64,000 nt of DNA from Candidatus Schekmanbacteria bacterium (GTDB lineage: Bacteria > CSSED10-310 > JACPHN01): contig JACPHN010000133.1 in NCBI GenBank assembly GCA_016188575.1, forward strand, positions 1 through 64,000. Direction: 5' to 3'. Positions within the stretch are counted from its first letter, which is position 1. Every line of letters starts with the position of its first letter. Below the pieces are notes generated by a model. That model saw only the letters and a program-made list of their open reading frames with translations, was not told where the DNA came from and made no database searches. The position numbers and the translations under genes were made by a program. This document shows, in pieces, positions 1 through 64,000 of this stretch.

Positions 1-252
1 GGACCGTTGCCAAGGCCCTTTCCCGTCGCTCTTGATTGCCTGATGCTCCCGTGAAACCGCGACCCAGTTGAAATTTCGGATTCGCACCCTGGTCGACTTC
101 TGGCCGGCACAGATGGCCTGATTTTCGCCAGCGGCGAAGCACGCCGCAAGCACGGCCACCTCCGCCAGCCATGGCGGGGCGCTGTGCACCATCTGCTCCG
201 TGGCGCTGAGCACCACCCGGGGAGCAAGCTCCCCCCTGCACGCTTCGCTCAT
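1..252 (-). CDS. Unrecognised protein, C-terminus beyond the window edge
   Basis: An open frame starts at ATG 252-250 and runs leftward off the window with no stop, giving 84 visible residues (MSEACRGELAPRVVLSATEQ at the N-terminus). The start is well supported: reading upstream on the minus strand there is an AGGAG Shine-Dalgarno about nine bases before the ATG. No signal peptide or membrane helix is visible in this part and I do not recognise the family. The visible stretch is mixed polar/hydrophobic with several Trp and Cys. A transposase or other accessory protein is possible given the repeat- and remnant-rich surroundings, but nothing in the sequence proves it. Confidence 0.55.
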   Translation of the reverse strand, partial: MSEACRGELAPRVVLSATEQMVHSAPPWLAEVAVLAACFAAGENQAICAGQKSTRVRIRNFNWVAVSREHQAIKSDGKGPWQRS

Positions 253-393
253 CGGTCTTGCTCCTCTCTTGTGAAGGTTCAGGGGCTACTTCACCACGGT
301 GGAGCTCCGATGTCGCGTCAGCGCATGGGGATGGTCCGCCGTCGGCCCATCCCCTTCTCTCATCTACTTTTTACCTGATCACCTCCGACCTCG

Positions 394-735
394 TTGCGCA
401 ACTCGTGGGAACGAGGCCCGGTTTTCGACTGCCTGTCCCCGCTCACTGACGAGGAGCAGCGCGTATACTGGCTTACTTACGCACGTCCGGACGCTGTCCA
501 AGTCACTGTCAGCTTTTCGGCTTACGAACGGCAAGCCAGCGTAATCATCCGAGCCGACGCAGAAAAGGCTCCCGCTTCGCTGCACCTCTCAGACTGCCGG
601 CATGTGAGAGTCCTTGATGAGCGTAGGCGAATATTTGAGCTAACATTCAAACGCGAAGGCGATCGATCCGGAATCCGATGCTTGCTCACCTTGGACGGGC
701 CAAATCTGATGGAGATCTCTGCACTCCCAGGCTGA
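394..735 (+). CDS. Small hypothetical protein
   Basis: The frame opens at a TTG at 394 after an in-frame stop at 376-378 and codes for at most 113 residues. From about residue 15 the composition is convincing for a folded protein (LTDEEQRVYWLTYARPDAVQ, later a run ending in NLMEISALPG) with alternating hydrophobic residues suggestive of a beta-rich domain. No ribosome-binding site precedes the TTG, so this may be the 3' part of a gene that lost its true start, like the RHS remnant just downstream. No signal peptide, membrane segment or known motif is seen. Family not recognised. Confidence 0.4.
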   Translation: MRNSWERGPVFDCLSPLTDEEQRVYWLTYARPDAVQVTVSFSAYERQASVIIRADAEKAPASLHLSDCRHVRVLDERRRIFELTFKREGDRSGIRCLLTLDGPNLMEISALPG

Positions 736-953
736 CCCGCGCGGCGGCTTGGTTGGCGTGCTTCTCAACGGCTCCCGATGAAGTTGGCGAATCTCCTGTT
801 GCACGCCATTCTGAGAGTACCGGACTGCTTCGCCGAGGCGGACATCCCTGGCGTCCGATGGCGAGGTGATTTTGCTCTTTACGGAGACGGTCGCGCTACC
901 AGGCGAGGAGCGGGTCTACGACGGCAGCTCCGCCACGCCCAAGCGACGCCTAC

Positions 954-1688
954 GTGAGTCAGGAATTCGACGACAACGGCCGCCTGTTATCGCGATTCTT
1001 CTCGGACAACGGCCGCACCGTGACCTTCACCTACGACGATCGATCCGTCCAGCAGACCCGAATCGGCAAGTTGACGTCGGTGAGCTTCCATCAGGCCGTG
1101 AGCTCGTTCGTGCCGGGGGTAGCGAGCGCGAGCTGGAGCTACCGCGGCAACCGGGTGACGTCAGCGGGCTACGAGTACCATGCGGATGGATGGCCGAGCG
1201 CCTACCCGGCGGCGGGCAGCGGCGCGCGCAAGGAGCTCGAGGATGGCTACGACGGGCTGCTGGTCTCGGCCCGGGTCGGCACCGGGGCACCGGTCAGCTT
1301 CGATTGCGATGGCAGCGGCCGGCGCTACCGGCGCTCGGCGCAGGGGCTGGACCGCTACGAGCTGCATGACGAATCGGGCAACCTGCTGGCGGATATCGAT
1401 GGCGACGGCGACGTGCGGAGGCAGTATGTCCATGCGGGAAAGACCTTGCTCGCGCGGATGGATCTGTCAGCGGGGTGGAGCACGGTGCCGGCGTGGAGTC
1501 GCGCGGCGGCCGCGGCGGCGCTGGGGCTGCTGACCTGTCTGCTGTGGTGGCGGCAGCGGCGGGTGGCGGTCAGGGCCAGCGGCCCTAGGGACGTCGCTGT
1601 CCGCCCTCTTCGCACCGCTGGGTTGATGCCGGCGCGAGTGCTCGTGGCTGAGCTGATGAGCCTGGCACTATCGTCCGCCCGCTGCTGA
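954..1688 (+). pseudogene. RHS/YD-repeat protein remnant with C-terminal membrane helix
   Basis: Residues 1-170 carry YD/RHS-type signatures: QEFDDNGRLLSRFFSDNGRT, TFTYDD, YEYHADGWPS, YDGLL, YELHDESGNLLADIDGDGDV and VHAGKTLLARMD. RHS proteins are normally over 1000 residues and wrap a C-terminal toxin in a YD-repeat shell; here only about 170 residues of shell remain. They run straight into a hydrophobic helix (AAAAALGLLTCLLWWRQRR, near residues 182-205) and a short basic tail, with no RHS core-end motif and no toxin domain. The frame has no proper start: GTG 954 is simply the first usable codon, with no ribosome-binding site. Best read as a 5'-truncated remnant; a short membrane-tethered YD protein is the alternative. 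Confidence 0.5.
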
Positions 1689-1795
1689 GCTACCGTCATC
1701 TGTGCTCGCAGTCCAAGTTCCACTTGACTGCCAACTCCGATATTCGTATATTATGATGCTTAGATGGTGTTTTCCTGCTGCCACGAGAGGTGCCG

Positions 1796-4700
1796 ATGAA
1801 GGTAAGGGCGGCCGTCGCCATATTTGGGCTCCTGGCGTTGTTTCTGGTCGTCGGACCCGCCGTACGGCGGCCCACCTCATCACCAGAGATGAACGTCACG
1901 ACGGCGGTTGGGCGCTCGGACAGGAGCCAGGTCCACCAACCTGCCGCCAGCCGCGCCCCTTTCGCAGCCGCTCCCCGGATGACCTCCGCATTGACGCCGC
2001 CCACTGTGACCGCCGACGATCCGCGCCAAGCCGGCTGGTTGGCTGAGGTCCGGCAACGCATCGAGCAGGACGGATACGCTGTCCAAGCAGTCCGGAACCC
2101 TGACGGATCCGCGGCACACACCGCCATCAATCGCGCGCAGGGCCTGCGCGCGACGTTCGGGGCGCAGGGGATCGAGGTTGCCGCCGCCGTCGGTGGCGCC
2201 ACGAGCTGGCGCTGGCAATGGACGCTGGCCGCCATCGGGCGGTCCAGCAGCGGCAGCGCCTCGTCCGGCCATGCCGAGCGGACGCTCTCCGCGACGAGGT
2301 CCGAGAAGAACCGCGTCGAACATGACTGGGAACCTGGCGTCCGCGAATGGTATGTCAACGACCGGGCCGGGATCGAGCAAGGTTTCATCCTCGCGGAGCG
2401 TCCCGCCGGAGAAGGAAATCTCGTGGTCAGCGGCCGCGTGCGCGCCTCGGGCGGCCTGCGAATGGACGCGAGCGAAGCCGGCGTTACCTGGCGCCTGGAT
2501 GGCCGAGACGTCCTGCGCTACAACCACCTGCGGGTAACCGATGCCTACGATCAAGAGGTTCGCGCCTGGATCGAAGTTGCCCGGGTTTCCGGCGAGGAAT
2601 CGGAGGTCCGGCTCGTCGTGGATGACACCGACCCTGGCGTCGGCTATCCCCTCACCATCGACCCGCTGCTGTCGAGCCCGGCATGGACGTACGAGGGAAG
2701 CCAGACCGACGAGTATCTCGGTTCCCAGCACGGGGTGGCGAGCGCCGGGGATGTCAACGGGGACGGGTATGGCGACGTCATCGTGGGGGCCGACGCGTAT
2801 GAGTCGGTGCCGGGCGACCTGACCGACGAGGGGAGGGCCTACGTCTTCGCCGGGTCGGCGACGGGCCTGAGCACGACCCCTCTGTGGACGGCTCGCGGAA
2901 ACGCATTGGGCGCTGTCTTCGGTTCGTCCGTGGCCGGCGCGGGAGACGTCGATGGAGACGGTTACGACGATGTAATTGTCGGAATGCAGGGAGCGGATGG
3001 CGCGTTCGGCGACGAGGGCGCCGCGCTCTTGTTCTTGGGATCGCCCTCAGGACCCTCGGCGAGCGCGGACTGGATCGCCTACGGCGGCCAGGCCAGCGCC
3101 CACTTTGGCTCTTCCGTGGCCGGTGCGGGAGACACCAACGGAGACGGCTTCTCCGACGTCATCGTCGGAGCGCCGCTATTTGACAGCCCCGGCTTCACCG
3201 ACGACGGGAAAATCTCGGTATTTCTCGGCTCGGCAACAGGTCTCGCGAGCACACCGGTGATGACCTACGCCAGCGGCGTCTCCGGTGCTGTTCTTGGCAC
3301 GTCCGTGGCGGGAGTCGGAGACGTGAACGGCGACGGGTACGGTGACGTGCTCGCCGGTGCCCCCTACCTGACCAACGGCAATGACGGGGAAGGCAAGGTC
3401 TACCTCTTTCTCGGTTCACTCACCAGTGGACCCGACGCCACGCCTGACTGGTCATACGAGGGAAACCAGGACTCCGCTTACGTCGGTCATTCTGTCGGTG
3501 GCGCTGGTGACGTGAACGGAGATGGCTATGCGGACATCATTGTCGGCTCGCCTGTGGCCCCGACGAAAAACGCCATGGTCTTCTACGGTGCCGCGACCCC
3601 GACGCCCGGGATCGGCAGCTCGCCGGATTGGCAGATTTCTCGCGGCGCCGGCGGCATGATTCCGGGCGCTTCTGTGGCTGGGGCGGGAGATGTGAACGGC
3701 GACGGGTTTGCCGACGTGATTGTGGGCGACGAGTGCTACGAAAACGGTCAGAGCTGCGAAGGAGGCGCGTATGTCTACTACGGGTCCGCCTCAGGCATCA
3801 GCGCCACTGCGGACTGGGCTGCCGAGGGCGATCAGGTCAGCGCCCGCTACGGCGCGGCCGTGGCTTCCGCGGGCGATGTCAATGGGGACGGTTTCGGTGA
3901 CGTGATCGTATCCGCGAAGTATTACGACGGTGCCTTTTCCGGCGGAGGCAAAGTCTGGGTTTATCATGGGTCCCCCGCCGCTCCGGCAACCGCCGCGTTC
4001 TGGACCACGGAGAGCAACCAGTCGTCGGCGGAGCTCGGCTTCTCGGTCGCTACCGCCGGCGATGTCAACGGCGACGGCCATGCGGATATTGTCGTCGGGG
4101 CTCGCAAGTACGACAATGGGGAGACCGACGAAGGCAAGGTGCTCGTGTTCCACGGTTCCGCGACCGGCCCGCCAGCGCTCGAGGATTGGAGCGCCGAGAG
4201 CAATCAGGGCTCGGCGTTGCTCGCTTCCCGCGTGGCCACCGCGGGCGATGTCAACGGCGATGGCTACGCCGATCTGATCGTTGGGGCCGCGAACGATGCC
4301 TACGTCTTTCACGGATCCGCCACAGGGCTCGCGGCCACGCCGGCGTGGACCGCGTCCTCCGGGCAGGCCGGGTCGTCGTTTGGGATCTCCGTGGCGAGCG
4401 CGGGTGACGTCAACGGCGACGGCTACGCCGATGTCATCGTCGGCGCCTACACCTACGACAACGGAGAAACCGACGAGGGCCGTGCCTACGTCTACCTCGG
4501 CTCGGCGTCGGGGCTTGCCGCCTCGCCTGCCTGGATGGCCGAAGGCGACCAGGCAACCGCGTACTTCGGGTATTCGGTCGCGGGCGTAGGCGACGTCAAC
4601 GGCGACGGCTATTCGGACGTGATCGTCGGCGCCTACCAATACGATGGTGGTCTCACCGATGAAGGTCGCGTCTTTGTCTACTACGGCTCCGCCACGGGGC

Positions 4701-6775
4701 TCGGGACGGCGCCGGCGTGGACGGCGGACAGCGAGAGTGCCAATGCGCATTTCGGCGTTTCGGTTGCGGGGGCGGGAGACGTCAATGGCGACGGTTTCTC
4801 GGACGCTGTCGTCGGCGCGCGCAAGTACAATACCTGGGACGGCAGAGCGTATGTCTACTACGGTTCCGCGGGCGGTCTCAGCGACACTCCCGACTGGCAA
4901 CAAAGCCCCGCGTTAACTGGCCAGTTCGGCATCTCGGTGGCGACCGCGGGTGACGTCAACGGCGACGGCTACGCCGACGTCATCGTCGGTGCCCATCAGG
5001 AATTCAACGGCCAAACGGCCGAGGGACTTGCGCGGCTCTACCTCGGGTCCGCAAGCGGGCTCTCCACGTCGGTGGGTTGGACGGGCGAAGAGAACCTGTC
5101 CTCTGCTTACTACGGATTCTCCGTGGCGACCGCCGGTGACGTCAACGGAGACGGGTTCGCGGATCTCCTCGTTGGCGCGTACGGCGCGGGTGATCAGGCC
5201 AACGAAGGGCGCGCGTATCTTTACCTTGGCAACGGCAACGGCAACACTCGCTACCTTCCCGTCCAGTTGCGCGGCGACAATGGAAACCCGGTGCAACCGC
5301 TCGGGCTTACCGGCACGAGCGCCCGCTTTCAGGTCATCGCGCGCAGCCCTGCCGGGCGCACCCGCGTGAAGCTGCAGTGGGAAATCAAGCCGGTTGGCAC
5401 GGCCTTCGACCTGACCGGGCTGGGGATCAGCTCCGCCTGGGTGGACACGACTCTTGTGGGAACGGACCTTCAGGAGGTCGTGTCGGGGCTGCTGCCCTCG
5501 ACGCTCTACCACTGGCGTGCCCGCCTGGTGTCGTTTTCGCACGGCTACGGCCGCTGGTTTTCGACGGGCGCCACGCTGTGGCCCGAGCTCGACTTCCGCA
5601 CGACGACGTCCGAAGCGACCGTGACGCCGACGGTAACGGAGACGGCGACGGCAACAGAAACGGCGACCGTAACCGAAACGGCGACGTCAACCGAAACGGC
5701 GACCGCCACGGATACTGCCACCGCGACGGTGACGGAAACGGCAACCCGCACCGCGACACCCACGATCACGGCCACTGCGATCGCCACGGTCACGCCGGGT
5801 GGTCCCACGCTAACGCCCTCGCCCACGTCCACGCAGACGGGAACGGCGACCGCTACGGCCACGCGCACGCAAACGGCAACGGTGACGGCGACCGCCACGA
5901 GCACGCGGACGGCGACGATGACCAGCACCGCCACCAGCACCGCGTCGGCCACGGCCACACGCACGGCAACGCAAACACCCACGCCGAATCTGTCAACCGG
6001 GCTCGTCGCACACTACCAGTTCGAGCTCAATGCGCTCGATAGCTCTGGCCAGCTCAATCACGGCACCGCCATGGGCTCGGTCAGCTATGTCACTGGACTC
6101 GCCGGTCGGGCGCTGTCGCTTTCCGGCAGCGGCTATGTCGACGTGCCCCACACCGCGAGCCTCGACGCGTCCACAGAGCTGACGCTTGCTGCCTGGGTGA
6201 AGCTCAGTAACCCCCAGGCGGCTCAGAGCATCGTCGGCAATCTCGATCCCACCGGCCTGAATGGCTACCTCCTAGGCGTCAATGCCGCTGTGGCCGAACC
6301 GCAGGTCTACGATACCGCCGGTGCGCTCTTCACCAACGCGCTTGGCAGCGTCCCGGCCAGCCAATGGACACATCTCACAGTGACCTGGAAGAGCGGCGGC
6401 AGCCTTGTCGTGTACGTCAACGGCACCTCTGCCGGCGCGGTCGCTGCCAGCACCAATCCCATCGCAGCCAGCTCGAGCGTGCTCCGCATCGGCGCCGCGC
6501 CCTGGAGCGCCTCAACGCAGCGCGTTTCCGGGCAGCTCGACGAGCTGCGCATCTACACGCGAGCTGTCAGCCGCGGAGATCGCGGTGATCCAGGCCGCCA
6601 ACCCGACACCGACGCCCAGTCCGACCCAGACGGCAACACCGTCGCAAACCGGTACTCCCACGAGGACCGGCACTCCCACGCCGACACAGACCGCCACTTC
6701 GACACCTACGGCGACGCCCGGAATCACCGCCAACCTCGAGGGCTACTATCGCTTCGAAAACAATGCCAGCGATAG
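1796..6775 (+). CDS. Giant secreted FG-GAP/LamG surface protein, N-terminal part (frameshifted at ~6560)
   Basis: ATG 1796 is preferred over GTG 1790 because GAGAGG lies five bases upstream. A signal peptide (MKVRAAVAIFGLLALFLVVG) is followed by about 280 residues resembling the N-terminal region of FG-GAP lipoprotein-like families. Fourteen FG-GAP/integrin-type propeller repeats then occupy about nt 2735-5230, each with a D-x-N/D-G-D-G Ca-binding loop followed by DVIVG. After a short Fn3-like piece comes a Thr-rich stalk (nt 5620-5990), then a LamG/concanavalin-like domain (nt 6000-6560). After IYTR at 6551-6562 this frame reads an unrelated Arg/His/Asp-rich tail to 6775, while the +1 frame continues the expected LamG ending (ELSAAEIAVIQAAN). 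The natural product is therefore probably one protein of about 3170 residues with the next entry. Likely an adhesin or surface polymer-binding protein. Confidence 0.85.
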   Translation: MKVRAAVAIFGLLALFLVVGPAVRRPTSSPEMNVTTAVGRSDRSQVHQPAASRAPFAAAPRMTSALTPPTVTADDPRQAGWLAEVRQRIEQDGYAVQAVRNPDGSAAHTAINRAQGLRATFGAQGIEVAAAVGGATSWRWQWTLAAIGRSSSGSASSGHAERTLSATRSEKNRVEHDWEPGVREWYVNDRAGIEQGFILAERPAGEGNLVVSGRVRASGGLRMDASEAGVTWRLDGRDVLRYNHLRVTDAYDQEVRAWIEVARVSGEESEVRLVVDDTDPGVGYPLTIDPLLSSPAWTYEGSQTDEYLGSQHGVASAGDVNGDGYGDVIVGADAYESVPGDLTDEGRAYVFAGSATGLSTTPLWTARGNALGAVFGSSVAGAGDVDGDGYDDVIVGMQGADGAFGDEGAALLFLGSPSGPSASADWIAYGGQASAHFGSSVAGAGDTNGDGFSDVIVGAPLFDSPGFTDDGKISVFLGSATGLASTPVMTYASGVSGAVLGTSVAGVGDVNGDGYGDVLAGAPYLTNGNDGEGKVYLFLGSLTSGPDATPDWSYEGNQDSAYVGHSVGGAGDVNGDGYADIIVGSPVAPTKNAMVFYGAATPTPGIGSSPDWQISRGAGGMIPGASVAGAGDVNGDGFADVIVGDECYENGQSCEGGAYVYYGSASGISATADWAAEGDQVSARYGAAVASAGDVNGDGFGDVIVSAKYYDGAFSGGGKVWVYHGSPAAPATAAFWTTESNQSSAELGFSVATAGDVNGDGHADIVVGARKYDNGETDEGKVLVFHGSATGPPALEDWSAESNQGSALLASRVATAGDVNGDGYADLIVGAANDAYVFHGSATGLAATPAWTASSGQAGSSFGISVASAGDVNGDGYADVIVGAYTYDNGETDEGRAYVYLGSASGLAASPAWMAEGDQATAYFGYSVAGVGDVNGDGYSDVIVGAYQYDGGLTDEGRVFVYYGSATGLGTAPAWTADSESANAHFGVSVAGAGDVNGDGFSDAVVGARKYNTWDGRAYVYYGSAGGLSDTPDWQQSPALTGQFGISVATAGDVNGDGYADVIVGAHQEFNGQTAEGLARLYLGSASGLSTSVGWTGEENLSSAYYGFSVATAGDVNGDGFADLLVGAYGAGDQANEGRAYLYLGNGNGNTRYLPVQLRGDNGNPVQPLGLTGTSARFQVIARSPAGRTRVKLQWEIKPVGTAFDLTGLGISSAWVDTTLVGTDLQEVVSGLLPSTLYHWRARLVSFSHGYGRWFSTGATLWPELDFRTTTSEATVTPTVTETATATETATVTETATSTETATATDTATATVTETATRTATPTITATAIATVTPGGPTLTPSPTSTQTGTATATATRTQTATVTATATSTRTATMTSTATSTASATATRTATQTPTPNLSTGLVAHYQFELNALDSSGQLNHGTAMGSVSYVTGLAGRALSLSGSGYVDVPHTASLDASTELTLAAWVKLSNPQAAQSIVGNLDPTGLNGYLLGVNAAVAEPQVYDTAGALFTNALGSVPASQWTHLTVTWKSGGSLVVYVNGTSAGAVAASTNPIAASSSVLRIGAAPWSASTQRVSGQLDELRIYTRAVSRGDRGDPGRQPDTDAQSDPDGNTVANRYSHEDRHSHADTDRHFDTYGDARNHRQPRGLLSLRKQCQR
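2735..5230 (+). repeat. Fourteen tandem FG-GAP-coding modules
   Basis: The DNA repeats at roughly 170-200 base intervals around the motif GACGTCAACGGCGACGG (variants GATGTCAACGGGGACGG and similar), which codes for DVNGDG. Copies begin near 2748, 2946, 3129, 3321, 3511, 3693, 3876, 4062, 4248, 4407, 4590, 4779, 4950 and 5139. The loop and the following DVIVG segment are the most conserved parts, as expected for calcium-binding propeller blades. Confidence 0.8.
5620..5990 (+). repeat. Thr-rich stalk minisatellite
   Basis: A low-complexity array built from short ACGGCGACC/ACGGAAACG-like units encodes alternating Thr-Ala-Thr-Xaa (about 120 residues, over half Thr). The opposite strand reads as a spurious Val-Ala ORF. 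Such stalks project a domain from the cell surface and are typical O-glycosylation acceptors. Confidence 0.8.
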
Positions 6776-9700
6776 CTCAGGCAAGGGGAACCACGGCACC
6801 GTCAGCACCGGCGGTGTCGGCAACGCCTACGCTCCTGGCCTGACCGGAAAGGCGCTCAACGTCGACGACCGGTGGGTCGATGTTCTCGGGCAGTACTTTG
6901 CGCTCGAAGCGACCGACGCGCTCACCGTTTCCGCCTGGATTCGCGTCCCCGATGCCCAGGCCGATCAGATCATCATCAGCCGCAGCCTGGGAAATACTTC
7001 TGCGTCCGAGGGGTACGATTTCGGTATCAAGCAAGGCGGGGTCTACCTGACCATCGGCAGCGGAGCAACCGTTCAGGAGTTTGGACCCTTTGGCTCCATC
7101 TCCGCCAATCGCTGGGTCTACGTCGCCGCGACGTGGAGGGCCGGGGATGCGATGGTGGCCTACGTCGACGGTGGGGTTGCCGGTCAGGCGTCCGCATCCG
7201 CCGCGACGATCAGTAACTCCGTAATCCTCTATCCGCGCTTCGGGGCTGCGCGCTGGGACAGCGCCGTCGGGCGATTCCACGGCCTGCTCGATGAGCTGCG
7301 CATGTACCGGCGAACGCTTACGGCGGCGGAGCTTTCCATGCTCTACAACCTGCTGCCCACGCCAACGTCCACGCCGACCAACACGCCGACGTTCACGGCC
7401 ACGCCGACCACCACGTCGACATCTACCTCCACGCCGACCAGCACGGTGACGCCCACCAGCACGTCGACGCCAACCTCGACCAGCTCCCCCACGGTGACAC
7501 CGACGTTCACCCCGACGCCGACGGCGACATCGACACCCACACCCGTTCCCAACATGATCGCCTACTACCCGCTCGATGACAGTGCGGACGATCTCTCGGG
7601 AAACGGTAGCGATGGAATCGTCAATGGGCCGGAAGAATACACGCGCGGGGCGGTAAGCTACGCCATACAGCTCGATGGAACCAACTATGTTGAGGTCCGG
7701 CAACAGCCCGTATACGCAGACGAGTTTACGGTCGCGTTCTGGGTAAACGTGGACGATCCGCAACTCGAGCGAGTCCTTGTTGGCAACATGAGCAAGTCGG
7801 CGAAATCCGGCTACTTCATCGGCGTGAAGAATGGCAGGCTCACGGTCGCGGCCTACGATTCCGCTCACAATTATTTTTCCGGAGAAGGAGAGTCCATCGT
7901 TCCGCGCACGTGGACACACATCGCCATGGCTTGGAGGAAGAGCTTCAACGCCGTGCAGGTCTATATGAACGGCAAGGGTTCCGCGGCTACCTTCTACGTA
8001 GGACCCAACTCCATCGAGATACCCGATGGCTCGCTGTTTTTTGGCCAGGCACCATGGTCGGTGTTTGCACCGTCGCTCGCCGGCCTGTTGGACGACATCC
8101 GGATCTATGATCGATTACTTTATCCCGAGGAAATCAAGGGGCTGGCTACCGCCTTCGCACCTGGCCCTACGCCTACGCCGGGTCAACTGGTGACCGTCGA
8201 TGAAATCGCCATTCGCGCGGATGAGAGAGAACCCCACGCTGCCGGCGGATACCGGATGCGCGGAAATGTGGGCATCGGCGGCGCCTTGTCGACCGGTGGA
8301 CCGATTCGGGCGGATGCGGTTTCCCGCGTCATCGTCGGGGAAGACGGGGTGCTCAGGGCGCAGGGAAACTATGATCTCGTCAAAGCACCCTACGGCTTTG
8401 CCGTCGATGGGTCGACGATGACGTCCGACCGGATTCAGCTCGTCGACCATCCGGAAAAGCTAAACATCCTCTTCTACGGCGCCACTACGGTGCTGAATGA
8501 AATCAAGCTGGAAAAGAAGTCGACGGAAGTTTGCGCCTGGGTAGACTTGAGTCTGGCGACGCCGTATTTTGTGAGCCTCTTCCACAGCGAGCCCGTGGAC
8601 CTTTTGGTTCCGGTCGAGATATGCCCCGGAGACCTCGCGACCGTCCAGGGCCTGATACTGGACATTGGCATCGACGATGCAGTCGCCGTTCCCGTCGGGG
8701 TCAGCCCACTGAAGGTTTCCCGTCTGGGTTATGTGCCCCGCGACGGGCGCGTCGAGCTTGGCGCCGCCGCGGAGCTGAAGGCGTTTACCGTTGGCGCCGA
8801 GATCGCTCTCAAGGACTGGGAGCTGTCTGCGATCAAGGTGACAGCCGCCGACCTGAACCGACCGATCGGAACCACAGGGTTGTTTCTCCAGTATCTGTCC
8901 GGTTCGATGAGCAACCTCGAGAAAATCGCGGACGATCCATTGTCTGTTCGCATTGCCGCAGGCATCGGCATCTCGGGCGGTCCGCGGATCAGCATTTTCG
9001 GCAGCGAGCTGGTGCTACTCACCATCGATGCTGAGATCGCCATTACCCCGTCGACCTCTGCCACCCTCTCAGGCATGGCACGGCTACTCGAGAAGATCGA
9101 GCTGGCGCGGCTCTATGCCGAGGCGAACTGGGCGCAGGACAAGTATACCCTGCAGGCATGGGTCAGGGCGCCGTTCGGAGTGGTCGATGGACAGATCTTC
9201 TTGACCATCATGCCGGCCTACTTCGAAGGCTATGTCACGGCGGCGGTCAATATCCCCGACTTTTTCCCCCTCGTCGGCGGCGAAAGCCTGGTGTCGCTCA
9301 CCGTGGGCGCGAACAGCAAGGGCCTGGGCGTGAGCCTGCCGATTGACCTCGGGCTCTTTGACGTCAGCCCCGGCATGTTCATCTACTGGAAATTCATGAG
9401 CTCTGGCAGTGTCGACGACGTGCTCGTCTGCGGCAACTGCAATGTCTTTTCCGAGGCGCGCCTGGGCGTTTCCGCGCTCATGGCCGGTGAAGCGGCCCGG
9501 TTTGCCCAGGTGATCCAGGTTCCCCAGGCGGAAAAGGTGGTTGTGCTGCTTTCCTGGCCACAGGGGGAGAAGACGGACTTTACGCTTACCTCACCTTCCG
9601 GAACGGTAATCGATCCGAGCTATGTCGCCGCTCACCCGGACAAGGCCGCCTATAAACCCAAGGTCGTCGACGCCTGGTATGCGCTGGTCAATCCTGAACC

Positions 9701-11291
9701 AGGCGCCTGGACCGTCACCCTGACCAATCCCGCGGTGACGACGTATACGATCACGGTCAATACGTTCAACGAAGCGCCCACGCTCGCGCTGACCAGCCCG
9801 TCCGCACGTCAGGCCACGCGCGATACCGTTCAGATCACGTACACGGCCGCGGACCCCGATGGAGACGACGTCACGGTTTCGCTCTACTACGGCAAGGACA
9901 AGGAAAGCCCCAACGGCGTCCTGATCGCCGCCGGACTGCCGGCCAGTGGCTCTCCGGTCTGGGACACGTCGGGGCTGGCCGCCGGGACATATTGGATCTA
10001 CGGCACGGCGGATGACGGTCGCAACACGCCCGTGTATGCTTACGCTCCGGGGGAGGTCGTCGTCCGGCCTGACCAGATTCCGGCGGCACCTGGCAACCTG
10101 ACCGCGACGGAGCAGGCGAATGCGGTCATGTTGTCATGGTCGCCGGCTCAAGGTGCGGACATCTACCAGCTTCTGTATGCCGAGGCAGGGTCCGCAGACG
10201 CGGTTTGGCTGACGATGACGGTCGGCGCCTTGCCCGAGGTTCTGCTCGATACCGAGCTCCCTCGCGGCAGGGTCTTCCGCGTCGCCGTGCTGGGCGAAAC
10301 TCTCGCGGGAGCCAGGGGCCCGCTATCGAACGAGGTCATGGTTGAGCTGCCCCGAGTGACCGTGGATGGCACGCCGCCAACAACGCCCACCGTTCGCGCC
10401 CCGGGTCGGTGGACAGAGAGCGCGTCACGCCTCTTTGCGACGTGGAGTGCTGAAGATGTCGAGTCGGGTGTGGAGGCCTATCAATATTGCGTGGGCCGAT
10501 CTGCGTCCGCCTGCGACGTGAAGGACTGGAGCGAAACCGCCGAGCGTTTCGCGGAGATCACGGACCTGTCGTTGCAGCCCGGCGTCGACTACTTCATCCA
10601 TGTGCGCGCGAAGAACGGCGCAGGGACCTGGAGCGAGACGGGCACGAGCGACCCGATAGGCCTGCTCCGCGGAGTTGCCATCTCGCGGGCGGTCGATTCG
10701 ACCTATCAGGCGATCACCGCGGGCGGCGAGCCCGCTGTGGTGCTCGAAGTCGACTTGATGGCAGCCCCATCGGTCGACGACGCCACGCTGTCGGGCCTAC
10801 TGGTGCAAGTGGCCGGTGAGGCGGCAGCTCAGGGGCAAATCAGGGAAGCGACCTTGTACCAGGACGCGGATCGCGATGGGCGCGCGGATGCGCGTAGCGC
10901 TCGCCTCGGCCTGATCGGCCACGTCGAAAACGGTGGGTTTGTGCGCTTCGAGAACGTCGGCTACGCCATCAGCCCGGGCATGGCGACCCGGGCCGTCGTC
11001 GCGATCACACTTCGCAGCGAGGCTTCGGCCGGCGCCAGCGTGCAAGCCGGCATCATGCTTGACGCGGACGTCAAGGTGGTGTCGGCGGCAGGTGCTCGCC
11101 TCTTCGTGGACGGCGCACCGGTGCAGGGGCCAGCGCTCGGGGTGTTGGCTGGAGAGGGGACACTTGTACCGCTTGGCATCGCGGGCCTGTTGCTGATCCC
11201 TGCGCTCATCGGCGGCTCGGCAACCCTGGCTCGACGGCAAGAACGGCGGCGCGCGCAAGCAGACCGCCGTTCCTGGCGCCGGCACTCCTGA
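6561..11291 (+). CDS. Giant surface protein, C-terminal part (LamG x2, Fn3-like, C-terminal membrane anchor)
   Basis: This frame continues the previous gene after the frame break: GAG at 6561 resumes the last strand of LamG domain 1. The order is then Thr/Pro linker (6615-6730), LamG domain 2 (about 6740-7340), Thr/Pro linker (7355-7550), LamG domain 3 (7555-8150), about 400 residues of beta-rich sequence of unknown fold, a proprotein-convertase-P-like/cadherin-like segment (about 9460-10060), Fn3-like domains (10080-10660) and a C-terminal hydrophobic helix (GTLVPLGIAGLLLIPALIGG) followed by an Arg-rich tail. That ending is the layout of a membrane or sorting anchor with cytoplasmic basic residues. 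There is no good independent start or ribosome-binding site near 6400-6600, which supports a single broken gene rather than two genes. Confidence 0.8.
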   Translation, partial: ELSAAEIAVIQAANPTPTPSPTQTATPSQTGTPTRTGTPTPTQTATSTPTATPGITANLEGYYRFENNASDSSGKGNHGTVSTGGVGNAYAPGLTGKALNVDDRWVDVLGQYFALEATDALTVSAWIRVPDAQADQIIISRSLGNTSASEGYDFGIKQGGVYLTIGSGATVQEFGPFGSISANRWVYVAATWRAGDAMVAYVDGGVAGQASASAATISNSVILYPRFGAARWDSAVGRFHGLLDELRMYRRTLTAAELSMLYNLLPTPTSTPTNTPTFTATPTTTSTSTSTPTSTVTPTSTSTPTSTSSPTVTPTFTPTPTATSTPTPVPNMIAYYPLDDSADDLSGNGSDGIVNGPEEYTRGAVSYAIQLDGTNYVEVRQQPVYADEFTVAFWVNVDDPQLERVLVGNMSKSAKSGYFIGVKNGRLTVAAYDSAHNYFSGEGESIVPRTWTHIAMAWRKSFNAVQVYMNGKGSAATFYVGPNSIEIPDGSLFFGQAPWSVFAPSLAGLLDDIRIYDRLLYPEEIKGLATAFAPGPTPTPGQLVTVDEIAIRADEREPHAAGGYRMRGNVGIGGALSTGGPIRADAVSRVIVGEDGVLRAQGNYDLVKAPYGFAVDGSTMTSDRIQLVDHPEKLNILFYGATTVLNEIKLEKKSTEVCAWVDLSLATPYFVSLFHSEPVDLLVPVEICPGDLATVQGLILDIGIDDAVAVPVGVSPLKVSRLGYVPRDGRVELGAAAELKAFTVGAEIALKDWELSAIKVTAADLNRPIGTTGLFLQYLSGSMSNLEKIADDPLSVRIAAGIGISGGPRISIFGSELVLLTIDAEIAITPSTSATLSGMARLLEKIELARLYAEANWAQDKYTLQAWVRAPFGVVDGQIFLTIMPAYFEGYVTAAVNIPDFFPLVGGESLVSLTVGANSKGLGVSLPIDLGLFDVSPGMFIYWKFMSSGSVDDVLVCGNCNVFSEARLGVSALMAGEAARFAQVIQVPQAEKVVVLLSWPQGEKTDFTLTSPSGTVIDPSYVAAHPDKAAYKPKVVDAWYALVNPEPGAWTVTLTNPAVTTYTITVNTFNEAPTLALTSPSARQATRDTVQITYTAADPDGDDVTVSLYYGKDKESPNGVLIAAGLPASGSPVWDTSGLAAGTYWIYGTADDGRNTPVYAYAPGEVVVRPDQIPAAPGNLTATEQANAVMLSWSPAQGADIYQLLYAEAGSADAVWLTMTVGALPEVLLDTELPRGRVFRVAVLGETLAGARGPLSNEVMVELPRVTVDGTPPTTPTVRAPGRWTESASRLFATWSAEDVESGVEAYQYCVGRSASACDVKDWSETAERFAEITDLSLQPGVDYFIHVRAKNGAGTWSETGTSDPIGLLRGVAISRAVDSTYQAITAGGEPAVVLEVDLMAAPSVDDATLSGLLVQVAGEAAAQGQIREATLYQDADRDGRADARSARLGLIGHVENGGFVRFENVGYAISPGMATRAVVAITLRSEASAGASVQAGIMLDADVKVVSAAGARLFVDGAPVQGPALGVLAGEGTLVPLGIAGLLLIPALIGGSATLARRQERRRAQADRRSWRRHS
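7355..7550 (+). repeat. Thr/Pro/Ser stalk minisatellite
   Basis: An ACGCCGACC-like short-unit array encodes (T-P-T-S)n between LamG domains 2 and 3 of the giant surface protein. It is similar in kind to the arrays at 5620-5990, 6615-6730 and 12330-12415. Confidence 0.7.
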
Positions 11292-11300
11292 TTAACGGCC

Positions 11301-12986
11301 ATGCGGGGGAACACCGTGGGCGGTTCGAGGGCCTCGTTGCTGGTCACCGGCCTGTTGGTATTGGAGATCACCGCGATCACCACGTCGTCCGCAATGGCCG
11401 ACGCGACCTGGTCGGCAACCGGGCTGGACGGTTTGACCGTCCGCTGCCTCACCGCCGACCCAGCGAATGGCTCGCGGCTGGTCGCCGGCACCCTGGAGGA
11501 TCGCCTCTTTCTGACTACGAACGGCGGTGACACGTGGTTCGCCGCCGGTCAGACCCTACCGGTCACCAATATTCAGGCGGTGGCTGTCGATCCGCAACAG
11601 CCCATGACGGTGTACGCCGGCACCGCCACGGCTGGTGTCTACAAGAGCACCGATTATGGCGGGACCTGGGTCGCCGCGAACGACGGGGTCGGCACAGCCG
11701 GCGCGTCGGCGCTCGCCGTCGACCCCCTGCAGCCGATGACCGTGTACGCGGGAACGAACACCGGGCGCCTCGTCAAATCGACCGACGCCGGTGCCTCTTG
11801 GGCCGCGAGCGACAACGGCCTCGAGGACGGCGAGATCACGGCGGTGCTCATCGACCCGACCGCGAGCCAGATCGCCTACGTGGCCACGCGCTACGCTGCG
11901 GGAGTGTACAAGAGCACCAATGGCGGCGGATCGTGGAACGTAAGCAGCACTGGGCTGGCCGATACATTCGTGTCGGCGTTGGTCTTTGATCCCGCGGCGT
12001 CGTACGCGCTGTACGCGGGAACCGACACGGGGGTATTCAAGAGCACCGATGGCGGATCGACCTGGGCAGCGTCGAGCGTCGGGCTGGGTACTCTACACGT
12101 TCAAGCGCTCGCGGTCGATCCCGTCCGCCATGAGGTCGTGTACGCTGGCACGGAATTCGGCGGCGTCTTCGCGTCGGTCGACAGCGGTGCGAGCTGGTTT
12201 CATGGTAGCTCCGGCCTTGCGCATGACAGCGTTGAATCGCTGGCCGTTGATCCAGTCGATGGGCAAACGGTCTGGGCTGGGACGCGGGGTGGCGGCGTCT
12301 ACCGCCGGCTCAATGACCCGCCAGCGACGCCTACGCCAACGAGCGTTGCCACGCCGACATTGACGGCGACGCCAACGGCGAAGGCGACAGCGACGGCGAC
12401 GTCCACACCGCCGCTGGCCAGCGGCTGGCGCCGGTTCGGGCCATGGTACGGAGACGCGCTCGGTCCCTTCGATGGCAATGGCCGTTTCTGGCTGGAGCCC
12501 GGCTTCGATGATCGCGACTGGCAGGCCGTGGTCGCGGCGGTCGGCGGGCCGCCCGTCTCGCTACCGGTGATCGAGCAGGGCATCGACTATGATCTCGACG
12601 ATCGCTACTTCCGGGCGTCGTTCGCCTGGGATGGCACCACGTCCCTGTGGGTCGAGCTGGCCAGCGACGATGGGCTCAGCGTCTACATCAATGGCTCGCG
12701 GCTTGGCGACTGGGGACGTTGGCGCGAACCGGGATGCGTGAACCTGTCCGACTTGTGCACGGTGAACACGGTCGTGCCGCCGCAACTCATCCCGGCGGAC
12801 CTGCTCGTCGTTGGACAGAACGTAATTGCGATCAACCTCAGCAACGGCGGCGGGCCGGACTATCGTCTCCACTTGGGAATAACCTCGCAGCCTTCCGCCC
12901 CTGCAGCCTCCTGGCTACTGGCGGTGGCACTCACGAGCGCAATCCTCGGTGGACGCCGGCCATGGCTCCGCCGGCTGCGTGGGTAG
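11301..12986 (+). CDS. Secreted BNR/sortilin-type beta-propeller protein with C-terminal jelly-roll domain
   Basis: 561 residues. An N-terminal hydrophobic segment (SLLVTGLLVLEITAITTSSAMA) looks like a signal peptide. Residues about 35-340 contain repeated Asp-box/BNR motifs: TTNGGDTW, KSTDYGGTWVAA, KSTDAGASWAAS, KSTNGGGSWNVS, KSTDGGSTWAAS and SVDSGASWF, each after a VYAGT strand. This is a seven-blade-like VPS10/sialidase propeller without obvious glycosidase catalytic residues. A Thr/Pro stalk (nt 12330-12415) leads to a galactose-binding-like domain (GWRRFGPWYGDALGPFDGNG to YRLHLG), and the C-terminus ends in a short hydrophobic helix with RRPWLRRLRG, a PEP-CTERM-like anchor layout without a PEP motif. 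It starts ten bases after the giant protein's stop, so probably co-transcribed and displayed on the same surface. Confidence 0.8.
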   Translation: MRGNTVGGSRASLLVTGLLVLEITAITTSSAMADATWSATGLDGLTVRCLTADPANGSRLVAGTLEDRLFLTTNGGDTWFAAGQTLPVTNIQAVAVDPQQPMTVYAGTATAGVYKSTDYGGTWVAANDGVGTAGASALAVDPLQPMTVYAGTNTGRLVKSTDAGASWAASDNGLEDGEITAVLIDPTASQIAYVATRYAAGVYKSTNGGGSWNVSSTGLADTFVSALVFDPAASYALYAGTDTGVFKSTDGGSTWAASSVGLGTLHVQALAVDPVRHEVVYAGTEFGGVFASVDSGASWFHGSSGLAHDSVESLAVDPVDGQTVWAGTRGGGVYRRLNDPPATPTPTSVATPTLTATPTAKATATATSTPPLASGWRRFGPWYGDALGPFDGNGRFWLEPGFDDRDWQAVVAAVGGPPVSLPVIEQGIDYDLDDRYFRASFAWDGTTSLWVELASDDGLSVYINGSRLGDWGRWREPGCVNLSDLCTVNTVVPPQLIPADLLVVGQNVIAINLSNGGGPDYRLHLGITSQPSAPAASWLLAVALTSAILGGRRPWLRRLRG

Positions 12987-13110
12987 CGCTCCACGCCAGC
13001 GAGATTTTCCACCAGGTCAATCCGGCAATTTCCGCTTTCTTGTGGAAATTCGGTACGTGTACCGGGAAAAAATGCTCGGCCATCCCGTCGGCGTTGGACA
13101 GATCGCGTGC

Positions 13111-13178
13111 GGCGGCGCTGACGGCGCGGCGGCGCTGGCGGCGCGGCGGCGCTGACGGCGCGGCGACGCTGACGGCGC
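13111..13178. repeat. 17-bp tandem repeat, four units
   Basis: Four consecutive 17-base units of the form GGCGGCGCTGACGGCGC, with single substitutions in units 2 and 4, lie in the 300-base gap between the BNR protein and the next gene. No gene is seen in this gap. Confidence 0.75.
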
Positions 13179-13304
13179 GGCGGCCACCTCCGCGGGGTTG
13201 GCGCTGATATTGCATGGTGTCTCGCGAGGCACCCACCAGGGGACGCCGCAAGTTCACCAGGACGCCATTTGATCCGCCAATCGCGAAAGGGCACGGCACC
13301 GCCA

Positions 13305-15410
13305 ATGACGAACAGTCCCCACTCCTCGGCGCATGACTCTACACCCTGGACACTGGCACTGGCCGGCCTGCTCGGGATCGGACTTCTTTTCGCCTCCACG
13401 CCAATCTGGGCCGAGAGCTTCGCCGCCAATCCCAACGGCCTGACCTGCAACAGCGGCATCTTCGGAAACACCCACACCACCTATCGCGCCGGGACCGACG
13501 GCAGCGGCTCCGTCGTCTGCCACTACAACGCGTGGTGCAACCAGGGCGTTCACATCGACAACATGGAGTCTACGTACGTCTCGGTAATCCACGATCCGGG
13601 AATCTCCGCGGTCAAGAATCTGGTGCTGTTCGTGGCCGGACAACAAGGAATCGATGCCGGTCAGCAGGACTTCCCGAGCGCCATGACTGGTCAAGATGAG
13701 AACTGGCGCTCTCCGGGGATGAGCTCCGCCGTGTGGTGCTCGGACAATCGCTCGCAGGTGCAGAAGTTCATCTACCACTTCACGACGAAATACGGCTCTT
13801 CGACGCCCAAGTATTCGTCCGGGACGGTGCCTTTCGTCTGGGGCGAAACCTTCATCGCCGCGACGAACGATGCCGCGTTCTATCACGGCGCATCGAGCGG
13901 AACAAAGACCGATATCGTCGACGCTTTCAATGAGCTCTTGCTCGGGCAAGCTTATGCCACGAACGTAGAAAAGATTTATCTGGCCGGTGCCAGCCGCGGC
14001 GGCGCCCTGGCGTACCGCCTGGCCAAGAAGATCCGGGACAACAGCGCCTACGACGGCGTGCCCATCATCGTGACCTCCGTCGATGGGGTGCTCAACTCGG
14101 ACGAAGGCGAGGGTGCCTCCGAGAGCGAGTACGTGGATAACCCGTACGACAGCGGTGAGCACGGCTGGCGCACCTACCTGCAAGACTATCACTACGACAC
14201 CAACTGGCTGCGAATCTACCAGGTCGTTACCGGTAACCTCGTGGCCACGTCGGATGCTCGCGGCTGGGCGACACCGAGCTCGAATGAGGACGACATCTCC
14301 GATTTCTATCGGCAAGAGTGGTTCAACGAAGGAATCAACCATCAGGATGCATGCCGCAACTACGGAGAACCCATCAACCCCACGACAACAGATACCCAGA
14401 GTGAACGGGGGCTCAGCTACCTGAAGCAAGCGCTGCAGGAACTGGCGCCAACGCTCGGGGATACCTCATGGAAAGTGTCCCACGGCGCCAATTCGGCCTG
14501 GCAGGTATACCGCAGCGGCGTCTACGCCCGCGCGCAGGACATCCACGTGGGCGATTTCGACGGCGACGGCTTTGACGACCTGCTGCTTCCCAATGGCAAT
14601 ACCACCAGTGGCCTGTCGTGGTCTCGCAATAACCAGGCCGGCCAGCTCGGCGGGTGGTCGACTCTCAAGACGGGAAGCTACACCGGTGCGTCCACCGATT
14701 TCTACGCGATCGGTCAGTTCAACGGCACCGCCAATGCGAAGGCCGATATTCTCTATACCGATGGCTACGCGTGGCGAGTCCTCAGGGACGGGGTAACGTG
14801 GGACACCGTGGACTCGTCAGAGAATATCCGGCTGTATTGGGGCGAGGTCCTGATTGGCGACTGGGACGGCGATGGCGATGACGACATGGCGTGGATCGAC
14901 TCGGCGGACCAATTGAACGTTCGCAAGACCAGCGGCGGAGCTCCGATCACGTTCGGCCCCTGGGACTGGCTGGCGGCGGGTTGCCCGGGAGTGTCCTCCA
15001 TGGCGCCGTACCCGGCGACGACGTATTATCGCGTGGGCAACTTCGACGGCAGCACCAACCCCTCAGACGAGATCTTCTGCGCCAATGACTACGGCGAATG
15101 GTACGTGCTCAATCCCGGAGAGAGCAGCCCGGACTGGCAGTTGATTCGCTCCAACGTCGATAGCTCCGTCGACCCCTCCGAGCTGGTAGTTGGAGAGCTC
15201 ACGGGGGATGACCAGGCTGACATTCTCTGGATGTCCGACTCCTACGCCGACGCCTGGGACTACTGGAGCGCGAACGATAGTTTCTGGACAAACGGCTTCG
15301 CCGGTCGCTATGCTCGGTACAGCGGTCTGTTTACGCACATACCCGACTACTTCTTCAAGTTTGGGCGATTCAACGGTGACGGCAAGATGGACGTCCTGTA
15401 CCCCCGCTAG
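13305..15410 (+). CDS. Secreted alpha/beta-hydrolase-like protein with C-terminal FG-GAP/VCBS repeats
   Basis: ATG 13305 is chosen because it places a good signal peptide (TPWTLALAGLLGIGLLFASTPIWA) at the N-terminus; a TTG at 13269 would add 12 residues. Residues 40-390 resemble a lipase/poly(hydroxyalkanoate)-depolymerase-like fold: a hydrophobic strand LVLFVAGQQG and a nucleophile elbow G-A-S-R-G with Ser230 in KIYLAGASRGGALAYRLA, followed by VTSVDG, which could carry an acid. The C-terminal third has FG-GAP/VCBS-type motifs (VGDFDGDGFDDLLLP, IGDWDGDGDDDMAW, GRFNGDGKMDVLYP). Several Cys in the mature N-terminal part suggest disulfides. The substrate is unknown; a secreted esterase or depolymerase is an inference. 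It ends before a strong hairpin facing a convergent gene. Confidence 0.7.
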   Translation: MTNSPHSSAHDSTPWTLALAGLLGIGLLFASTPIWAESFAANPNGLTCNSGIFGNTHTTYRAGTDGSGSVVCHYNAWCNQGVHIDNMESTYVSVIHDPGISAVKNLVLFVAGQQGIDAGQQDFPSAMTGQDENWRSPGMSSAVWCSDNRSQVQKFIYHFTTKYGSSTPKYSSGTVPFVWGETFIAATNDAAFYHGASSGTKTDIVDAFNELLLGQAYATNVEKIYLAGASRGGALAYRLAKKIRDNSAYDGVPIIVTSVDGVLNSDEGEGASESEYVDNPYDSGEHGWRTYLQDYHYDTNWLRIYQVVTGNLVATSDARGWATPSSNEDDISDFYRQEWFNEGINHQDACRNYGEPINPTTTDTQSERGLSYLKQALQELAPTLGDTSWKVSHGANSAWQVYRSGVYARAQDIHVGDFDGDGFDDLLLPNGNTTSGLSWSRNNQAGQLGGWSTLKTGSYTGASTDFYAIGQFNGTANAKADILYTDGYAWRVLRDGVTWDTVDSSENIRLYWGEVLIGDWDGDGDDDMAWIDSADQLNVRKTSGGAPITFGPWDWLAAGCPGVSSMAPYPATTYYRVGNFDGSTNPSDEIFCANDYGEWYVLNPGESSPDWQLIRSNVDSSVDPSELVVGELTGDDQADILWMSDSYADAWDYWSANDSFWTNGFAGRYARYSGLFTHIPDYFFKFGRFNGDGKMDVLYPR

Positions 15411-15487
15411 GACGCTAGACGGGCACCATCGCGTCAGGCGAAGGGGCGGCGCCTGCGTCGCCCCGCTTGGGTCATCGAACCTGTTCA

Positions 15488-15511
15488 CCTCCCCCCGCTT
15501 GCGGGGGGAGG
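15488..15511. terminator. Bidirectional hairpin between convergent genes
   Basis: An 11-bp perfect stem CCTCCCCCCGC/GCGGGGGGAGG with a minimal TT loop lies between the stops of two convergent genes (15410 and 15552). There is no T-tract. A nearly identical hairpin recurs at 26371-26390, and similar G/C-run hairpins form the core of the dispersed inverted-repeat element described below. Confidence 0.55.
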
Positions 15512-15551
15512 CAGGGAGGGGGGCGCCTGCGACACGGGGATCAAAGGCAAG

Positions 15552-17411
15552 TCATCGCAGCAGCTCATAGAGCGTCGGATGTGCGACGCCGCGCACGCCC
15601 ACGCGGCGAAGCCTCCCGGCGTGGGCGATCTCGCTCAGCGCAGCCTGCATCGGAGCAACCAGGGTGCCGTCGTCCAGCACGAACAGGCGCGCCTCCCGCG
15701 GTAGCTCGCGCGCTAGCCCGGCGAGTCGGGCGACGGGGTCGCCGGCAGCGCCAGGCGGGCGATCCAGCCCCCCAGCGCCATGCACGAGCTCGGGAACCAG
15801 GACCTCCGGCCGCAGGATGCTGTCCAGCCAAAGCGACTGCAGCCCGGCGAGTCGGCCGACCCAGGGCGCGGCGAAGCCCCCGGCGAGGACATCGCCGCGG
15901 GCGGCATCGCCGGCCCGCTGCAGCCACGCCGTTTGCAAGAACAGCGCCGCATCGCCGCTGCCGGCCGCAGCCCCCGCGACTGGATCGGACAGCGCGGTCG
16001 CCGCCGCGGCGATCGCGGCGCGAACGTCGCCGACGCCGTGCCGCTCGACGATGATCGCCCCATGCGTCGCGCACGACGCGGCCACCAGCGCCCACAGGCC
16101 CAACGTTCCGGGACGCCCGAGCCGCCGGCATCCGAAGATCGCGCCAAGAATCAGCGCCGGTAAGAGCGGAACCCAGAATCGCGGGCCAGGTGGCCAGGGC
16201 CAGAAAAGCAGCAAGCACAAGCAAGACGCGGCGGGCAGGCCAAGGAGCCACCGCAGGCGCCGATGCGCCAGGCCGGAACCGGCAAGTGCCAGCAGCGCGA
16301 GGCCGCCGGCCGCGAGGACCCCGGATGGTGCCCCGGCCCCCGCGCTCAGCCCGGCTTCCGCCTTGCGCACGGGAAGCAGGACTTCGGTCACCGCGAGCGC
16401 GCCGAGCCGCGCGTTGGCGATCGCGAGGCCGATGGCGCCGCGCACGACCGCCGACGGTCCGGCGGCGCTTCCAATCGCTCGGTAATAGTCCGCATGGTAG
16501 CGATAGTCCAGATAGTACCGCAGCGCCTGGGCAGCCGGCGCAGGCAGCGCGCGGTTTGCCTTTCCCGCCTCGCCGCGGAACACGCCCGTGGCCACCATGC
16601 CCGCGCCCACTCCCGCAAGGATCGCGACCGCCTGCCAGCGCCGCCCGCGCGCCAGCACCGCCGGAACCAGCGCGGGCGCCATGACCACGCCGATAGACCG
16701 TACCAGCACCAGCGCGCCGGCTCCGAGCCCCAGAAGGATTCCACGGCAGGCTCGCGAGCTCACGGCCCGGAGGCCGATCCCACCCGGTCGTCGTCGCCGC
16801 TCCCAGGTGACGCTTTCGCCGGCGCCGAGGGCGCACAACAACAGCAGCGGCAAGTACAGCGCCTCCGACATGGGCGCCAGACACACCGCCAGCAAGGAGG
16901 TATTGGTTCCTGCCAGCCCCAGCAGCGCCAGACGTTCGTGCGTGCGGAGAGCGAGTCGCCGCCCGAACCCGACGATGAGGATCAGCATGGTGCTCACCAG
17001 CAGCGCGGCGTGGACGCCGGCGAGCATCCCGGTTCGCGCGGCGCTTCCGGCGACGCGGAAGGTCATGCCCAGCGCCAACGGATAGCCCGGGGGGTACTTC
17101 GCGAGCATTGGGGTGAAAGGCAGTGCCGTGCACAGTAGCTCGCCGCGGTCGGCAAAGGACTCTGCGGCCGAGAGGTAGAGCGCATCATCGCCCCACTGCC
17201 CAATGAAATCGGGGCGGAACCAAAGTGCGCACAGGCCGGCCGTTACGAGCACCGTGAGCGCGGTCCAGGCAGCCTCGCGGCCGGCGCGCCTCGCGTGCCA
17301 GGTCCGCAGCACCCGGGCACAGGCTGCCGCTAACAGGCACGTAGCCGCCGCCGGGCGCAGCAGAGGAAGCAGTGAACCAACGCGGCGCGACATGCCGACC
17401 TCTCGAGACAT
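15552..17411 (-). CDS. GT-C fold polytopic glycosyltransferase (PMT/ArnT-like)
   Basis: About 619 residues with roughly 11-13 hydrophobic helices. After the second helix comes the GT-C first-loop motif region (QWGDDALYLSAAESFADRGE, with adjacent acidic residues) and YPPGYPLAL, both characteristic of PMT/ArnT-type enzymes that use polyprenyl-phosphate sugars and act on the periplasmic face. A soluble C-terminal domain follows the last helices. ATG 17411 is taken as the start; a GTG lies one codon upstream. It lies near a DPM-like GT2, a decayed wecB and a second GT-C enzyme, and near Thr-rich surface proteins, so protein or lipid glycosylation is plausible. The acceptor cannot be read from sequence. 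Confidence 0.75.
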   Translation of the reverse strand: MSREVGMSRRVGSLLPLLRPAAATCLLAAACARVLRTWHARRAGREAAWTALTVLVTAGLCALWFRPDFIGQWGDDALYLSAAESFADRGELLCTALPFTPMLAKYPPGYPLALGMTFRVAGSAARTGMLAGVHAALLVSTMLILIVGFGRRLALRTHERLALLGLAGTNTSLLAVCLAPMSEALYLPLLLLCALGAGESVTWERRRRPGGIGLRAVSSRACRGILLGLGAGALVLVRSIGVVMAPALVPAVLARGRRWQAVAILAGVGAGMVATGVFRGEAGKANRALPAPAAQALRYYLDYRYHADYYRAIGSAAGPSAVVRGAIGLAIANARLGALAVTEVLLPVRKAEAGLSAGAGAPSGVLAAGGLALLALAGSGLAHRRLRWLLGLPAASCLCLLLFWPWPPGPRFWVPLLPALILGAIFGCRRLGRPGTLGLWALVAASCATHGAIIVERHGVGDVRAAIAAAATALSDPVAGAAAGSGDAALFLQTAWLQRAGDAARGDVLAGGFAAPWVGRLAGLQSLWLDSILRPEVLVPELVHGAGGLDRPPGAAGDPVARLAGLARELPREARLFVLDDGTLVAPMQAALSEIAHAGRLRRVGVRGVAHPTLYELLR

Positions 17412-17436
17412 CACGACCCACCCGCGCTCACCTGAG

Positions 17437-17560
17437 CCTCCCCACGGCTAAAGCCGGGGGGTTCTGAACGGAAGAACCTTCTGTACATACCTCCACCATG
17501 GAGTAGGGCCATCGGCATGCATATTTGGCCTGGCCTTTTCGGGGCTCTCGCAATCAACCA
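17437..17560 (-). ncRNA. Predicted omega RNA (TnpB guide RNA scaffold)
   Basis: In characterised TnpB systems the guide scaffold is transcribed from the 3' end of tnpB through the right-end hairpin, and the bases just outside the element form the guide. Here the tnpB stop codon (TAG at 17450-17448) lies inside the hairpin loop CGGCTTTAGCCG, so scaffold and coding region must overlap. The 5' limit given is arbitrary. On the minus strand the guide would begin just beyond the GGGGAGG at about 17440-17436, reading toward lower coordinates. Confidence 0.45.
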
Positions 17561-19115
17561 ACGGGCTTGATGCTACAGCATCCGACCTGGCGATTGGACC
17601 TTGCAAGCAAGGTCCCGCCACCAAGTCCCGGTCCTTTGGGACCTTGAGGTCCCTGCGCCGGCCGATCTCAGCCGCCATCCGTTCAGCTTGCGCGGGCGAG
17701 CCGCTCTGTCCCGTCCGACCGGTGCCGGACGGGTGAGAGCACGAGGCCGTGCTCTGCTTCGCAGCTTGGTACTGACTCGACGCCGCCCGCAGGAGCGACT
17801 CCACACCCGGCCAGGCCGCGAGGGCCTGATCCGCGTCGAGCAGGTTATTGGCGACATGACGCGCAAGATACGCGCTCATCAGGTCGCGTTGGATTTCGAC
17901 ACCGCATTCACAACGGTGCGTCCGTTCGCTGAGGGTTTTCTTCTTGATGCGCCCGCAGACGCAGGTTTGGCTCAAGCGGGTGGTACGGGTCGCGATGTCC
18001 TCGAGCTGGCCACCGACGGCGGCGGCTTTGCGCGCGAGCATGGCCACGAACAGTCCCGGCGCGCGGCGGCCGATACTCTTGCCCCAGCGCTTTTGCCATG
18101 CCTTGTAGGGCACCTTCTCGCTGCGCAGCACGTTGCCGCGCCGGATCAGGCGATTGGCGAGCCGACCATGGAGGCTTTTGCGATGCGCGGCGGACCGCCT
18201 TTCGAGCTCCGCCTTGCGGGCCTGCGCCCGGGCATACCGGCGCGATCGGTGCCACTTGCGCGAGCCCTTTTTCGACGTTCCATCGGCGTTGTAGCTCTCC
18301 GGGTTGGTGGCCCGCCGAGACCGGTCCATCGCGCGCTGGATCCGCCGGATTTCAACCTGCTTGGGCGCGAGCTCGGCGCAGAAGGTTTCGAGGGTTGCGT
18401 GGCGGTCGTCGACGGCGGCGATGGTGGAAGGGCCGAGGTCGAGGCCCACCACGGCGTTACCGGCAGCGTTTGCAGGCTTCTGATACGGCCGGCCTTCGAG
18501 GACGAGCTGGACGTACCAGCGCCGGCGCCCGCGAATGGTGCGGTGCAGGATCCGGCAAAACTTGATGCGCTGCTCGAGACCGTAGGCCACGACGGGATCG
18601 TCGGGATCGAGGCGACAGGGGATGGACAGACCGAGCCACTCGATGCGGCCGTGGCGATAGCGAATGCCCTGCTTGTTACTCTTGCCTTCGACGCTGAGCA
18701 TCTCGCCGGCGCGCTTGAACCGGGGCCGACCACGTTGGTCAAAGGCGAGCTGCTCGACCGCATTGTATGCTCGCGTCGCGATCTTCTGGACCGTATGGAT
18801 GTCGAGATGGTCACCGATCCAGCACGATGACTTGATGGAACCTGCGTAGGCGTGCAGATCGTATTCGGTGAAGCCAAACTTGGCACAAAGCGCCTTGAAA
18901 GCTGCCGTGCGCTCAGATCCTTTTGGCAACCGTTTGATGCGCTGGAAGTCACGCGACTGATTGCGCAACCCAAGACGGCGCAGGGCCTCTCCAAGGCAGG
19001 CGTTGTAGAGGTTGCGTGCAGCTTGCTCGATGCGCTTGAACAGCTTCTCGCCGTCCTTTGCGGTGGTCGCGAGGTCGAGCTCAAGGATAAAGCTTTTGGT
19101 TCTTGTGCGTTTCAT
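17448..19115 (-). CDS. tnpB: TnpB RNA-guided nuclease, Cas12 ancestor family
   Basis: 555 residues. The RuvC triad is present: Asp226 in VVGLDLGPST, Glu333 in NVLRSEKVPYKAW and Asp411 in QRDLMSAYLAR. Between the last two lies a zinc-ribbon of the CxCG...CxCG type (TCVCG 384-388 and RCECG 401-405), tighter than the usual CxxC pairs. The RuvC-III motif reads RDLMSA rather than the common DRDxNAA, typical of the larger TnpB-like branch. The residues after 430 form a Ser/Gln/Pro-rich tail that spans the omega RNA region. The N-terminal WED/REC-like part (residues 1-220) is complete. By analogy it cuts DNA next to a TAM under omega RNA guidance and helps retain the element. All catalytic residues are intact, so the protein may be active. 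Confidence 0.9.
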   Translation of the reverse strand: MKRTRTKSFILELDLATTAKDGEKLFKRIEQAARNLYNACLGEALRRLGLRNQSRDFQRIKRLPKGSERTAAFKALCAKFGFTEYDLHAYAGSIKSSCWIGDHLDIHTVQKIATRAYNAVEQLAFDQRGRPRFKRAGEMLSVEGKSNKQGIRYRHGRIEWLGLSIPCRLDPDDPVVAYGLEQRIKFCRILHRTIRGRRRWYVQLVLEGRPYQKPANAAGNAVVGLDLGPSTIAAVDDRHATLETFCAELAPKQVEIRRIQRAMDRSRRATNPESYNADGTSKKGSRKWHRSRRYARAQARKAELERRSAAHRKSLHGRLANRLIRRGNVLRSEKVPYKAWQKRWGKSIGRRAPGLFVAMLARKAAAVGGQLEDIATRTTRLSQTCVCGRIKKKTLSERTHRCECGVEIQRDLMSAYLARHVANNLLDADQALAAWPGVESLLRAASSQYQAAKQSTASCSHPSGTGRTGQSGSPAQAERMAAEIGRRRDLKVPKDRDLVAGPCLQGPIARSDAVASSPLVDCESPEKARPNMHADGPTPWWRYVQKVLPFRTPRL

Positions 19116-19453
19116 GATGCAACTATGTTACGATTCAATATGAATTACATAATACCAAGACAAGCGAAAAACAAGAGCCGCTTCACCCCAGGTCTGAAGC
19201 CCGGGGCAAGCGCGGCGAGACTTTGGTCTATGCCGGCTGCCGGCGCCGCGCAAGTAGGAGGACAGATCTGAATCCACCGCCGACGCGACTGCAAGCTTCG
19301 CCCCGGCTCACCTCCCTCCGCAAACGAGCGAGGGACGGAGGGCCGACAGCAACTCAAGCGAAACCATCTCGGCTTGCTTTGAGCCGCATGGCTCGGTAGT
19401 ATGCCCTTCGTTGCTCTCCGACTCCCGCGTCACTCGCTCGAAAGGTCCGCACG
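19116..19453. other. Intergenic gap: tnpB element left end and MITE half-copy
   Basis: This 338-base gap contains the left-end hairpin of the tnpB element (19186-19206), an AT-rich stretch upstream of tnpB likely to hold its promoter, and a left-half copy of the dispersed inverted-repeat element (19268-19342). No coding sequence is seen. Confidence 0.6.
19268..19342 (+). repeat. MITE-like element family 1, left-half copy (copy A)
   Basis: Begins CTGAATCCACCGCC and GCGACT, continues with a CACCTCCCTCCG...CGGAGGG hairpin, and lacks the right terminus. Matches the left end of the copy at 39827-39996. Confidence 0.65.
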
Positions 19454-20460
19454 TTGCCCACGGTCGCCCGCCCGACGTTCTGCCTGCTCATCGGAACGCG
19501 CCCGGAAGCGGTAAAGCTGGCGCCGGTGGTGCGCGCCTTCAAGAAAATCGGCATCGACCCCCTGGTCATCGCGACCGGCCAGCATGAAGAGCTCGTCAAT
19601 CCTATTCTAAGCGAGCTGCAAATTCTCGTCACCGAGCGGCTCGCCACGATGGATCCGGGACAGGAGCTCGGCAGTCTGGCCGGTCGCGTCGCCATCCAGC
19701 TCCAAAAAATCTTGCCCCGACTGCGCCCCGATGCCATGATCGTCGAGGGCGATACCACCTCCGTGGCGATCGCGGCACTGACCTGCCACTACAACCGCGT
19801 TCCCGTCATCCACGTGGAAGCCGGCCTGCGCACGGGCAATGAGCTCAACCCGTTTCCGGAGGAAGTCAACCGCAAGGTCGTGTCGTGCATCGCACGGCTG
19901 CACTTCGCGCCGACGGAAACGGCCAAGCTCAACCTGCTGCGGGAAGGCATCGCTCCCGATCGCATTCACGTGGTTGGCAATACCGTCGTCGATCAGCTCT
20001 ACTTCGCTCGCGACGAGCTGTTGCCGCGCTCGCGCCGTGACACCGGGATTCAGGCGATCCGCGCCACCGGCCGCCGCATTATTCTCGTCACCGGCCATCG
20101 CCGCGAGAGCATCGGCGCGGACCTCGTCGCCATCTGTCGAGGGGTGCGCAAGGTCGCGGAGAAATACGTGGGCGAAGCCGAGGTCCTGTGGCCGGTTCAC
20201 CTGAATCCGGCCGTCGGCAAGGCCGTCCACCGCCTCCTCGCCCGCACCCAGCACCGTCGCGCCGAGTGGTCGGTCCGCGGGCTCGAGAAATTCCTCCGAC
20301 TCGCCGGCTGGTGAACCGACACCGCCCGTCATGCCCGTCCTCGAGTCCATCGAAGTCCCCACCGGGCTACTACGCCTCGATGGCGCGCCCAACCACGGTT
20401 TTCGGCGATGGGCGGGCCGCAGAACGGATCGTGAAAGTCTTGCTGGAAACCTTCGCGTGA
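19454..20460 (+). pseudogene. wecB: Decayed UDP-GlcNAc 2-epimerase (wecB/mnaA)
   Basis: Residues 1-262 are a good WecB N-terminus: LIGTRPEAVKLAPVV, VEGDTTSVAIAAL, HVEAGLRTG, PFPEEVNRK, VGNTVVDQL, TGHRRES and PVHLNP. After HRLLA the frame runs into 24 unrelated residues and stops at 20312-20314. The typical C-terminal end reappears in another frame (YYASMARPTTVFGDGRAAER to LLETFA, ending 20460), and traces of middle motifs are in mixed frames. From PVHLNP to the end there are about 250 bases where about 370 are expected. The UDP-binding segment (TDSGG-QEE) is missing. The intact enzyme converts UDP-GlcNAc to UDP-ManNAc for surface glycans; this copy should be inactive. Confidence 0.8.
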
Positions 20461-21254
20461 CCGTGGCCGCGGCCCAGAACGCGCCGGCACCGCCGGAAAC
20501 GACAGTGTTCGTGGTTGTCCCCGCGTACAATGAAGAGGCGCGGATCGGTCAGCTCCTGGAGCGAATCGATCGCGATCTGCACGCCGCGGGCCTGACCTTT
20601 CGCATCGTCGTGGTCGACGACGGCAGTGGCGATGCCACCCCCGATATTGTCAATCGCCTTGCCGACCGCATCCCCATAGATAGCCAGCGCCACCCGCAAA
20701 ACCTCGGACTGGGCTCCACCATTCGCGACGGCCTGCAACGAGCCGTTGCGCTCGCCGGGCCGGAGGACTTCATCGTCACGATGGACGGGGACGATACGCA
20801 TCCCCCGGCGCTGATCGCGCGCATGGTCCAGGCGCTTCGGGAAGGCCACGACGTCGTCGTCGCCTCGCGCTACCGCCCCGGCAGCCGGGTGATCGGCGTG
20901 CCGCTTTTTCGCCGCTTACTCAGCTATCTGGGGTCCGGGCTCTTGCGCCTGACTTTTCCGATCGCAGGCATTCGCGATTACACGAACGGTTATCGCGCCT
21001 ATCGATCCGACTGCCTGCGCCAGGCCCTCGCGGTCTATGGCGAGCGCTTCCTCGATCAGCGTGGGTTCCAGTGCATGGTTGACATCTTGCTCAAGCTTCG
21101 TCCTCTCGGCCTGGTCATGGGCGAGGTTTCCCTGGTCCTGCGCTACGACCGCAAGCAGGGGCAAACGAAAATGCAGATCGGCCGCACGATTCGCAACACC
21201 CTGCTGCTCATTGCGAAGCGCCGCCTGTCGCCGGTCGCGCAAAGCCGTAAATGA
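20457..21254 (+). CDS. GT2-family glycosyltransferase, DPM1-like polyprenyl-phosphate sugar synthase
   Basis: GTG 20457 overlaps the stop of the wecB remnant as GTGA, so translational coupling to the former wecB is the natural reading; an upstream ATG at 20331 lies in decayed wecB sequence and is unlikely. The protein (about 265 residues) has the GT-A signature: VFVVVPAYNEEARIGQLLERI, IVVVDDGSGDATPDIV, the DxD-type MDGDDTHPP, and ASRYRPGSR. There is a hydrophobic segment near PLFRRLLSYLGSGLLRLTF and no C-terminal double membrane helix, like dolichol-phosphate mannose synthase. It would load a sugar on polyprenyl phosphate, the donor for GT-C enzymes such as those at 15552-17411 and 21208-22956. 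Its last 47 bases overlap the convergent GT-C gene. Confidence 0.85.
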   Translation: MTVAAAQNAPAPPETTVFVVVPAYNEEARIGQLLERIDRDLHAAGLTFRIVVVDDGSGDATPDIVNRLADRIPIDSQRHPQNLGLGSTIRDGLQRAVALAGPEDFIVTMDGDDTHPPALIARMVQALREGHDVVVASRYRPGSRVIGVPLFRRLLSYLGSGLLRLTFPIAGIRDYTNGYRAYRSDCLRQALAVYGERFLDQRGFQCMVDILLKLRPLGLVMGEVSLVLRYDRKQGQTKMQIGRTIRNTLLLIAKRRLSPVAQSRK

Positions 21255-22956
21255 ACGGGTGGTCGGTCTTGCGGGCGAAGCCGTAACCCAGGCGGCGAAG
21301 CGCAGCAACGAGCTCGCCGTCCACGCGGGTCGGCGTGAAGCCGCTCGCCGAGGCGTTTCCGCCGCCAAAGGCCAGCCACAGCGTTTTGGTGGCCGCAGAC
21401 CTGGAGCCGCCCGCGGCGCCGGCAGCCGGTGCCTCGGTCAACGCTACGAGCGCTCGCGCATCGTCCATCATCGCTCCCGGGGTTTCGATCAGGCGCCGGG
21501 CATTGTAGCAGAAGCTCTCTTCCATCTCCCGCGGAAAGAGCCGGCAGGCGAAGGACCGGGATCCGGCGCGGGATCGGCAGCGGCCGTCGGCCCAGTCATA
21601 GCCGCGCCGGCTGAGCTCGTACAGCGCCGGCACTCCGCGCAGCCCCGTAAACGCCACGGTGTCGCCGTCGGCGGCAACCCGGTCCAGCTCGGCGGCGAGC
21701 TCGCGCGCCTGCGTGCCTGTCGGGGGCGCCTGGAAGTAGGGAATGAGCGAGCTGACCATGCCGGCGCCAAGCGCTACGGCAACGATGATCGCGACTCCTC
21801 GTCCGATGCGACCGGCGGTAGCCAGCGTGGCGATCCCGTGGGCCACGAGCAGCACGAGCGCCGGGAATGCCAGAAAGTCGTAGCGACCAACGAGGTACAC
21901 GGGCCGCAGAAAGCTCGCCCACCACAACGGCAGGACCGGTGCCGCCACCAGTGCCACAAGCGCCATCGGCAAGCTCGTCGCGGCGCGCTGCAAGGGCGCC
22001 GATCCCGGCGGCCGCCCCGCGGGCTCGCCCGCGGGGCGCAGCCACGGGGCCAGCAGCGCGGCCAGACAGGCCGCCATCGCCGCGCTCCCGGCCATCCACC
22101 GCACCACTCCAGGAAGCTCGGCAGCAGCAACCTGCTTGACCAACACGGGCGAGACCCCAAGCTGGCCGCCGAGCACCAGCGTTTCCCACGATCCAACCAG
22201 GTGCAGAAACGGCGGCCGAGCTTCCCAGAGATCGTAGAGCCAGCCGTGATCAGGCAGGTAAAGGCCCTCGGTCGCCTGCATATACAGGCGCCACCCTGAC
22301 CATGGGATTGCCGTGGCGAGCCCGGCGGCACACCCGCGCAGCGCCGCCCTGCTCCAGCGCGACCCGCTGTGCACCCGCCCTTTCGCCGCCGCCAGCGCCC
22401 ACGCGGGCACAATGCCAAGTGCGGTGAAGTAGTGAAACTGCAGCGCTGCCGCCGAAAGCACCGCGGCGACCACAAAGTCACGCCGCAGAAACCTCTCGGA
22501 CGCGATCCACAGCACCCCGTAGAGCGCCAGCAGCAGGGTCACCGCGAAAATGTAGGCACGGGCCTCCTGCGAGTAGTAGACGTGCAGCGGTGCCAGGGCG
22601 GCAAAGAGCGCCGCGGCAAGCGCCGCGATCCGGCCACCGGTAGCGCGACCCGCCCAGTAGGCGACGCCGACGAACATCGCGCCCGCCAGGGCGGACGGGA
22701 GCCGAAGCGCCCATTCCGCGGACCCGGCGACCCAAATCCAGGCGCGCAAGAGCAGATAGTACAGCGGCGGATTGAAGTCGAAGCGGGCATACTGAAGCCA
22801 GTCCGGGCGCGTGGCGAGGTGGAACGAATACGCCTCGTCGAACCACAGCGGTTGAGCGCCGAGCGCCACACCGCGCAGCGCCAGCGCCAGGGCCACCAGT
22901 GCGGCAGCGGCAGGCAGATCGCCGCGGTTGTTCACCAGTGGCGCCGTCGAGCTCAC
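21208..22956 (-). CDS. GT-C fold polytopic glycosyltransferase (PMT/GT39-like)
   Basis: The start is placed at GTG 22956, which overlaps the stop of the preceding gene as GTGA; the open frame itself extends upstream within that gene. The product (about 582 residues) has around 11 helices and the GT39/PMT first-loop motif PLWFDEAYSFHLATRPDW with the DE pair, then FNPPLYYLLLRAWI and HVYYSQEARAY, all conserved in this superfamily. A soluble C-terminal domain of about 150 residues contains several Cys. Expected to move a sugar from a polyprenyl-phosphate donor to a protein or lipid acceptor on the periplasmic side. Convergent with the DPM-like gene, which could supply its donor. Confidence 0.8.
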   Translation of the reverse strand: MSSTAPLVNNRGDLPAAAALVALALALRGVALGAQPLWFDEAYSFHLATRPDWLQYARFDFNPPLYYLLLRAWIWVAGSAEWALRLPSALAGAMFVGVAYWAGRATGGRIAALAAALFAALAPLHVYYSQEARAYIFAVTLLLALYGVLWIASERFLRRDFVVAAVLSAAALQFHYFTALGIVPAWALAAAKGRVHSGSRWSRAALRGCAAGLATAIPWSGWRLYMQATEGLYLPDHGWLYDLWEARPPFLHLVGSWETLVLGGQLGVSPVLVKQVAAAELPGVVRWMAGSAAMAACLAALLAPWLRPAGEPAGRPPGSAPLQRAATSLPMALVALVAAPVLPLWWASFLRPVYLVGRYDFLAFPALVLLVAHGIATLATAGRIGRGVAIIVAVALGAGMVSSLIPYFQAPPTGTQARELAAELDRVAADGDTVAFTGLRGVPALYELSRRGYDWADGRCRSRAGSRSFACRLFPREMEESFCYNARRLIETPGAMMDDARALVALTEAPAAGAAGGSRSAATKTLWLAFGGGNASASGFTPTRVDGELVAALRRLGYGFARKTDHPFIYGFARPATGGASQ

Positions 22957-23945
22957 CGCGCCGGACTTTCCGGCGCCGCCGCGAGAAGATCCGGCCACTG
23001 GTCGTTGCCAGCATCGGGCGCCAGCCGTTGTGCCGATTCCCACGGTGTCCCCCGCCGCCAGAGGAAGATGTCGTAATCCGCCGTGTCGTGCTCGTGGCCG
23101 TGCGCCGCGGCTGCCCACGCCAGCCACCGGCCATCACGGCTCAGACGCGGAAAATACTCGTGACTGCGCTCGCCAGGCAGGTCGATCAGCACCTCGCGCG
23201 AGCCTGCGTCCGGCGAACCGATCATGACCCGCGTCCCGCCGCTTCCCCTCCCCTCGATCCACACGACGCGCGCCTCACCCGGCACCCAGCCGAGCTGGCA
23301 GCCCGGTCCCGGGAAGGCGCGGAATCCCATGGTGGACAGCTCCACCAGCCCGAACGCTCGCTGCCCACCGCGCACCGTAACCGCCAGTTTTCCGTCGCGA
23401 AGCTCCGGTTCGGCACCCTGCCCGCCGAGCAACGCGCCGAGATCCGCGAGCTCTTCCTCCTGCCCCGTCACGAGGTCCAGCCGGACAATTCGCGATCCCC
23501 GTGAGAAGACGATGCTGTCGCTCCCCCCGCCGAAGCCGGCGTGGAAGCCGTAGGCAGCGACGCGCCGCTGCTCGCTGCCGTCCGCGTTCATCACCCACAC
23601 GTCCCAGGGCGCCTGCTCGCGAAAGCTGACGCCTGGCTCTCGGCTGCGGCCGAACAAAATCCGCCGGCCATCGGGCGAAAAGCGGGGGAACGTGTCCACC
23701 AATGGTGAGCTCGTGAGCTTTTCCGGTTGCGGCGGCGCCGTCCCCGCCCCGAGCGTGAGCAGATAGATATCGTGGTTTCCCCCGCGGTTGGACGCCCAGA
23801 CGATCCTGCCTTCGAAGCTGTCCGTCCCGGCCTCGACGCCGCTCGGGAACCGTGGTGCCGTCGCCAGAAGCGTGGCCACCGCCAGCGCGGCGAACCCGGC
23901 CGGACCCAAGAGCCGCGCCCCGTCGTCCCCGCCGGGCAACCGCAC
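22953..23945 (-). CDS. TolB/WD40-like (PD40) beta-propeller protein, exported
   Basis: GTG 23945 has GAGG about seven bases upstream and directly follows the uspA stop; the longer open frame would start inside uspA. The N-terminus (LLGPAGFAALAVATLLATAPRF) is a signal peptide or anchor. PD40/TolB-type repeats follow: RIVWASNRGGNHDIYLL, FPRFSPDGRRILFGRS, DVWVMNADGSEQRRVAAY, EYFPRLSRDGRWLAWAA, YDIFLWR and GNDQWPDLL. This is a six-bladed periplasmic propeller of about 330 residues. It is translationally coupled to the downstream GT-C gene (GTGA overlap), so a role in the same envelope glycosylation pathway is possible; no enzymatic motif is seen. Confidence 0.75.
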   Translation of the reverse strand: MRLPGGDDGARLLGPAGFAALAVATLLATAPRFPSGVEAGTDSFEGRIVWASNRGGNHDIYLLTLGAGTAPPQPEKLTSSPLVDTFPRFSPDGRRILFGRSREPGVSFREQAPWDVWVMNADGSEQRRVAAYGFHAGFGGGSDSIVFSRGSRIVRLDLVTGQEEELADLGALLGGQGAEPELRDGKLAVTVRGGQRAFGLVELSTMGFRAFPGPGCQLGWVPGEARVVWIEGRGSGGTRVMIGSPDAGSREVLIDLPGERSHEYFPRLSRDGRWLAWAAAAHGHEHDTADYDIFLWRRGTPWESAQRLAPDAGNDQWPDLLAAAPESPAR

Positions 23946-23946
23946 C

Positions 23947-24414
23947 CTACACCTCTGGGGTCTCAGTGCTCTCGAAGTAGGGCACACACAGCACGGGCCG
24001 CCGTGTCGCGCGCAGAACCCGCTCCACCGTGGTGCCGAAAAGCGCTTGCTCGATGGTCTCGATGTGCCGGCCATGAGTGCCCATGACGATCATCTGAAAG
24101 TCCAGCTCGTGTGCCAGCCGAATGATCTCCACGAAGGGTTTCCCGACCACGACCATGGTGTTGATTTCGAGGTCGTCGCGGGCAAAAGTGGCCGCCAGCT
24201 TGGGCAGTTGCTCCTCGGCCCGATTGCGGAGAACTTCCGTGACGTGGGACAGGGTGCCGAGCCCGACCGCGGCGATGCGATCAATGAAGTGTTCGTCGAT
24301 GACGTGCAACAGATCGATTTCCCCGCCATCGGGCATAAGGGAGACGGCAAACTCGATCGCGCGAACGGAACCGGCGGAAAAGTCAACGGGAATGATGACG
24401 TCCCTGATGCGCAT
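23947..24414 (-). CDS. Universal stress protein UspA-family
   Basis: 155 residues, start ATG 24414 with AGGAGG upstream. Typical Usp fold: DVIIPVDFSAGSVRAIEFA at the N-terminus (the Asp contacts nucleotide), LLHVIDEHF, and MIVMGTHGRHIETIEQALFGTTVERVLR, which fits the ATP-binding pattern G-2x-G-9x-G(S/T). So this is an ATP-binding-type Usp, probably a dimeric cytoplasmic stress protein. It heads the minus-strand run uspA, PD40 protein, GT-C enzyme. Confidence 0.9.
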   Translation of the reverse strand: MRIRDVIIPVDFSAGSVRAIEFAVSLMPDGGEIDLLHVIDEHFIDRIAAVGLGTLSHVTEVLRNRAEEQLPKLAATFARDDLEINTMVVVGKPFVEIIRLAHELDFQMIVMGTHGRHIETIEQALFGTTVERVLRATRRPVLCVPYFESTETPEV

Positions 24415-24461
24415 GCTTTCCTCCTGAGATCGGTGCGTACCGATATCGGCAGACGCGTATC

Positions 24462-26144
24462 TTAGTGCCCCGCGCCGCCGACATTCCAGGGCAGGTCCGG
24501 GGCGGCTGGATCGATGATCTTCACGGCGGCCTCCTCGAGCATCGTGCCGGCCGCGACCCGGTACGCCACGAGGCTCCTGCGATAGGCCACGCGTGCGGTG
24601 AGCTCATTGAGCTGCGCTTCCGCGAGCGCCTTCTGGATTTCCAGCACCTGGAAGCTCGTCGACAGCCCGTTGGCGAACTTCACCTGCTCCGCCTCGAGGT
24701 TGCGCTCGGCCAGGTGTAGGGATGCCTTGGCCGCCTGTAATAGGGCGGCGCCATCCTCGAGCGCTCGCACGGCCGCGCGGACCTCGGTGGTAATCAACTG
24801 TCGCAGCGCATCCATTTGCGCCATGCCGCGCTCGAGCTCGTGCTGCTTTTGCCTCGCGCCGGCGCGCGCCTGGCGATTCAGGATCGGCACGGACAACGTC
24901 AGCCCCACTGACCAGTGGGGAAAGTCGCGATCGCGGATCTGTCGCCAGGCGTCGTTGACGCCGCCAGGGAGGACATCGATAACCTCGCCCGTCTCTGAAT
25001 CGTACACTTTGACGTCACCGCCGAGGCCTCCCCAGCCGTACTGGGCGTCCAGGTCCAGTTTCGGAAGCCGCGCATTGCGTGAGACCTTCGCGCTCAGCTT
25101 GAGCGTCTCCACGGCGAGGAGCTGTTGGTGAATCTCAGGCCGCTGGTTCATGGCGGTGGCGATGGCCGCGTTCAGCTCGGGGTGCACCTCGGTCGTCTCC
25201 AGCGTCTCGGAGATGCGTATCGTCGCCGCCCATTCCTCCGGCGATGCGAATCCGAGAATGCGCTTCAGCTCATCCTCGCGACTGGCCGCGACGTTGCGGG
25301 CGGCGATGAGCTCCTGCTCCCGCACCGCCACGCCGGCCTCCGACTGCACGATGTCGATCTTCGCCGCGGCGCCGACCCGAATCCGCTCCGCCGTCTGGTC
25401 GCGGAGCTTCCTGGCCAGATCCCGGGACTGCTCCTTCACCTGCATCGCCTCTCGCGCCGCGATCAAATCCCAGTAGGTGTGCTCGAGAAGCTGTAGCGTC
25501 GAGACGACCTTCAGCGCAAATGCGGCCGAGCTCTGCTGGCGGGTGTTCTTGGCGACGATAATGCCAGCACGCGTCGGCGCCGTGCCGAAACCTTTGAGCA
25601 GCGGTTGTACCAGCGATGCGGAGAGCCCCGCCGCGTAGCTGGGATTGACGCTGTAGAAAAAGGAGTTGTTTTCCGTGCGCGTCATCGTTGCGCCAACAGA
25701 CAAGGCCGTGCCAATTGGCAAGAGCTGCGTCACGCCCAACGAATAGTCCTGGGTCTTCGTCTCGAGCACGCTGGCCCCGGCGAGCGACGTGCTCGTCGCG
25801 GAGTCGGACCTGGACTGCCGGTTGACCAGCGAAAACGCGGGGTCAAAGATTCCGAACGCGGCAGCCGCCGAGTCGTCGGCGATGGCGACATCATAGCGCT
25901 GCACGCGCAGGTCGAGGTTGCGGCTGAGCGACAGCGAATAGGCGGTCTGTAGCGCCAGCTCCACCGCCCCATCCTTCAGCGGTAGCTCCACGCCGCCCGC
26001 GTCGGGTAGCGCCGAGACGGTGACGGGCTCGGCGAGCGCTGGCGGGAGCGAGGACAGCCCTGCCAGGACAATGGTGATCGCCTTGGTCAGCGCGACCGAG
26101 AGCAAGCGGCGAACGGACAACGAGCTTCGAGCGAGTCCAGACAT
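24462..26144 (-). CDS. TolC-family outer-membrane efflux channel protein
   Basis: ATG 26144 is used (AAAGGAAA just upstream); it gives a 560-residue precursor with signal peptide (RRLLSVALTKAITIVLAGLSSLPPALA). The long alpha-helical repeats of the TolC/OEP family are evident: LQTAYSLSLSRNLDLRVQ, ALKVVSTLQLLEHTYWDLIAAREAMQV, ARKLRDQTAERIRVGAAAKIDIVQSEAGVAVREQELI in the first half and the matching KASLHLAERNLEAEQVKFANGLSTSFQVLEIQKALAEAQ in the second. No partner membrane-fusion protein or inner-membrane pump is adjacent, so the exported substrate is unknown. It would form a trimeric outer-membrane duct, showing that the organism is diderm. Confidence 0.88.
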   Translation of the reverse strand: MSGLARSSLSVRRLLSVALTKAITIVLAGLSSLPPALAEPVTVSALPDAGGVELPLKDGAVELALQTAYSLSLSRNLDLRVQRYDVAIADDSAAAAFGIFDPAFSLVNRQSRSDSATSTSLAGASVLETKTQDYSLGVTQLLPIGTALSVGATMTRTENNSFFYSVNPSYAAGLSASLVQPLLKGFGTAPTRAGIIVAKNTRQQSSAAFALKVVSTLQLLEHTYWDLIAAREAMQVKEQSRDLARKLRDQTAERIRVGAAAKIDIVQSEAGVAVREQELIAARNVAASREDELKRILGFASPEEWAATIRISETLETTEVHPELNAAIATAMNQRPEIHQQLLAVETLKLSAKVSRNARLPKLDLDAQYGWGGLGGDVKVYDSETGEVIDVLPGGVNDAWRQIRDRDFPHWSVGLTLSVPILNRQARAGARQKQHELERGMAQMDALRQLITTEVRAAVRALEDGAALLQAAKASLHLAERNLEAEQVKFANGLSTSFQVLEIQKALAEAQLNELTARVAYRRSLVAYRVAAGTMLEEAAVKIIDPAAPDLPWNVGGAGH

Positions 26145-26251
26145 CACATTTCCTTTCGCTGGCCGAAGACGGCTCTGCGCGCGAACCCGGCACCAGTTTT
26201 CCACGGGGCACCATAGCTCTGCCGGCGCTCTCATTCAAGAGCGGGCGAGCA

Positions 26252-26300
26252 CCTGGATCCACCGCCGGCTCGGCGTCGACGCGCGGGCGGTGGACTCAGG
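26252..26300. repeat. MITE-like element family 1, minimal copy (copy B)
   Basis: Only the two termini remain: CCTGGATCCACCGCC and GGCGGTGGACTCAGG, separated by 19 bases. This is the inverted-repeat structure of the family without its core. Confidence 0.65.
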
Positions 26301-26347
26301 AGCATGAGAATCATACATTCGACTTGATAAGACGATCGAACGGCGAG

Positions 26348-26365
26348 AACCGTTGCATAACGGTT
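26348..26365. promoter_or_regulatory. Perfect dyad upstream of acs
   Basis: AACCGTT-GCAT-AACGGTT, a 7-bp perfect inverted repeat about 190 bases before the acs start, sized like a dimeric repressor operator. It abuts the G/C hairpin 26371-26390. Confidence 0.35.
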
Positions 26366-26370
26366 GACCT

Positions 26371-26390
26371 CTCCCCCGCTTGCGGGGGGA
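26371..26390. terminator. G/C-rich hairpin
   Basis: CTCCCCCGC-TT-GCGGGGG plus the following GAG forms a stem almost identical to the one at 15488-15511. It has no T-tract. It could terminate transcripts entering the acs leader or be a repeat core. Confidence 0.4.
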
Positions 26391-26554
26391 GGGGGTGAAC
26401 CGATACACCATTGCAAGCGAGGCCACCGCGATCTCGCCCGAACGGTGCGAAGCTGACCTTGGCTGTTCGGATCTCTTGCATCGCAAACCGCTCCGGTATA
26501 AGGCTCGTGGCTAACCGGCTGCACTATCCGGCACACCTGCCGAGGAGAGATACT

Positions 26555-28522
26555 GTGGGTAACGAAACCATTCAATCAACGCTGACTGAAAACCGACTGT
26601 TCCCGCCCCCTGCCGCGTTTTCCCGAGGTGCGTCGATCGACGACGGCCAGCGCCTGGAGCACCTTTGCTCCGAGGCTTCTCGGGATCCCGCGTCGTTCTG
26701 GGCGCGTCATGCTCAAGAAGAGATCACGTGGCACAAGCCGTTCAGCAGTGCCCTCGACCGTTCGCGCGCCCCGCACTTCGCATGGTTTGCGGACGGCGAG
26801 CTGAACATCTCGTTCAACTGCCTGGATCGCCATCTCGCGCGGCGCGGCGACAAGACCGCGATCATCTGGCACGGCGACCGCGGGGAGACCCGCCACCTGT
26901 CCTACCGGGAGATCCATGGCGAGGTCTGCCGTCTTGCCAACGCCATGCGCGCTCGCGGCATCCAGCCCGGCGATCGCGTCGTGATCTACCTGCCGATGGT
27001 TCCCGAGGCGGTCATCGCCATGCAGGCCTGCGCCCGGATCGGAGCCATCCACTCCGTGGTCTTCGGCGGCTTCTCCGCAGAGGCCCTGCGCGACCGCATC
27101 GAAGACGCGCAAGCCAGGCTGCTGATCACCGCCGACGGTGGCCACCGCGCTGGCAAGATCATCGAGCTCAAAAGGGCCGCCGATCGCGCGCTCGATCACG
27201 GTTGCGCCTCGATCGAGAGCGTGATCGTGCTGGCGCGAACTGGCCATGGCGTACCCATGAAGGAGGGACGCGACGAGTGGTGGCATGCCGTGGTAGCTGC
27301 GATGCCGGCCCACTGCGAGCCGACGTGGGTGGGCGCCGAGCACCCGCTCTTTCTACTGTATACCTCGGGTTCGACGGGCAAGCCGAAGGGCATCCAGCAC
27401 AGCACCGGAGGATACCTTCTCGGCGCCATCGTGACCTGCAAGTGGGTATTCGACCTGACGGAGTCCGACGTTTTTTGGTGCACGGCGGACGTGGGTTGGG
27501 TCACCGGGCACTCCTACGTGGCCTACGGCCCGCTGGCGCTCGGGGCGACGGAGGTCATGTACGAAGGCACCCCGACGTATCCGCACGGCGGCCGCTTCTG
27601 GGAGCTGTGCGAGCGGCACGGCGTGACCATCTTCTACACCGCTCCTACCGCGATTCGCGCGCTCATGAAGCTCGGCGACGACATTCCGACGCAGTTCGAT
27701 CTGAGCAAGATCCGGTTGCTCGGCACGGTCGGCGAGCCGATCAATCCAGAAGCGTGGATGTGGTACTACATCCATGTCGGCAAGGAGCGGTGCCCCATCG
27801 TCGATACCTGGTGGCAGACGGAAACGGGCTCGATCATGGTGTCTCCGGTTCCCGGAGTCACGGCATTGAAACCGGGTTCGTGCGCGCGCCCGCTGCCGGG
27901 GATCGTCGCGGGCATCGTGGATGAAGCGGGAAACGACATCGCCGCGCCCGATCAGGGCGGCTATCTCGTAATCAAGGAACCGTGGCCGTCCATGGTGCGC
28001 ACCATTTGGGGAGACGACCAGCGGTTCAAGGACACCTATTTCCGCAGGTTTGGCGACAGCCTGTATGTGACGGGGGATAGCGCCCGGCGCGACGCCGACG
28101 GCTACTACTGGATCATGGGGCGCGTGGACGACGTGCTCAACGTGGCGGGACACCGGCTGGGAACGATGGAGATCGAATCCGCACTCGTCGCGCATGCGCG
28201 GGTTGCCGAGGCTGCCGTCGTGGGGCGGCCCGACGAGCTCACGGGCGAAGCAGTTGTGGCGTTTGTGGTCCTCAAGGGACAGCGTCCCGCGGGCGACGAG
28301 CGGGTGGCGCTGGCCAAAGAGCTACGCGGGTGGGTCACCGAGCAGATTGGGGCCATCGCCAGACCGGCCGACATCAGATTTTCGGACAATCTGCCCAAGA
28401 CCCGCTCGGGGAAAATCATGCGCCGACTCATCCGCGCCATTGCGCGAGGGGAGGAGATCACGCAGGACACCTCGACCCTCGAAAACGAAGCCATCCTCGA
28501 CCAGCTTCGGGAGAAGCAATAG
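26555..28522 (+). CDS. acs: Acetyl-CoA synthetase (AMP-forming)
   Basis: GTG 26555 is the start: GAGGAGA lies six bases upstream and the N-terminus then matches the family (655 residues; Acs is about 650). It makes acetyl-CoA from acetate, ATP and CoA through acetyl-AMP. Visible motifs: the N-terminal ACAS domain ([20 protein letters not shown]), P-loop [44 protein letters not shown], hinge region [24 protein letters not shown], and C-terminal [11 protein letters not shown], whose Lys is the catalytic residue silenced by acetylation in other bacteria. Monocistronic as far as can be seen; convergent with the next gene. Confidence 0.97.
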
Positions 28523-28567
28523 GCGCGACCGACTTGGCCGGGGAGCGCGAGCGAGGAGCGTGGCGTC

Positions 28568-29275
28568 TCAGCGCCGCGCCGCTTCTCGGCAAGGATCGCC
28601 GGCGGCGGGCGTAAGCGTCGCGCGCAGCTTGGAAAAGCGCGTCGCGCTTACAGTGGGTCCATGTCCCGGAAGAATTCGCAGCGGCTCGAGGTCGAGCAAT
28701 CTGCGGGCGCTGTCGCGTGCGCGCCGCAGATCGGCCGTGTACAAAGGCACGGGGCCGCGCGGTCGGCCAAACGTCGTGATCAGCGTGTCGCCGGACAGGA
28801 GCGACTGGGAGCGCGCATTCCAGAGCGCCAGGCTTCCCGGGGAATGACCGGGCGCGGACACTACCGTCCAGTCGGAATCCAGCAGCGGCACGTCGGGCTC
28901 CAGTGGCACCAGGTGCGAGAACACGGGGCGCCTGAACAGCGCGCGCTCAGCGGCGAGAAGCACCTTGCCTCCCGCACCGCCGTATCCCGGATGCGGCGCC
29001 TCGCCCGCGAGAATCGGGATCTCATCGCGGTGCGCCAGCACCGGCACGCCGTCCCGATTGAATAGCGCCGCCGTGCCGGCGTGGTCGAGGTGAAAATGCG
29101 TCAGCACGATGCCCGCAAGATCGCGTGGAAAAACTCCGCGCCGACGCAGTCGGGCCGCAATCCACAAGTACATCCCCGGAAGCGCCGAATCCACCAGCAC
29201 CGGCCCTCGCGGGGTCTGCAGAAGGTACAGGTTGATGAGGTGGTGAAGTGTGATCAGCTCCGGATCTTGGTTCAC
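28568..29275 (-). CDS. MBL-fold metallohydrolase (glyoxalase II-like)
   Basis: The open frame extends far upstream through repeat DNA, but GTG 29275 with GGAG about seven bases before it gives a normal 235-residue protein beginning VNQDPELITLHHLINLYLL. The metal-binding HxHxDH motif is present as THFHLDHAG, with a later His in SAPGHSPGSLALW, Asp in LLSGDTLIT, and His in LPGHGPTV, so a dinuclear zinc site is intact. This is the general hydrolase branch (glyoxalase II, lactonase, thioesterase-like); the substrate cannot be assigned. Convergent with acs. Confidence 0.85.
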   Translation of the reverse strand: MNQDPELITLHHLINLYLLQTPRGPVLVDSALPGMYLWIAARLRRRGVFPRDLAGIVLTHFHLDHAGTAALFNRDGVPVLAHRDEIPILAGEAPHPGYGGAGGKVLLAAERALFRRPVFSHLVPLEPDVPLLDSDWTVVSAPGHSPGSLALWNARSQSLLSGDTLITTFGRPRGPVPLYTADLRRARDSARRLLDLEPLRILPGHGPTVSATRFSKLRATLTPAAGDPCREAARR

Positions 29276-29296
29276 GATGTCTACTCCATTTCCGGT

Positions 29297-29352
29297 CCCC
29301 ACCTCACCTCCCCCCGCGCGCGGGCGGAGGGGAGGTGGGTGGTGGATTGAGG
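29297..29352. repeat. MITE-like element family 1, right-half copy (copy C)
   Basis: A CACCTCACCTCCCCCC...GGAGGGGAGGTGGG hairpin followed by GGTGGATTGAGG, a variant of the family's right terminus. It lies between divergent genes. Confidence 0.55.
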
Positions 29353-29388
29353 CACGCGCGCGCTCGTGATCGTAGCATGATTGTGAGG

Positions 29389-30120
29389 ATGTCCAAAAGG
29401 CGCTCGGCGCCCACCCGGACGTGGCGCTCGGCGCGACGTCGACTTGCGGCGCACCCGCGCCGGCGGTACACAGAATTGCGTCACTTTCCTCCGAGGTCCT
29501 GTGCGCTGTTAGAGCCCCCGGCTGACCCTGTTCTCGGCAAGCGGATCGCGCGCCGAGATGCCCTGGACGCACGCGCGTCCTTGCCGCTCGCCTATCGGCT
29601 GCAGGCGGACCGCCTCGTGTGTGCCCGGCTCCTGCAGCTTCCGGCGGTGCTCGGCGCACATAGCGTGGCGCTATATTTGTCGCGAGCCCCCGAAGTGGAT
29701 ACCTGGGAGCTCGCGAGTCAGCTCAGGTGCCGCGGCCAGCGGGTGCTGGCACCGCGGGCAATTCCGTGCTCGCGCGACCTGATTTTCCACGCGCTTGACT
29801 CCGGTGCCGCGCTGCGCACCGGGCCGTTTGGCATTGCCGAGCCGGATCCGGCGAGCTGCGGCGAGCCGGTTTCGCGCGACGCCATTGACGTTGTCATCGC
29901 CCCCGTCGTTGCCTTCGACGCTTCCTGCCGCCGCATCGGTATGGGGAAGGGATACTACGACCGCTTCTTGGCCGGTTGCCCTTTGGCGCTCAGCATCGGC
30001 CTCGCGTACGAGATTCAGCGAGTAGACGCGATTCCCGTCGAGCCCCACGATCGGCCGCTCGCGCTCGTTGCTACCGAAATCCGCTGGTATGGGGACGGCG
30101 CCGAGGAGATGGATGCCTGA
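29389..30120 (+). CDS. 5-formyltetrahydrofolate cyclo-ligase (MTHFS family)
   Basis: Converts 5-formyl-THF to 5,10-methenyl-THF with ATP. The conserved core starts near LGKRIARRDALDARASL and includes VALYLSRAPEVDTWELA, VLAPRAIPCSRDLIFHAL, GPFGIAEPDP, IDVVIAPVVAFDASCRRIGMGKGYYDRFL (the GxGKGYYDR nucleotide/Mg motif) and LALVATEIRW. ATG 29389 is the last ATG before the core; it gives 243 residues, about 45 more than usual, so the true start may be an internal weak codon. The 3' end overlaps mutM by eight bases, so the two are co-translated. Confidence 0.88.
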   Translation: MSKRRSAPTRTWRSARRRLAAHPRRRYTELRHFPPRSCALLEPPADPVLGKRIARRDALDARASLPLAYRLQADRLVCARLLQLPAVLGAHSVALYLSRAPEVDTWELASQLRCRGQRVLAPRAIPCSRDLIFHALDSGAALRTGPFGIAEPDPASCGEPVSRDAIDVVIAPVVAFDASCRRIGMGKGYYDRFLAGCPLALSIGLAYEIQRVDAIPVEPHDRPLALVATEIRWYGDGAEEMDA

Positions 30121-30937
30121 GCTCCCGGAAGTAGAGACGGTGCGCCGAGCGCTCGCGCCAAAGCTCGTCGGTCGGCGAATCCAGTCCATCGCGGTCACCG
30201 AAACCCGCCTGCGCGTCCCCATCGACGAGAAGGCACTGGGAAGACACACCGCCGGCCGTGTGGTCGAGCATCTGGGGCGGCGAGGGAAGTTCCTCATCGC
30301 CTACTTGTCGGATCAGGGTCGATTGATCATTCACCTGGGCATGAGTGGCAGTCTCACCCTGGCGTCGCCCGAGTCACCTCGCCCCGCGCACACCCACGCC
30401 ACGTTTTCCCTCGACTCCGGCAAGGAGCTGAGATTTCGCGATCCGAGGCGGTTCGGCCTGATCGCCGCGATGAGCGCATCGGAGGCCGACGTGTGGGCTC
30501 CTCTCGCCAGGCTCGGTGTCGAGCCGCTCACTGAGGCGCTGACACCGGCGTATCTCGCCACCGCGGCCAGCCGCACCACCCGCGCCATCAAGCCACTGCT
30601 GATGGACAACGGCGTGGTTACCGGCATCGGCAATATCTACGCCAGCGAAGCGCTGCACGTCGCCGGAGTCCATCCGTTCCGCCGCGCCTCGCGAATCTCG
30701 ACAGCTCGCCTCTGCCGTATCGTCGACGCCGTCACGGACGTCCTGACCCGCGCAATCAGCGCGGGGGGAACCACGATCAGCGATTTCGCATCGGTGGATG
30801 GTTCCCCCGGCTGGTTTCAGCTCTCACTGGCCGTATACGCGCGCGCCGGCGAGCCCTGCCACCGCTGTGGCAAGACGATCCGGAGCAAGGTTCAGTGCGG
30901 GCGGTCCACGTACTATTGCCCCGGCTGTCAAACCTGA
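30113..30937 (+). CDS. mutM: Formamidopyrimidine-DNA glycosylase
   Basis: 274 residues from ATG 30113, overlapping the preceding stop (ATGCCTGA). Bifunctional base-excision repair enzyme that removes 8-oxoguanine and nicks the abasic site. The N-terminus MPELPEVETVRR supplies the catalytic Pro after Met removal and the adjacent Glu. GRRGKFLIAYL holds the beta-lyase Lys, the helix-two-turn-helix region includes MDNGVVTGIGNIYASEAL, and the C-terminal zinc finger is C-x2-C...C-x2-C (CHRCGKTIRSK, YYCPGC). All key residues are present. Confidence 0.96.
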   Translation: MPELPEVETVRRALAPKLVGRRIQSIAVTETRLRVPIDEKALGRHTAGRVVEHLGRRGKFLIAYLSDQGRLIIHLGMSGSLTLASPESPRPAHTHATFSLDSGKELRFRDPRRFGLIAAMSASEADVWAPLARLGVEPLTEALTPAYLATAASRTTRAIKPLLMDNGVVTGIGNIYASEALHVAGVHPFRRASRISTARLCRIVDAVTDVLTRAISAGGTTISDFASVDGSPGWFQLSLAVYARAGEPCHRCGKTIRSKVQCGRSTYYCPGCQT

Positions 30938-30952
30938 CGGCGCGGCGACCCG

Positions 30953-32044
30953 TCAACCCCGAGCGCGTTCGAAGTCAGCCATGAAGGCGATCAACGCCTC
31001 GACGGCCTCGAGCGACACCGCGTTGTAGATGGAGGCTCGGAGCCCGCCGACGGAGCGATGTCCCTTCAATCCGGCGAGGCCGGCCTTGCCCGACTTCGCC
31101 ACAAACTCGGCCTCCAAGGCTTCGTCATTTCCTTTGAGCCTGAAGACCACGTTCATCCTGGAACGGCTGTCGCGCTCGACCGGGCAGTAGTAGAGCTCGG
31201 ATTCGTCAATGGCGCCGTAGAGACGGGCAGCCTTCTCGTCATTACGCCGCTCAATGGCCTCGAGCCCTCCCTGCTGAGTGATCCAGTCCATGACCAGGCT
31301 GGCGATGTAGATGGCGAAGGTGGGCGGCGTGTTGTAGAGCGACCGCTCAGCGGCGTGGACACGATACTGCAGCATGGTCGGCAGGGAGGTGCGGGCATGC
31401 TCCAACAAGTCCTTGCGCACGATCACGAGAGTGACCCCGGCGGGGCCGATGTTCTTTTGCGCACCGGCGAAAATGAGCCCGAACCTCGAAACGTCAATAC
31501 GGCGGGACAGGATGTCCGAAGACATGTCGGCGACGAGGGGCACCTCACCGGTCTCCGGGAAAGCCCGCCATTGAGAGCCGTAGATGGTGTTGTTAGAGGC
31601 CATGTAAACGTAACTGGCCTGTGGATTGAGTGTGATCTCCTCTTTTCGGGGAATGTGCATGAACTTGTCTTTTTCCCCGCTGCCTGCAAGGCGATACGTG
31701 GCGACCTTGTCCATTTCGGCAATGGCCTTTTTCGTCCACACGCCCGTGTGCAGAACGTCAATGGGGCGGCCCTCGATGTACAGGTTCATCGGCACCTGAG
31801 CGAACTGGAGGCTGGCGCCGCCCTGCAGAAACAGCACGGAGTAGTCGTCAGATACGCCGAGGTGCCAGCGCACGCCGGCTTCCGCAGCCTCGATCACCTT
31901 GGTAAAGGTTCCCGAGCGGTGACTCATCTCCATGATGCCCATGCCCGTCGCGGCGAAATCGAGCAGCTCGTCGCGCGCCCGTTCGAGCACGGGCAGGGGA
32001 AGCGCGGAAGGACCGGCACTGAAGTTGAATACGCGGTTGGCCAT
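30953..32044 (-). CDS. serC: Phosphoserine aminotransferase
   Basis: 363 residues from ATG 32044 (MANRVFNFSAGPSALPLPVL), with AAGGAT about ten bases upstream; an ATG three codons earlier is too close to that site. Transfers an amino group from glutamate to 3-phosphohydroxypyruvate for serine synthesis, and serves pyridoxine synthesis. PLP Lys197 lies in IFAGAQKNIGPAGVT; MEMSHRSGTF, FLQGGASLQFAQVPMNL and NNTIYGSQW are typical of the class V fold. No serA or serB is next to it. Convergent with mutM. Confidence 0.96.
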   Translation of the reverse strand: MANRVFNFSAGPSALPLPVLERARDELLDFAATGMGIMEMSHRSGTFTKVIEAAEAGVRWHLGVSDDYSVLFLQGGASLQFAQVPMNLYIEGRPIDVLHTGVWTKKAIAEMDKVATYRLAGSGEKDKFMHIPRKEEITLNPQASYVYMASNNTIYGSQWRAFPETGEVPLVADMSSDILSRRIDVSRFGLIFAGAQKNIGPAGVTLVIVRKDLLEHARTSLPTMLQYRVHAAERSLYNTPPTFAIYIASLVMDWITQQGGLEAIERRNDEKAARLYGAIDESELYYCPVERDSRSRMNVVFRLKGNDEALEAEFVAKSGKAGLAGLKGHRSVGGLRASIYNAVSLEAVEALIAFMADFERARG

Positions 32045-32203
32045 GACGATCATCCTTGGTTGTCTGCGGAACCCGGCACAGGAAACGGAGCAAGGCTTGA
32101 GCGAAGGCCGGGGCCGTCTCGATCATAGACGACGCACTGTGTCATATCAAGAGGTCGGCGCGGGCAGGGGGTTGACGCGGCGGCGCGCCGCGACTAGGAA
32201 CGT

Positions 32204-32704
32204 ATGCGACATCTCGACCAGGAGCTGCTGGCGCGAGGTTCTCGGTGCTTCATGAGAAGTAGGCTGCGAAAAAAGATCCGCGCGTGGCGCACCATGGGCT
32301 GGAGCGGCCGCCTCCTGCTGGTGGAGGCGGCCACGCTCTTGTTGCTCATGAAAATCCTTCTCGCCGTGGTCCCGTTTCGGTGTCTCGCACGGCGGCTCGG
32401 CAGCGCATCGGTCAGCCCGCACCGGACCGTTCCCACCGCCGATGTCGCGACGGCGCAGTGCGTCAGCGTCGCCGTCCGCCGCGCCGTGGCGAACCTGCCA
32501 TTTCGTCTCGTTTGCCTGCCGCAGGCAATGGCGGCGACGTTCATGCTCGCAAGGCGGAACGTGCCCTCGACTCTCTACCTTGGGGTGGACAAGGACCCCG
32601 CAGGACGCCTGATCGCTCATGCCTGGGTCGTGGTTGGTGAACACGTGGTCACCGGTGCCGGGAAAGAGGAGTTCACCCCGATAACCGCGCTGTCACAGGC
32701 ATGA
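32204..32704 (+). CDS. Lasso-peptide B2-like transglutaminase-fold protein (orphan)
   Basis: 166 residues; ATG 32204 has AGGA four bases upstream, and ATG 32252 is an alternative. It matches the B2 protein family (Transglut_core3): RLVCLPQAMAATFMLARRNVPSTLYLGVDKD places the catalytic Cys in the C-L-x-Q/S-A-M setting, and GRLIAHAWVVVGEHVVTGA supplies the His. The central helix is preceded by a hydrophobic stretch (RLLLVEAATLLLLMKILLAVVPF). In lasso-peptide clusters B2 is the cysteine protease that cuts the leader with help from a B1 (RRE) protein before the asparagine-synthetase-like C protein closes the ring. None of those partners, and no precursor, is nearby, so another substrate or role is likely. 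Confidence 0.78.
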   Translation: MRHLDQELLARGSRCFMRSRLRKKIRAWRTMGWSGRLLLVEAATLLLLMKILLAVVPFRCLARRLGSASVSPHRTVPTADVATAQCVSVAVRRAVANLPFRLVCLPQAMAATFMLARRNVPSTLYLGVDKDPAGRLIAHAWVVVGEHVVTGAGKEEFTPITALSQA

Positions 32705-32723
32705 CCGAGCGCCATTCTGGCGA

Positions 32724-32858
32724 CCGGAGTCCACCGCCTGTTCGCCGTCGGCGTGACCGTGCCCCTGCCCCTCCTGCGAAAACGCGGCGGAGGTGAGGTG
32801 GGGGTCTTCGTGATGCGCTTTCCGCGCGGCTCGCAGTCGGACAGGCCAAGGATTCAGG
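32724..32858. repeat. MITE-like element family 1, near-complete copy (copy D)
   Basis: Left terminus CCGGAGTCCACCGCCTGT, then CCGTCGGCGTGACCGTGCCC, a central CCCCTCCTGC...GGAGGTGAGG hairpin, then GGGTCTTCGTGATGCGCTTT and right terminus ACAGGCCAAGGATTCAGG. It ends 14 bases before the -35 box of the peroxiredoxin promoter. Confidence 0.75.
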
Positions 32859-32871
32859 GCGATGAGGCTGC

Positions 32872-32900
32872 TTGACCTTGGACGGCAACCCCACTACAAT
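32872..32900 (+). promoter_or_regulatory. Sigma70-type promoter of the peroxiredoxin gene
   Basis: TTGACC (32872-32877), a 17-base spacer and TACAAT (32895-32900) are close to consensus. This leaves a leader of about 70 bases to the ATG at 32976. Confidence 0.65.
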
Positions 32901-32975
32901 GGTCGCGATCCGAGACCCGGGCGCATTGATATTGATCTGCGGCGCCGAACAACGATCATTCCACGGAGGATCGGA

Positions 32976-33566
32976 ATGGCCCTTCAAGTTCAGCAAACCG
33001 CCCCCGACTTCACGGCGAAGGCCGTGCTGGGAAGCGAATTCAAGGACGTCAAGCTGTCGGACTACCGCGGCAAGTACGTCGTGCTGTTTTTCTATCCGCT
33101 CGATTTCACCTTCGTGTGCCCAACCGAAATCATCGCCTTCGACACCAAGCTAGCCGAATTTCGGGAGCGGGGGGCCGAGGTGTTGGGCGTGTCCATCGAC
33201 AGCCACTTCTCCCACCTGGCGTGGAAGAATACACCCCGCAACCGCGGCGGCATCGGCGACATCCGCTATCCGCTTATCGCCGACGTGACCAAGTCGATTG
33301 CGAGGAGCTACGGCGTCCTGCTCGAGGAGGCCGGGATTGCGCTGCGCGGCTTGTTCCTCATCGATCGCGAGGGGGTGCTGCGCCACATGGTGGTCAACGA
33401 CCTGCCGCTCGGTCGAAGCGTGGAAGAAGCGATTCGGGTCCTGGATGCGCTCAAGTTCGTCGAAGCGCACGGCGAGGTTTGCCCGGCAAACTGGCACCCG
33501 GGCGATGCGACGATCAAGCCAAGCCCGAGGGGGTCGCTCGAGTACTTTGAAGCGGCGAGCCACTAA
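32976..33566 (+). CDS. Typical 2-Cys peroxiredoxin (AhpC/Prx1 type)
   Basis: 196 residues from ATG 32976, with GGAGGAT upstream. Reduces H2O2 and organic peroxides in the cytoplasm. Peroxidatic Cys48 is in [13 protein letters not shown] and resolving Cys169 in [12 protein letters not shown] (residues 91-94) and the C-terminal YF (residues 190-191) match the pair of motifs that make eukaryotic-type Prx prone to over-oxidation, which is less common in bacteria. A strong promoter lies upstream. No dedicated AhpF or thioredoxin reductase is adjacent. Confidence 0.95.
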
Positions 33567-33825
33567 GCTTCCCAGAGCGATTCGTGAGGCGTGGCGGGGC
33601 GATCTGATGTCTGGAGTCAGCGCCCCGCATGTGCGTAAGACCAGGTGCTTGCAGATGACGTGGATTCACCGTCCGAGCGAAGAAGGGCGCGACAGTACAG
33701 ACGAGGCCAGCTCGGTTCTCGCGCGGGCAATGGGTGCCGGCACCTCCGTTCGGCGAGCCCATCGGTGCCTCGTCCGGGAGGCGAGGTCCGCAGAATAGTT
33801 TGCTGCGAATTGGAGGATGCAAGGG

Positions 33826-35913
33826 ATGAGATACGGTGTCACGGAGATCCGCAACATAGCCGTGGTAGGCCATGGCGATTCGGGCAAGACTTCACTGACC
33901 TCGCTGCTGCTCTTCGCGGCCGGGGCCACGACCAGGCTCGGGAGCGTAGACGAGGGGAACACGGTCACTGATTTCGCCGATGAGGAAATCCGGCGGAAAA
34001 TCACCGTGCAAACCTCTCTCGCTCATCTCGACTGGAAGGGGCATCGAATCAATCTTCTGGACACGCCGGGCTACGGCGACTTCGTCTATGACGCCAACGT
34101 CGCGCAGCGATCCGTCGACGCCAGTCTGCTCGTCATCTGCGGGGTGTCGGGTGTCCAGGTTTACGCGGAGAAGGTGTGGCACCGGGCCGTGGAGCTCGAT
34201 CAACCAGCGGCGGTCGTGATCAACAAGCTGGACCGCGAGCGTTCGTCATTTCGACGCGCCTTCGATTCCTGTCGCGAAGCTATCGGCAAGCGGCTCGTTG
34301 CCGTTCAGATTCCGCTCGGCCAGGAAGCCGAGTTTCGCGGCGTCATCGACCTGATCTCGCGAAAAGCGATCGTGTACGGAGCGGACCAGCCTGCGAAACC
34401 CCAGATCACCGAAATACCCCCGGAGCTCGCGGATGACGTGGACGAGTACCGGGAACGCCTGGTGGAGGCCGTGGCGGAGCAGGACGATGACCTGGTGGAG
34501 AAGTATCTGGAAGGCGAAGAGCTCACCGAGGACGAGATTCGCCGGGGACTGCGCACGGCGGTATTGCGGAGAGCGGTGGTTCCGGCGCTCGCTTTTTCAT
34601 CAACGAAGGGCGTTGGCGCGATCGAGCTGCTGGATTTCATCACTGCTAACCTCCCGTCTCCTGCCGACCGCCCTGCGTGGACTGGAAAGGACCCGGCCAC
34701 CGGCGCCGAGGTCGCTCGACACCCACGGGAAGATGAGCCATTCAGCGCCTTCGTGTTCAAGACGATTGCTGACGCCTATGCCGGCCGCATCAGCCTCTTT
34801 CGCGTGATCTCCGGAGCAGTGAGTAGCGACACGAACGTGTGGAATGGAACCCGCGATAGCGGCGAGCGCATCGGCCAACTCGTGCAGTTGCAGGGAAAGG
34901 AGCATCGCACCGTTGCCGCCATCGGCGCGGGCGACTTCGGCGCCATTGCGAAGCTCCGGGCGACCCACACCGGCGACACACTGTGCGCGCAGGCGGACCC
35001 CGTCGTTTTCGAACCCGATCGCTATCCCTCGCCGCTGCTGTATTACGGCGTGCAGCCCAAGAGCCGCGGCGACGAGGAAAAGATCAACGCGGCCCTGCAC
35101 CGTCTCGTCGAGGAAGATCCCATGCTGCGCTTCGAGCGGGATGAACGGACCAAGCAACAGTTGCTCAAAGGGGCTGGTCAGCTTCACATCGAAGTGACCA
35201 TGGAGAAGCTTCGGCAGAAGTTTGGCGTCGAGGCCGACCTGATCCCACCGCGGGTGCCATACACGGAAACGCTGCGCGGCTCTGCCAAGGGAATTGTCTA
35301 CCGGCACAAGAAACAGACGGGGGGGCGCGGGCAGTTCGCCGAGGTCCACATCGACGTGATGGCGAAGCCGCGTGGCGAGGGGTTCGAGTTTGAGGAGGCT
35401 CTGGTCGGCATGAACGTTCCCCGCAACTTCGTGCCCGCGGTGGAAAAGGGGATTCGCGAGCTCCTGGAAGACGGCGTGGTGGCCGGCTATCCAGTGACGG
35501 ACATCAAGGTCCGCTTCTACGACGGCAAGTCACATGAAGTGGATTCGTCCGAAATGGCATTCAAGATCGCGGCGAGACAGGCGTTCAAGCAGGCGTTTGT
35601 GCAGTGCAAGCCCGTGCTCTTGGAGCCCGTGATGACGGTAGAGATCCTCGCTCCAGACGACGCCATGGGCGATCTCATGGGAGATCTGACGTCACGGCGC
35701 GGCAAACCCGTGGGCGTCGAGCAGTCAGGTTCCCTGCAGTCGATCAAGGCGTACGTGCCGCTGGCCGAGATGCTGACCTACGCTCCGGATCTACGCTCCA
35801 TTACCGGTGGTCGGGGGACATTCACGATGGAGTTTGACCACTACGAGGAGATGCCGGACAATCTGGCTCAGAAGGTCATCGCCGCGTCGGGAAAGAAGAT
35901 CGAAGAGGAGTAA
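33826..35913 (+). CDS. Elongation factor G-like GTPase (EF-G2 type)
   Basis: 695 residues. ATG 33826 lies nine bases after GGAGG; ATG 33817 has no room for a ribosome-binding site. Five EF-G domains are present: GTPase (P-loop VGHGDSGKTSL, switch 2 DTPGYGDFVYDANVA, NKLD), domain II, domain III (LHIEVTMEKLRQKFGV), IV (RHKKQTGGRGQFAEVHIDV) and V (ILAPDDAMGDLMGDLTSRRGKPVGVEQ). The P-loop GHGDSGKTS in place of canonical AHIDAGKTT, and the lack of neighbouring rpsL-rpsG-tuf, mark it as an EF-G paralogue of the EF-G2 type rather than the housekeeping fusA. Its exact role (translocation, ribosome recycling or stress) is unclear. Confidence 0.88.
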   Translation: MRYGVTEIRNIAVVGHGDSGKTSLTSLLLFAAGATTRLGSVDEGNTVTDFADEEIRRKITVQTSLAHLDWKGHRINLLDTPGYGDFVYDANVAQRSVDASLLVICGVSGVQVYAEKVWHRAVELDQPAAVVINKLDRERSSFRRAFDSCREAIGKRLVAVQIPLGQEAEFRGVIDLISRKAIVYGADQPAKPQITEIPPELADDVDEYRERLVEAVAEQDDDLVEKYLEGEELTEDEIRRGLRTAVLRRAVVPALAFSSTKGVGAIELLDFITANLPSPADRPAWTGKDPATGAEVARHPREDEPFSAFVFKTIADAYAGRISLFRVISGAVSSDTNVWNGTRDSGERIGQLVQLQGKEHRTVAAIGAGDFGAIAKLRATHTGDTLCAQADPVVFEPDRYPSPLLYYGVQPKSRGDEEKINAALHRLVEEDPMLRFERDERTKQQLLKGAGQLHIEVTMEKLRQKFGVEADLIPPRVPYTETLRGSAKGIVYRHKKQTGGRGQFAEVHIDVMAKPRGEGFEFEEALVGMNVPRNFVPAVEKGIRELLEDGVVAGYPVTDIKVRFYDGKSHEVDSSEMAFKIAARQAFKQAFVQCKPVLLEPVMTVEILAPDDAMGDLMGDLTSRRGKPVGVEQSGSLQSIKAYVPLAEMLTYAPDLRSITGGRGTFTMEFDHYEEMPDNLAQKVIAASGKKIEEE

Positions 35914-35938
35914 CAACTGGCCGCCTGCCGGGAGCACG

Positions 35939-35964
35939 GCGCCTGGCGGCATGCCGCCAGGCGC
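35939..35964. terminator. Perfect 26-bp palindrome between convergent genes
   Basis: GCGCCTGGCGG-CATG-CCGCCAGGCGC lies exactly between the EF-G2 stop (35913) and the stop codon of the convergent phosphatase gene (35965). It fits a bidirectional hairpin terminator without U-tracts. Confidence 0.6.
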
Positions 35965-36513
35965 TCAGCGCGTCGCTTGCCGGTCGCCTCGGCCTCGTTC
36001 GTCGTTGCGGCCACGGCCGCAGCGAAGAAGCGCCGCCGCCACGAAGCCGGCCACGCTTTCCTGGATGTGCTGGCGAGAGGCCCGGTAGGCATCGAGAGAG
36101 CCACCATAGGGATCGGCGATATGCGCGCTGTTGCGCTCGGCAAAAAGGCCGAGCAGCAGGAGCGGCGGCAATATCCCCGCGGCGGTGTCCGTGATGCACC
36201 GGACCTCCTGTTGGTGGCGAGGCTCCATTACCAAAATGATGTCGGCGGCGGCGATGTCGGCTGGATGAAGGGCTCGGGAAAGATGCGCTGCCAGATCGAG
36301 GCCGAGCTCGCGCATGACGAGCTGGACCTCAGGCGGGCATGATCTGCCGCCGGAGCTGGGCCACGTGCCGGCGGAAGCGACGCTCACTCCCTCCGGCAGG
36401 GAAGCGCGCAACAGGAGCTCCGCCATCGGGCTGCGGCAGATGTTTCCCGTGCACACGACAAGCACGTGGCGGAGCGCGAGCGGAAGCACTTGGACGTCCG
36501 GTGTTGGAAACAC
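35965..36513 (-). CDS. Low-molecular-weight protein-tyrosine phosphatase family
   Basis: 182 residues. The active-site loop C-x5-R is CTGNICRSP (Cys21, Arg27) directly after strand RHVLVV, and the general acid Asp is in HIADPYGGSLDAYR. Other family marks are SAGTWPSSGG and LDLAAHLSRAL. Such enzymes dephosphorylate bacterial tyrosine kinases controlling exopolysaccharide export, or protein arginine phosphates; the partner kinase is not in this window. The last residues are Arg-rich and variable. It precedes nothing on its strand but a hairpin; upstream is the DUF4388 gene with a 12-base gap, so the two are probably co-transcribed. Confidence 0.88.
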   Translation of the reverse strand: MFPTPDVQVLPLALRHVLVVCTGNICRSPMAELLLRASLPEGVSVASAGTWPSSGGRSCPPEVQLVMRELGLDLAAHLSRALHPADIAAADIILVMEPRHQQEVRCITDTAAGILPPLLLLGLFAERNSAHIADPYGGSLDAYRASRQHIQESVAGFVAAALLRCGRGRNDERGRGDRQATR

Positions 36514-36525
36514 GACGCGACCGCG

Positions 36526-37428
36526 TTACGAGCTCTGCTGCTCCAGGCGATCGACCTCCTCTTCCATTTTCAGCACCATGGACGCCGCGGTGTCGGCGCC
36601 GATCAGCACGGCGCTTGCCTGCTGAATGCGCTCGAGTGCTTTGCGCAAATAGCGAAGCTGCCGCGCCACGTTCGCGTCGGAGGCATCGACCCCGCACTTG
36701 CGAAGTTGCTTGTCGATGATAGCGTCCCCCATGCGCCCCATGGCGCTGTGTGAAAGATCCTTGATCCGCTCCACGACACTACCCACCGAGGCTCGTTCAA
36801 CGGGCTTGGATGCCGGTGAAACGGGGGCTCGTTGGGGCTGCGGAGCCGTGGTAACAGCCGGCGCCGTGGCGGCAGCGGAGACGGTCGCTTCCGATTTCAG
36901 CTTCAGAAGTCCGGAGGCGATGAGGCCGTACAGGATCTTGCAGGCATCAAACGTGTTGATACCCGCCTGTTCCGCAATCGTCGAGATGTTGCGCAGGCCG
37001 TTGACCTTGGAGAGCAGAACCCACTCCTTGGTCGACAAGCTGATCTGGGGTGCCTGTCCCTTCCCTTGAGGGACGAACTCCGGAATCATCTCCACCGAGG
37101 GGATTTTCTTGGAGAGCACGCGCCATTCGTCGAGCCTACGCGCGGCCTGAACCATCAGGTTGGCGTTCGAACGTTTGATGCTGTGCACCGGGGCCTGCAC
37201 GTTATTCTCGAAGGTAAAGCTGCCGTCTACCCAAACAGCCATGTCGAAGACGGCGTCCTCTCCTGTCTGGCCATTGACTTCAGCGTGGACAATCTGCCCT
37301 TCCTCCAGATAGATGTGCCCGGTGCGGCTGTCGCGGCGAAGAACGAACCGTCCGCTCTTGGAGGCGGCCTCCGCCATTTGGATGAACTCGGGCAAGTAAA
37401 AGTCTCTGAGAGATCCCTGGAAAGACAT
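36526..37428 (-). CDS. DUF4388 (PatA-N-like) domain protein
   Basis: 300 residues from ATG 37428, with AGAGGGG upstream. Residues 1-100 are a DUF4388 domain: MSFQGSLRDFYLPEFIQMAE, RFVLRRDSRTGHIYLEEGQIVHAEVNGQTGEDAVFDMAVW and FTFENN. This domain is common in deltaproteobacteria and myxobacteria next to gliding, two-component and small-GTPase genes and probably mediates signalling interactions. A second globular part (TKEWVLLSKVNGLRNISTIAEQAGI) resembles a winged helix that often follows DUF4388. A Pro/Ala linker leads to a C-terminal coiled helix ending MVLKMEEEVDRLEQQSS. Sits between the phosphatase and a TonB gene. Confidence 0.8.
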   Translation of the reverse strand: MSFQGSLRDFYLPEFIQMAEAASKSGRFVLRRDSRTGHIYLEEGQIVHAEVNGQTGEDAVFDMAVWVDGSFTFENNVQAPVHSIKRSNANLMVQAARRLDEWRVLSKKIPSVEMIPEFVPQGKGQAPQISLSTKEWVLLSKVNGLRNISTIAEQAGINTFDACKILYGLIASGLLKLKSEATVSAAATAPAVTTAPQPQRAPVSPASKPVERASVGSVVERIKDLSHSAMGRMGDAIIDKQLRKCGVDASDANVARQLRYLRKALERIQQASAVLIGADTAASMVLKMEEEVDRLEQQSS

Positions 37429-37443
37429 TCGCCCCTCTTGCTG

Positions 37444-38190
37444 CTATTGGGCCAGTCGGAACAGTACGGTTACGGGCATATACACCGCGATGGGTTCACC
37501 GTTCAAGAGTGCCGGGGTGTACTTCCATTCCTTGACGGCCTTGATGGCCGATTCATCCATCCCAGCGCTTTTCATGGAGCGCACCACGATGATTTCGCTG
37601 ACGCTTCCTTCCTTGTCAATTGTCGCTTGCAGGACGACCACGCCTTCCAGCCCGGCGCGCTTGGCCAGTGGAGGGTATTCGGGTTCAACGCGGGTGATGA
37701 GCTTGGGTCTGGTCATTTCTGACGACAACTTCACCGGCCCCGTTACCACGACCTTGGCCGCGGGTGGTTCGGGGTCTTCTCCGAAGAGCACAACTGCGTC
37801 TTCGGGAATGTCCGGAATGTCAACCTCGGGCTCCGGTTCCGCGAAGAGCTCCGGCCCCTCCGGTGTGGGATCGGGAACCGGCTTCAGCTTCGGCTTCTTC
37901 TTCTCTACGATTTCCTTTTTCGGTATCTCGATCTGAACCGGTCTTGGCGGCACAAAGCGCCGCAGGTAGACGACATTTCGCGGCCGCTCCAAGAACCTGC
38001 GCGTGCCCCATTCCGGCATCGCGACATAAAGGAGTATTCCGTGGAGCGCAATGGCAACGACCAACCCGTACTCTAGCCGCCGGCGGTCGCGCAAAAGTAC
38101 GCCCGATTCCACCCACGGGACGGTATGGCGCGTGTCAATCCTGTACAACCCTTCCCCCGTCGGAGAAATCGCTCGATGATGCGAAGGCAA
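37444..38190 (-). CDS. tonB: TonB-family energy transducer
   Basis: 248 residues. One N-terminal membrane helix (LEYGLVVAIALHGILLYVAM), then a long Pro/Glu/Lys periplasm-spanning region (PVQIEIPKKEIVEKKKPKLK, PEGPELFAEPEPEVDIPD), then a TonB C-terminal domain (LITRVEPEYPPLAKRAGLEGVVVLQATIDKEGSV to WKYTPALLNGEPIAVYMPVTVLFRL). It would couple the proton motive force to outer-membrane transport or, in gliding relatives, to machinery movement. No ExbB/ExbD or receptor is adjacent. It lies 15 bases upstream of the DUF4388 gene and probably forms an operon with it. Confidence 0.88.
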   Translation of the reverse strand: MPSHHRAISPTGEGLYRIDTRHTVPWVESGVLLRDRRRLEYGLVVAIALHGILLYVAMPEWGTRRFLERPRNVVYLRRFVPPRPVQIEIPKKEIVEKKKPKLKPVPDPTPEGPELFAEPEPEVDIPDIPEDAVVLFGEDPEPPAAKVVVTGPVKLSSEMTRPKLITRVEPEYPPLAKRAGLEGVVVLQATIDKEGSVSEIIVVRSMKSAGMDESAIKAVKEWKYTPALLNGEPIAVYMPVTVLFRLAQ

Positions 38191-38262
38191 CTCTGGTGCC
38201 AGGTTTCAGACTATAGCGCCGGAGCAGGGCTGTCAAGATCGCAGCCAGAAAGGCCACGCTGG

Positions 38263-39741
38263 TCATCTGGCAGGTTCGCGGGCAACCAGAGCGCTCAGCT
38301 CCGCAAGCAGGCGCGAGCGCTCGGCGGCGAAGGCCGCCACGTCGGCCACGGGTTCACCGCCGGAAAGCTCCAGGCGCAACGGATCGATGGGCTGGCCACG
38401 CCGGTAGATGCGAAAATCCAGATGCGGACCACTGGCCATGCCGGTGGCCCCGACGCGGCCGATCATTTGCCCCTGCGCGACCCGCGCGCCCACTCGAATT
38501 CCCGGCCCATAGGCGCTGAGATGCGCGTACAGCGTTTCGAGCATGTCGCTGTGGCGGATGATGACGGTCTTGCCAAAGCCTCCCTTCCTCCCTACGAACA
38601 CGACGCGCCCGTCGCCGACCGTGGAGACAGGTGTTCCCGATGGGGCCGCATAATCTACGCCGAGGTGTGGCCGGTACGTCTTGAGAATCGGGTGAAAGCG
38701 ACGATTCGTGTAGTAACTGCTGATTCTGCGGTAGCGCAACGGAGACTTGAGAAACGCCTTGCGCAGCGACCTCCCCTGGCCATCGAAGTAGTCCTCGTGG
38801 CCCGTTCGACTGCGATACAGGAAGGCGTCGTGCCAGGTGCCGCCGGTCTGCAGTCGGGCGGCAAGAATGCGGCCCGTCTGCGCGGCCTGGTCGGGCCGTT
38901 CCCGCACCGTGTACAAGACCTCGAGGCGATCTCCTTTCTGCAGCTCGGTGGCGAAGTCTATGTCCCATGAGAAAATGTCCGACAGGTCCATAACCAGCGA
39001 CGGTGGGATTCCCGCCTCCCGCCCAGCGGAGAACAAGGTAACGGAGACCTCCCCAATGGCACTCACTGTCCTCTCGCCCAAGTGCAGAGGGGACACCCGC
39101 GCGCGGAAGCGCGCGGCGCCAGGGCGGCGGTCGACCTCGACAGTCAGCAGGTTCTCGGCGTCGATCTCGTAGCCGATACGCCGCAGTGAGGGCACCGTTG
39201 GCGGCGCGCCGCGCCGTGCGGGCGGCTCCGCGGTAACGAGATACAGCCGCTGACCCGCCTTGATCTGGCGCAGATCGAACTGGTTTCTGATCGACGCGGA
39301 AAGGGTGCGGAGATCCTCGGAGGAGAGGTAGCCACTGCGCACCAGCAAGGAGAACAGCGTGTCACCCTTGCCAAGCACGTGCACTTGCGTGCGGCAGCCC
39401 GTGCAGCCGGACGTCACCTGTCGCTCGAGGGCGCCCGGGTGAAGCGCCGTGCCGCGCGGCTGCGGGTACGCCGCGGCACCGGCCGGACCCGGTTGAGACG
39501 GAGCGGACAGCGACGACGCGAACGCGAGCTCGGCGCAGTCGGGCCCGAGCGCGGATAGAATGGCGCCAACAGCCGCCGCCACGGCGAATGCCAGTCCACT
39601 CTGACCGGCCCAAGACCGCGCACTGCGCGCGCCGAATGCTCTGCACTCCCCTGCGGTAGCGGACTCGTGCTCCTGGCTCGCCATCAGCGGCGAGCCAGGC
39701 AGGCTGGACTGTGCGCGCACGTCGATGCTCTCGTTACCCAC
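38263..39741 (-). CDS. LysM/M23-family murein endopeptidase-like protein
   Basis: GTG 39741 follows GAGGAGG by about six bases and is preferred over more upstream codons (492 residues). A membrane anchor or signal (SGLAFAVAAAVGAILSALG) precedes a LysM-like/OapA-like region (VHVLGKGDTLFSLLVRSGYLSSEDLRTLSASI ... KAGQRLYLVT) and the M23 lysostaphin-type domain: FHPILKTYRPHLGVDYAAPSGTPV (zinc His and Asp), YAHLSAYGPGIRVGARVAQGQMIG and SGPHLDFRIYRRGQPIDP. The last motif reads HLDF instead of the usual HLHF, so one zinc ligand or catalytic His appears changed and activity may be lost or altered. A cell-wall hydrolase or a structural/activator relative (NlpD-like) are the options. Confidence 0.85.
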   Translation of the reverse strand: MGNESIDVRAQSSLPGSPLMASQEHESATAGECRAFGARSARSWAGQSGLAFAVAAAVGAILSALGPDCAELAFASSLSAPSQPGPAGAAAYPQPRGTALHPGALERQVTSGCTGCRTQVHVLGKGDTLFSLLVRSGYLSSEDLRTLSASIRNQFDLRQIKAGQRLYLVTAEPPARRGAPPTVPSLRRIGYEIDAENLLTVEVDRRPGAARFRARVSPLHLGERTVSAIGEVSVTLFSAGREAGIPPSLVMDLSDIFSWDIDFATELQKGDRLEVLYTVRERPDQAAQTGRILAARLQTGGTWHDAFLYRSRTGHEDYFDGQGRSLRKAFLKSPLRYRRISSYYTNRRFHPILKTYRPHLGVDYAAPSGTPVSTVGDGRVVFVGRKGGFGKTVIIRHSDMLETLYAHLSAYGPGIRVGARVAQGQMIGRVGATGMASGPHLDFRIYRRGQPIDPLRLELSGGEPVADVAAFAAERSRLLAELSALVAREPAR

Positions 39742-39826
39742 GATTGCCTCCTCGAAGCTGCGTTCGTGTCTCGCTTTCTCGGCACCTATATGAGCTCGGA
39801 GCCCGCGAAAACTCGGCCCAGTGTAT

Positions 39827-39996
39827 CCTGAATCCACCGCCTGTGCGACTTCGAGGCGACAGCACCCTTTACCTCACCGCCCCTCGCGTACGGGGGAGGT
39901 GAGCCCGTCCCTCCCCCCTGACGGGGGAGGTGAGGTGGGGGGTCTTCGCGATGCGCTTCCCACGGAGCTTGTAGTCGCACCGGCGGTGGCTGCAGG
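39827..39996. repeat. MITE-like element family 1, complete copy (copy F)
   Basis: About 170 bases with termini CCTGAATCCACCGCCTGT and GTCGCACCGGCGGTGG(CTGCAGG), two internal G/C hairpins, and the right-half block GGGTCTTCGCGATGCGCTT. It fills the gap between divergent M23 and MBL genes. Confidence 0.75.
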
Positions 39997-40035
39997 TTGT
40001 TGCACCGCGGTGGCGCACGTTGTACGCTATCGGTC

Positions 40036-40788
40036 ATGAGCAGGGACAGGTTGACCATACTCGGTTGCGGCGATGCCTTTTCGAGCGGCGGCCGCTATCA
40101 GAGCGCCTATCTCTACGAATCCAATGGAGAGAGGATGCTTGTGGATTGCGGTGCCACGACGGTCGCGGCACTCAAGGCGCACGGCATTCGCCCCGTCGAC
40201 ATTGATCGGCTCCTGATCACGCACGCTCACGGCGACCATATCGGAGGAATACCCTTTTTGCTGCTCGACTACGCCTTCCTGCACCCGCGAGAAAAGCCGC
40301 TGCAGGTGGCGGGACCCGCCGCCGTGGCACCGGTTCTGAGGCCGTTACTAGAGCACCTCTACCCGGGCTTCCGTGAGATGCCCAACTACGAGATGCCCAT
40401 CCGCTTCACGCCGATTGCACCGGGCGAAACGGTCCAGTTAGGGTCGTTCCGGGTTTGCTCGCGCGTGGCGATTCACCTTGACTCGGCGGACGCCTTTTCG
40501 TACCGAGTCGAGGGCGTGAGGAGCACGATCGGCTTCAGCGGTGACACTGGGTGGTCTGACGCGCTCACCGAGGTCGCAGCCGGAACTGACCTGTTCCTAT
40601 GTGAGTGCTCGCTGTGGGAAAGCAACTTTCCTTATCACCTCTGCTATGCGACGCTGCTTGACAAGCTCCCGGTTCTGGCGACCAGGCGGCTGCTGCTGAT
40701 CCACATGGGCGATGAGGTCCTCGCGCGCAGCAATGAGATCGAGCTGGAAATGGCCCACGACGGCATGGTCATCGAGCTCGGCAACTAG
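40036..40788 (+). CDS. MBL-fold hydrolase, RNase Z/phosphodiesterase-like
   Basis: 250 residues from ATG 40036; the open frame continues upstream into the repeat. Strand-loop metal motif LLITHAHGDHIGGIPFLLLDYAF (HxHxDH), an Asp in TIGFSGDTGWSDAL and a His in LLLIHMGDEVL complete a dinuclear site. The early sequence RLTILGCGDAFSSGGRYQSAYLYE is like the RNase Z/cAMP-phosphodiesterase branch, though with about 250 residues and no tRNA-binding exosite arm evident. It could act on cyclic nucleotides, RNA or other phosphodiesters. Confidence 0.85.
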   Translation: MSRDRLTILGCGDAFSSGGRYQSAYLYESNGERMLVDCGATTVAALKAHGIRPVDIDRLLITHAHGDHIGGIPFLLLDYAFLHPREKPLQVAGPAAVAPVLRPLLEHLYPGFREMPNYEMPIRFTPIAPGETVQLGSFRVCSRVAIHLDSADAFSYRVEGVRSTIGFSGDTGWSDALTEVAAGTDLFLCECSLWESNFPYHLCYATLLDKLPVLATRRLLLIHMGDEVLARSNEIELEMAHDGMVIELGN

Positions 40789-40809
40789 GATCATTGGACT
40801 GCCCCTTCG

Positions 40810-42084
40810 TCAGCGCGCCGTGACTGTTGAGGTGGCGGGGTCACCGAAATAAGTCTCGATTGGGTTCCAGAGATCGGCGCTTGACCCCTCGTATCCCAGA
40901 GCCCAGATTCCGATACCGCCGAGGTCCTGGTTGTTGACTTCCTGGTACTTCCAGCCGTTGCTTTCGGCATCATCGTACCAGACCTGGTAGTCCTGCGTTC
41001 CGCTCCTGTAGGTATACCAGGGGGTAAGACCCTCCTCGTCCCAGAGCCGCCCGTAGGCCGCCGCACCCGACTTCGCGCCCGCGTAGGTGACAGAGCTCCC
41101 GCTGGCCTCGGTAGGCGACTTCGGAAGAGCGTCCTCGGTAGCCCACTTGTAGCCGTACCACGGCAGCCCGAGCACGAACTTGTCGCGATTCTGACTTCCC
41201 CCCCACTGCATGTAGTCGCTGATCGTCCACTTCAAGTTGTACGTGCCCCAACCCTGGAGCGGAGCTACCGGGCCGGAATACGTCGATCCGGACCAGTGAT
41301 AGCCGTACCCCATGATCATCAGCCCGTCGCTTGCCATCGCCAGCTCGTCATAGTCGAATGCGCCGCTCCAGTCCACCGCCGGCGTGTCGATGGTGATGTG
41401 CGGCGCTGCCATGCGCGCCTCAAAGTACGCGGTTAGCTCCTTCATGAAGGTGACGAGGTTTGCTTTCACCGACTTCGATACGCCCTCGAAGTCAATGTTG
41501 ACCCCATCCGCGCCACCCTGGTTCACCAGGCTGTAGAGGTTCGAAATCAGGCGGCCGCGGTTGGCGGAGCTACCGAGTATGCTGGAAATACCGCTCTCGG
41601 AGAAGTTCGTCACCACCAGAACGACACGCACGCCATTGGCATGCGCCGCGGATACCAGGTCGAGATCCGGCCAGCCGTGAGTGCTGCCGATGCTGCCATC
41701 CGACTTGGCCTCGACAGCAAAATAGGCCAGGGTAGTCAGGAGGTCCCAGCGCAAGTTGCCGTCGCTGACCCAGTAGGGCAGAAACCCGAGGACCTCGCGG
41801 GAAACCTGTGGGGAACCGGTGGGCATCAGGTCGCGCCGGTAGGCCTTCAAGCCGAGACGGTCGCGAAATGGTAAGGCGACCTGATCGCGATGTCGCTCAA
41901 GCTCGATCTGATGGATCGTCTTGCCGGACTTCGCGAAGTCGGCAGCGGGTCCGAAAACCTGGTCCGCGGACGCCGGCGCCATCGCCAGCATTGCGAAGGC
42001 GGAGAGCACGCGCGCGGCTCGCGAAGCGTGCCCGGCGACCGTGGCCTTGGTGAGTATGTCCGCGAATCGCGACGTGCCTTTCAT
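40810..42084 (-). CDS. Secreted GH18-family glycoside hydrolase (YaaH/chitinase-like)
   Basis: ATG 42084, with GAGG six bases upstream, gives 424 residues with a signal peptide (RAARVLSAFAMLAMAPASA). The GH18 catalytic stretch is GGADGVNIDFEGV, equivalent to DGxDxDxE, with the first internal Asp replaced by Asn and the catalytic Glu kept. VLGFLPYWVS, LTTLAYFAVEA, VRVVLVVTNFS, MIMGYGYHWSG, LGLPWYGYKW and LGGIGIWALGYEG are other barrel strands. No chitin-binding domain. Likely acts on N-acetylglucosamine-containing polymer or peptidoglycan; the D-to-N change may lower hydrolysis. Confidence 0.85.
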   Translation of the reverse strand: MKGTSRFADILTKATVAGHASRAARVLSAFAMLAMAPASADQVFGPAADFAKSGKTIHQIELERHRDQVALPFRDRLGLKAYRRDLMPTGSPQVSREVLGFLPYWVSDGNLRWDLLTTLAYFAVEAKSDGSIGSTHGWPDLDLVSAAHANGVRVVLVVTNFSESGISSILGSSANRGRLISNLYSLVNQGGADGVNIDFEGVSKSVKANLVTFMKELTAYFEARMAAPHITIDTPAVDWSGAFDYDELAMASDGLMIMGYGYHWSGSTYSGPVAPLQGWGTYNLKWTISDYMQWGGSQNRDKFVLGLPWYGYKWATEDALPKSPTEASGSSVTYAGAKSGAAAYGRLWDEEGLTPWYTYRSGTQDYQVWYDDAESNGWKYQEVNNQDLGGIGIWALGYEGSSADLWNPIETYFGDPATSTVTAR

Positions 42085-42446
42085 TTCGACCTCACTGGCG
42101 ACATTGGTTTCGGGGTACTGGAAGCGGCTTGACCGGCTGGATTCGAGATATGCAAACGATGCGCCAGCACCCATGGTGACGCCATCTGACCACCGCCCTC
42201 GTCATTCCGCCGTTTCCCGGTGCGGTAGGCGTCACACGTCTCAGTGGAGGCCACTATTCATGTGATCGATCAGTTACAGCGCGACAGCGAGGACACGCCC
42301 CATCGGCACCGGAGGACCGGCTGGACGTTCTGTAAGCCGTAAACTATCATCCCTTCGTCAGCCGGTCCGAAACCTCGCCCTACAGGGCGGAATCGCCGCG
42401 GAAGGGTCCTGGTAGCGATGCCGGGCCCGCTTGTCGGCCAATACCG
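42085..42446. other. Divergent intergenic region GH18/mce
   Basis: 362 bases without a gene. The only structure seen is an inverted repeat TGACGCC (42177-42183) / GGCGTCA (42228-42234) spaced by 44 bases, and a small hairpin near 42385. Confidence 0.4.
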
Positions 42447-42905
42447 ATGCACATTGATCACATCGCCATCGCGGTGGCCGACCTTGAGGCGGCCATCGAC
42501 ACCTACCGCCAGCTCCTCGGTGGCGCCGACAAAAGCAACCTCCGACGGGAAACCGTGGGCGATACCGAAACCGCCTTTTTTTCCGCTGGCGGGACCGAGA
42601 TCGAGCTGGTGCATGGTGAGGAAGGGTCCGTCATCGCCGCGTTCCTGGCCAAGCGGGGACCGGGCCTACATCACCTCGCTCTGCGCGTGGATCATCTGCG
42701 GTCCGTGCTGGAAGGCCTGCGCGCGGCCGGCATTGCCGTTATCGAGCCCGCGCCGCGGGCCGGATCCCGCGGCACCAGCGTCGCCTTTATCCACCCGCGC
42801 GCCACCCAGGGCGTGCTCGTGGAGCTGGTCGAGCACCCGGCGTTATCGAAGCAGTCGCGCGACCCCAAAGTACAGGATGGCGATGGTGGCAACGAGGAAC
42901 ATTAG
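42447..42905 (+). CDS. mce: Methylmalonyl-CoA epimerase
   Basis: 152 residues. VOC-fold enzyme that interconverts (2R)- and (2S)-methylmalonyl-CoA in propionate and branched-chain metabolism. The family start IDHIAIAVADLEAAIDTYRQLLG, then TETAFFSAGGTEIELVHG, GPGLHHLALRVDH and GVLVELVEH hold the metal-binding His, His and Glu. After LVELVEH, where the family normally ends, there are 20 odd residues (PALSKQSRDPKVQDGDGGNEEH). This tail overlaps the convergent membrane-protein gene by 63 bases, so the original stop was probably lost. No mutase (mutA/mutB) is in the window. Confidence 0.9.
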   Translation: MHIDHIAIAVADLEAAIDTYRQLLGGADKSNLRRETVGDTETAFFSAGGTEIELVHGEEGSVIAAFLAKRGPGLHHLALRVDHLRSVLEGLRAAGIAVIEPAPRAGSRGTSVAFIHPRATQGVLVELVEHPALSKQSRDPKVQDGDGGNEEH

Positions 42906-43349
42906 GAACGCTGTGAGATTAGTCCACACCACCATGTGAAAACTGAACTGGCTGAGGACGCCGTATAACACTCCAAAGGTAATCACCACCAGCGCGAGGC
43001 GCCGAAGAAAAAGGCGAATTTCCTCCTGCTTGCCGGGAAACAGGATTTTCTCGACGGCAAGTGCCGCGACTACCAGATAAATCGGCGCGATGAGAAAGAC
43101 GATGTCGACGTCCGCGAGCGGATTGGCGCCGGCCACGCGGTAGCCATAGGTGATCGCCACGAGCTCGACGAGAAGCGCTCCGAGCCCGAGCGAAATCCCG
43201 ACATTGGCCACGGCCTGCGAAGCCGGCTCGAGCGCGGCGATTTTCAGGAGCCAGGCCACAGCCGCGATCGCCAGTGGGCACAACAACACGGCCGTCAGCG
43301 AGGCATGCCGGTATTCAACCATGCCGTAGTACAGGTCGTGAACGGTCAT
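42843..43349 (-). CDS. Small four-helix membrane protein, unknown family
   Basis: 168 residues with four clear hydrophobic helices: SLTAVLLCPLAIAAVAWLLKI, VGISLGLGALLVELVAITYG, VDIVFLIAPIYLVVAALAVE and LALVVITFGVLYGVLSQF, plus LTAFLMFLVATIAILYFGV near the end. No catalytic motif. It lies two bases downstream of the PBP4 gene on the same strand and is therefore probably the last gene of that operon. The family is not recognised. Confidence 0.7.
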   Translation of the reverse strand: MTVHDLYYGMVEYRHASLTAVLLCPLAIAAVAWLLKIAALEPASQAVANVGISLGLGALLVELVAITYGYRVAGANPLADVDIVFLIAPIYLVVAALAVEKILFPGKQEEIRLFLRRLALVVITFGVLYGVLSQFSFHMVVWTNLTAFLMFLVATIAILYFGVARLLR

Positions 43350-43351
43350 CG

Positions 43352-44947
43352 TTACCTCCTCTTGTGCCTGCGGGGGGCGGGAACCTTGACGGCGGGTGGC
43401 TCATTGGCCGCGACCAGTGTCGAGTGATCCGCATAGCGAACAAGTATGCGCGCGATTCGATCCTGCAGCGCCCGGGCGGCGCCGGGGCCGCAGGGAAGCG
43501 AGTTGACGAGAATCGAGAAGGCAAATGCCGGGCGCCCGTCGCCGCCGGCGTAGCCGGAAAGCGCCGATACGCCGGAGATTGTTCCCGTCTTGGCGCGAAC
43601 CCAGCCGCGGACGTCATCGGATGTCATGCGCGCATGCAACGTCCCATCAAGCCCTGAGCGCGGCAACACCGCGACATACTCCGGCCCCACTCGCCAGTCC
43701 GCCTCCATCGCGGCGAGCAGCTCCGCCGTTTGCCGAGCAGTGACCCGGTTGAGCGATGAGAGCCCGGAGCCGTCGACCATTGCGAATCCGGCGGGGTCGA
43801 TTCCCTTTGACCGCAGCAGCTCGACCACTTGAATGGCGCCCTTGGCCGCCGTCCCGGGCGCTCCATGCGCCACGGCACCGAGCGATTTCAGGGCCATCTC
43901 CGCCATGAAGTTGTTACTGTGCTTCTGCAGGCTGAAGGCAATCTCGGCGAGCGGCGGCGAGTAGTGCTCCGCCAGCCACGTCACTCGCTCAGCCGCCATG
44001 CTTTGCGCCCACGAGCCCTCGAGGTCATCGGCGTCGAGCGACTTGAGGCCGCCGCGAACCGTAATGCCGTGGTCCTTGAGGAGCTCCAGAAAGACGTTGC
44101 CGGCAAACCGCGGCGGGTCGGTAATCGTGCGAATGATACTCAGCTCTTCGGCGCCCGTCGATACCGATCCATTGACGCTCACGAGCGGCCGGCCGCCGGT
44201 GCCTTCCCGCCGGTTCGCACCGAACCAGCTCCGCTGCCCGGGTCCACGGGTGGCAACCCCGCCGCCGACATCCACGCCGAGCTCGGGCGTAGTCGACACA
44301 ATCGCCTTGACCCCGGGCCGCATCCCCGGTGAAACGTGCACCGCCACGCAATTGAAATTCAGGCTGAGGGCACCGATCGGGGCGTTGTACCATTTCTGCG
44401 TCTGATCGCGCCAGCCGTTTCCGCGGCGCTCGTGGTCGAAGTAGGAATCGTCGACGACGACGTCTCCGCCAACCGAGCTGATTCCGGCCGCCAGAAGCTC
44501 AATCACCAGGTCGCGCAGGTCATCGGCCAGCAGGAATGGATCTCCTTCTCCGCGCAGCACGAGATTGCCGTCAATGTGCTCGCCCTGGCGCCTGCCGACA
44601 AAGCCGAGGCGCGTCCTGAGCCGGTGGTTGGGTCCGAGCGCATGCAGCGCCGCCGCCACGGTGTAGAGCTTCATGTTGGACGCCGGCATCAGGGTGACGT
44701 CCGGTCGGCGTGCATACACCATGTCCTTGGTCGCCAGATCGATGACGGCGATCCCAATGTTGCCGCGAGACGCGCATTTGGAGCTCAGCGAGTCCTGGAT
44801 CTCCCGGCCCAGGGCCTCGGCCCACGCCGGTTTGGACTCGGCAGCTACAAGCGCCGCCGGCATCGCGGCCAGCGCCACGAGGACGACCACGGCGAGTGGT
44901 GAAAGACCACAGGTCCCATTCCTGGGAGCCAACCATGTTGAGCTCAT
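43352..44947 (-). CDS. dacB: D-alanyl-D-alanine carboxypeptidase/endopeptidase PBP4 (S13)
   Basis: 531 residues from ATG 44947 (GAGGGA upstream), with a signal peptide (PLAVVVLVALAAMPAALVAA). S13 motifs are complete: SxxK at Ser90-Lys93 (LMPASNMKLYT), SxN in LQKHSNNFMAEM and KTG in WVRAKTGTISGVSAL. The large insert with VDDSYFDHERRGNGW and APIGALSLNFNCVAVHV is the usual PBP4 extra domain. It trims or opens peptidoglycan cross-links in the periplasm. Follows the HEAT lipoprotein gene on the same strand. Confidence 0.93.
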   Translation of the reverse strand: MSSTWLAPRNGTCGLSPLAVVVLVALAAMPAALVAAESKPAWAEALGREIQDSLSSKCASRGNIGIAVIDLATKDMVYARRPDVTLMPASNMKLYTVAAALHALGPNHRLRTRLGFVGRRQGEHIDGNLVLRGEGDPFLLADDLRDLVIELLAAGISSVGGDVVVDDSYFDHERRGNGWRDQTQKWYNAPIGALSLNFNCVAVHVSPGMRPGVKAIVSTTPELGVDVGGGVATRGPGQRSWFGANRREGTGGRPLVSVNGSVSTGAEELSIIRTITDPPRFAGNVFLELLKDHGITVRGGLKSLDADDLEGSWAQSMAAERVTWLAEHYSPPLAEIAFSLQKHSNNFMAEMALKSLGAVAHGAPGTAAKGAIQVVELLRSKGIDPAGFAMVDGSGLSSLNRVTARQTAELLAAMEADWRVGPEYVAVLPRSGLDGTLHARMTSDDVRGWVRAKTGTISGVSALSGYAGGDGRPAFAFSILVNSLPCGPGAARALQDRIARILVRYADHSTLVAANEPPAVKVPAPRRHKRR

Positions 44948-44987
44948 TTTTCCCTCTGTTGTTTGCCACGAGAACATTTTTTTCGGC

Positions 44988-45701
44988 CTAATCCCCGGCC
45001 ATTGATATCGTTGTATTCACATTGCGCTCGCCGGTCAAGGCCAGGGCGAGCGAGGCGGCGGCGGCAAGCTCGGGGTCCCGGGTTTGCCGGGCGCGTTCGC
45101 GCAGCGCCCGGAGCGGTGGGCGCGCGGGCCTGCCAATGCGCCGCAATGCCATCAATACGGCAGTCTGCACGTCGCGATCGCGGACCGTCGTCATGACGAA
45201 GTGATCGGAGTCAGGCTGGAGCGTGCGGAGGTAGCGAGGCCGGTTGCGCCTGTCCGCGAGCGCCGCGACCAACAGCGGTGCGGCAGGCGCCAGGCGCAGA
45301 TCGCCAAGCGCATCGGCGGCCCACTCGCGCAACCGGGGATCGTCCGCCCCAAGGCAAATCAGCAGCACGGGCAGCGCCATCTCTCCCAGATCGCGCACCT
45401 CGGCTTGAGCCGCCGTGCGCTCAGCCGGCACAGCTCCCAGCAGACGGCGTTGGAGAGACGCCACTTCGCTGACCCCCAGCGCCGCGACGCGGGCGTCCGA
45501 CTTCGCCGGCCGACCGCAGCCGCTTGCGAGCAGGAGCGCGAGGAGCAGCGCCGAAAGCACCCCGACCCGCCGTCCGAGAGCCAGCCGCGTTGCCGCCTCA
45601 GCGGAGGAGCTCGCGGCCGCTGAAGAAGAAGCCAATCTCGTAGGCCGCCGATTCCGGCGAGTCCGAACCGTGCACGGCGTTGCGCTCGATGTTTGTGGCA
45701 T
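44988..45701 (-). CDS. HEAT-repeat lipoprotein
   Basis: The longest frame starts at 45701, but its first part overlaps ndk; the true start is probably TTG 45635 or GTG 45560, just before the lipoprotein signal VLSALLLALLLASGC, whose final Cys would be lipidated. About 165 mature residues hold HEAT-type helices (LGEMALPVLLICLGADDPRLREWAADALGDLRLAPAAPLLVAALAD and VQTAVLMALRRIGRPARPPLRAL). It is a likely scaffold or adaptor on the envelope. Lies between ndk and dacB, all on the minus strand. Confidence 0.7.
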   Translation of the reverse strand: MPQTSSATPCTVRTRRNRRPTRLASSSAAASSSAEAATRLALGRRVGVLSALLLALLLASGCGRPAKSDARVAALGVSEVASLQRRLLGAVPAERTAAQAEVRDLGEMALPVLLICLGADDPRLREWAADALGDLRLAPAAPLLVAALADRRNRPRYLRTLQPDSDHFVMTTVRDRDVQTAVLMALRRIGRPARPPLRALRERARQTRDPELAAAASLALALTGERNVNTTISMAGD

Positions 45702-46014
45702 AGCGCTTGCGAATTGTCCCCTCGGCGGCCTGAGCGGGATTGGTGGCTCCCATCAGGTCCCGCACCCGGCGCACGATGTCCTCGCCTTCCAGCACGGCGG
45801 GGATACAGGTTCCGGAGGACATGAAGGTCGTAAGGGAATCGTAGAACGGCCGCTCCTTGTGCACAATGTAGAACGCTTTCGCCTCTTCCTTGGAAAGACG
45901 CGCCAACCGCAAGGCGGCGATTCGGAGCCCGGCCTGCTCGAATACCGACAGGATCGCGCCGGCGTTTCCGGCTGCCGTGGCGTCGGGCTTGACGATAATT
46001 AGTGTCCTGCTCAT
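45598..46014 (-). CDS. ndk: Nucleoside diphosphate kinase
   Basis: 138 residues from ATG 46014 (MSRTLIIVKPDATAAGNAG), with AGGAG upstream. Balances NTP pools through a phosphohistidine in NAVHGSDSPESA. KPDA, FYDSLTTFMSSG and GATNPAQAAEGTIRKRYA are canonical. It follows sucD by about 90 bases on the same strand; succinyl-CoA synthetase and Ndk are known to interact functionally (GTP/ATP supply). Confidence 0.97.
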   Translation of the reverse strand: MSRTLIIVKPDATAAGNAGAILSVFEQAGLRIAALRLARLSKEEAKAFYIVHKERPFYDSLTTFMSSGTCIPAVLEGEDIVRRVRDLMGATNPAQAAEGTIRKRYATNIERNAVHGSDSPESAAYEIGFFFSGRELLR

Positions 46015-46105
46015 CTCCGAGCGTCTCCTCTTGATACGTAAAACATCACCCACTGCGAGTTGGCCGGCGCCGCGCATGCGGGCCGGCCGCAGACGGCGGT
46101 CTTGC

Positions 46106-46987
46106 CTACATGCCAGGTCGCCCCAGCACGGCCTTGACGGTCTTTCCGATGGTCGCCGGGCTATCGGCCACATGGACGCCGGCCTCCCGCAGGGCGCGGA
46201 TCTTGCTTACGGCGTCGCCCTTGCCGCCGGCGATGATGGCCCCGGCGTGCCCCATGCGCTTACCCGCTGGGGCTGTGGTCCCGGCCACGAAAGCGATCAC
46301 GGGCTTGTCAACGTGGGCGCGAATAAAGGCTGCCGCCTCTTCTTCCGCGGTTCCGCCGATCTCGCCGATCATCACGATGGCATCGGTATCGCCGTCAGCA
46401 GCGAACAGCCCGAGGGCAGCGACGAAGTCCGTACCGATGATGGGGTCACCGCCGATGCCGATGCACGTGCTTTGCCCGAGCCCGAGCCGGGTCAACTGGT
46501 CGACTACCTCATACGTCAGAGTACCGCTTCGCGAGACGACCGCGATCCGCCCTTCCTGGTGGATGTGACCGGGCATGATGCCGATCTTGGCCTTTCCGGG
46601 CGAGATGATGCCGGGGCAGTTGGGGCCAATGAGACGCCCCGGCAAAGTGGCTCGCGCCTGGTGAACCCTGACCATGTCCAGCGCTGGGATTCCCTCGGTA
46701 ATGCAGACGACGAGATCGACTCCCGCCTGGCTCGCCTCCAGAATCGCATCCGGCGCAAACGAGGCGGGAACGAAAATGACGCTGGCGTTGGCGCCGGTCT
46801 GCCGCACCGCGTCCTGGACGGTATCGAATACGGGAACGCCCGAAAACGTCTGACCACCCTTTCCCGGAGTTACGCCGGCGACGACATGGGTGCCGTACGC
46901 GACCATTTGTTGGGTGTGGAAGGCCCCTTCCTTGCCCGTAATGCCTTGCACCACCAGGCGCGTTTCCTTCCCAACGAGCACGCTCAT
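46106..46987 (-). CDS. sucD: Succinyl-CoA ligase, alpha subunit
   Basis: 293 residues. CoA-binding Rossmann start ([26 protein letters not shown]), [20 protein letters not shown], and phosphohistidine His247 in [18 protein letters not shown]. Its ATG overlaps the sucC stop (ATGA), so the subunits are translated together. Catalyses succinyl-CoA + ADP/GDP + Pi to succinate + NTP + CoA. Confidence 0.97.
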
Positions 46988-48159
46988 GAGCGACCTCCTT
47001 CCCGCGCCGCGGCAACGACTTTCTGGGCGGCTTCTCCCATGTCTTCCGCCAGGATGAAGGCGAGCTTCGATTCCTGCAGCAGGCGCTTTCCTTCGTCAAC
47101 GTTGGTGCCCTTCATGCGCACCACGACCGGGACGTTCACGTGAACCTGCTCGATCGCCTGGATGATACCGCGCGCGAGCACATCGCAGCGCATGATGCCG
47201 CCAAAGATGTTCACGAGCACGGCGGCGACGGCGGCGTCGGACAGGAGAATTCGAAAGGCGTTGCCGACTTGCTCGGCCGAGGCGCCACCGCCGACATCGA
47301 GGAAGTTTGCAGGTTGGCCGCCGGCGAGCTTGATGATGTCCATGGTCGCCATCGCGAGACCGGCGCCGTTGACCATACAACCGATGTTTCCATCCAGGTG
47401 TACGTAGCTCAGTCGGTACTTGGATGCTTCGACTTCATAGGGATCCTCTTCGTCAAGGTCGCGATAGGCGACCACGTCGGGGTGACGAGCCAGGGCGCTC
47501 GCGTCAAAGCTCACCTTGGCGTCGGCGGCAACAAGCCGGCCGTCCCGCAACGTCGCGAGGGGGTTGATCTCGACCAGAGCGCAGTCCTTTTCGACAAACA
47601 GACGATAGAGATCCTGAACGAGCTTGCCCGCGGCCTTTGCCTGCTCGCCGCTCAGGCCAAGAAACCGCGCGACCTCAACACCGTGGTAGGGCCGCACACC
47701 CAAAGTAGGCAGGAGGGGCAACGTGAGGATCTTCTCTGGAGTTTTGGCGGCGACCTCTTCGATATCCATGCCACCGGCCGGGCTCGCGATGATTGCCGGC
47801 GTCTTGGCGCGCCGATCAAGGGTGATCGCCAGATAAGATTCGCCGGCGATTTCGATCGCCTCTTCGACGAGCAGCTTCTTGACGATGCGGCCTTCTGCCC
47901 CGGTCTGGTGGGTTACCAGGCGCATGCCGATCAGGGCTTCTGCAATCGGCCCGATGCCGCCTCCAGCCTCGACGACCTTGATTCCGCCGGCCTTGCCACG
48001 CCCGCCCGCATGCACCTGCGCCTTCAGGACGACGCGGAGCGCGCCAAGCTCCCGGGCCACCACCGTAGCCTCGGCCGCAGTGGCGGCGACCCGCCCGCGG
48101 GGAACGGGCACACCGAACTGCCGAAAGAGCTCCTTGGCTTGATACTCATGTATTTTCAT
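46984..48159 (-). CDS. sucC: Succinyl-CoA ligase, beta subunit
   Basis: 391 residues. ATP-grasp domain at the N-terminus ([40 protein letters not shown]), metal/nucleotide part [27 protein letters not shown], and C-terminal CoA-ligase domain ([38 protein letters not shown]). Forms the heterotetramer with SucD; a 4-base overlap couples them. No sucAB nearby; icd lies 206 bases upstream on the same strand. Confidence 0.97.
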
Positions 48160-48365
48160 TCCACTTCTCCAACTTCAACGCCCGGCACGAACGCAACTGG
48201 CGCTTTGGCGCTCAGGGGCGCCCGGCGAGCCGTGCTCGCCGCAGCGCGCTCCCACGCGAGGACGCCTTCGCTGCTGGCGGCGCGGTCCGAGTGCCCGCCG
48301 TCAGCCAGCAGGGCACCGGCGGCAGATGCCGCGCGCCACCCTGGGCACGTGCCCGCAGCAGTCTG

Positions 48366-49610
48366 CTACAAGTTGTCGATGATCGCCTGGCCGAATTCCG
48401 AGCACTTGATCGGCTTGATGTCGCCGAGCTGGCGCGCCAGATCGTAGGTAACGCGCCCCTGGCCGATCGCTCGGGCGATTCCCGTGTCGATCAGCGCCGC
48501 GGCCTCATCCCATCCGATGTACTCCAGCATCATCACGGCGGACCGAATCAAGGAGCAGGGGTTCACCTTGTCCTGGCCGGCGTATTTCGGCGCCGTGCCG
48601 TGGGTAGCTTCAAACAGCGCGATGTGGTCGCCGATGTTGGCGCCGGGCGCCATTCCCAGTCCGCCGATCTGTCCTGCCGCAGCGTCCGACATGTAGTCGC
48701 CGTTCAGGTTCGGGAGCGCCAGCACGTCGTACTCCTGAGTCCGCGTCAGAATTTGCTGGAGCATGTTGTCCGCAATGCGGTCGTTGATGAGAATCCTGCC
48801 CGCGGGGACCTCTCCGTCGTACTTGTCCCACAGCTCCGCTTCGGACACCGTTTGCTCGGCGAACTCCGTGCGCGCGAGCTCGTATCCCCAGTCACGGAAG
48901 GCGCCTTCCGTGAACTTCATGATGTTCCCCTTGTGAACGATGGTCACCGAGCGGCGCTTGCGGGCGATCGCGTAGCGGATCGCGGCGCGGATGAGCCGAT
49001 CGGTCCCGGTTTTTGAAATCGGTTTGATGCCGATCCCCGCGTCGGGTCGGATGGAGCATCCGTACTCGTCGTTGAGCAGCTCGATCAGGCGGCGTGCCTG
49101 CGGGGACTGCGCCTTCCACTCGAAACCGGCGTAGACGTCCTCGGTGTTCTCGCGAAAAATGACGATATCCATGTCCTCGGGGCGCTTCACCGGGCTTGGC
49201 ACTCCGGGAACGTACTTGACCGGGCGGACGCAGGCGTAGAGGTCCAATACCTGGCGAAGCGTGACGTTCAGACTGCGAAATCCGCCGCCGATAGGGGTAG
49301 TCAAGGGCCCTTTCATGGCGACGACAAAGTGGCGAATCGCTTCGAAAGTCTCCTCGGGCATGAATGAGCCGTAGAGCTCGTTTGCCTTTTCGCCCGCAAA
49401 CACTTCCGTCCAGGCGATCTGGCGATCGCCGCCATAGGCTTTGCGAACCGCCGCGTCGACGACCTTGATCGTTGCCGGGGTAATGTCGACGCCGATCCCG
49501 TCACCTTCGATATAGGGGATGATCGGACTGGAGGGAATGCAAAGCTCGCCGTCACGAATTTCGATGGGCTGGCCCGCGCTGGGTATCTTGATCTTGTCGA
49601 ACTGAGGCAT
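48366..49610 (-). CDS. icd: Isocitrate dehydrogenase, NADP-type
   Basis: 414 residues from ATG 49610 (AAAGGATG upstream); the longer frame upstream lacks conservation. Oxidises isocitrate to 2-oxoglutarate. The substrate Ser is in [19 protein letters not shown], Arg residues in ACVRPVKYV and [14 protein letters not shown], and metal Asp in [29 protein letters not shown] has the Lys-Tyr pair that fixes the NADP 2'-phosphate, so it is the NADP enzyme. First gene of the minus-strand TCA run. Confidence 0.95.
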
Positions 49611-49811
49611 TCTGCACCATCCTTTGTACGGGGTCGGGATCGGGGCGCTGAGCCGCGGCAGTGTCCGGGGTGCGAGGTCCGGTACGAGGGTGATCGGGCC
49701 GTCGCCGCCATCAGCGACGTCCACGAGAAGGCGCCATCCCGCCATGGGCGTGGCCACGGTGATGCTGCAGAGTAACGCAGCGACCCGGCCCTGTCAAGCG
49801 AGCTCGGACCT

Positions 49812-49880
49812 CCTGAATCCACGGGTTTTTCTCCGTCGGCGTGACCGTGCCCCCTCCGTCCCTCCCGGCTCGGCGGAGGG
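49812..49880. repeat. MITE-like element family 1, left-half copy (copy G)
   Basis: CCTGAATCCACGGG..., then CCGTCGGCGTGACCGTGCCC (identical over 20 bases to copy D) and a CCTCCGTCCC...GGCGGAGG hairpin. The right half is missing here but a right half in the same orientation occurs at 50784-50879. Confidence 0.65.
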
Positions 49881-49997
49881 CGTCACGGTGTTAATCGCGG
49901 CCTCGAAGGTAGCCCCTCCCGCCGCTCACGGGCCCACTCGTTGCGCCCCTTCCGACAAACTCGGCTGTGGAACCTGGCGCAGCAAGAGTAGACAACG

Positions 49998-50261
49998 CCC
50001 CGCGTGCACCGCATCGGGCAGGCGCGGCCCATGTACGTCTATGAGCTCGTGGTGAGCGACAATCGCTTCAAGACTGCGGAGGTGCGGCTGACGGAGCTCC
50101 TAGAGAGCATGCGCCGGCTCGCCGGTGACAGCCTGCGGCCGGCGAGCGCGCTGCAGGTGACGGAGCCGAGGCGGCGCGACTGCCTGGATGCGGTGGTGAA
50201 CGGGTGGCAGCGGCGGGGGCTGGTGAGTGGCGGCCGGACCGGCCATACTTGGCGCAGATAA
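49998..50261 (+). pseudogene. SNF2-family helicase C-terminal remnant
   Basis: Only the extreme C-terminus survives: RVHRIGQARPMYVYELVVSD is helicase motif VI of SNF2 proteins, which usually exceed 600 residues, followed by LTELLESMRRLAGDSLRPASAL and a VVNGWQRRGLV tail. A stop lies just upstream and no helicase motifs I-V are found. The stop codon at 50259-50261 lies inside the second inverted-repeat element (50236-50422). SNF2 helicases are frequent in mobile defence islands. Confidence 0.7.
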
Positions 50262-50422
50262 AACATCTAACGCGATTCTGGCCGCCAGTTTGCCTCAATT
50301 CGCCCCCTTTTGGCCACTTTTCGCGCAGATGGCCGTATCTAAGGCGTTTCTGGCCGGTTTTTCGGGGATTTCCCGGCCAAATTCCAGTTAGATGTTTTAT
50401 CTCATCGGAAAGTGGCCGGTCC
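50236..50422. repeat. MITE-like element family 2
   Basis: 187 bases with a perfect 16-bp inverted repeat AGATAAAACATCTAAC (50256-50271) / GTTAGATGTTTTATCT (50387-50402). The symmetry extends outward to GGACCGGCCA (50236) and TGGCCGGTCC (to 50422) with small gaps. The interior has no ORF and contains repeated TTTTGGCC/GGCCGGTTTTT motifs. AT-rich termini stand out in this high-GC region. It truncates the SNF2 remnant frame. Confidence 0.7.
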
Positions 50423-50783
50423 ATCGTCTGATCCTCGCGCCCCTTGATGGGAAGGCATGCCAAGAAGGCTCAGTATGGGGTCTAGGGAGCTCATCGGATG
50501 AGTCCGTCACTCGTCGCCCCTACCCCGATTCACCCTCCACCTCTTGCGTCAAACCAATGACCTCTGGCTTCGGCAAGATGCCGGAGGCGCTCCTTTACAA
50601 GCTGGGCGTTCGGAGCTGCATTGCCTGGGTGCGCAGACCTCGGGTCCGCGTCGTCATCCGGCCCAAAAATGCGGGCCGCAGGCACGCGGTCCCCGGATGT
50701 CGCACCGCCTTCAACTTCCGGCAAGTGTAAACCACACTCTGCCGACGCCTGATTTTTCACCATAAAGTATCGTTGCGGAACGC
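50423..50783. other. Gene-free stretch
   Basis: About 360 bases between the family 2 element and the right-half family 1 copy. I see no gene or RNA in it; the short frames present have no conserved look. Confidence 0.4.
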
Positions 50784-50879
50784 GTGGGCGGGGGAGGGTT
50801 GGGGTGGGGGGAAAGTGGCGTGGGGTCTTCGTGATGCGCTTTCCGTGCAGCTCGCAGGCGCACAGGCGGTGGATTCAGG
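50784..50879. repeat. MITE-like element family 1, right-half copy (copy H)
   Basis: G-rich core then GGGTCTTCGTGATGCGCTTT, CAGCTCGCAGGCG and right terminus ACAGGCGGTGGATTCAGG. This is the best-preserved right end in the window. Confidence 0.7.
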
Positions 50880-50938
50880 GATCTTGAGCGCCCCGGTCAC
50901 CTGTGCTCCCTTCGGGGACCGCGGCCAACGAGCCCAGG

Positions 50939-51787
50939 TCAGCGATCTGGCGTCGTTCCCCGGAGACGATCGAGAGCGGCGCGCAAGCGCTCGACCTCCG
51001 CCTCGGCGAGCTCTGCCCGTGCCGCTGCCCGCTCGGCCCGTTGAAACTCCCGCTCCGCGCGTTCGGACTGCTGTCTGGCCTGTGCGGATTCGCTTTCCGC
51101 GCGCGCGGATTCGCGCGCTGCTCGCTCCGCCTCCCGAGCAGCGTGCTCGGCCTGGTGACGGGCATTCGCAGCCTGCTTTGTGGCCAGCTCGACCGCTTCG
51201 CCCAGGCTCGGAACGACCTTGCCGGTCTCCGGATCGAGCACCCGCAGCATCGCTTCGACCGGGAGAAAGTCGACGCCGAGCTCGGCGCTGTGAAAACTGC
51301 CATCGGCCTGCAGCGGAGCCCGCTGGTAGTAGACGTCGCGAAGGACGAATACCTGGAGCTGCGGCGTCAGGTACTCCGCCAGTGGATCAAAGAGCAGATA
51401 TTCCGCGACGCCCCACATCTCGTAGAGCCCCCGTTTGGTGCCCATGTCCTCGATGCGGCTGCTACTGGAGGTAACCTCTATTATCGTGCACGGAGCGGCG
51501 GCCTCTTCCCACAGCTTGTAGGTGCGACGTTGGCGCGTTGAAACCCATTTGTCGGCGAACACGTCAGGGGCCCGTACCGAGCAGGGATCTCCCCGCTCGT
51601 AGTAGAGGAGCATGTTGGCCCCGACGTAGGTGTCAGCGGTCTGCCGAAAAACCCAGCGCAATGCCTCGCGCAGGTAAAGGATGGCGCTGATGTGGAAGTC
51701 CGTCTCGCCCAAAGGCTGGCCGTCCGAGTCTGGATACCTGACCTCCGCCGCCGGGAGCACTGCCAGGTCGGTGCTGCTGATCGTCAT
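50939..51787 (-). CDS. Uma2-family (DUF820) PD-(D/E)XK nuclease-like protein with coiled-coil tail
   Basis: 282 residues. The Uma2 fold signatures are VRAPDVFADKW (Asp75), CTIIEVTSSSSRIEDMGTKRGLYEMWGVAEYLLFDP (Glu104, Lys118) and the final LPVEAMLRVLDPETGKVV. Residues 190-282 form a long Ala/Arg/Glu-rich coiled coil (AREAERAARESARAESESAQ). Uma2 proteins are abundant in cyanobacteria and other environmental bacteria, usually in many copies, with unproven function; some are associated with mobile DNA. The catalytic D-E-K set appears intact. It lies next to repeat elements and diverges from the signalling cluster. Confidence 0.85.
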   Translation of the reverse strand: MTISSTDLAVLPAAEVRYPDSDGQPLGETDFHISAILYLREALRWVFRQTADTYVGANMLLYYERGDPCSVRAPDVFADKWVSTRQRRTYKLWEEAAAPCTIIEVTSSSSRIEDMGTKRGLYEMWGVAEYLLFDPLAEYLTPQLQVFVLRDVYYQRAPLQADGSFHSAELGVDFLPVEAMLRVLDPETGKVVPSLGEAVELATKQAANARHQAEHAAREAERAARESARAESESAQARQQSERAEREFQRAERAAARAELAEAEVERLRAALDRLRGTTPDR

Positions 51788-51957
51788 TTCCAGGTCTCCG
51801 GGATAGGAGCCAGTGTATCACGGCGGCGGCGCCGGCTCAACGCCAGAGCTGTTCCGTGATTCATCGCAGGTTCGACGTTGACGCGGCAGCCTCTCGCTCC
51901 GTCCGCGAGCGACCGCGGCAGTCGGCGTGGCGGCACGATTCTTGCTATTTCGCGGCC

Positions 51958-52497
51958 GTGAGCGCCACCGACGACCTGCAACACCTTCTCGCCCAACTGC
52001 GCCGACTCGAGCTCGAGCTGAGCACGACGCTGCAGATGCTGCGCGACCTCGGCGTCTGCGGGGACGGCGCCGGGCCGCGGCGCCTCTGGATTCTCTGGAC
52101 GGCAGCCGGCCGTGGTGCGACGGTGACCGAGAGCGACCTCGGAGAAGCCATTGACGGCGCCGGACCGCTTGACCTGGTCGTGGTCCGCGGCGAAGTACGG
52201 GCAGGTGCCGAGCAGGTGAGACTGGGACTCCAGGAGGCAAGACTGTTCGTCGCTCTCGCGCGCGGCGGGGAGAGGCGCCGCGCCGACCTGGAAGCGGAGC
52301 TATGGGGAGATCGGCCGGTGTCGAGATCGCGCGTCTCGGTGCTGGTCGGCCGGGTCAATCGCCGGCTCCTCGAGGCGGGGTTTCCACGCGCTATCCTCGC
52401 TGTGGGTGCACCGGGAGAGGCCTGTCGCTATCGGCTTCGCAAGAGCTTGAGCTGGCTCGTCGCGGAACCGGCGCCCGGCGGTCTCTCCGCCCGCTGA
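51958..52497 (+). CDS. Hypothetical protein with possible winged-helix DNA-binding end
   Basis: GTG 51958 is used, giving 179 residues that begin VSATDDLQHLLAQLRRLELELSTTLQMLRDLGV, a helical or coiled N-terminus. A middle region (RLWILWTAAGRGATVTESDL, DLVVVRGEVRAG) looks alpha/beta. The C-terminal 90 residues (EARLFVALARGGERRRADLEAELWGDRPVSRSRVSVLVGRVNRRLLEAGFPRAIL... CRYRL) resemble an OmpR/SARP-type winged helix with recognition helix and beta wing. It heads the signalling/transporter cluster and could be its regulator. Similarity is by pattern only. Confidence 0.5.
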   Translation: MSATDDLQHLLAQLRRLELELSTTLQMLRDLGVCGDGAGPRRLWILWTAAGRGATVTESDLGEAIDGAGPLDLVVVRGEVRAGAEQVRLGLQEARLFVALARGGERRRADLEAELWGDRPVSRSRVSVLVGRVNRRLLEAGFPRAILAVGAPGEACRYRLRKSLSWLVAEPAPGGLSAR

Positions 52498-53004
52498 CTC
52501 CCCATCCCGATGCCCAATCTACACGGCCGAGCAGTAGAGCGCCTGAGGCCGGGGGCTCGTCCTTGGGCCTGGCAGCCATGGTGGGCGGGCATCCTGCTCT
52601 CCTCCGACCGAAGGCGGCCGGGATGGCCTCCCACCTGTTGGCCGTCGACCCGTAGCCGAACCGGCGGGCGAGGCCAGGCCCGGCGCAGGGAAACCCGACA
52701 GGCTGCAACGGCGCGTGACAGGCGGGGCGCGCCGCTCTGCGGCGCGCGGACCACGCGCGCGCGGACGTTGGGAACGGTGGGGCGGGAAGGGTATCGAAAC
52801 GCGCTTCGCGACGCTCCCGCCAGCGCTGGCACAAGCGTTGCAACGCGATCTCTCGGACAGCGAGCCCCTGGCCATCAGAGCCGTCAACCTGAAAGGCAAC
52901 CACGCAGGCATGAGTCAGACCGAGAATGCACACTCCCTCGCGGATGCCTCGCACCGGCCGGGCCGCGCCGCCCCAGCGGCCACGCGACTACTGGCGGTGC
53001 CGCG
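52498..53004. other. Intergenic region upstream of the kinase gene
   Basis: 507 bases. A candidate small ORF (listed next) ends at the kinase start, but its first half is Arg/Gly-rich and unconvincing. Otherwise nothing recognisable; the cluster promoter may be here. Confidence 0.35.
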
Positions 53005-53008
53005 GTGA
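52715..53008 (+). CDS. Possible small ORF overlapping the kinase start
   Basis: 97 codons; residues 28-60 (ETRFATLPPALAQALQRDLS followed by SEPLAIRAVNLKG) look protein-like and its TGA overlaps the kinase GTG (GTGA), the overlap type seen elsewhere in the cluster. The rest is low complexity and there is no clear ribosome-binding site. A chance frame is equally likely. Confidence 0.25.
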   Translation: MTGGARRSAARGPRARGRWERWGGKGIETRFATLPPALAQALQRDLSDSEPLAIRAVNLKGNHAGMSQTENAHSLADASHRPGRAAPAATRLLAVPR

Positions 53009-54072
53009 GCGCCCTGGACGCGGCGATGGCCGTCCTCCTGGTCGTGCTGTTGATGGCCGCCAGTGTGCTCGCAGGTGCTCTCGTCGTACGCCGCGGGCGC
53101 CCTCACCGCGACAGCCGCCTCCTGGATCCGCAGGGTTACCTGACGCCGGAGACCCTCGCCGCCATGGAACGTAATCTCACCGGACGGCTGCTCGGCCGGT
53201 ATGTGCTCGAAGGCGTGCTCAGCACCGGCGGGTTCGGCGCCATCTACCGGGCGATCGACCTGCACCGCGAGACGCGCGTCTGCCTCAAGATGCCGCGACT
53301 CGACCGCATCCAGCAAGAGGTCCAGGGCGGGAGCTCGTTTGGGACCTTCATCATGGAGGCCAAACTGCGGGCCAAGCTGCAGGGCGATCACCACATTCAG
53401 ATTTACGATCGCGGGTTTCTGCTGGTGCTGCTGCCTGGCTTTCAGGTCAAGGTGCCGTTCTACTCCATGGAGCTCTTTCCGGGAAGAAACCTCGGCGAGA
53501 TCATCCGGGAGCAGGGAAAGCTGCCGCTGGAGTGGGTCCACCAGATCTTCCTCGGCGTATTGCAGGCGCTGAAAGAGGCACACCTGGAGGGGGTTATCCA
53601 TCACGACCTGAAGCCAGCGAACATTCTGGTCGAGCTGGCGCCGGCGCGGCGCGCGAGCGATCGCGGTCGACCAGACCGGGTGCTGCGCGTGAAGCTGATC
53701 GACTTCGGCCTGGCAGGAAAGCCGGGAAGTGGGGGCACGGAGCCCGTGAGGGGCACGCTTGGCTACATCGCGCCGGAGCTGTTCAACGGCGCGACGCCAG
53801 GGCCGGAGACCGACGTCTTCTCGCTGGGCGTGATTTTTCTCGAGGCCATGACCGGTGGCCGCTGTCAGGAGGCCGGCGACGGCCGTGACGGTAGCAGCGA
53901 CTGGGTGAGCTGGGTGCGCGGCGGCCGCGAGCTGGCGGTCCCCGCGGCGGTGCCAGCGCCCGAGCGAGACCTGGTGAAGCGCATGGTGGCGCGGGATCCG
54001 CGCTGCAGACCAACCACAAACGAGCTCCTGCTGCGGATTCGCGACCGCCTGCACCGCAGCCCGGGGCAGTGA
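53005..54072 (+). CDS. Membrane-anchored Hanks-type Ser/Thr protein kinase
   Basis: 355 residues from GTG 53005 (an ATG follows at 53026). Unusual order: an N-terminal membrane helix (MAVLLVVLLMAASVLAGALVV) and then a cytoplasmic kinase, with no ectodomain. Kinase motifs: Gly loop LEGVLSTGGFGAIYRA, Lys in VCLKMPRLD, catalytic loop VIHHDLKPANIL (HHD for HRD), LIDFGLAG (DFG), GTLGYIAPELF (APE) and TDVFSLGVIFLEAMTGG. All catalytic residues are present, so it should be active. It precedes two FHA proteins and a PP2C, the usual readers and eraser of Thr phosphorylation. Confidence 0.9.
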   Translation: MSALDAAMAVLLVVLLMAASVLAGALVVRRGRPHRDSRLLDPQGYLTPETLAAMERNLTGRLLGRYVLEGVLSTGGFGAIYRAIDLHRETRVCLKMPRLDRIQQEVQGGSSFGTFIMEAKLRAKLQGDHHIQIYDRGFLLVLLPGFQVKVPFYSMELFPGRNLGEIIREQGKLPLEWVHQIFLGVLQALKEAHLEGVIHHDLKPANILVELAPARRASDRGRPDRVLRVKLIDFGLAGKPGSGGTEPVRGTLGYIAPELFNGATPGPETDVFSLGVIFLEAMTGGRCQEAGDGRDGSSDWVSWVRGGRELAVPAAVPAPERDLVKRMVARDPRCRPTTNELLLRIRDRLHRSPGQ

Positions 54073-54085
54073 GGAGGCGAGACCG

Positions 54086-55036
54086 ATGAGAGGTACCGGC
54101 ACTGGCGCGCGACGCGAGCACCCACGCGCGCGTCTCCTGATGGCGATGCTGATCGCCGTGGCGGGCACCGCCTGCGAGCAACTGGCGCCGCAGCGCACGG
54201 AAATAAGCGACGTGCTCAACAACCCGGGCAAGCAGGGAGCGACCGTGTGGGTCTACGGCATGGTCGGCCAGGTCGTGCCCGACAACATCGGGTCCAGCAT
54301 CGGCTACTTCACGCTGCTGGACGACCTCGGCGCGACTCTGAGAGTGCGCACCCTCAGCGGGTTTCCGATTTCCGGTGCGCGTGTGTGGGTGAAGGGAAGG
54401 GTCGCCCCACCGGACGCCGAGGGCGCGTACCTCGTCGCCGAGCAGATCGGCGGCAGCGGCTGGGTGTACTGGGTGATCTACGCGGCCATCGCCGTGCTCG
54501 GGGTGGTCATCGTCGCGCTGGTGATCATGCTGTTGCGGCCCGCGGACCACCGCGCGCAGGAGGCGTACCCGCCCGGCGCACCCGTGTACGGTCGGGGACC
54601 GGCCGCAGGTTTCTCGGTGCAGCCCACCGTTGATTTCGTGCCGCCTCCCACTACCGGCGGGCGCTCGTCACCCAAGATGGGAGAGCAGCCGACCGGAGAC
54701 TTCTTTGGTCGGCTGGTAGTCGAGAGCGGCGAAATCGAGGCTGGAGGCAAGCGACAATTCGAGCTCGTCAACCTCAACGCTCAGCCGACGGGTCTGATCG
54801 TCGGGCGCGCCGATGACGCCGCGATCCAGTTGCTCAACAGCACCATCTCGCGCCATCACGCTCAGTTCCTGCTGTGGAACGGGACCAAGGTTGCAGTCCG
54901 CAACCTGAGCAACCGGCCCATTCAGATCACCGCCGCGAACCAGACAAAGAACTTGGCGCAGAACGACACCGCGGTTCTCGAAACCGGCAACATGCTCCAG
55001 CTTGGCGCGGTTCGCCTCCGCTTCGAGGCCTTCTAA
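54086..55036 (+). CDS. OB-like/TM/FHA signalling protein
   Basis: 316 residues from ATG 54086. The N-terminal hydrophobic segment ends at AVAGTAC (Cys30), like a lipobox. Residues 35-120 have an OB-fold-like strand pattern (ISDVLNNPGKQGATVWVYGMVGQVV ... GARVWVKGRVAPPDAEGAYLVAEQIG) seen in bacterial tOB/DUF-type exported domains. A strong membrane helix (WVYWVIYAAIAVLGVVIVALVIML, 127-150), a flexible Pro/Gly linker with Thr (QPTVDF, EQPTGDFF) that could be kinase targets, and a C-terminal FHA domain (LIVGRADDAAIQLLNSTISRHHAQFLLWNGTK) follow. FHA inside, OB-like domain outside: a possible sensor linked to phospho-Thr signalling. Confidence 0.8.
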   Translation: MRGTGTGARREHPRARLLMAMLIAVAGTACEQLAPQRTEISDVLNNPGKQGATVWVYGMVGQVVPDNIGSSIGYFTLLDDLGATLRVRTLSGFPISGARVWVKGRVAPPDAEGAYLVAEQIGGSGWVYWVIYAAIAVLGVVIVALVIMLLRPADHRAQEAYPPGAPVYGRGPAAGFSVQPTVDFVPPPTTGGRSSPKMGEQPTGDFFGRLVVESGEIEAGGKRQFELVNLNAQPTGLIVGRADDAAIQLLNSTISRHHAQFLLWNGTKVAVRNLSNRPIQITAANQTKNLAQNDTAVLETGNMLQLGAVRLRFEAF

Positions 55037-55055
55037 CCGCGGAGAGACGATCGGC

Positions 55056-56882
55056 ATGGTCGTGGCGCGCGGCGAGATCGAGGTCGGGAAATACAGCGAT
55101 ACCGGGAGGGTGCGCACGCTCAACGAGGACGACTGCGCGGCGGTCGTGTTCCCGGCGCACTTCCCGGTCCTGGCCTTGTTGGCGGTTTCGGATGGGATGG
55201 GCGGGCGCAACAAAGGGGAAATCGCGAGTCAGGTCGCCATCAACGCGGCGCGGCTCGTGGTTCAGGAGCTCGCATCGCGAGGAGCGCCCGCGACCGGCGA
55301 GGCCATGCAGCTCCAGGATTTTGGCCTGGCGGCCCTGAGCGCCGCCAATGACGCGGTGCTCGCCGAGATCGACCGGCACGGAGGCGGAGCGGGAGCGATG
55401 GGAGCGACGCTGACGCTCGCGATTGTATCTGAGACCCACTGCGGCATTGGCCATATCGGCGACTCGCGCGCGTATTTGTGGCGCGCTTCGCTGCTGTCCC
55501 AGCTCACCGAGGACCATGCGGTGGGCAGCACCTTGACGCGCAGGCTTGGCAAGGCCGCGGACATCGAGCCGCAGGTCGCCGTGATTCCCGTGGCGGCGGG
55601 GGATGCGCTGCTGTTGTGCTCGGATGGGATCGTGCGGATGGTCAGCGACGCCGAGCTCGCCGCCTGCCTGGAGGGTGCCGAGAGCGCGAACGACGCGTGT
55701 ATCGCGGCGGTGCGGCTGGCAAACCTGCACGGCGGGGTCGACAATGCGTCGGTGGCGGTAGCGGCACTGGGACGCCGGCAGCGGAACCCTGCCGCGGCGC
55801 AGTGGCTGGCCGACGCGCTCGGGGCACAGGAGGCCGGCGCGGCGTCCGCGCCGGGGCTCACCGATCCGATCGCCGTGGGCGGGCGAGCGCTGCTTGGCCC
55901 AGGGGTGATGCCGCCGGAGACGATGCCGGGCGCGGCCGGCGGCATGGCCCCCGCCGCTGCGATGGGGCGACCGAAGGCGGCCGTCCTGGTGGGTCTGGCC
56001 TTCGTCGTGCTGCTCGCCGGGGTACTCGCAGGGCTCGCGGTGCAGCTCCAGTCGACACCCGCCCAACTGCCAGAAGCGGTGCCTTCTGGGCTCTGGCCCC
56101 CGCGCGCCGTGGCGCCCACCGGGCTTGCTCGCTACCCGCTACCGACGCAAGCGCCCCGAAAGCTCGCCTTCAGCCCGGTGCGTACGGCGGCGCCGCCGCC
56201 GCGGACGGCAACTCCCGCGGTAACGCCTACCGCGGTGCGCACGCCGGCGCCGCCGGTCGCGCGAAACCTGGGCACCGAGCATGCTGCGCGGCCACAGCAG
56301 GGGGCTCCGGAAGCGCACCGCAAAGACCGCCCACGCGCAGCCCCCCTGGCTCCGCCGGTGGGAGAAGGCAAGGAGGGAAGCACCGTCTCTCCGGCGCCGC
56401 CACCACCGACGCCTTCCGCGGGTCATCGGCCGGCAGCCGGCCCGAGCACGGGCACCACCAGCCGGCGGCAGTGCGCGGGTGGCGTCGAGCTTTCGGCGTG
56501 CCGGCCCGCCGCTCGGGAGCCCTTTGCGCTCCGCATTACAAGCTGCGTGCCGCCGCCAGGAGCCCGACTGGCAGTGTGGCCGGGCACCGTTGGAGCAGCG
56601 TGCGGTGAGCGTCCGCTCACCTCCGACCCGCATTACCTCACCCAGGCCCCGGATCCGGAGCTCGACCTCTTTCATTCCTCGAAGCCGGCGCCCGCATCGC
56701 CGGACCTGTGCCTGGAGCTCGAGAACCGGGAAGATGGACATTTCCTGGCCGCGTCGTCGCAACCGTGGATCGACGGCTGCCAGAACGATGCCCCGGCGAG
56801 CGCGGCCGCGCCGAGCGCGGTCGAGCCCTCCGCAACCGCCCCCTCCGCGCGGGAGAACAAGGACGATGATCATGCCCGATAA
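55056..56882 (+). CDS. PP2C-family Ser/Thr phosphatase with transmembrane C-terminal extension
   Basis: 608 residues from ATG 55056. Residues 1-240 are a PP2C domain with metal-binding motifs: SDTGRVRTLNEDDC, LLAVSDGMGGRNKG, GATLTLAIV, GHIGDSRAYLWR, LTEDHAVGSTLTRRLG, LLCSDGI and VDNASVAV. After an Ala/Gly/Pro linker comes one membrane helix (AAVLVGLAFVVLLAGVLAGLAV, about 310-332). The remaining 275 residues are Pro/Thr/Ala-rich and then contain a Cys-bearing tail (CAGGVELSAC, RITSCVPPPGARL, GAACGERP, PDLCLELENREDG), expected in the periplasm. It would remove phosphates added by the adjacent kinase. Confidence 0.88.
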   Translation: MVVARGEIEVGKYSDTGRVRTLNEDDCAAVVFPAHFPVLALLAVSDGMGGRNKGEIASQVAINAARLVVQELASRGAPATGEAMQLQDFGLAALSAANDAVLAEIDRHGGGAGAMGATLTLAIVSETHCGIGHIGDSRAYLWRASLLSQLTEDHAVGSTLTRRLGKAADIEPQVAVIPVAAGDALLLCSDGIVRMVSDAELAACLEGAESANDACIAAVRLANLHGGVDNASVAVAALGRRQRNPAAAQWLADALGAQEAGAASAPGLTDPIAVGGRALLGPGVMPPETMPGAAGGMAPAAAMGRPKAAVLVGLAFVVLLAGVLAGLAVQLQSTPAQLPEAVPSGLWPPRAVAPTGLARYPLPTQAPRKLAFSPVRTAAPPPRTATPAVTPTAVRTPAPPVARNLGTEHAARPQQGAPEAHRKDRPRAAPLAPPVGEGKEGSTVSPAPPPPTPSAGHRPAAGPSTGTTSRRQCAGGVELSACRPAAREPFALRITSCVPPPGARLAVWPGTVGAACGERPLTSDPHYLTQAPDPELDLFHSSKPAPASPDLCLELENREDGHFLAASSQPWIDGCQNDAPASAAAPSAVEPSATAPSARENKDDDHAR

Positions 56883-58788
56883 GCAAGGCCGAGCTCCCTG
56901 GCAACCGCCGGCGCCGCGCCCGGCACCGCGCTCCCGATCGCGCCGGCGCGCCACGCTGCTGCTCGCGTTGGCCACGAGCTCGTTGAGCATGATGTTGCTG
57001 GCGGTCGCGGCGCTGATGGGTGGCGCTCGCCCCTACGCCGGCGCCGGTGGCGGCGGCATCATCGGCGGCGCCGGACCTGGAGCCGCGCCCTTCGTGGTCG
57101 GCTCCCCAGGCCCCGCCCCGATGGTCTCCTCCCCGGGCGGCGCTCCCGCCTCCGCCCCGCCCGCATTGCCCGCCCCGCCGCGACCGCCGGCACGTCTGAG
57201 CTGGGCGCGTTACGCGAGTATCATCGTCTGGGGTTACCAGGTCGACGTCCTGGATTCGGCGGGCGGCACCGTGGAGTCGGTCAGGCTCATCGGCGACTCC
57301 GAGCGCAGCCTGCTCATTCGCCGCTTCTCCCATCTGCGCGAGAACGAGCGCTATCGCTATCGCGTCACGCCGATCGGCACTGGCGGTGAAGACCTCTCGA
57401 AGCTCCTGCGCCAGGGCGAGCAAGCTCAAGAGGGCAGCTTCTACTTCGACGTCCAGGCGGAGCCGCCGAGCGCGATCGCCATTGTCGCACCGCGGGCGGG
57501 CGAGGTGTCGCGCGATCCTCGGCCGACCGTGAGCTGGACGGCGGCGGTGGATCCCGACCCCAACGACAGCATCACCTATGAGGTGGAGATGAGCCAGGTC
57601 GCACCGCGGGCGCGCGACTTCGCGACTACGCGAACCGGCGACACCGCGATACGCTTCGACGCGCCGCTGGACGAAAACACGACGTGGCATTTCCGGGTCA
57701 CCGCCGTGGATACCACCGGCCTTCGCAGCGCCGCCACGGAATGGCAGCAGTTTGTGGTCGACGCCATCGCCGAGCCGCCGTCGATCCCGGCGCAACTGGC
57801 GGTCGAGGTGTCCACGACACGCATCAGCTTTTCCTGGCAACCAGCGCTGGACCCCGATCCGGGCGACAGCGTCGCCGGATACCTTTTCGAGGTTGCGCAA
57901 AGCGAGCAGCTCGCGGCGCCGCTGATCGCGGAAACCGTCGATGCGCCAGGCTTCGTCCTCGACGCCGCCAAGGTCGAGCCGGACACGAAGTACTATGCTC
58001 GGGTCCTGGCCGTAGATCGCTCGGGAATGCGGTCGGAGCCGTCACCGCCGCTGCCGTTCGCGCTCGCCGGTGAGCGGGTTCTGCGGCCGCCGCAACCGGC
58101 CACGAAGACGGCGCTGACAGTTGACGAGGGGCTGTCCTGGACCCCTACAAACGGCCCGGAAGAAGTGACGACCTACGAGGTCAACGTCGAGGACGCTTCC
58201 GATGCGCCATCGGAGCCGATCAACCGCATGACGGACAAGGCGTACCTGAGCCTGCGGGACATCAACGGCCTCCGGATCGGCGGCGCATATCGGTTTCGCG
58301 TGCGGTCGTTCGGCGACCGCGGCCTGCGGTCGGACTGGTCGCCGTTCGTCGAGATCACGATCGAGAATCGACCACCTGGCGCGCCGCGGGAGCTCCGGGT
58401 CGAGCGGCCCGAACCCGGGAGCTCCGACGGCGTCGGCGCGGGCGACGCGCTGAGCTGGCAAGCGGCGACGGATCCCGACAACATCGCGCCTTTCGTACCC
58501 GCGGACGGACCTCGCCTCACCTACGAGCTGCAGGTCGCCACGGACAGGGGCTTCTCCGCGCTCCTGCACCGGCGCAGCGAGCTCACGGCAGAAAAGCAGG
58601 TAATCGCGGCGGACGTCGGGCTGTGCCAGGCGCTGCAGGTCACCACGGCGACGCCGCTCTACTGGCGCGTGCGCGCCGTCGATGCGCAGGGCTTGGGTTC
58701 CGAGTGGGCCCTGCCTCCAAATGGGTTCGTGCTGAAGAGAGAAAGAAACTGGCTGGGTCGAGCGAAGAGGTATTGCCCGTATGACTGA
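56872..58788 (+). CDS. Membrane-anchored fibronectin type III repeat protein
   Basis: 638 residues; ATG 56872 lies eight bases after AAGGA, with another ATG two codons upstream, and overlaps the PP2C stop. An N-terminal basic region and membrane helix (RRRATLLLALATSSLSMMLLAVAALMGG) with a Gly-rich linker (GAGGGGIIGGAG) are followed by about five Fn3-like units: WARYASIIVWGYQVDV, PTVSWTAAVDPDPNDSITYEVEMS, RISFSWQPALDPDPGDSVAGYLFEVA, GLSWTPTNGPEEVTTYEVNVED and ALSWQAATDPDNIAPFVPADGP. It would stand on the outer side of the inner membrane. No enzyme motif. In this cluster it may be the external ligand or peptide binder. Confidence 0.8.
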   Translation: MPDKQGRAPWQPPAPRPAPRSRSRRRATLLLALATSSLSMMLLAVAALMGGARPYAGAGGGGIIGGAGPGAAPFVVGSPGPAPMVSSPGGAPASAPPALPAPPRPPARLSWARYASIIVWGYQVDVLDSAGGTVESVRLIGDSERSLLIRRFSHLRENERYRYRVTPIGTGGEDLSKLLRQGEQAQEGSFYFDVQAEPPSAIAIVAPRAGEVSRDPRPTVSWTAAVDPDPNDSITYEVEMSQVAPRARDFATTRTGDTAIRFDAPLDENTTWHFRVTAVDTTGLRSAATEWQQFVVDAIAEPPSIPAQLAVEVSTTRISFSWQPALDPDPGDSVAGYLFEVAQSEQLAAPLIAETVDAPGFVLDAAKVEPDTKYYARVLAVDRSGMRSEPSPPLPFALAGERVLRPPQPATKTALTVDEGLSWTPTNGPEEVTTYEVNVEDASDAPSEPINRMTDKAYLSLRDINGLRIGGAYRFRVRSFGDRGLRSDWSPFVEITIENRPPGAPRELRVERPEPGSSDGVGAGDALSWQAATDPDNIAPFVPADGPRLTYELQVATDRGFSALLHRRSELTAEKQVIAADVGLCQALQVTTATPLYWRVRAVDAQGLGSEWALPPNGFVLKRERNWLGRAKRYCPYD

Positions 58789-59206
58789 CTGGATGGTGGG
58801 AGTGCCTTCCTGGATCGTCGCCGCCCTGGTGCCGGCGCTGTCGGCAACGATAGTGTGCCTCGCCGCGGTGCTGGCGGGTGAGCTGGGCGACCGGCGCCGC
58901 CGGGCGCGCTGGCGGCTGGTGGTGATCTCACCGGAGGGAGACCGCGTTGATTACGGCGTGCGCCCGCGCGAAGCGCTGTGCATCGGCCGCGAAGACGCGG
59001 CGGGCATTCCCATTCGCGATCCGCACGTGTCGCGGCGACATGCGCTCGTCACGGCGGCCCACGACGGCCTGGGAGTGCGCGACCTGCACAGCCTGCACGG
59101 ATCCCGGGTCAACGGTGTCCCGGTCGAGTGGGCGTGGCTGGCGGATGGAGATTGCATCTACATTGGGTCCTGGACGATTCTCGTGCGGCAGGAGCCGAGC
59201 CCATGA
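58781..59206 (+). CDS. TM-FHA protein
   Basis: 141 residues. One membrane helix (WIVAALVPALSATIVCLAAVLAG) is followed by a compact FHA domain, residues 48-135, with the canonical phospho-Thr pocket: CIGREDAAGIPIRDPHVSRRHALV (Gly-Arg, Ser-x-x-His), DLHSLHGSRVNGVPVEWAWL (Asn-Gly). It overlaps the Fn3 gene by eight bases and its stop overlaps the next start (ATGA), so it is translationally linked to the ABC ATPase. It may recruit the phosphorylated partner to the transporter. Confidence 0.88.
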   Translation: MTDWMVGVPSWIVAALVPALSATIVCLAAVLAGELGDRRRRARWRLVVISPEGDRVDYGVRPREALCIGREDAAGIPIRDPHVSRRHALVTAAHDGLGVRDLHSLHGSRVNGVPVEWAWLADGDCIYIGSWTILVRQEPSP

Positions 59207-60273
59207 AGCCCGGCGAGTTGCTGGCTGCGCAAGGGGTCACGGTGCGGTTCCGGCGCGGCCGGGGACGGGAAGCGCGGGAGCACGAGGCGCTCGCGGCCGT
59301 GGACTTCGGCGTTGGCGCCGGCGAAATTGTCGGTCTGGTCGGCGAATCCGGATGCGGCAAGAGCACGCTGGCGCGGGTGCTCGCGGGCTTGTTGATCCCG
59401 GAGCACGGCACGGTGACGCTGGGAGGGCGGCCGGTGAACGAGCTCGCGGGCGCCGCTCGCCGCCGCTTTCGCCGCAGCGTGCGGTTGATCTTTCAGAGTC
59501 CCGACGCGGTGCTCAACCGCGCCCTGCGCGTCGGCGAGCTGCTGGCCGACGTCGTCCGGGCGCAAACCGACGGTGATCGCGCCGGGCGCCGGCGGCGTGT
59601 CGCCGAGCTTCTCGACGAGGTGCGCCTGGAGCCACGCCTGGCGGAACGCTTTCCGGGCGAGCTTAGCGGCGGGCAAAAGCGCCGCGTGGGCATCGCGGTA
59701 GCGCTGGCCGGAGCTCCCGCGGTGCTACTCGCCGACGAGCCGCTCGCCGGGCTGGACGCCCCCGTGCAGCTCGAGATTCTCGCGTTACTGCGACGACTTC
59801 ACGACGAGCGGTCGCTGGCCGTCGTCCTGATCAGCCACGATATCGGGGCGGTGCAGGCGCTGTGCTCGCGAGTCGTCACCATGCTCGGGGGCCGGATCGT
59901 GGAATCGCGACCGCGCCGGGAGGGGTTTTCGGGTCTCGCTGATACGTGTCATCCGTACACCGCCGGGCTGCTGGCCGCGGACCGCGCCGTCGACCAGCGC
60001 GCCGCGGCGGGGGGCGCCGGCACCCGCGCCCTGGGCGCCGCCGAGCTCGCCATGATCGACGCTCTACAGCGGGATACGCCCGCGGATCTGGTGCCGGGGC
60101 AGGGGTGCGCGCTGCTGCAGCGTTGCCATCGCTACGAGGTGCTCGGAAGCGAGGCGCAGCGGCGCCGGTGCGAGGAAGAAGCGCCGCGGCTCTGGCCGCT
60201 CGCCGCGGACCACCAGGTGGCCTGCCACCACGTCCCGGTCATGGCGACCGCGGGCGGAGCGCCGCGGTCATGA
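59203..60273 (+). CDS. Oligopeptide/dipeptide-type ABC transporter ATPase (DppF/OppF-like)
   Basis: 356 residues from ATG 59203. Walker A VGESGCGKSTL, Q-loop LIFQSPDAVLNR, signature LSGGQKRRVGIAVAL, Walker B VLLADEPLAGLD and H-loop LISHDIG are complete. The C-terminal part has HPYTAGLLAAD and a Cys-rich tail (GCALLQRCHRYEVL, RRRCEEEAP) like the oligopeptide-type C-terminal domain, which in relatives holds an Fe-S cluster. It overlaps both neighbours by ATGA, indicating tight coupling. Confidence 0.9.
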   Translation: MKPGELLAAQGVTVRFRRGRGREAREHEALAAVDFGVGAGEIVGLVGESGCGKSTLARVLAGLLIPEHGTVTLGGRPVNELAGAARRRFRRSVRLIFQSPDAVLNRALRVGELLADVVRAQTDGDRAGRRRRVAELLDEVRLEPRLAERFPGELSGGQKRRVGIAVALAGAPAVLLADEPLAGLDAPVQLEILALLRRLHDERSLAVVLISHDIGAVQALCSRVVTMLGGRIVESRPRREGFSGLADTCHPYTAGLLAADRAVDQRAAAGGAGTRALGAAELAMIDALQRDTPADLVPGQGCALLQRCHRYEVLGSEAQRRRCEEEAPRLWPLAADHQVACHHVPVMATAGGAPRS

Positions 60274-61262
60274 GCCGCTGCCGTCGCCCCCCCGCGGCTG
60301 CCCGCTTGCGCGCGACCAGCGGCGCGCTCGCCGCGGCGCTTGGGCCGGTGGCGATCCGCGCGGCGGTCACGGTGTCGGCGGTTTTTGCGCTCATCGTTTT
60401 CTCGCCGGGATACGCGCTGCGGGCGCCCGGCACGGGCAGCGGGGAGAATGCCGCGGAAGCCCTGTACGCCTGCGGATCGCCGATCGTCTCGGAAGCGATC
60501 CCCGAAGTCGCGCGCGTCTATGTGACGTGCATGGCGCGGCTGGCGCGCGCCGACCTCGGGGCGTTCGGCGGCGAGCCGCTCTGGCGCCGCCTCGCGCAGG
60601 GGTCGGCGCGCACGGTTGCCCTGATTGTCGCGGCTCTGGTGCTCGGGCTGCTGCTCGGAACCACGGCCGGGCTGCTCCTGGAGCGACAGGAAGGCACGGC
60701 GATCGGGGCGGGTCTGCGGGGCGGGTTACCCATAGTATCGCTCGTGCCGGTCTTCGCGCTGGCCTATCTCACGCAACCGCTCGCCGGCCCGGCGGCGGAG
60801 GCGGCCTCGTCCTCCGCCGGCCTGCTCGGTCTGGCGACCGGTATCGGCGTGGCGGCCGCTGCCTGCCTGGCGCTGGGCGACGGCACCCTGGCGGAGATCG
60901 CCAGGGTTACGGCGCTGCACGCGGCGCGCATTCGGAATGCTCCGTTCATGCGCACCGAGCGGGCTCTGGGCGGGCGCGTGGCGCGCCACTTCGGCCGCAA
61001 CCTCGCGGTGCCGTTGCTCGACTTGTGGGCGAATCGGTTCTTGTTTCTGCTCAGCGGAGCCATTGTCGCGGAGTCGATTTTCGACCTGCACGGGCTCGGT
61101 TGGCTGCTCTACGAGGCCTTTCGGTACCGGGACCTGCTGCCGGCGCTCGGCGCGGCGGCGGCGACGGTGGGGATCGTGGAGCTCAACCGCGCGCTGGTGG
61201 GGCTCGTCAGGAATCGCATTGAACCGCGGAGACCAGAGAGGCGGCGAGATGTCCTCCGTTGA
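60270..61262 (+). CDS. ABC transporter permease (DppB/OppB-like)
   Basis: 330 residues from ATG 60270. An N-terminal helix (AVTVSAVFALIVFSPGYALRAP), a periplasmic loop with the SPGYALRAPGTGSGENAAEAL segment, then four or five helices. The EAA-type loop is RTERALGGRVARHFGRNLAVPLLDLWANRFLFLLSGAIVAESIFDLHGLGWLLYEAF, matching the ending of DppB permeases. Sequence is divergent compared with housekeeping Dpp systems. Confidence 0.85.
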   Translation: MSRCRRPPAAARLRATSGALAAALGPVAIRAAVTVSAVFALIVFSPGYALRAPGTGSGENAAEALYACGSPIVSEAIPEVARVYVTCMARLARADLGAFGGEPLWRRLAQGSARTVALIVAALVLGLLLGTTAGLLLERQEGTAIGAGLRGGLPIVSLVPVFALAYLTQPLAGPAAEAASSSAGLLGLATGIGVAAAACLALGDGTLAEIARVTALHAARIRNAPFMRTERALGGRVARHFGRNLAVPLLDLWANRFLFLLSGAIVAESIFDLHGLGWLLYEAFRYRDLLPALGAAAATVGIVELNRALVGLVRNRIEPRRPERRRDVLR

Positions 61263-62376
61263 CTCGTGGGGAGACGATGAACGCGGCTCCTTGCCCGAGT
61301 GGAGCGGCGGCGGTAGCAGCTTGCTGCGCGCGGGCGCCGGCGGGGAAGGGATGGTGAGGGAAGGTTGGGGGCAGCCGCCGGGGCGGCGCTTCGGGCGGCT
61401 GTGGCCGGGGATCAGCGTGCATCGTGCCGGGGAGGCACACCGGTGCCGCATGCGACGCGCCGCGCTCGCGCTGTCGGTGGCGGCGGTGGTGCTCGGGCCG
61501 CTGTTGGGCGGAGTGGTGGTCAGCGTCGTATTTCCGGATACGTTTCGGGCGAGCCCGAGCTGGATCGCGGTGGCGCCGCTCCCGCCCCGTGCACCGGTGC
61601 TGGGTCGACTGCTCGATGGGCGCCCGGCGCTGGAGCGCGGGGTGTGGGCGTCCGACCGCGCCGCGGACCAGACCGCCGTGGCGGCGGCGGATGACGCGCA
61701 TCTCTGGCTCGGCGTGGACCGCTTCGGCCACGCGCTGCTCGACCGCCTGGTGCTGGGATTCGCCGCGTTCCTCGGTCCGGCGGTGTTGGCGGTCGCCATC
61801 TCGCTCGGCGCGGGAATGTTGCTCGCCGCCCTGCTGCGCTATCCGGACAGATTGCTCCGGGTGCGGCGCGCGGCTCATTTCGCGGTCGACCTGCTGGCGT
61901 CTCAGCCGCGGCTGATGCTGTTGCTCGCCACCGGGGCGGCCACGAGCTTCGACCTGACCGCGATGATGGTCGCGCTCGGCATTCTCAACATTCCGCGGGC
62001 GGTAGCGGCGATTGGCCACCAGTTCGACCTCCTGAGCCGACAGGGGCTGCTGGAGGCGCTGCGCGAAGCCAATATTCCCGCGTGGCGCATCGTCGGCCGG
62101 CACGTGCTCTGGTGTCATTGCCGCCACCTCCTGCTCGTGCAGGCCGCCGTGGGCATGGCCGACGCGTTGATGACGGAAGCGACGCTGAGCGCGTTGCAAT
62201 ACGGCGGCCAGGACGTGAGCTGGGGGGCAATGGTCTTCCAGGGCAGGATGGACGTTTACAGCGGCATCTACTGGACGATGGGCGTGCCGGTAGGCGCCAT
62301 CGTGCTCACGCTCCTGGCCTTTCACCAGCTCGCGGAGGGGATCGCGCTGCTGACCTCGGAGAAGGGAGCCGCGTGA
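61249..62376 (+). CDS. ABC transporter permease (DppC/OppC-like)
   Basis: 375 residues from ATG 61249 (GAGAGG upstream), overlapping the previous gene by 14 bases. A 65-residue polar N-terminus rich in Gly/Ser/Arg is unusual. Then a helix (LALSVAAVVLGPLLGGVVVSVVF), a periplasmic region with GVDRFGHALLDRLVLGF (the DppC 'GTDxxGRD' counterpart), and the EAA loop RQGLLEALREANIPAWRIVGRHVLWCHCRHLLLVQ. Ends with a helix VPVGAIVLTLLAFHQLAEGIALL. Confidence 0.85.
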   Translation: MSSVDSWGDDERGSLPEWSGGGSSLLRAGAGGEGMVREGWGQPPGRRFGRLWPGISVHRAGEAHRCRMRRAALALSVAAVVLGPLLGGVVVSVVFPDTFRASPSWIAVAPLPPRAPVLGRLLDGRPALERGVWASDRAADQTAVAAADDAHLWLGVDRFGHALLDRLVLGFAAFLGPAVLAVAISLGAGMLLAALLRYPDRLLRVRRAAHFAVDLLASQPRLMLLLATGAATSFDLTAMMVALGILNIPRAVAAIGHQFDLLSRQGLLEALREANIPAWRIVGRHVLWCHCRHLLLVQAAVGMADALMTEATLSALQYGGQDVSWGAMVFQGRMDVYSGIYWTMGVPVGAIVLTLLAFHQLAEGIALLTSEKGAA

Positions 62377-63437
62377 TGGTGTCGCTCACCCCTGGACGTT
62401 GGGACGCTATCGCCGCTGCCGGCGCCGGCGCGATGGCCGGCCTTGCGGCCGGTGCGGCGGCCGTGGAGCCGTTGCTGGAGATTCGCGGGCTGCATTGCTG
62501 GCTCGAGGGGCGAAGGGAGGTCGTCCGCGCTGTCGACGGTGTCGACTTGAAGGTGATGCCCAACGAGGTGCTTGGAATCGTGGGCGCATCGGGCAGCGGC
62601 AAGAGCATGACGTTCCTGGCGGTGATCGGGCTGGAGCCGCAGCAGCCGGGAGTCGTCGCCGGCGAAATCCGCTATTGCGGGCGCGATCTGCTGCCGAAGA
62701 TGAGGCTCTACTGCCACATCGGCGGCGGCGGTGGCGGTGGCGCGGCGGGCGGCGGCGACGTCGAGGTGCGCCGGCGCACGCGCTCCTTTTGCCGGCAGCG
62801 CGAGCGACTGCTGCGGGGAGTGCGGGGCACCGAGGTCGCGACGATCTTTCAGGAGCCGGTTCATTCCCTCGACCCGCTGTTCACGACCGGTGAGCTCCTC
62901 GCCGAAGCGCTGCGCACGGGTGGGTGCGGCGGGGGCCGCAAGCGGCTGCGCGTGGCGGCGCTGGAGTGGCTGACGCGCGTGGGCATTCGCGACGAGCGCG
63001 TGATTGACCTGCATCCGATGCAGCTCAGCGGCGGCATGTGCCAACGCGTCATGATTGCGCGGGCCCTGGCGTGCGGGCCGCGGCTGGTGATCGCCGACGA
63101 GCCGACGACAGCGCTCGACGCTCTCGTGCAGCTCCGCGTTCTGGACCTGCTCGAGTCGCTGCGCCGCGAGCGCGGCATTTCGGTGGCCCTGATCAGTCAT
63201 GACCTGCGACTGGTGGCGCGCTACGCGACACGAGTCGCGGTGTTTTGCGCCGGGCGGGTCGTCGACGAGGGGCACACGGGCGAGCTGCTGCGGCGGGCGG
63301 CGCGCGGCGAGGCGGCGCCGAGCACCCAACGGCTGTTCGCCGGCGTCGCCGGCAGAGGGACGGCTGCGAACCTGAGGCAGGCACCTGACGAAGACCTCCC
63401 ACCTCAGCTCTTTCAGCCGACGGGTGGCGCGGGATGA
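62376..63437 (+). CDS. Oligopeptide/dipeptide-type ABC transporter ATPase (DppD/OppD-like)
   Basis: 353 residues; ATG 62376 overlaps the previous stop (TGATG), GTG 62373 is the alternative. Walker A VGASGSGKSMT, Q-loop TIFQEPVHSLDPLFT, signature LSGGMCQRVMIARAL, Walker B LVIADEPTTALD and H-loop LISHDLR. A Gly-rich insert (HIGGGGGGGAAGGGDVEVRR) between Walker A and the Q-loop is not usual. A short N-terminal extension precedes the first strand. Last gene of the cluster; no substrate-binding protein is found before or after. Confidence 0.9.
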   Translation: MVSLTPGRWDAIAAAGAGAMAGLAAGAAAVEPLLEIRGLHCWLEGRREVVRAVDGVDLKVMPNEVLGIVGASGSGKSMTFLAVIGLEPQQPGVVAGEIRYCGRDLLPKMRLYCHIGGGGGGGAAGGGDVEVRRRTRSFCRQRERLLRGVRGTEVATIFQEPVHSLDPLFTTGELLAEALRTGGCGGGRKRLRVAALEWLTRVGIRDERVIDLHPMQLSGGMCQRVMIARALACGPRLVIADEPTTALDALVQLRVLDLLESLRRERGISVALISHDLRLVARYATRVAVFCAGRVVDEGHTGELLRRAARGEAAPSTQRLFAGVAGRGTAANLRQAPDEDLPPQLFQPTGGAG

Positions 63438-63959
63438 TGGAGAGGAAGAAGAAACCGCGAGGGGCGCCGAATCACCCGGCGAAAACCGGCATCCATTCTC
63501 GGTGCGCGGGGAATCGGTGCCGGTATCGCCGGCGCTCCGGGCGTGCGCCAGAGAATGAGAGGCGCTCCGGCCCGGCTCGGAGTCGGAAGCGAGGTTCTGG
63601 AGGCAGCGATGGGTTGTGGGGCCGCGGCAACAAGGTGCGCCGTGCCGGCGGCGGGCGCTGCAGCAGGATCGGGCTGCAGAAGATCCCGTTTGGCGATGGA
63701 GCCAGGCGTGACCCCTGCCTCCCCTTGCGGTTCCCTCCTTGCCGCATGGGCAGGCCCGAGCGATGCGCGTTTCTCCGAATCGGCGACGTGACGCGCCAGC
63801 GCATCGTTCAGCGAGCGGCGCGAGGCGCTCGCCAGGGCCGTCCCGTGAAAATCCACCCGGCGAACGACCTCACCTTTCGCCGCGAGCGGCGCGAGTCACG
63901 GAGCGGGATCTTGCCAGGCAGTGGATTCAGCCACGAAGCAAGGAACTTGGAGGAGTCAG
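63438..63959. other. Intergenic region after the ABC cluster
   Basis: 522 bases without a credible gene. It contains a hairpin-type dispersed repeat (CCCGGCGAAAACCGGCATCC near 63475-63494, opposite strand ATGGATGCCGGTTTTCGCCG) of the kind common in environmental genomes, and ends with the AGGAACTTGGAGGA ribosome-binding region for the next gene. Confidence 0.45.
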
Positions 63960-64000
63960 ATGATCGAATCCAGCATTCACGGTAACGCGGGAGCACGAGA
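63960..64000 (+). CDS. Start of a gene cut by the window end
   Basis: ATG 63960 has GGAGGA five bases upstream and opens MIESSIHGNAGARE, the last visible residues. Too short to assign; its position after the transporter makes it worth checking as a missing partner. Confidence 0.5.
   Translation, partial: MIESSIHGNAGAR

Follow-up and report, generated by a model that had tools for sequence, protein, structure and literature searches.

Nine genes on the forward (+) strand of Candidatus Schekmanbacteria contig JACPHN010000133.1, from 53005 to 63437, bring signalling and transport together in a single run. In order, they encode a Ser/Thr kinase, a TM-FHA protein, a PP2C phosphatase, an Fn3 protein, a short TM-FHA protein and DppF-, DppB-, DppC- and DppD-like subunits of a peptide ABC transporter. 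Our best explanation, which we hold tentatively and with a little less than even confidence, is that the last four encode the translocator half of a second transporter, divided between two loci, and that this half has come under kinase, FHA and phosphatase control; we favor it over one in which an ectodomain replaces the substrate-binding protein (SBP). The genes, and the one that precedes them, are listed below by their positions in the window, the whole 64,000-nucleotide stretch that was analyzed.

51958..52497, +, possible winged-helix regulator (OmpR-type C-terminal-like); Pfam Trans_reg_C E 0.042, 14.3 bits, cut-off 26.2
53005..54072, +, membrane-anchored Ser/Thr kinase with a cytosolic kinase domain; PF00069 E 1.2e-33; TM at residues 10-28
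54086..55036, +, external domain of no assigned fold, TM (130-148), linker, cytosolic FHA domain; PF00498 E 7.5e-6
55056..56882, +, PP2C/Stp1-type phosphatase, TM (309-327), proline-rich, Cys-containing external tail; PF13672 E 2.3e-14
56866..58788, +, Fn3-domain protein, N-terminally anchored or secreted; PF00041 E 2.6e-21; hydrophobic segment 31-49
58781..59206, +, short TM-FHA protein; PF00498 E 1.4e-11; junctions -8 and -4, the latter an ATGA overlap with the F gene
59203..60273, +, DppF-like ATPase; ABC_tran E 4.4e-31; 48/60 family-invariant residues kept
60270..61262, +, DppB-like permease; PF00528 27.2 bits, cut-off 26.4; 34/50 family-invariant residues kept
61249..62376, +, DppC-like permease, strongly diverged; 41/70 family-invariant residues kept; PDB DppC E 1.3e-8
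62373..63437, +, DppD-like ATPase; ABC_tran E 1.1e-22; 63/96 invariant residues kept

Read 5' to 3', the Pfam domains along the run are Pkinase, FHA, PP2C_2, fn3, FHA, ABC_tran, BPD_transp_1 and ABC_tran. An earlier note on this DNA had recognized the co-directional run and counted eight genes from the kinase on; open reading frames and domains give nine. The spacing is +13 bases between the kinase and first FHA genes and +19 between the latter and the PP2C gene, then -17, -8, -4, -4, -14 and -4. Genes thus overlap by 4-17 bases at all six junctions from PP2C onward, just as that note had described, and six consecutive short overlaps suggest translational coupling. The gene upstream, proposed as a possible winged-helix regulator, has a Trans_reg_C match that falls below the cut-off and is no more than suggestive of that identity. 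Some 500 bases separate it from the kinase gene, and its membership of the operon is uncertain. The section of the kinase reading frame from 52510 to 53004 looks non-coding; the kinase probably starts near 53005.

Catalytic motifs are present in the kinase, the PP2C and both transporter ATPases. Reading of the kinase sequence finds the CLK lysine, HHD, DFG and APE. The phosphatase, which also matches the NCBIfam model Stp1_PP2C_phos (E 2.9e-43, below that model's cut-off), has metal-binding motif residues (RTLNED, DGMGG, GDSRAY, SDG and DN), and the first FHA protein has the GR, SRHH and N motifs of its domain. Judged by these motifs, the module would consist of a catalytically intact kinase and PP2C with FHA domains that bind phosphothreonine. 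The first FHA protein also carries two QPT.DF motifs (QPTVDF and QPTGDFF) in its linker. Large external parts are limited to this protein, the tail of the PP2C and the Fn3 protein; the kinase and the short TM-FHA protein have a single N-terminal TM each and no notable ectodomain. The idea that nearly every signalling protein has an external part therefore holds for the former group and not for the latter. Nor could we confirm that the external domain of the first FHA protein is OB-like, as had been supposed: an OB fold found no Pfam or PDB match, and the single-sequence structural model of the protein, with pLDDT under 50, was too poor for use. A defence system was also considered and set aside; the kinase matches PADLOC kinase models in the way generic kinases do, and no other tested operon gene matches.

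The transport genes have the makings of a Dpp/Opp importer. Walker A and B, signature and H-loop are present in both ATPases, according to conserved columns and ABC_tran, and the permeases are of the DppB and DppC types, B through PF00528 and C through PDB chains and Foldseek. The strongly diverged C permease is changed in its LGTDxxGRD motif, which reads LGVDRFGHA, and in the EAA loop, where Gly has become Asn. It has no Pfam match and reaches 62 bits, below cut-off, with NCBIfam dipeptide permease models; the best Foldseek matches of its AlphaFold model are DppC/OppC chains. In the B permease, the stretch from TM1 to DLG, the next conserved block, has kept a similar length; this is the scoop region of DppB. 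Four C-terminal Cys of the Fe-S type (302, 308, 323 and 341) are retained in F. In the alignment, D has the subfamily insert between Walker A and the Q-loop and is without the C-terminal Cys columns and Fe-S region, so that a C-terminal four-Cys [4Fe-4S] set on both ATPases, an expectation modeled on E. coli and not universal, is found on F and not on D. Because DppD of M. tuberculosis is likewise without an Fe-S domain (PMC12136057), its absence from D does not by itself amount to loss of transport.

What the operon does not contain is an SBP gene. There is none in the run, as the earlier note had said of the window. That note held that an SBP gene directly after 64000 would undo its case; we looked for one and found none up to the contig end at 66243, the interval 63438-66243 holding solely a repeat-rich surface protein. 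The step from there to an SBP-less transporter is not supported, and the grounds lie in the relatives of the translocator. In a tree of C permeases, the window protein groups with the paralogue of its own genome, C38, and with C517 of the relative G002, apart from 26 other loci, with support of 100/100, although long branches make its exact placement unsure. This grouping, together with the insert in D, places it in an SBP-PD40-TPR-linked Opp subfamily; by sequence, the window translocator is a fast-diverged member of this SBP-linked Dpp/Opp group. Wherever its full gene context can be seen, the subfamily comes with an SBP: the C38 and C517 systems are cassettes in the order SBP-B-C-D-F with a family-5 SBP, C38 being the ordinary complete copy in the host genome. 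SBPs of this clade carry an inserted bacterial SH3-like domain.

A census of the same clade in the host genome gives two C permeases (window and C38) and two SBPs (C38 and C217). The C217 SBP belongs to a gene set with a zinc-ribbon/TPR protein, a PD40 (beta-propeller) protein and a small protein, and no family permease or ATPase lies within the 20 kb read. It keeps 74/105 invariants, a divergence akin to that of window B, C, D and F, whereas the C38 proteins keep 84-95%. With two SBPs for two translocators of the clade, we favor a split system over replacement by the Fn3 or OB-like domain. The pairing is not obligatory, since G002 has an SBP of the C217 type (on C389, sister to the C217 SBP at 83/82) alone, no window-type translocator being found in that 87% complete genome. 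Another SBP, on C238, has no adjoining permease but was rejected as the partner for branching outside the clade, and C217 could not be placed next to the window contig by end overlap (one C217 end compared). C217 is a caution against declaring translocators SBP-less from one locus.

How might such a split system work? F-B-C-D would be the translocator half of a second, fast-evolving Dpp/Opp-type peptide importer, and the binding-protein half would be encoded elsewhere, most likely by the C217 SBP/beta-propeller set. The membrane-anchored kinase would phosphorylate threonines within its own circuit, and the pair of QPT.DF motifs that the first FHA protein carries in its linker are the best candidates. 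That phosphothreonine would be read by the same protein's FHA domain and by the small TM-FHA protein, which we expect to dock on the translocator and whose gene overlaps that of the F ATPase; the PP2C would reset the phosphorylation state. Phosphorylation may gate uptake or, in the opposite direction, the translocator may report ligand flux to the kinase. A fuller statement, in which the importer is wired into the kinase/FHA/PP2C circuit, gated by phosphothreonine docking or serving as the kinase's ligand-sensing receptor, and draws from a distant locus an SBP that possibly reads cell-wall-derived peptides, is conceivable and on the doubtful side; the cell-wall element comes from the SH3-like insert of the SBP clade.

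The whole arrangement has been seen in one genome so far. It occurs in 0/7 phylum relatives, 0/about 380 diverse genomes and 0/26 subfamily-carrying genomes, and so conservation of the neighborhood, on which the earlier note had staked its proposal, is absent in every genome sampled, the phylum being represented by 8 genomes including the host. Sixty genomes queried with the Fn3 protein returned generic Fn3 matches and nothing else, and the first FHA protein found within the phylum a single weak FHA match, elsewhere in the host genome. The C permease met nothing window-like above the C38 paralogue in 386 diverse genomes plus two further phyla, and up to 10 kb on each side of 49 loci with C homologues held no FHA, kinase or PP2C match.

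Could these simply be chance neighbors, or genes co-transcribed without functional coupling? The arrangement's restriction to a single genome would fit, as would the nature of that genome, a large one from an uncultured bacterium that encodes a great many kinases and FHA proteins. Against this, a random 10 kb is expected to hold only ~0.05 kinase, 0.04 FHA and 0.005 PP2C genes (from at least 50 kinase matches, 55 FHA matches, estimated at ~40 genes, and ~5 PP2C genes in 9.2 Mb), and the six overlapping junctions are consecutive; we consider this reading quite unlikely. The translocator could instead be a repurposed sensor, importing little and serving the kinase/FHA/PP2C circuit as its receptor for ligand or flux, with ligand brought to it by an SBP acting in trans. 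A kinase without an ectodomain would need such an external sensor, the C permease is strongly diverged in its invariants and motifs, and D has lost its Fe-S region while its ATPase motifs stay. By analogy, GlnH-GlnX-PknG offers a precedent for an SBP that provides input to a Ser/Thr kinase (PMC6069109). The catalytic motifs kept in both ATPases weigh the other way, as does the Fe-S absence shared with M. tuberculosis DppD (PMC12136057), and we rate this reading as unlikely.

The proposal of an SBP-less transporter, with the Fn3 or OB-like ectodomain in place of the binding protein, draws on the finding that neither the operon nor the remainder of the contig downstream contains an SBP gene, and on the Fn3 ectodomain protein encoded two genes upstream of F. 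The B permease has, at comparable length, the scoop-region stretch that engages the SBP (PMC12136057). The subfamily's link to SBPs, the permease-less SBP of the right clade at C217 and the unconfirmed OB fold also tell against the proposal, and it strikes us as highly improbable. We know of no Fn3 domains that act as peptide-delivery modules.

Were the split, phospho-controlled importer to prove correct, peptide import would join exporters and secretion systems among the processes under kinase/FHA control, and in this one genome peptide uptake would be tied to threonine phosphorylation. The activators of most bacterial Ser/Thr kinases, and the targets of their FHA partners, are largely an open question. 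With a complete importer-type translocator sharing one operon with kinase, phosphatase and FHA adaptors, peptide uptake or ATPase activity could be read against phosphorylation state. To our knowledge, no kinase, FHA or PP2C control is known for DppBCDF of P. aeruginosa. The earlier note knew of no described system with this combination, and the open-access papers we searched hold no equivalent that joins FHA proteins to a peptide transporter.

Like E. coli DppABCDF and M. tuberculosis OppABCD and DppABCD, the window system is built on the same fold from two permeases and two ATPases, with the ATPase motifs and the C-terminal Cys set of F; unlike them, its operon is without an SBP, runs F-B-C-D and includes signalling genes. 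E. coli DppD needs its Fe-S region for assembly and window D is without one, which counts against the split-importer reading. The ATPase of E. coli DppBCDF requires DppA (PMC12136057), and in P. aeruginosa multiple SBPs (DppA1-A5) serve one DppBCDF (PMC4206461). PknF-Rv1747 of M. tuberculosis (PMC3908365) likewise unites a kinase, FHA domains and an ABC transporter in one operon, but there two genes encode the kinase and a putative exporter with fused FHA; here, the transporter is importer-type, no FHA domain is fused to an ABC exporter, FHA sits on separate membrane proteins and a PP2C is added. In the actinobacterial GlnH-GlnX-PknG-GarA/OdhI system (PMC6069109, PMC9769921), an SBP is proposed to feed a Ser/Thr kinase that targets an FHA protein, SBP and kinase sharing a conserved operon and acting via the membrane protein GlnX, whereas here the full translocator shares the kinase's operon and the SBP does not. 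The threonine phosphorylation pathway of type VI secretion, PpkA-PppA-Fha (PMC5995506), also brings kinase, PP2C and FHA together; no operon gene here matches a type VI family in Pfam or NCBIfam, and the partner of the three is instead a peptide ABC translocator.

Nine genes, all read in the same direction, join a set of phospho-signalling proteins to a Dpp-type translocator of DppB- and DppC-like permeases (B, C) and DppD- and DppF-like ATPases (D, F). They lie on a contig of 66,243 bases within a 9.2 Mb draft genome that has 55 FHA matches.

About 53005-63437, plus strand: kinase, external domain-TM-FHA protein, PP2C-TM-tail protein, Fn3 protein, short TM-FHA protein, F, B, C, D

Spacing at the eight successive junctions, kinase to D, is +13, +19, -17, -8, -4, -4, -14 and -4, the last six being the overlaps from the PP2C gene onward that an earlier note had described. 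Sequence inspection shows the Lys, HHD, DFG and APE motifs in the kinase, metal-binding motif residues in the PP2C and signature residues in both FHA domains. The note had also given nearly every signalling protein an external part; the kinase and the short FHA protein have a single N-terminal TM each and no sizeable external part. An OB fold in the first FHA protein found no confirmation, and the wHTH regulator proposed upstream is suggestive at best. Past the run, 63921-64000 and the remainder of the contig up to its end at 66243 (L009) encode the beginning of a long repeat protein rich in Ala, Thr and Gly, likely a surface protein.

The C permease has a paralogue on another contig of its own genome (C38, 41% identity) and a homologue in G002, a relative from the same phylum (contig C517, 36% identity), both within cassettes of a PD40 beta-propeller protein, a family-5 substrate-binding protein (SBP), B, C, D and F. 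Scanning 84,980 species genomes turned up 49 loci. Roughly 26 of these have the same cassette and come from Pseudomonadota, Nitrospirota, Rokubacteria and Desulfobacterota-type lineages, usually in the order lipoprotein, PEGA/TPR-like protein, PD40, TPR protein, SBP, B, C, D, F. This widely conserved cassette (L057, L066, L071, L074 and about 20 more loci) is apparently unnamed; its D subunit bears an insert between Walker A and the Q-loop. In the tree of C permeases, the window's protein sits on a very long branch and groups with those of C38 and G002 (100/100); tree placements depend on such long branches. Its proteins keep fewer subfamily-invariant residues (B 34/50, C 41/70, D 63/96, F 48/60) than those of C38 (84-95%). 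The ATPase motifs are intact, F retains four Cys, D has no C-terminal Cys region, and the predicted structure of C still matches DppC best. No FHA, kinase or PP2C match occurs in the fetched loci within the examined DNA, up to 10 kb each side. The arrangement was seen in one draft genome, its apparent absence elsewhere resting on a sample of about 450 different genomes and one pattern scan, with eight genomes (its own and seven more) from the phylum.

What, then, would bind the substrate? E. coli DppBCDF by itself is an inactive ATPase that requires DppA, and the scoop motif of DppB reaches into the DppA cleft (PMC12136057). Because the window's B retains a stretch of similar length in the scoop region, an SBP would be a more likely partner than the Fn3 or OB-like ectodomain once put forward as its replacement. 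Among 13 family-5 SBP matches in the genome, only those on C38 and C217 fall in the translocator's clade, the C217 protein scoring 396 bits against the C38 SBP; the next best, on C238 at 150 bits, branches outside it. On C217, which resembles the window in base composition, genes for a zinc-ribbon/TPR protein, a PD40 protein and a small protein of no assigned family precede that of the SBP, and no permease or ATPase genes of the translocator's family lie in the 20 kb examined there. Two SBPs thus stand beside two translocators, one pair joined on C38 and the other apart. Since these counts match and both unpaired halves are strongly diverged, we favour the window translocator and the C217 SBP as a putative second transporter split over two loci. 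Against this, G002 has two SBPs without a permease (C389, C17), one sister to that of C217 (83/82), and no window-type translocator was found in its assembly (87% complete). An alternative is therefore that a single translocator draws on several SBPs, as known from P. aeruginosa (PMC4206461).

In SBPs of the clade, an inserted segment matches bacterial SH3 models; two G002 proteins pass the cut-off, while those of C38 and C217 score below it. An aligned homologue from another phylum has no such insert. Within the window's phylum this SH3_3-like segment lies inside the SBP domain at L137:13726-15681, L054:8325-10160, L055:2124-3932, L153 and L154. The insert at most hints at cell-wall-derived ligands. 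G002, to which L153 and L154 (C389, C17) belong, has three clade SBPs against one detected B-C-D-F set.

FHA genes were also noticed on other contigs of the window's own genome. On C6 (L180:10976-15640) one of them, whose product combines two FHA domains, a TM and a lytic-transglycosylase-like stretch, overlaps genes for a NatA-type ATPase and an ABC-2-like permease, a second FHA-ABC linkage. On C220 (L135:2822-5366) a family-5 SBP gene without a permease immediately follows that of an FHA protein with a zinc-ribbon-like N-terminal segment. On C217 the gene for a VWA-TM-FHA protein (L137:266-3802, minus strand) is some 10 kb away from that of the SBP lacking a permease, and a kinase gene (C217:20918-21541) lies about 5 kb beyond the SBP on the opposite side.

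The short TM-FHA protein, whose gene overlaps F, would be a natural adaptor linking phospho-Thr to the translocator, and two QPT.DF motifs would be natural candidate sites for the kinase. Either phosphorylation may gate uptake or the translocator may itself act as a sensor. Part of the design is held in common with PknF and the FHA-bearing exporter Rv1747 (PMC3908365), with GlnH-GlnX-PknG-GarA (PMC6069109) and with the threonine phosphorylation pathway of the T6SS (PMC5995506). We found no equivalent system in the open-access literature searched; unlike the Rv1747, GlnX and T6SS pathways, the window combines a PP2C, a kinase and separate FHA proteins with a Dpp-type translocator.
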